From: Oscillospiraceae bacterium
GTDB lineage: Bacteria; Bacillota; Clostridia; Oscillospirales; Ruminococcaceae
NCBI GenBank assembly: GCA_017394475.1
Contig: JAFPYQ010000011.1
Location: 1 to 12,327, forward strand
Direction of reading: 5' to 3'
DNA length: 12,327 nt
The notes under the pieces were generated by a model. That model saw only the letters and a program-made list of their open reading frames with translations, searched no databases and was not told the DNA's origin. This document shows, in pieces, positions 1 through 12,327 of this stretch. Position 1 is the first letter of the stretch. Every line of letters begins with the position of its first letter. Both the position numbers and the translations under genes were made by a program.

Positions 1-70
1 CCATGCTGTGCTTGTGATAGGGGCGTATATTATGCTCTGTGAGCACCTCGTTGTAAAATGTATCACTCAT
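1..70 (-). CDS. sufU: SufU/NifU-like Fe-S cluster scaffold, N-terminal fragment
   Basis: Only the first 23 codons are inside the window; the gene runs off the left edge. The visible protein starts MSDTFYNEVLTEHNIRP and continues YHKHSM. A Tyr-x-x-x-Leu-x-x-His-(N)-x-x-Pro opening is how SufU/NifU-type scaffold proteins begin, and the gene directly follows sufS, the usual Firmicutes order, in which SufU takes persulfide sulfur from SufS. The start ATG (70-68) overlaps the end of sufS by 8 nt, and an AAGGAGA ribosome site lies at 81-87 with 10-nt spacing, inside the sufS coding end, so the two are translationally coupled. The zinc/cluster cysteines lie outside the window, so the family call rests on the N-terminus and the context. 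Confidence 0.75.
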   Translation of the reverse strand, partial: MSDTFYNEVLTEHNIRPYHKHSM

Positions 71-1277
71 CGTAGCCCATTCTCCTTCTAATAGTTTTCA
101 GGCAGTCTATAAAGCGGATGATATCATCCTCGTTATTATAGAATGCTATGCTTGCCCTTGTGGTGGACATGGTCTTAAGGAATTTGTGCAAAGGCTGTGC
201 ACAGTGATGACCTGCTCTGACACAAACCTTGTCATTGCTCATGATGGTGGAAACATCGTGGGGATGAACGCCTTCCACCGTAAAGGTGATTATGCCGTGA
301 TGCTCATGAGGATCCTCCGAGCCTATCACTCGGATATGCGGGATATCCGCAATGTGCTCCATAGCCAGGGCGCAGAGCTGTTCCTCTCTTTGGGAGATAT
401 AATCAAATCCTATCCTGTCGATATAATCTATGGCAGCAGCAAGGCCTACCGCGCCGCCGTCATTGACAGTGCCCGCCTCGAATTTATGGGGAACTTCCGC
501 ATAGGTGGCACCCTGCAGAGTGACATATTCTATCATCTCACCGCCGTAGAGGAAGGGGGGCATCTTTTCAAGAAGCTCATGCCTTGCCCACAGAACGCCT
601 ATTCCCATAGGGGCGAGCATTTTGTGACCTGAGAATACGAAGAAATCGACTCCTAATTCCTTTACATCCACCTTCATGTGAGGAACGGACTGTGCGCCGT
701 CACACACAAATACAGCGCCGTGGGCGTGGGCTATCTCCGCAAATCTCTTGATATCATTTTCCCGACCTATGACATTTGATACCTGTGCCATGGCAACTAT
801 CCTCGTGCGGTCGGTGATGAGGCTTTCGAGCCCCTCTGCAGTGTATCTTCCCTGTTCGTCACATTCGAGATATTTTACCGTGCAACCCTTCTGCTTTGCT
901 GCGAACTGCCAGGGCAGCATATCGCTGTGGTGCTCACTTATGGCAACGATGATCTCATCGCCGCTGTCAAGGAAGTTCAGGGCATAGGAATAAGCAATGA
1001 GATTGAGGGATTCAGATGCATTCCTTGTAAAGACTATCTCATCTGCGGCACCGCCGATAAAGCGGGCTGCCTTCTCTCTTGCATTCTCATAAAGCTCTGT
1101 TGCGCGCACGCTCAGATCATAGAGCCCCCTCAGCGGGTTTGCGTTGGATGTCCTGTAATAATCCTCCACTGCCTTCATCACCGACTGTGGTTTCTGGGAA
1201 GTGGCACTGCTGTCGAGATATACAAAATCTGCATTATATATCAGCGGGAAATCCCTGCGTATCATATCATGATCCAT
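63..1277 (-). CDS. sufS: Cysteine desulfurase SufS
   Basis: PLP-dependent enzyme that removes sulfur from L-cysteine, giving alanine and an enzyme persulfide for Fe-S cluster assembly in the cytosol. The 404-residue length is normal for a group II (SufS/CsdA) desulfurase. Visible motifs: LDSSATSQKP near residue 21 (the family has LDxAATSQKP), EHHSDMLPWQ at 115-124 with the His that stacks on PLP, CDGAQ with PLP-binding Asp193, SGHKM with Schiff-base Lys219, and RAGHHCAQP with catalytic Cys359. The short spacing around the Cys, with no long loop, is typical of SufS rather than IscS. Start ATG at 1277-1275 is preceded by AAAGG (1286-1290) at 8 nt. It is first in its transcription unit and overlaps the SufU-like gene by 8 nt; sufB/C/D are not seen in the window. 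Confidence 0.96.
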   Translation of the reverse strand: MDHDMIRRDFPLIYNADFVYLDSSATSQKPQSVMKAVEDYYRTSNANPLRGLYDLSVRATELYENAREKAARFIGGAADEIVFTRNASESLNLIAYSYALNFLDSGDEIIVAISEHHSDMLPWQFAAKQKGCTVKYLECDEQGRYTAEGLESLITDRTRIVAMAQVSNVIGRENDIKRFAEIAHAHGAVFVCDGAQSVPHMKVDVKELGVDFFVFSGHKMLAPMGIGVLWARHELLEKMPPFLYGGEMIEYVTLQGATYAEVPHKFEAGTVNDGGAVGLAAAIDYIDRIGFDYISQREEQLCALAMEHIADIPHIRVIGSEDPHEHHGIITFTVEGVHPHDVSTIMSNDKVCVRAGHHCAQPLHKFLKTMSTTRASIAFYNNEDDIIRFIDCLKTIRRRMGYDE

Positions 1278-1339
1278 AATATCAACCTTTCTGTCGGTCT
1301 TATGCCGATGTGATACGGCTATTCAAATAGACCTCTGAT

Positions 1340-1368
1340 ATTATAACATAAAATTTGTAAAAAGTAAA
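1340..1368 (-). promoter_or_regulatory. Sigma-A-type promoter for sufS-sufU
   Basis: Read on the minus strand: -35 TTTACT (1368-1363), 17-nt spacer, -10 TATAAT (1345-1340), a perfect -10 box. The start of transcription should fall near 1333, leaving a leader of about 55 nt before the sufS ATG. No clear operator palindrome of an IscR/SufR kind was recognised in the leader. Confidence 0.75.
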
Positions 1369-1483
1369 GCATAAACAGCATATATATTCAAAAAATGAAC
1401 AAACCCGCCCCCATCATCGCAAAAATCTGCTATTTTGTCAATATAAGGCTATATATGGCTGTTTTATTCGGTAATGTTGATGA

Positions 1484-1512
1484 TTGATTTTTCTTACGAA
1501 ATGTGTTATAAT
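1484..1512 (+). promoter_or_regulatory. Sigma-A-type promoter for the lipoprotein-HAD-ATP-grasp operon
   Basis: -35 TTGATT (1484-1489), 17-nt spacer, -10 TATAAT (1507-1512), preceded by TGTGT. Transcription should begin near 1519, giving a leader of about 79 nt to the ATG at 1598. Confidence 0.75.
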
Positions 1513-1520
1513 CGACAGGA

Positions 1521-1566
1521 CTGCAGCAGAATGAACTGCAGCCATTCACAGCAGGCGAAGGCTTGC
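1521..1566 (+). other. Structured leader with two small hairpins
   Basis: Two stems can be drawn in the leader RNA: CTGCAG (1521-1526) with CTGCAG (1536-1541) around a 9-nt loop, and GCAGGC (1551-1556) with GCTTGC (1561-1566) around GAAG, the latter with one G-T pair. An alternative stem GAATG/CATTC competes with the first. No U-tract follows, so this is not a terminator, and I recognise no known riboswitch class. The role, if any, is unknown. Confidence 0.3.
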
Positions 1567-1597
1567 TCATGATCCATACATCCAAGGAGAACAGAAG

Positions 1598-2659
1598 ATG
1601 AAAAAACAACTTACTATACTTATGGCAGCAGCGATACTGCTTTGCTCCTGCGGCACTAAGAATACACAGGCTCCTGCGGACACCACCGCACAGACCGATG
1701 CAGCAGTCACCGAGGCTGCAGCAGAGGCTACCACAGCTTCGGAAACTCAGACAGAGGCCACCACTACACAATCCGAAACTACCACAGAGGCCACCACCAC
1801 GACACAGGCCGCTACGGAAGAGACCAAAAAGGAAGAAAAGGCTGAGCCCGACGGAGTCATGCCAGACAGGAACTTCAACCTCATGGACGGCATCACTATG
1901 GGCATGACAGCTTCAGAGCTCAAAGAAATACTGGGTGAACCCGACAAGGAAGAGACCTTCGGCGGCTTTGCCACACTTACATACGGTGAGAATTCATTCT
2001 CCTTCGGTGATTTCAGTGACTTTTTCGGCGACCTTATGGACAGCTTTTCCGATATAGACATAGATGTGGATGCCGATGACAAGGATGATGACGACAAAGA
2101 CGACGCTGACGATAAAGACGATACAGATGACAAGTCCGATGATGAAAAGGATGACGATGACAAGGATCCCAAAGACGACAAGGATACCGATGATAAGGAT
2201 GTAAAGACCGATGACGATGCCGAAACCAAAAGCACGGATGGCACCGAAGAGCAGAAAAAAGAGCCCGGTCTTATGATGATAGCCATCGCCGATGACAAAT
2301 TCGATGACAGGCTCTTTGGCGGCGTTAAGATAGGCAGCACCGCAGAAGAGGTAAAAAAGGCATATTATGTTGACGAAAATATGGATGTCCCCGAGGATAT
2401 CCTCAAAGAGGTGGAGGAATCCGAAAATACAGAGGTGCTCTACGGTATCGATGACCTTATAAAATTCGAGAGCTCCGATGAAGAAGTTCTCCCCGTGCTC
2501 AAATTCGGCATCGACAGTACCGATGATGACGGCAAACGCATGATATCCTATACCGAATTTGAGATATCGGAGGGTTCTGCCTTTATGTTCATACTGGAAT
2601 ATACCATAGATGACAGCGGAAAGGTAAGCGAGATCGGCTGCATGGTAATGAGCTACTGA
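1598..2659 (+). CDS. Acidic lipoprotein with Asp/Lys-rich insert
   Basis: Predicted surface lipoprotein of 353 residues. The signal peptide has Lys2-Lys3, a hydrophobic core and the lipobox LCSC, with Cys18 as the lipidated residue. Residues about 20-85 are a Thr/Ala/Glu linker that would span the cell wall. Two similar short motifs follow: GITMGMTASELKEIL (98-112, then GEPD) and GVKIGSTAEEVKKAY (242-256), like the Gly-x-Thr-x-x-E-Val/Leu helix start of SmpA/OmlA-type and related small lipoprotein domains. Between them, residues 152-207 are an almost pure Asp/Lys tract with DDDDK words, possibly binding cations. The C-terminus (280-353) looks like beta strands ending in MVMSY. AAGGAG at 1584-1589 sets the start. 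It leads an operon with a HAD phosphatase 1 nt downstream. Function unknown; the resemblance to SmpA is weak and by eye. Confidence 0.85.
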   Translation: MKKQLTILMAAAILLCSCGTKNTQAPADTTAQTDAAVTEAAAEATTASETQTEATTTQSETTTEATTTTQAATEETKKEEKAEPDGVMPDRNFNLMDGITMGMTASELKEILGEPDKEETFGGFATLTYGENSFSFGDFSDFFGDLMDSFSDIDIDVDADDKDDDDKDDADDKDDTDDKSDDEKDDDDKDPKDDKDTDDKDVKTDDDAETKSTDGTEEQKKEPGLMMIAIADDKFDDRLFGGVKIGSTAEEVKKAYYVDENMDVPEDILKEVEESENTEVLYGIDDLIKFESSDEEVLPVLKFGIDSTDDDGKRMISYTEFEISEGSAFMFILEYTIDDSGKVSEIGCMVMSY

Positions 2660-2660
2660 T

Positions 2661-3443
2661 ATGGACAGATACATATTCTTTTCCGATCTTGACAGAACAC
2701 TTATCTTTTCCTATAACCGCCTTACCCCCGAGGATGAACGTATATGCGTTGAAAAAAAGGGGGAAAAGGAACTATCCTTCATGACCCCGCAATCTGCGGA
2801 CACTTTCGCCGAGATAGACAGTCTGTGCAGATTTATCCCTGTTACATCCCGTTCCGAGGAACAGTATAAGCGGATATTCCTGCCCTTCGGCATAAAGCCC
2901 CATCTTGCCATAATAGACAATGGGGCAAATCTGCTGATAGACGGGGATCTCGATCCCGGATGGAACCGCACATTCAGCGAAGCCTTTCGCAAAGCTGCCG
3001 ATGAGATACGGGTATGCAAGGAATATCTGCAAAAATGTGAAAACACATATTTTGAGATACGCATAGTGGATGATTCCTTTCTGTTCACAAAATGCAAGGA
3101 CAGCGATGCAGTGGCAGAGGATATGAGAAAGACCTTAGGGCTCACAAACAGCGGAGTATTCACCAACGGGGACAAGCTCTACGTTATTCCCGACGGCATC
3201 ACTAAGGAAGCTGCCCAGAAAGAGCTGCGCAAACGCTTTCCCGATCATATCGTAATAGCTGCAGGGGACAGTCCCTTTGATGAAAATATGCTCCGTGATG
3301 CAGATATATCCGTCATAAACAAGGGTGAGCTCACCGGGATGCAGCTTTGCCCGAAACAGCTCACATTCTCCGAAAATGATGATGACACCGTCTTTGTCAC
3401 CCAAACAGTAAAAAAGATACTCACAGGGGAGATAGATATATGA
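2661..3443 (+). CDS. HAD-superfamily phosphatase, Cof/sucrose-phosphatase-like (IIB)
   Basis: Cytosolic Mg-dependent phosphohydrolase of 260 residues. All four HAD motifs are visible: motif I DLDRT with nucleophile Asp9 and acid/base Asp11; motif II VTSRS with Thr62; motif III probably Lys182 in the ITKEAAQ segment; motif IV GDSPFDENM with Asp203 and Asp207. The cap between motifs II and III fits the C2B cap of the Cof/SPP/MPGP group. The substrate cannot be read from the sequence. The gene begins 1 nt after the lipoprotein stop without a good ribosome site, so translation is probably coupled, and it overlaps the ATP-grasp gene by 4 nt (ATGA). That tight pairing with an ATP-grasp enzyme recalls the biosynthetic genes of Ter operons, where a HAD and an ATP-grasp protein act on the same nucleoside-like product; here that is inference. 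Confidence 0.9.
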   Translation: MDRYIFFSDLDRTLIFSYNRLTPEDERICVEKKGEKELSFMTPQSADTFAEIDSLCRFIPVTSRSEEQYKRIFLPFGIKPHLAIIDNGANLLIDGDLDPGWNRTFSEAFRKAADEIRVCKEYLQKCENTYFEIRIVDDSFLFTKCKDSDAVAEDMRKTLGLTNSGVFTNGDKLYVIPDGITKEAAQKELRKRFPDHIVIAAGDSPFDENMLRDADISVINKGELTGMQLCPKQLTFSENDDDTVFVTQTVKKILTGEIDI

Positions 3444-4432
3444 ACATCTGGTTCAATCACTGGTTCAGCACAGCATACACTATAATCGAGCTCATGCGGG
3501 AAGGTCATGAGGATGCACATTTTATATGCACCTCAAAGAACCCCGACAGCATACTCCAGAAGGTCTGCGAGGAATTCTACCCCGAGCCTGCGGATATAAC
3601 CGATGAGGAATATATCGTATTCGCCCTGGATTTCTGTCGTGAGCACAAGGTAGATGTATTCGTCCCCAGGCGTGCTATGGCCATGGTATCGAAGGAAGCA
3701 GAGAGATTTAAGGATTTGGGCGTAAAGCTGCTGCTGGATACCGACTATCATATCTTTTCGCTTCTTGCAGACAAGGTTGCTGCCTACAAGTTTTTTGCAG
3801 AGTTTGTCCCCGAGGCAGTTCCTGTTCACTACACGGCATATACAAGAGAGGAATTTGTCCGCGCCTATGAGAAGATCACCGCGGATCATGCCCGTGCCTG
3901 TGTGAAATTTTCCGCAGATGAAGGCGCTGCCAGCTTTCGCGTAATAGATAATACGGTCAATTCCTTCTACCGCACTCCGGGGCTCAAAGTCCCCTTTGAT
4001 ACTGCCTGTGATATGGTGGATGCCCTTGAAGGAAAGAGGCAGTTCCTTGTGATGCCCTATCTTGAAGGAACGGAGATAAGTGTGGACTGCCTGTCTGCAA
4101 AGCCCGAAAGCATCATGATACCCCGCCACAAATCCGGCAGGACCTACACCATAGAATATGATCCCGTGATAATGGAGCTTGCAGGAAAGATACTGGACAG
4201 AACAGGGCTTTCCATGCCCTGCAACATACAGTTCAAATGCCACGACAACAAGCCCTATATCCTTGAGATAAACACAAGGATGTCCGGCGGAACGGGATAT
4301 TCCTGTGCAGGTGCAGGGGTGAACATCCCTTCATTGGCACTTGACAAGGTCCTTGGTAAAGAGATACATCCCATACTGAATTTTGATAAGCACAGAGTCA
4401 GCTATATTGAAACGCCGCTCATACTGAGCTGA
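3440..4432 (+). CDS. ATP-grasp ligase, resembling the Ter-operon biosynthetic type
   Basis: ATP-dependent carboxylate-amine (or thiol) ligase of 330 residues. Residues 1-100 form a PreATP-grasp Rossmann-like part; DKVAAYKFF (111-119) is the usual entry to the ATP-grasp fold; ACVKF with Lys156 and MPYLEGTEISVD (205-216) carry nucleotide-binding residues; NIQFKCHDNKPYILEINTR (262-280) gives the Glu276-x-Asn278 metal ligands and Arg280, followed by the glycine loop MSGGTGYS. The opening NIWFNHWFSTAYTII is like the family I remember as ATPgrasp_Ter (ATP-grasp of Ter-linked biosynthesis), though CarB-like ligases of other pathways share these motifs. AGGGGAG at 3425-3431 and the ATGA overlap with the HAD gene fix the start. 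It is last in the operon and followed at once by a terminator. Substrate unknown. Confidence 0.85.
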   Translation: MNIWFNHWFSTAYTIIELMREGHEDAHFICTSKNPDSILQKVCEEFYPEPADITDEEYIVFALDFCREHKVDVFVPRRAMAMVSKEAERFKDLGVKLLLDTDYHIFSLLADKVAAYKFFAEFVPEAVPVHYTAYTREEFVRAYEKITADHARACVKFSADEGAASFRVIDNTVNSFYRTPGLKVPFDTACDMVDALEGKRQFLVMPYLEGTEISVDCLSAKPESIMIPRHKSGRTYTIEYDPVIMELAGKILDRTGLSMPCNIQFKCHDNKPYILEINTRMSGGTGYSCAGAGVNIPSLALDKVLGKEIHPILNFDKHRVSYIETPLILS

Positions 4433-4438
4433 GTTTAT

Positions 4439-4485
4439 GCCATAGTATTTCCGATATACAGTCGGGAGTACTATGGCGTTTTTTT
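4439..4485 (+). terminator. Rho-independent terminator of the lipoprotein-HAD-ATP-grasp operon
   Basis: GCCATAGTA (4439-4447) pairs perfectly with TACTATGGC (4469-4477); TTT/GAG continues through two G-T pairs and CCGA/TCGG adds four more base pairs, giving a 16-bp stem around a 7-nt loop, followed by G and seven T (4479-4485). It begins 6 nt after the ATP-grasp stop. Confidence 0.93.
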
Positions 4486-4577
4486 GACAGGACTTCATAA
4501 ATGCCGCTTATTCGGTGGATGTAATGCTTTTTAAGTTAAATGTATATAGTGATAGTTCAGAATTTTTTCATAAACAC

Positions 4578-4606
4578 TTGAAAAATTTGAAAATATGGTG
4601 TATAAT
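4578..4606 (+). promoter_or_regulatory. Sigma-A-type promoter for the 4664-10097 operon
   Basis: -35 TTGAAA (4578-4583), 17-nt spacer, -10 TATAAT (4601-4606); the strongest match in the window. Transcription should begin near 4613, inside an inverted repeat described separately. The ribosome site AAGGA (4651-4655) lies 8 nt before the ATG at 4664. Confidence 0.82.
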
Positions 4607-4628
4607 AATTAAGAATGGGTAATTATTA
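4603..4628. promoter_or_regulatory. Perfect inverted repeat over the -10 box, candidate operator
   Basis: TAATAATTA (4603-4611) and TAATTATTA (4620-4628) are exact reverse complements separated by 8 nt. The left arm shares bases with the -10 box and the right arm lies in the first transcribed bases, the classic position for a repressor site. The arms are wholly A/T, so chance in an AT-rich leader is more likely than for a mixed palindrome. No regulator gene is seen nearby. Confidence 0.45.
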
Positions 4629-4663
4629 CTACTTAGAATGAATGATAGGTAAGGAAAAAGATA

Positions 4664-5962
4664 ATGGCAGAGATATATGATCCCGTACCCGTGAAGGTAA
4701 AGGGCTTTGAATTTGAAGAGAGAATACTGAAAGCCGCTGCAAAGGCTGAGGAGGCAGCACTCCCGAAATTTGCAGAGATAGACCGTGTTGCCCGTGCAAA
4801 CGGTGAAAGAGTGCTGCGCGCATTCATAAACAACAAGGTCTCCGCAGCCTGTCTTACAGGCACAACGGGCTATGGCTACGGTGATGTGGGCAGAGATACC
4901 CTTGATGCGGTATTTGCAGAGATATTCGGTGCAAAGGATGCTCTTGTGCGTGCTTCCATCGCTTCCGGCACAGCGGCGCTCACCACAGCGCTTTTCGGTG
5001 TGCTGCGCACAGGGGATAAGATAGTTACCCTCACAGGCAGGCCCTATGACACTCTTGAAGAGGTAATAGGTCTCAGGGACAGCGACGGTTCACTGGCAGA
5101 TTTTGGCATAAGCTATGACCAGGTGGAGCTCACGTCACAGGGAAAGCCCAATGTTGCGGAGATATTCCAAAAGGTAAAGGGCGCCAAGGTTGCGTATATA
5201 CAGCGCTCGAGAGGATATTCCCTCCGCCCGTCACTTTCGGTGGATACTCTGGCTGAGATAATAAAAGCAGCAAAGGGCGCACAGCCCGATGTGATAGTAA
5301 TGGTAGACAACTGCTACGGAGAGTTTGTCGAAAAGCTGGAACCCACTCATGTGGGAGCGGATCTTGCTGTAGGCTCGCTGATAAAGAACGCAGGCGGTGG
5401 CATCGCTCATTCCGGCGGATATATCGTTGGCAGGGAAGACCTGGTGGAAAAGTGCTCTCACAGGCTCACAGCACCGGGTGTCGGCCGTGAGGCGGGCGCC
5501 ACTATGGATGAGAACAGGGCGCTGTATCAGGGTCTGTTCTTTGCTCCCGAGGTCACTGCGAATGCCATGAAGACAGCAGTCTTCACCACCGAACTTTTCA
5601 ACATCCTGGGCTATGAGGTATATCCTTCGCCCGATGATGTAAGAGGGGATATCATAACCTCCATCGTGCTGGGTTCCCCCGGAGCACTCACTGCATTCTG
5701 CCGCGGCATACAGAAGGGCTCGCCCATAGACAGTTTTGTATCTCCCGAACCATGGGATATGCCGGGTTACGACGATCAGGTCATCATGGCAGCGGGCACC
5801 TTCAACAACGGTGCATCCATTGAGCTTTCTGCAGATGGTCCTCTGCGTGAGCCCTATGCAGCGTATGTGCAGGGCGGCCTCACCTATACCACAGGTAAAC
5901 TGGGTATTCTCTGCGGACTGCAGGAGATGTTTGAAAAGGGAGAACTTAAACTGTTCTTCTGA
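4664..5962 (+). CDS. PLP-dependent methionine gamma-lyase family protein ('aluminium resistance' family, YnbB-like)
   Basis: Cytosolic fold-type I PLP enzyme of 432 residues, the normal size for this family. Visible: GYGYGDVGRDTLD (69-81), a family hallmark near the N-terminus; ASGTAA (100-105) binding the PLP phosphate; VDNCYGEF (214-221) with Asp215 for the pyridine nitrogen; SLIKNAGGG (238-246) with the Schiff-base Lys241; and GGLTYTTGKLG near the C-terminus. The family is often named aluminium resistance protein or methionine gamma-lyase, but the true substrate in Clostridia is not settled; a C-S lyase acting on a sulfur amino acid is the general expectation. It is the first gene of a seven-gene run, with its own promoter and ribosome site. 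The next gene, rpe, starts 47 nt downstream. Confidence 0.93.
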   Translation: MAEIYDPVPVKVKGFEFEERILKAAAKAEEAALPKFAEIDRVARANGERVLRAFINNKVSAACLTGTTGYGYGDVGRDTLDAVFAEIFGAKDALVRASIASGTAALTTALFGVLRTGDKIVTLTGRPYDTLEEVIGLRDSDGSLADFGISYDQVELTSQGKPNVAEIFQKVKGAKVAYIQRSRGYSLRPSLSVDTLAEIIKAAKGAQPDVIVMVDNCYGEFVEKLEPTHVGADLAVGSLIKNAGGGIAHSGGYIVGREDLVEKCSHRLTAPGVGREAGATMDENRALYQGLFFAPEVTANAMKTAVFTTELFNILGYEVYPSPDDVRGDIITSIVLGSPGALTAFCRGIQKGSPIDSFVSPEPWDMPGYDDQVIMAAGTFNNGASIELSADGPLREPYAAYVQGGLTYTTGKLGILCGLQEMFEKGELKLFF

Positions 5963-5963
5963 T

Positions 5964-5981
5964 GCGGATGGTCACCATCGC
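5964..5981 (+). other. Short hairpin between the PLP-enzyme gene and rpe
   Basis: GCGGATGG (5964-5971) pairs with CCATCGC (5975-5981) with one bulged G and a 3-nt loop. No T-run follows, so it is not an intrinsic terminator; it may be a pause, processing or stability element, or nothing. It starts 2 nt after the stop codon of the upstream gene. Confidence 0.3.
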
Positions 5982-6009
5982 ACAATGAAAACGAAAAGGG
6001 CTGGTACAA

Positions 6010-6669
6010 ATGAACAGGATGAAGATCAGTGCGTCAATACTCAGTGCAGATCTTTGCGCTCTGGGTGCGGAGATGAAAAGGGCTGAAAAGGCGGGCTGTG
6101 ACCATATACATTTTGATGTGATGGATGGCGTATTCGTGCCGAATATAAGCTACGGCATACCCGTGCTCGAATCGGTGCGCAAGTCTACGGATATGTTCGT
6201 GGATGCCCATCTGATGATAACAGACCCCGTACGCCTTGTGGAAAACTTTGCAAAGGCAGGGGCTGACAATATCACATTCCACGCTGAAGCTGCCGCTGAC
6301 CCGAAAGCGGTCATAGAAAAGATCAAGGGCTGCGGCAAGAAATGCGGTATATCCATAAAGCCGGGAACACCTGTTTCTGCCATAAAGGAGTACATACCTA
6401 TGGTGGATATGGTGCTCGTTATGACGGTAGAGCCTGGTTTCGGCGGTCAGGGCTTCATATATGAGACCCTTGACAAGATAAAGGAAGTACGCACCATCGC
6501 CGATGAACTGGGACTTGACACCGATATCCAGGTGGACGGCGGCATAAACGACAAGACCGTAAAGCTCGTGTATGAGGCAGGGGCTAATGTCATGGTAGCG
6601 GGTTCATACCTTTTCCATTCTGCTGATATGGCGGCAGATGTGCTCAAAATGCGGGAATGTGAGAAGTAA
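6010..6669 (+). CDS. rpe: Ribulose-phosphate 3-epimerase
   Basis: TIM-barrel metal enzyme interconverting D-ribulose 5-phosphate and D-xylulose 5-phosphate in the pentose phosphate pathway. At 219 residues it has the family length. Signature segments: ISASILSAD (6-14), HIHFDVMDGVFVPNIS (32-47) with metal/catalytic His34 and Asp36, DAHLMI with His67, MTVEPGFGGQ (138-147), the flexible loop over the active site, IQVDGGI with Asp176, and AGSYLF for phosphate binding. ATG at 6010 has AAAAGGG (5994-6000) at 9 nt; the Met at residue 4 is a possible alternative but the upstream start has the better spacing. It sits third-party between a PLP enzyme and an ExbB/ExbD-like gene set, 21 nt before the latter. 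Confidence 0.96.
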   Translation: MNRMKISASILSADLCALGAEMKRAEKAGCDHIHFDVMDGVFVPNISYGIPVLESVRKSTDMFVDAHLMITDPVRLVENFAKAGADNITFHAEAAADPKAVIEKIKGCGKKCGISIKPGTPVSAIKEYIPMVDMVLVMTVEPGFGGQGFIYETLDKIKEVRTIADELGLDTDIQVDGGINDKTVKLVYEAGANVMVAGSYLFHSADMAADVLKMRECEK

Positions 6670-6690
6670 GCGCCCGATCGGATACTGATC

Positions 6691-7212
6691 ATGCTGATAT
6701 TTTTTGAAAAACTCTTCATTAGCCTGTTCACCACTACGGACGTATTTATTCTGCTGTGGGCGGGTGCAACGGGATTTATGTACTACAAGACTCTCATTTC
6801 ACTTAAAAAGATCAGTGATGAGTTGTATATACCTGCTCTGCGCCGCGCTAACAGAAGAAAGGTGCGGCAGTATACCGAGAACAAAGCGGATACAAAGGAG
6901 CAGGAAGACCGCATCCATACGCAGATCGGCAAACTAAACGAATGGTATTCCCTTTTTTCGACATTCGTTTCCGTTTTCCCGCTGCTGGGGATGCTGGGTA
7001 CTGTAAAATCCCTCATTGAAGTGGCAGGGAAGATATCTTCTGAAACTCCCGTCATGGATGAGTTCTTCGGTGCTCTTACCTCTACCGCGTGGGGCATAAT
7101 CTTCGCTATGATATTCAAGGCGGGCTTTGATTCCCGTGTTTCTCCGAAAGTTGCCGCTGCAAACAAGGAGTATGATCTCCTTATTGAGCGCAACAGTCTT
7201 GAAAAGCTATGA
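6691..7212 (+). CDS. MotA/TolQ/ExbB-type proton channel protein, compact
   Basis: Predicted integral membrane protein of 173 residues with three membrane segments (about 12-32, 87-111 and 125-146) and a charged cytoplasmic loop (about 35-85), the ExbB/TolQ arrangement. The pore region matches the family: FPLLGMLGTVKSLIEV (96-111) is the ExbB/TolQ LLGLLGTVxGMI motif, and FFGALTSTAWGIIFAMI (125-141) matches the ALxxTAxGLxxAI motif with the conserved Thr129/Thr131 beside it. Such proteins form pentameric, proton-driven stators around an ExbD/MotB dimer. The stop overlaps the start of the next gene (ATGA), which encodes the expected transmembrane-Asp partner. The ribosome site is weak (GGA, 8 nt), so translation may depend on rpe. 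It is shorter than MotA and lacks MotA's large loop; nothing suggests flagella here. Function of the machine unknown. Confidence 0.85.
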   Translation: MLIFFEKLFISLFTTTDVFILLWAGATGFMYYKTLISLKKISDELYIPALRRANRRKVRQYTENKADTKEQEDRIHTQIGKLNEWYSLFSTFVSVFPLLGMLGTVKSLIEVAGKISSETPVMDEFFGALTSTAWGIIFAMIFKAGFDSRVSPKVAAANKEYDLLIERNSLEKL

Positions 7213-7826
7213 ACAAACCACAGGAGATAATTCTTGATTTTACATCACTGCTCGATGTGATCATGATAATCCTTTTCTGGTTCATCATTAATTATCGTGC
7301 AGAATCCATAAAGATCAGGGATGAGGCAAATCAACAGCTTGAACAGGCTCAGAGCATATCCGCACAGGCAGAAGAGGATATGGCAGGATTAGAGCGCGAC
7401 CGTGCAGCCTTTGAGGAAGAAAAGCAGCGCTGGACGGAGGAAGCTCAGCTTGAAGTCAAGCGCATCTCTGCCACTTCCGAACGCGCTGCAAAAAGCCTTG
7501 AAGCAATGCTTGAATTTTCCATGAGCAGGAATATAAAAATATACCTTATCACCGGCAGCGATACATGGTTTATTGATATATATTCCGACAACAAGCTGAT
7601 AGGCACCGTCAGAAAGGGTGCTGAGATACGGGCAGGACTGGCGCAGGCTCTGGAAAATGCAGGGTATTCCACCGAGGATACTATACTCTGCGAATTTGTC
7701 TTTGATAGTCATGCCGCAGGTTCATACAGTGCCAACACCGATGTTACCGAGGCTCTTGATCTTATAAGCCGCGAATATCCTTTTTTATACTATTCAAGGA
7801 CAGATGTATATCTTATAAATAACTGA
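7209..7826 (+). CDS. ExbD/MotB-like protein: TM-Asp helix, coiled coil, alpha/beta outer domain
   Basis: 205 residues. An N-terminal stretch DFTSLLDVIMIILFWFII (10-27) is one membrane helix with Asp16 near its start, the position of the proton-carrying Asp of ExbD, TolR and MotB (LIDVxxxLLIFF pattern). Residues about 31-100 are rich in Glu/Gln/Ala/Arg with heptad-like spacing and should form a coiled coil. Residues 109-205 read by eye as strand-strand-helix-strand-helix-strand (FIDIYS; LIGTV; AEIRAGLAQALEN; LCEFVFD; DVTEALDLI; DVYLI), the order found in ExbD/TolR outer domains, but with no clear sequence identity; no OmpA-type peptidoglycan-binding motif was found. The 4-nt overlap with the ExbB-like gene implies a stoichiometric partner. 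A poly-proline membrane protein follows 32 nt later. Confidence 0.75.
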   Translation: MNKPQEIILDFTSLLDVIMIILFWFIINYRAESIKIRDEANQQLEQAQSISAQAEEDMAGLERDRAAFEEEKQRWTEEAQLEVKRISATSERAAKSLEAMLEFSMSRNIKIYLITGSDTWFIDIYSDNKLIGTVRKGAEIRAGLAQALENAGYSTEDTILCEFVFDSHAAGSYSANTDVTEALDLISREYPFLYYSRTDVYLINN

Positions 7827-7858
7827 CAAAACTGATATACAGGGAAAGGGGAATTAAT

Positions 7859-8374
7859 ATGCCAAATGACAGAGATGACCGCCGAAGCTCATCCGAAAGG
7901 GATGAGAGAAGAAGACCAGCACCGCCTCCGCCCCCTCCACCTCCACCGAAAAAGAAGAAAAAAAGCGGAGGACTTGCAGCAATTATAATAATTCTGCTGC
8001 TCATCATCATAATATTGCTGCTGTTCATGCATTTCGGCGGATCTGGCCTGCTGCCGGGCATCGGTAATGGGACAGGGACTGATACAGGCAGCAACAATAC
8101 TGCTCAGACAGGTACAGCCGAAACTACTGCACCTACTGAGGTCTCTGAAACAACTGCTGTTGAGGTAAAGGTCACAGCTGTTGAGGTGACGGTCAAGGAA
8201 AATTCCTATGTTCTGAACGGTAATACCATGGAGCTTGATGCACTTATTGCAGAACTTGAAAAGAACGAAAACGGCGTGAATGTGACTATCATTGACGATA
8301 ACGCTTCACTTGATGCATATAACAATCTCACAGCTGCACTTGATGAAAAGAACATACCGTACAGCAAGCAGTGA
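7859..8374 (+). CDS. Poly-proline single-pass membrane protein with ExbD/TolR-like C-terminal domain
   Basis: 171 residues in clear blocks. Residues 1-19 are charged and Arg/Asp-rich; 22-30 are nine consecutive prolines; 31-35 are five lysines; 39-57 is a single membrane helix made almost only of Ile/Leu; 60-105 is a Gly then Thr/Glu linker; 106-168 resembles the ExbD/TolR periplasmic domain: VEVTVKENSYVLNG, then a helix NTMELDALIAELEKN, strand VNVTIIDDNAS, helix LDAYNNLTAALDEKNIPY (E. coli ExbD has the same order with an ADKTVDYETL-type segment). By the positive-inside rule the proline tail is cytoplasmic and the domain is outside. The membrane helix has no Asp, so it cannot be the proton carrier. 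The nine Pro codons are mixed. AAAGGGG (7845-7851) gives a strong start. Probably works with the two genes upstream; no name known to me. Confidence 0.7.
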   Translation: MPNDRDDRRSSSERDERRRPAPPPPPPPPPKKKKKSGGLAAIIIILLLIIIILLLFMHFGGSGLLPGIGNGTGTDTGSNNTAQTGTAETTAPTEVSETTAVEVKVTAVEVTVKENSYVLNGNTMELDALIAELEKNENGVNVTIIDDNASLDAYNNLTAALDEKNIPYSKQ

Positions 8375-8398
8375 TAAGACCCCTGACGGAGGTAAGAA

Positions 8399-9313
8399 AT
8401 GATCTATACATTGACAATCAATCCCGCTATCGACTACCACATGGCGCTCATTGAACTCACAAGAGGGACTGTGAACCGTTCCGCAGCAGAGGAGATATAT
8501 CTGGGCGGAAAGGGCATAAATGTTTCCACCGTGCTCTCAACTCTGGGAACGGAAAATGTGGCTATGGGCTTTGTTGCAGGATTCACAGGTGAGGAGCTTG
8601 AGAACGGGCTCAAAGCAAAGGGCATAAAGACCGATTTTGTCCGCCTTGACAAGGGCATGACAAGGATATGTGTCAAGCTCACCGATGAGGATGGGACAGA
8701 GACCGAGCTCAATGCTGCAGGTCCCGAGATCTCAGACAGCGATATAGTTTCACTTTTTGACAAGCTGGACAAGCTCACAGAAAACGATACCCTTGTTCTT
8801 GCAGGAAGTGTTCCCAAGTCCGTGGACAGCGATATCTATGAAAAGATATGCTCCAGACTATTTGAGAAAGTAAAGATAGCCGTTGACGCTTCCGGAGAGC
8901 TCCTTACAAAGGTGCTTCACTTCCACCCGTGGCTGGTAAAGCCCAATAACTATGAGGCCGAGGAGATATGCGGCAAAAAGATAGATTCCCACAAGTCCGC
9001 AGAAGACTGCGCAGTTCAGCTTCGTGCCATGGGCGCTATGAACGTTATCATCTCTATGGGTGAAAAGGGCGCTGTACTTGCAGCACAGGACGGCAATGTA
9101 TACCGTATAACCGCACCGAGATTAAAGGTGGTAAACAGCGTTGGTTCCGGAGATTCTCTCCTTGCAGGGTTCCTTTCCGGCTATGAGCTCACCTCGGACT
9201 ACAGAGAGGCACTTCGCTACGGCATCGCAGCAGGCAGCGCAACAGCATTCTCCAAGGGACTGTGCAACAGGGGACTTTTTGAAGATCTGCTTTCTATGGT
9301 GCAGTATGGCTGA
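8399..9313 (+). CDS. pfkB: 1-phosphofructokinase family kinase (PfkB superfamily)
   Basis: ATP-dependent sugar-phosphate kinase of 304 residues, most like 1-phosphofructokinase (fructose 1-phosphate to fructose 1,6-bisphosphate) or tagatose-6-phosphate kinase. It begins ITYTL-like (MIYTLTINPAID), has the first PfkB signature LGGKGINVS (35-43), the substrate-loop segment with TRICVKLTDEDGTETELN (88-105), the LAGSVP segment (134-139), KPNNYEAEEI (181-190), and the second signature VNSVGSGDSLLAGF (245-258) with catalytic base Asp252 and an anion hole formed by GSGD. GGAGGT at 8388-8393 precedes the ATG. No fructose PTS or FruR gene is near, so FruK versus LacC activity is open. Its last 8 nt overlap the start of the DUF218 gene. 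Confidence 0.9.
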   Translation: MIYTLTINPAIDYHMALIELTRGTVNRSAAEEIYLGGKGINVSTVLSTLGTENVAMGFVAGFTGEELENGLKAKGIKTDFVRLDKGMTRICVKLTDEDGTETELNAAGPEISDSDIVSLFDKLDKLTENDTLVLAGSVPKSVDSDIYEKICSRLFEKVKIAVDASGELLTKVLHFHPWLVKPNNYEAEEICGKKIDSHKSAEDCAVQLRAMGAMNVIISMGEKGAVLAAQDGNVYRITAPRLKVVNSVGSGDSLLAGFLSGYELTSDYREALRYGIAAGSATAFSKGLCNRGLFEDLLSMVQYG

Positions 9314-10097
9314 TAAACTGAGAAATTCCGCCGGTATGACATTAACTATCCTTATCGGCACATTTTTCCTGCTGTCCTTACTTGTATTCGTTGCGGCTGC
9401 TGTCACAACGAAGGTAAATCTCGGCAATGTGACAGGCGGTGTTATCAGCCTTATACTTCTGCTGTGTACCATGTTCCATAAGCCTGTGGGTGAGTTCATA
9501 AAAAACGGACTTGCAGATCACGAAAGGAAAAAGCTGGTTATCATCCCGTTTATAGTGATATGTATCGCAGTTATAACAGCTGCAGCCATATCGGTAATGA
9601 TGATCGCGCAGGCATCAAAGGCACCGCAGGAAAGCATGACAGTGATAATACTGGGATGTCGTGTAAAGCCCGAAGGGCCGTCTCAGATGCTTAGAACGCG
9701 GACCCTTGCTGCAGCAAGATTTATGGAACAGCACCCCGACTGCGTATGTATCGCATCGGGAGGGCGTGGCGGCGATGAGCCCATGTCCGAAAGCGAGGCG
9801 ATAAGAGATATACTTATTGAATATGGTATATCACCCGATCGTATAATAATGGAAGACAAGTCCACCAGCACCAGAGAGAATTTTTCATTCTCAAAGGAAC
9901 TCATAAAGGAGCGGGGCTTACCCGAAAAGATAGCCATTGCAACAAGTGAGTATCATCAGCTCCGTGCTTCCATGATAGCCGCCGATAACGGATTCGGGGA
10001 ATGTTATTCCCTTCCTTCGGCGCATACACAGCTGTTTTTGCTCCCATCCTACTGGATAAGAGAATGGTACGGGGTAATCTACGAAGTTGTGTTCTGA
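9306..10097 (+). CDS. Membrane-anchored DUF218/YdcF (SanA/ElyC-like) protein
   Basis: 263 residues from the ATG at 9306, which overlaps the kinase stop by 8 nt; the reading frame is open further upstream, but that would lie inside the kinase gene and yields a non-typical, charged N-terminus. Three membrane segments (about 11-33, 39-58, 77-101) precede a DUF218 domain (111-260). Family landmarks: VIILGCRV (113-120), a run of alternately spaced small residues SGGRGGDEPMSESEA (151-165), EDKSTSTREN (183-192), and ATSEYHQLRA (212-221) with His217 and Arg220. SanA/ElyC proteins of this family affect envelope and peptidoglycan precursor steps; the chemical activity is not established. It is the last gene of the unit; no terminator hairpin follows clearly. 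Confidence 0.88.
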   Translation: MADKLRNSAGMTLTILIGTFFLLSLLVFVAAAVTTKVNLGNVTGGVISLILLLCTMFHKPVGEFIKNGLADHERKKLVIIPFIVICIAVITAAAISVMMIAQASKAPQESMTVIILGCRVKPEGPSQMLRTRTLAAARFMEQHPDCVCIASGGRGGDEPMSESEAIRDILIEYGISPDRIIMEDKSTSTRENFSFSKELIKERGLPEKIAIATSEYHQLRASMIAADNGFGECYSLPSAHTQLFLLPSYWIREWYGVIYEVVF

Positions 10098-10233
10098 CGA
10101 TGATTGTGCAATATGTACAAATATATCATGTTCCTACCGTATATTTTTACAATATAATTAAGCAACGAAACACTATGGTTTCCTGTTTATATATATGAAA
10201 GCACAAAACATAAACCTTTAAGGAGGAATCAAA
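10098..10233 (+). promoter_or_regulatory. Leader of the Big2 surface-protein gene, weak promoter
   Basis: This 136-nt AT-rich gap has a -10 match TATAAT (10153-10158), but the -35 candidates at 16-17 nt (near 10130-10136) match poorly. A strong ribosome site AAGGAGG (10220-10226) lies 7 nt before the ATG. There is no convincing terminator for the upstream operon, so read-through into the surface gene is possible. No riboswitch was recognised. Confidence 0.4.
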
Positions 10234-12327
10234 ATGACAACGTCAAGCAAAAGATTTAAAGCAGCGGCGGCAGTCTTCATGTCGCTCATACTGACGGCCG
10301 TATTTATCATCCTTCCATGCGGTGCAGAAGTATCCGCTCTGGGGATAAGCAATTCCAGCATCACACTTATGATAGGTCAGACTAAGCAGCTCTCTGTTTC
10401 GGGAGCATCTACCTCGATAAAGTGGTCAAGCTCAAATTCGTATGTTGCATCGGTTTCCAAGTATGGTAAAGTTACCGCCAAAAATCCGGGTAGTGCCTAT
10501 GTCTATGCAAGAGTGGGCAAAAAGCAGGTCAAATGCAGAGTAAAAGTAGTTGAAGGCTCTATACACGCATCTTTCAGCAGCGTTTCACTCAAAAAGGGTC
10601 AGAAGACAACTGTAACCATCACAGCAAGAGGCTCACATGCGGTAAAAGTTACAAGTTCCAATCCCAGTGTGGCATCTGCAGGATGGGTAAGCTCCTCATT
10701 CGTAAACGATCAGAATCAGCTGAGGATCACAGGCCGGAAAGCAGGTTCAGCTACAATCAAGGTGTATATGACCAAGCACAGCCACGTCTACACCACTATC
10801 TATGTAACAGTATCAGGCTCATCAAGCAGCTCAAGCAGCACTCCTTCTATCAGCACTAATGTATCTTCACTTGATGTAAACGTAGGCAGTTCCAACTCTT
10901 TCGTAGTTTCAAGCTCTCAGGGCAACAACATCAAGGTGACTAACTCCAATGGCAAGGTAGCAAGAGTTTCTGTGGGCAGCTGGTATAACAACCGTGCAAC
11001 TGTAACAGTAACAGGCCTTAAGAGAGGTACTACTACTATCACCTTCAAATCCAGGACCAATTCAAAGGTATTAAAGAAGGTTACCGTATATGTAAACGGC
11101 GGTTCTTCCAGCCATACTACAACTCTTTCAGCATCTCCCACATCAGTTTCACTTACTCCCAACAGTCAGAGAAGTGTTACTATCACATCTTCCAATCCCT
11201 ACAATCTTACATATTCACTTTCAAATTCCAACATTGCTTCCTATTCAGTAAGCAATTCCAACAACAAGGCTTATGTTACGATCACAGGACGTCAGGCCGG
11301 AACAACTTACCTCACAGTAAACGATTATGCAAACAACAAGAGCGTAAGGATCACTATCAGCGTTTCGGGCTCCACTCTCTCTGTTTCACCTACAAGCCTT
11401 AGTCTCCAGATGGGCGGCAGCAGCTCAATTTCCGTTAATACATCCAACGGCTATGGTGTAACTGTATCAGGCTATTCTTCCAGCGTTATCAATGCCTATG
11501 TAAGCAACCAGAGCTCCAACAGAGCAACTGTATATGTTACAGCAGTAGGTTCGGGCAGCACCAACCTTACTATCTCGGATGGCACAGGTGCTTCCAGAAC
11601 TGTATCTGTAAGAGTAAACGGCTCAAGTCTCTCTGTTTCTCCCACAAGCCTCAGCATGAATGTAAATGACAGCCGGAGCATCACAGTCACCACATCCAAC
11701 GGCTACAATGTTTACACTTCCGGTTATTCGTCTTCAGTAGTAAGCTGCCAGGTATCGAGCCAGAGTTCCAACAGAGCTATAGTATATTTATACGCACAGG
11801 GCGCAGGTTCTACCAACATCACTATCAGCGATGGATACGGCAACACCAGGACAGTTCCCGTAACTGTAAGAGGCGGCAATATCACTGTATCTCCTTCCAG
11901 CTTTACTATGAACAGCAATGATTCCAGAACAGTGACAGTTTCAGGCGCTTCCGGATACCTCTATGCTTCAAGCTCCAACCCCAGCGTAGCGACAGCATAT
12001 TCTTCCGGCAGCAACTCGGTAACAGTATACGCATCTTCTTCAGGCAGCGCTACTATCACAGTTACCGATTCCAGCTCAAGCAAGTCTGCATACATTTATG
12101 TAACCGTAAAGAGCAGTGCAACTCCAATAAGAGTATCACCTTCTACTGTTTACATGGATCCCGCTGATGTGGAGTATGTAGATGTTACAGCATCTGATTA
12201 CTCAAGAATAACCGTTTCTTCCTCTAATTCAAATGTTGCAATAGCTTCATTCTCCGGTGGTGCTCTCTATATCACAAGCGGCGAGGCCGGAAACTGCACC
12301 ATTACACTTTACGACAGTGCATCAGGA
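10234..12327 (+). CDS. Secreted protein with tandem Big2-like Ig repeats, C-terminus cut by window edge
   Basis: 698 codons are visible and the frame is still open at the last base. A signal peptide (1-35: basic start, hydrophobic core 10-28) ends at VSA before Leu36, a type I site; the Cys at 29 is not in a lipobox. The rest is Ser/Thr/Val-rich Ig-like repeats of about 84 residues: 36-108, 109-194, 206-290, 297-379, 380-463, 464-548, 549-627 and a partial one from 630. Each opens with a strand like LSVSPTSLSL, and several have the Big2 wording SSNPSVA and G-x-A-G-x-(T)-x-(T/I)-I-T. Residues 195-205 are a serine linker. Such repeats act as stalks or binding modules of cell-surface proteins; a catalytic, sorting or dockerin domain would be beyond the edge. 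Start chosen from AAGGAGG at 10220-10226. Confidence 0.9.
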   Translation, partial: MTTSSKRFKAAAAVFMSLILTAVFIILPCGAEVSALGISNSSITLMIGQTKQLSVSGASTSIKWSSSNSYVASVSKYGKVTAKNPGSAYVYARVGKKQVKCRVKVVEGSIHASFSSVSLKKGQKTTVTITARGSHAVKVTSSNPSVASAGWVSSSFVNDQNQLRITGRKAGSATIKVYMTKHSHVYTTIYVTVSGSSSSSSSTPSISTNVSSLDVNVGSSNSFVVSSSQGNNIKVTNSNGKVARVSVGSWYNNRATVTVTGLKRGTTTITFKSRTNSKVLKKVTVYVNGGSSSHTTTLSASPTSVSLTPNSQRSVTITSSNPYNLTYSLSNSNIASYSVSNSNNKAYVTITGRQAGTTYLTVNDYANNKSVRITISVSGSTLSVSPTSLSLQMGGSSSISVNTSNGYGVTVSGYSSSVINAYVSNQSSNRATVYVTAVGSGSTNLTISDGTGASRTVSVRVNGSSLSVSPTSLSMNVNDSRSITVTTSNGYNVYTSGYSSSVVSCQVSSQSSNRAIVYLYAQGAGSTNITISDGYGNTRTVPVTVRGGNITVSPSSFTMNSNDSRTVTVSGASGYLYASSSNPSVATAYSSGSNSVTVYASSSGSATITVTDSSSSKSAYIYVTVKSSATPIRVSPSTVYMDPADVEYVDVTASDYSRITVSSSNSNVAIASFSGGALYITSGEAGNCTITLYDSASG
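11371..11877 (+). repeat. Closely related pair of Ig repeats (repeat 5 and 6)
   Basis: Two neighbouring units, 11371-11622 and 11623-11877, share long words at protein level (SLSVSPTSLS, TSNGY, SGYSSSV, SQSSNRA or NQSSNRA, GSTN-TISDG) and at DNA level, where CTCTGTTTC recurs exactly 252 nt apart (11379 and 11631). They are more alike than any other pair, so they probably arose by a recent duplication of one 84-codon unit. Confidence 0.75.

Follow-up and report, generated by a model that had tools for sequence, protein, structure and literature searches.

The current view assigns Ton- and Tol-type machines, which pull by means of proton flow, to double-membraned bacteria, and a 2022 review treats ExbBD as a Gram-negative property (PMC9389320). 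In Staphylococcus aureus and Clostridium sporogenes, the review adds, some proteins are annotated as members of the ExbB family, and how they work there is left open; the three genes described here would bear on this question of ExbB-type function in Gram-positive bacteria. A further study splits the MotA/ExbB family into flagellar ion transporters and generic ones, with varied appendages (PMC12505986). No paper on the trio was found in the open-licence PubMed Central literature, and the preliminary description's statement that it knew of no named system of this composition stands to that extent, tempered by the Gram-positive ExbB-family proteins noted in the review (PMC9389320).

The window (the whole 12,327-nucleotide stretch of an Oscillospiraceae genome that was analyzed) carries three consecutive genes, A, B and C, at exactly the positions first described and with the expected 4-nt overlap of the first two, with a ribulose-phosphate 3-epimerase gene on one side and a PfkB-type sugar kinase gene on the other (Pfam scan):

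6691-7212, + strand: gene A, 173 aa; MotA/TolQ/ExbB-type channel (wheel) subunit with a short cytoplasmic loop (PF01618, E 3.2e-12)
7209-7826, + strand: gene B, 205 aa; ExbD/TolR-type axle with one transmembrane helix carrying Asp16 (helix profile, motif, AlphaFold2)
7209-7212, + strand: ATGA overlap of the A stop and the B start (ORF coordinates)
7859-8374, + strand: gene C, 171 aa; protein with one membrane pass and an outer domain predicted to have the ExbD fold (AlphaFold2 and PDB matches)

An A-B spacing of -4 nt is also the most frequent value across loci (51/112). The trio shares with ExbB-ExbD-TonB the channel family, the pore threonines, the axle aspartate and, in C, the predicted ExbD periplasmic fold, and its gene order is like that of exbB-exbD-tonB; it differs in belonging to a genus without a TonB receptor or Omp85 among 20 genomes. 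C and TonB are alike in layout, whereas C ends in an ExbD-type domain and lacks SxxxH, the motif by which TonB and TolA bind their motors. Force transducers encoded next to a motor, beside tolQR-like genes, are likewise described as TonB-like in layout but not in their end domain, which in them is von Willebrand A (PMC12204202).

Channel subunit, axle and third protein

Protein A belongs to the MotA/TolQ/ExbB channel family (PF01618). The window protein matches the MotA_ExbB model at 46.7 bits (curated cut-off, 22.9; E 3.2e-12), all 34 of its relatives match at E ≤0.001, and the solved structures matching a profile of these 34 relatives are MotA, PomA, ExbB and TolQ; an unrelated transporter family, the outcome that the preliminary description had named as speaking against its proposal, did not appear. 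Its reading of A as a three-helix ExbB/TolQ-type protein holds for the family, though the third helix lies under the hydropathy threshold in the window protein, being visible in several homologues and aligning with that of ExbB. The A proteins are short, from 140 aa upward. In the alignment, A residues P97, T104 and T132, each invariant in 34/34 and 47/47 A proteins, correspond to E. coli ExbB P141, T148 and T181, with T104 and T132 as the pore threonines. Different from ExbB are the absence of the second-helix proline P190 (0/34 and 0/47), a residue presumably typical of Ton/Tol and not of the whole family, and the presence of Lys143 (34/34 and 46/47). ExbB P141, T148 and T181 are conserved near the essential aspartate according to a paper on the Ton motor (PMC12215075).

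The membrane aspartate first noticed in B, Asp16, is present in 95/95 aligned B proteins, and a TSLLD-type motif occurs in the predicted membrane helix of 112/112. The match of the window B to the ExbD model (PF02472) is weak (E 0.092; 13.3 bits, below the curated cut-off of 25.4) and covers the N-terminal part with the membrane helix, while 26 of 33 B relatives match at E ≤0.1 (best, 6.6e-6) and some exceed the cut-off (e.g., P0142 at 32 bits). When the membrane-helix profile was compared with that of an ExbD set of 32 sequences (30 loci plus E. coli ExbD and TolR, with the helix motif in 30/32), the match reached 93% and none of 100 column shuffles was as good; this profile and Asp16 together assign B a membrane helix of the ExbD/TolR type. 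The AlphaFold2 model of B (mean pLDDT, 87.9) consists of a single helix from residue 11 to 89, a long stalk by which B differs from ExbD, and then a beta3-alpha-beta-alpha-beta outer domain. Sequence profiles of this outer domain compared with the ExbD set gave 2%, with 2/100 shuffles equally good, and the rows of its fold search were crowded by other folds, which we take to be ribosomal and RNase H-like.

Protein C has a positively charged cytoplasmic N-terminus, a transmembrane helix (residues 38-59), a flexible low-confidence linker and an outer domain at about 105-171. This domain is predicted to carry the ExbD/TolR periplasmic fold, as the preliminary description had supposed: in the AlphaFold2 model its ten-residue pLDDT means are 81-97, and its top PDB structure matches, unprompted, are ExbD periplasmic domains. 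Matches to PF02472 are weak, at E 0.17 for the C-terminal part of the window protein and at E ≤0.1 for only 5/38 relatives (best, 0.003), and the profile comparison with the 32-sequence ExbD set gave 90%, with 0/100 shuffles as good. B and C match the ExbD model in complementary halves, B with the membrane helix and C with the outer domain, and the comparison of the two outer-domain profiles (score, 21.8; shuffle maximum, 13.3; 0/100; probability, 16%) hints at a possible common origin.

The channel aspartate is absent from C, with Asp or Glu in just 4/115 C helices, and SxxxH occurs in 0/115. Four C-type proteins have a lipobox-like start, three of them second copies and the fourth (L101) doubtful, and another second copy, in L204, is likewise lipoprotein-like at its start. 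From helices without Asp/Glu or SxxxH and from these starts, C seems to need a tether and not a pore helix. Second C copies with lipoprotein-like starts are those of L018, L019, L077 and L204.

Conservation of the cassette and the host envelope

Relatives were collected by a single-protein search, after which 20 genomes from the window's genus and 297 from its family were searched with profiles; the short A-type protein was well separated from the longer flagellar-type MotA. An A match of at least 78 bits was present in 30/297 family genomes, from 14 of 126 genera, and 13 of these 14 possess a complete A-B-C, the exception being genus g60 (L084). The remaining A-profile matches in the family scored 20-52 bits, and most of their frames were 231-328 aa long. 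Among 43 stretches inspected, comprising the window and stretches selected for holding an A or B match, 35 carry A-B-C in one order and on one strand, eight of them with a second C-type gene. A and B-C lie about 16 kb apart in one genome (L014 and L104), and three stretches (L020, L023 and L106) are incomplete at contig ends. L084 has A followed by two C-type genes and no detectable B, and L103 and L105 have an A-like gene with no B or C adjoining.

The same order and strand were found in 76/80 named loci, taken as the best 80 of 396 relatives, including L168 and L175 once an overlong B frame was allowed; the four misses among these 80 are L128 and L185 (A-B only), L109 (A only) and L123 (C after two intervening frames). 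The 43-stretch and 80-locus sets overlap (L109, L110, L117, L142, L143, L144 and L175, and also L202 with L175), and such overlapping pairs are included in the spacing, neighbor-gene and helix-motif counts. A first scan of named genomes with a single A protein had confirmed 0/78 pattern matches. After near-identical A proteins were dropped (108 to 102 loci), the distances of A, B and C correlated far beyond permutation (0.80, 0.60 and 0.71), which shows co-inheritance, not contact.

The flanks of the cassette are not shared, with 195 neighbor genes falling into 111 clusters. Order and strand kept in 35/43 and 76/80 while the flanks differ are not explained by chance, and A-B-C is a co-inherited cassette, bearing out the expectation of the preliminary description that the trio would be conserved together in relatives. 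The cassette is at home in the window's family, with scattered occurrences elsewhere. B matches were found in 11/295 genomes drawn from the order and 5/391 drawn from the class, the window's genome included in each, with seven of these matches at ≤23 bits. Five B-matching genomes were opened: four, namely L205 from the window's family, L204 from its order, and L202 and L203 from its class, carry A-B-C, and L206 has just a weak B match. The cassette is also present in Ruoffia tabacinasalis (Lactobacillales), Ruminococcus bicirculans 80/3 and Ruminococcus flavefaciens XPD3002; it occurs in records of cultured species and is hence open to testing. The Pfam ExbD model has no match in the window's own genome and matches in 88/348 genomes of the phylum.

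An output partner was sought in the cassette flanks, and none was found among the 195 neighbors and 111 clusters. The largest cluster, with 23 members downstream of the cassette, is a patatin-like phospholipase with DUF6363 (two members scanned; e.g., in L117 and L127). Its 19 members in named loci are titled Ruminococcus (14) and uncultured Clostridia/Clostridiales (5), and from these record titles the phospholipase is taken as a trait of one lineage. In L014 (genome G013), a gene at 6803-8382 that presumably encodes an SGNH-type esterase is overlapped by A by 4 nt, with B-C about 16 kb off.

The hosts seem to be bacteria without an outer membrane. Two outer-membrane markers were searched in 20 genomes of the genus (completeness ≥90% and contamination ≤5% in 8/20; completeness of the window's own genome, 72%): a profile search for Omp85 found it in 0/20, with 7/14 controls positive, and a search for the TonB-receptor plug (PF07715) found it in 0/20, with 3/14 controls positive, E. 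coli among the positives both times. The absence of TonB-dependent receptors presumed from the sequence alone is thus what was observed in these genomes.

Proposed mechanism and alternative readings

The kinship of the trio with ExbB/ExbD-type motors is well supported. A motor of the outer-membrane-pulling kind in bacteria that apparently have no outer membrane probably acts on the cell wall, and we regard it as reasonably probable that A, B and C together make up a single membrane-bound machine of the same 5:2 kind as MotAB, ExbBD and TolQR, fitted to an envelope with one membrane and passing force to the wall. Its stoichiometry, rotation, wall target and the docking of C are inferred as follows. 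A would form a pentameric channel with two B helices in its pore; protons would pass by way of Asp16 of B and the threonine ring of A, residues that are observed and a flux that is presumed, and A would turn against B. In the model, the B helix extends about 55 residues past the membrane (about 8 nm), which would raise the outer domain towards the peptidoglycan. C would be the motor's neighbor; it shares the gene position of TonB and TolA and is laid out like them, with the N-terminus inside, one helix, a linker and a C-terminal domain, and it might bind the outer domain of B, peptidoglycan or a wall-linked partner, so conveying force to the wall. ExbD domains bind the TonB D-box, according to PDB entry titles, and strand-pairing by C is for that reason a reasonable guess. 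By analogy with TolQR-TolA-Pal at the outer membrane, force on the wall might be used, for example, in wall growth or division.

The alternative that survives best, which we nonetheless consider unlikely, is a regulated proton leak or a sensor of membrane energy, in which A and B would let protons through, with the domain of C plugging the channel or reporting the state of the wall. The shortness of A, with little cytoplasmic part for carrying torque, and a cassette without a linked output partner suit such a device, but the long stalk-like helix of the B model would be superfluous in a simple valve, and mechanical work is what relatives with an established function perform (PMC9389320).

A gliding-type motor is very improbable, even though AglRQS of Myxococcus, like the trio, combines one channel protein of the ExbB kind with two ExbD/TolR-like partners: a membrane aspartate is ascribed to AglQ as well as to AglS (PMC9389320), whereas C, the second partner here, is without it. 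That the host is an unrecognized diderm and the trio its Ton or Tol-Pal system, as gene order and topology resembling exbB-exbD-tonB and tolQ-tolR-tolA would suggest, has a very slight probability given that Omp85 and the receptor plug are each at 0/20 in the genus in searches positive in controls; compared with TolQ-TolR-TolA, a Pal-type target has no outer-membrane marker to support it, and the end domain of C matches ExbD/TolR. An anti-phage device related to Zorya is hardly more than a slim chance. The window B weakly matches ZorA2 and ZorB1 (E 0.006) and the R. bicirculans B weakly matches ZorA1 (E 0.002), but three A proteins and one C scanned had no Zor match at E ≤0.1, and the flanks are a ribulose-phosphate epimerase and a PfkB kinase in the window and vary between loci. 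That the trio is a MotAB flagellar stator, intact or decayed, is barely credible: MotA is among the PDB relatives of A, and MotA-MotB, in use in Gram-positives, has the channel superfamily and the axle aspartate in common with the trio, but A at 173 aa is much shorter, no OmpA-type wall-binding domain is found in A, B or C (Pfam, E ≤1), as had been noticed from the outset, several genomes carry a separate longer MotA-like protein (mostly frames of 231-328 aa) as well, and genome G013, 100% complete, has the cassette A and B-C and no second MotA-like match. By the tests run, the trio is neither a Ton system nor a flagellar or AglRQS one, and the Tol-Pal and Zorya readings are unlikely on the part of their markers covered.

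For the wall-acting motor, a wider claim is possible and is put forward tentatively, namely that the cassette represents a motor class of single-membrane bacteria, in which a minimal ExbB/ExbD-type proton motor would pull on the wall through a transducer positioned like TonB or TolA and bearing an ExbD-type domain, sometimes with a second copy that has a lipoprotein-like start. If true, Ton/Tol-like force would also be applied to the wall itself, in bacteria without outer-membrane markers.

Several further genes were seen near the cassettes. In the window, the gene at 1598-2659 encodes a protein that looks exported, contains a long stretch rich in Asp and Lys and has no above-cut-off Pfam match. 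The open frame at 10234-12327, which carries Ig-like Big_2 repeats and pilus-type N-terminal repeats, continues to the end of the window and belongs to a surface protein truncated by the contig end. In L021, L022, L078 and L082, the cassette is of a subfamily in which two C-type genes are followed downstream by a fourth gene whose product looks exported; this fourth gene matches tRNA_anti-like (PF12869) in three of the four loci, two of them above the cut-off, and is a candidate partner.
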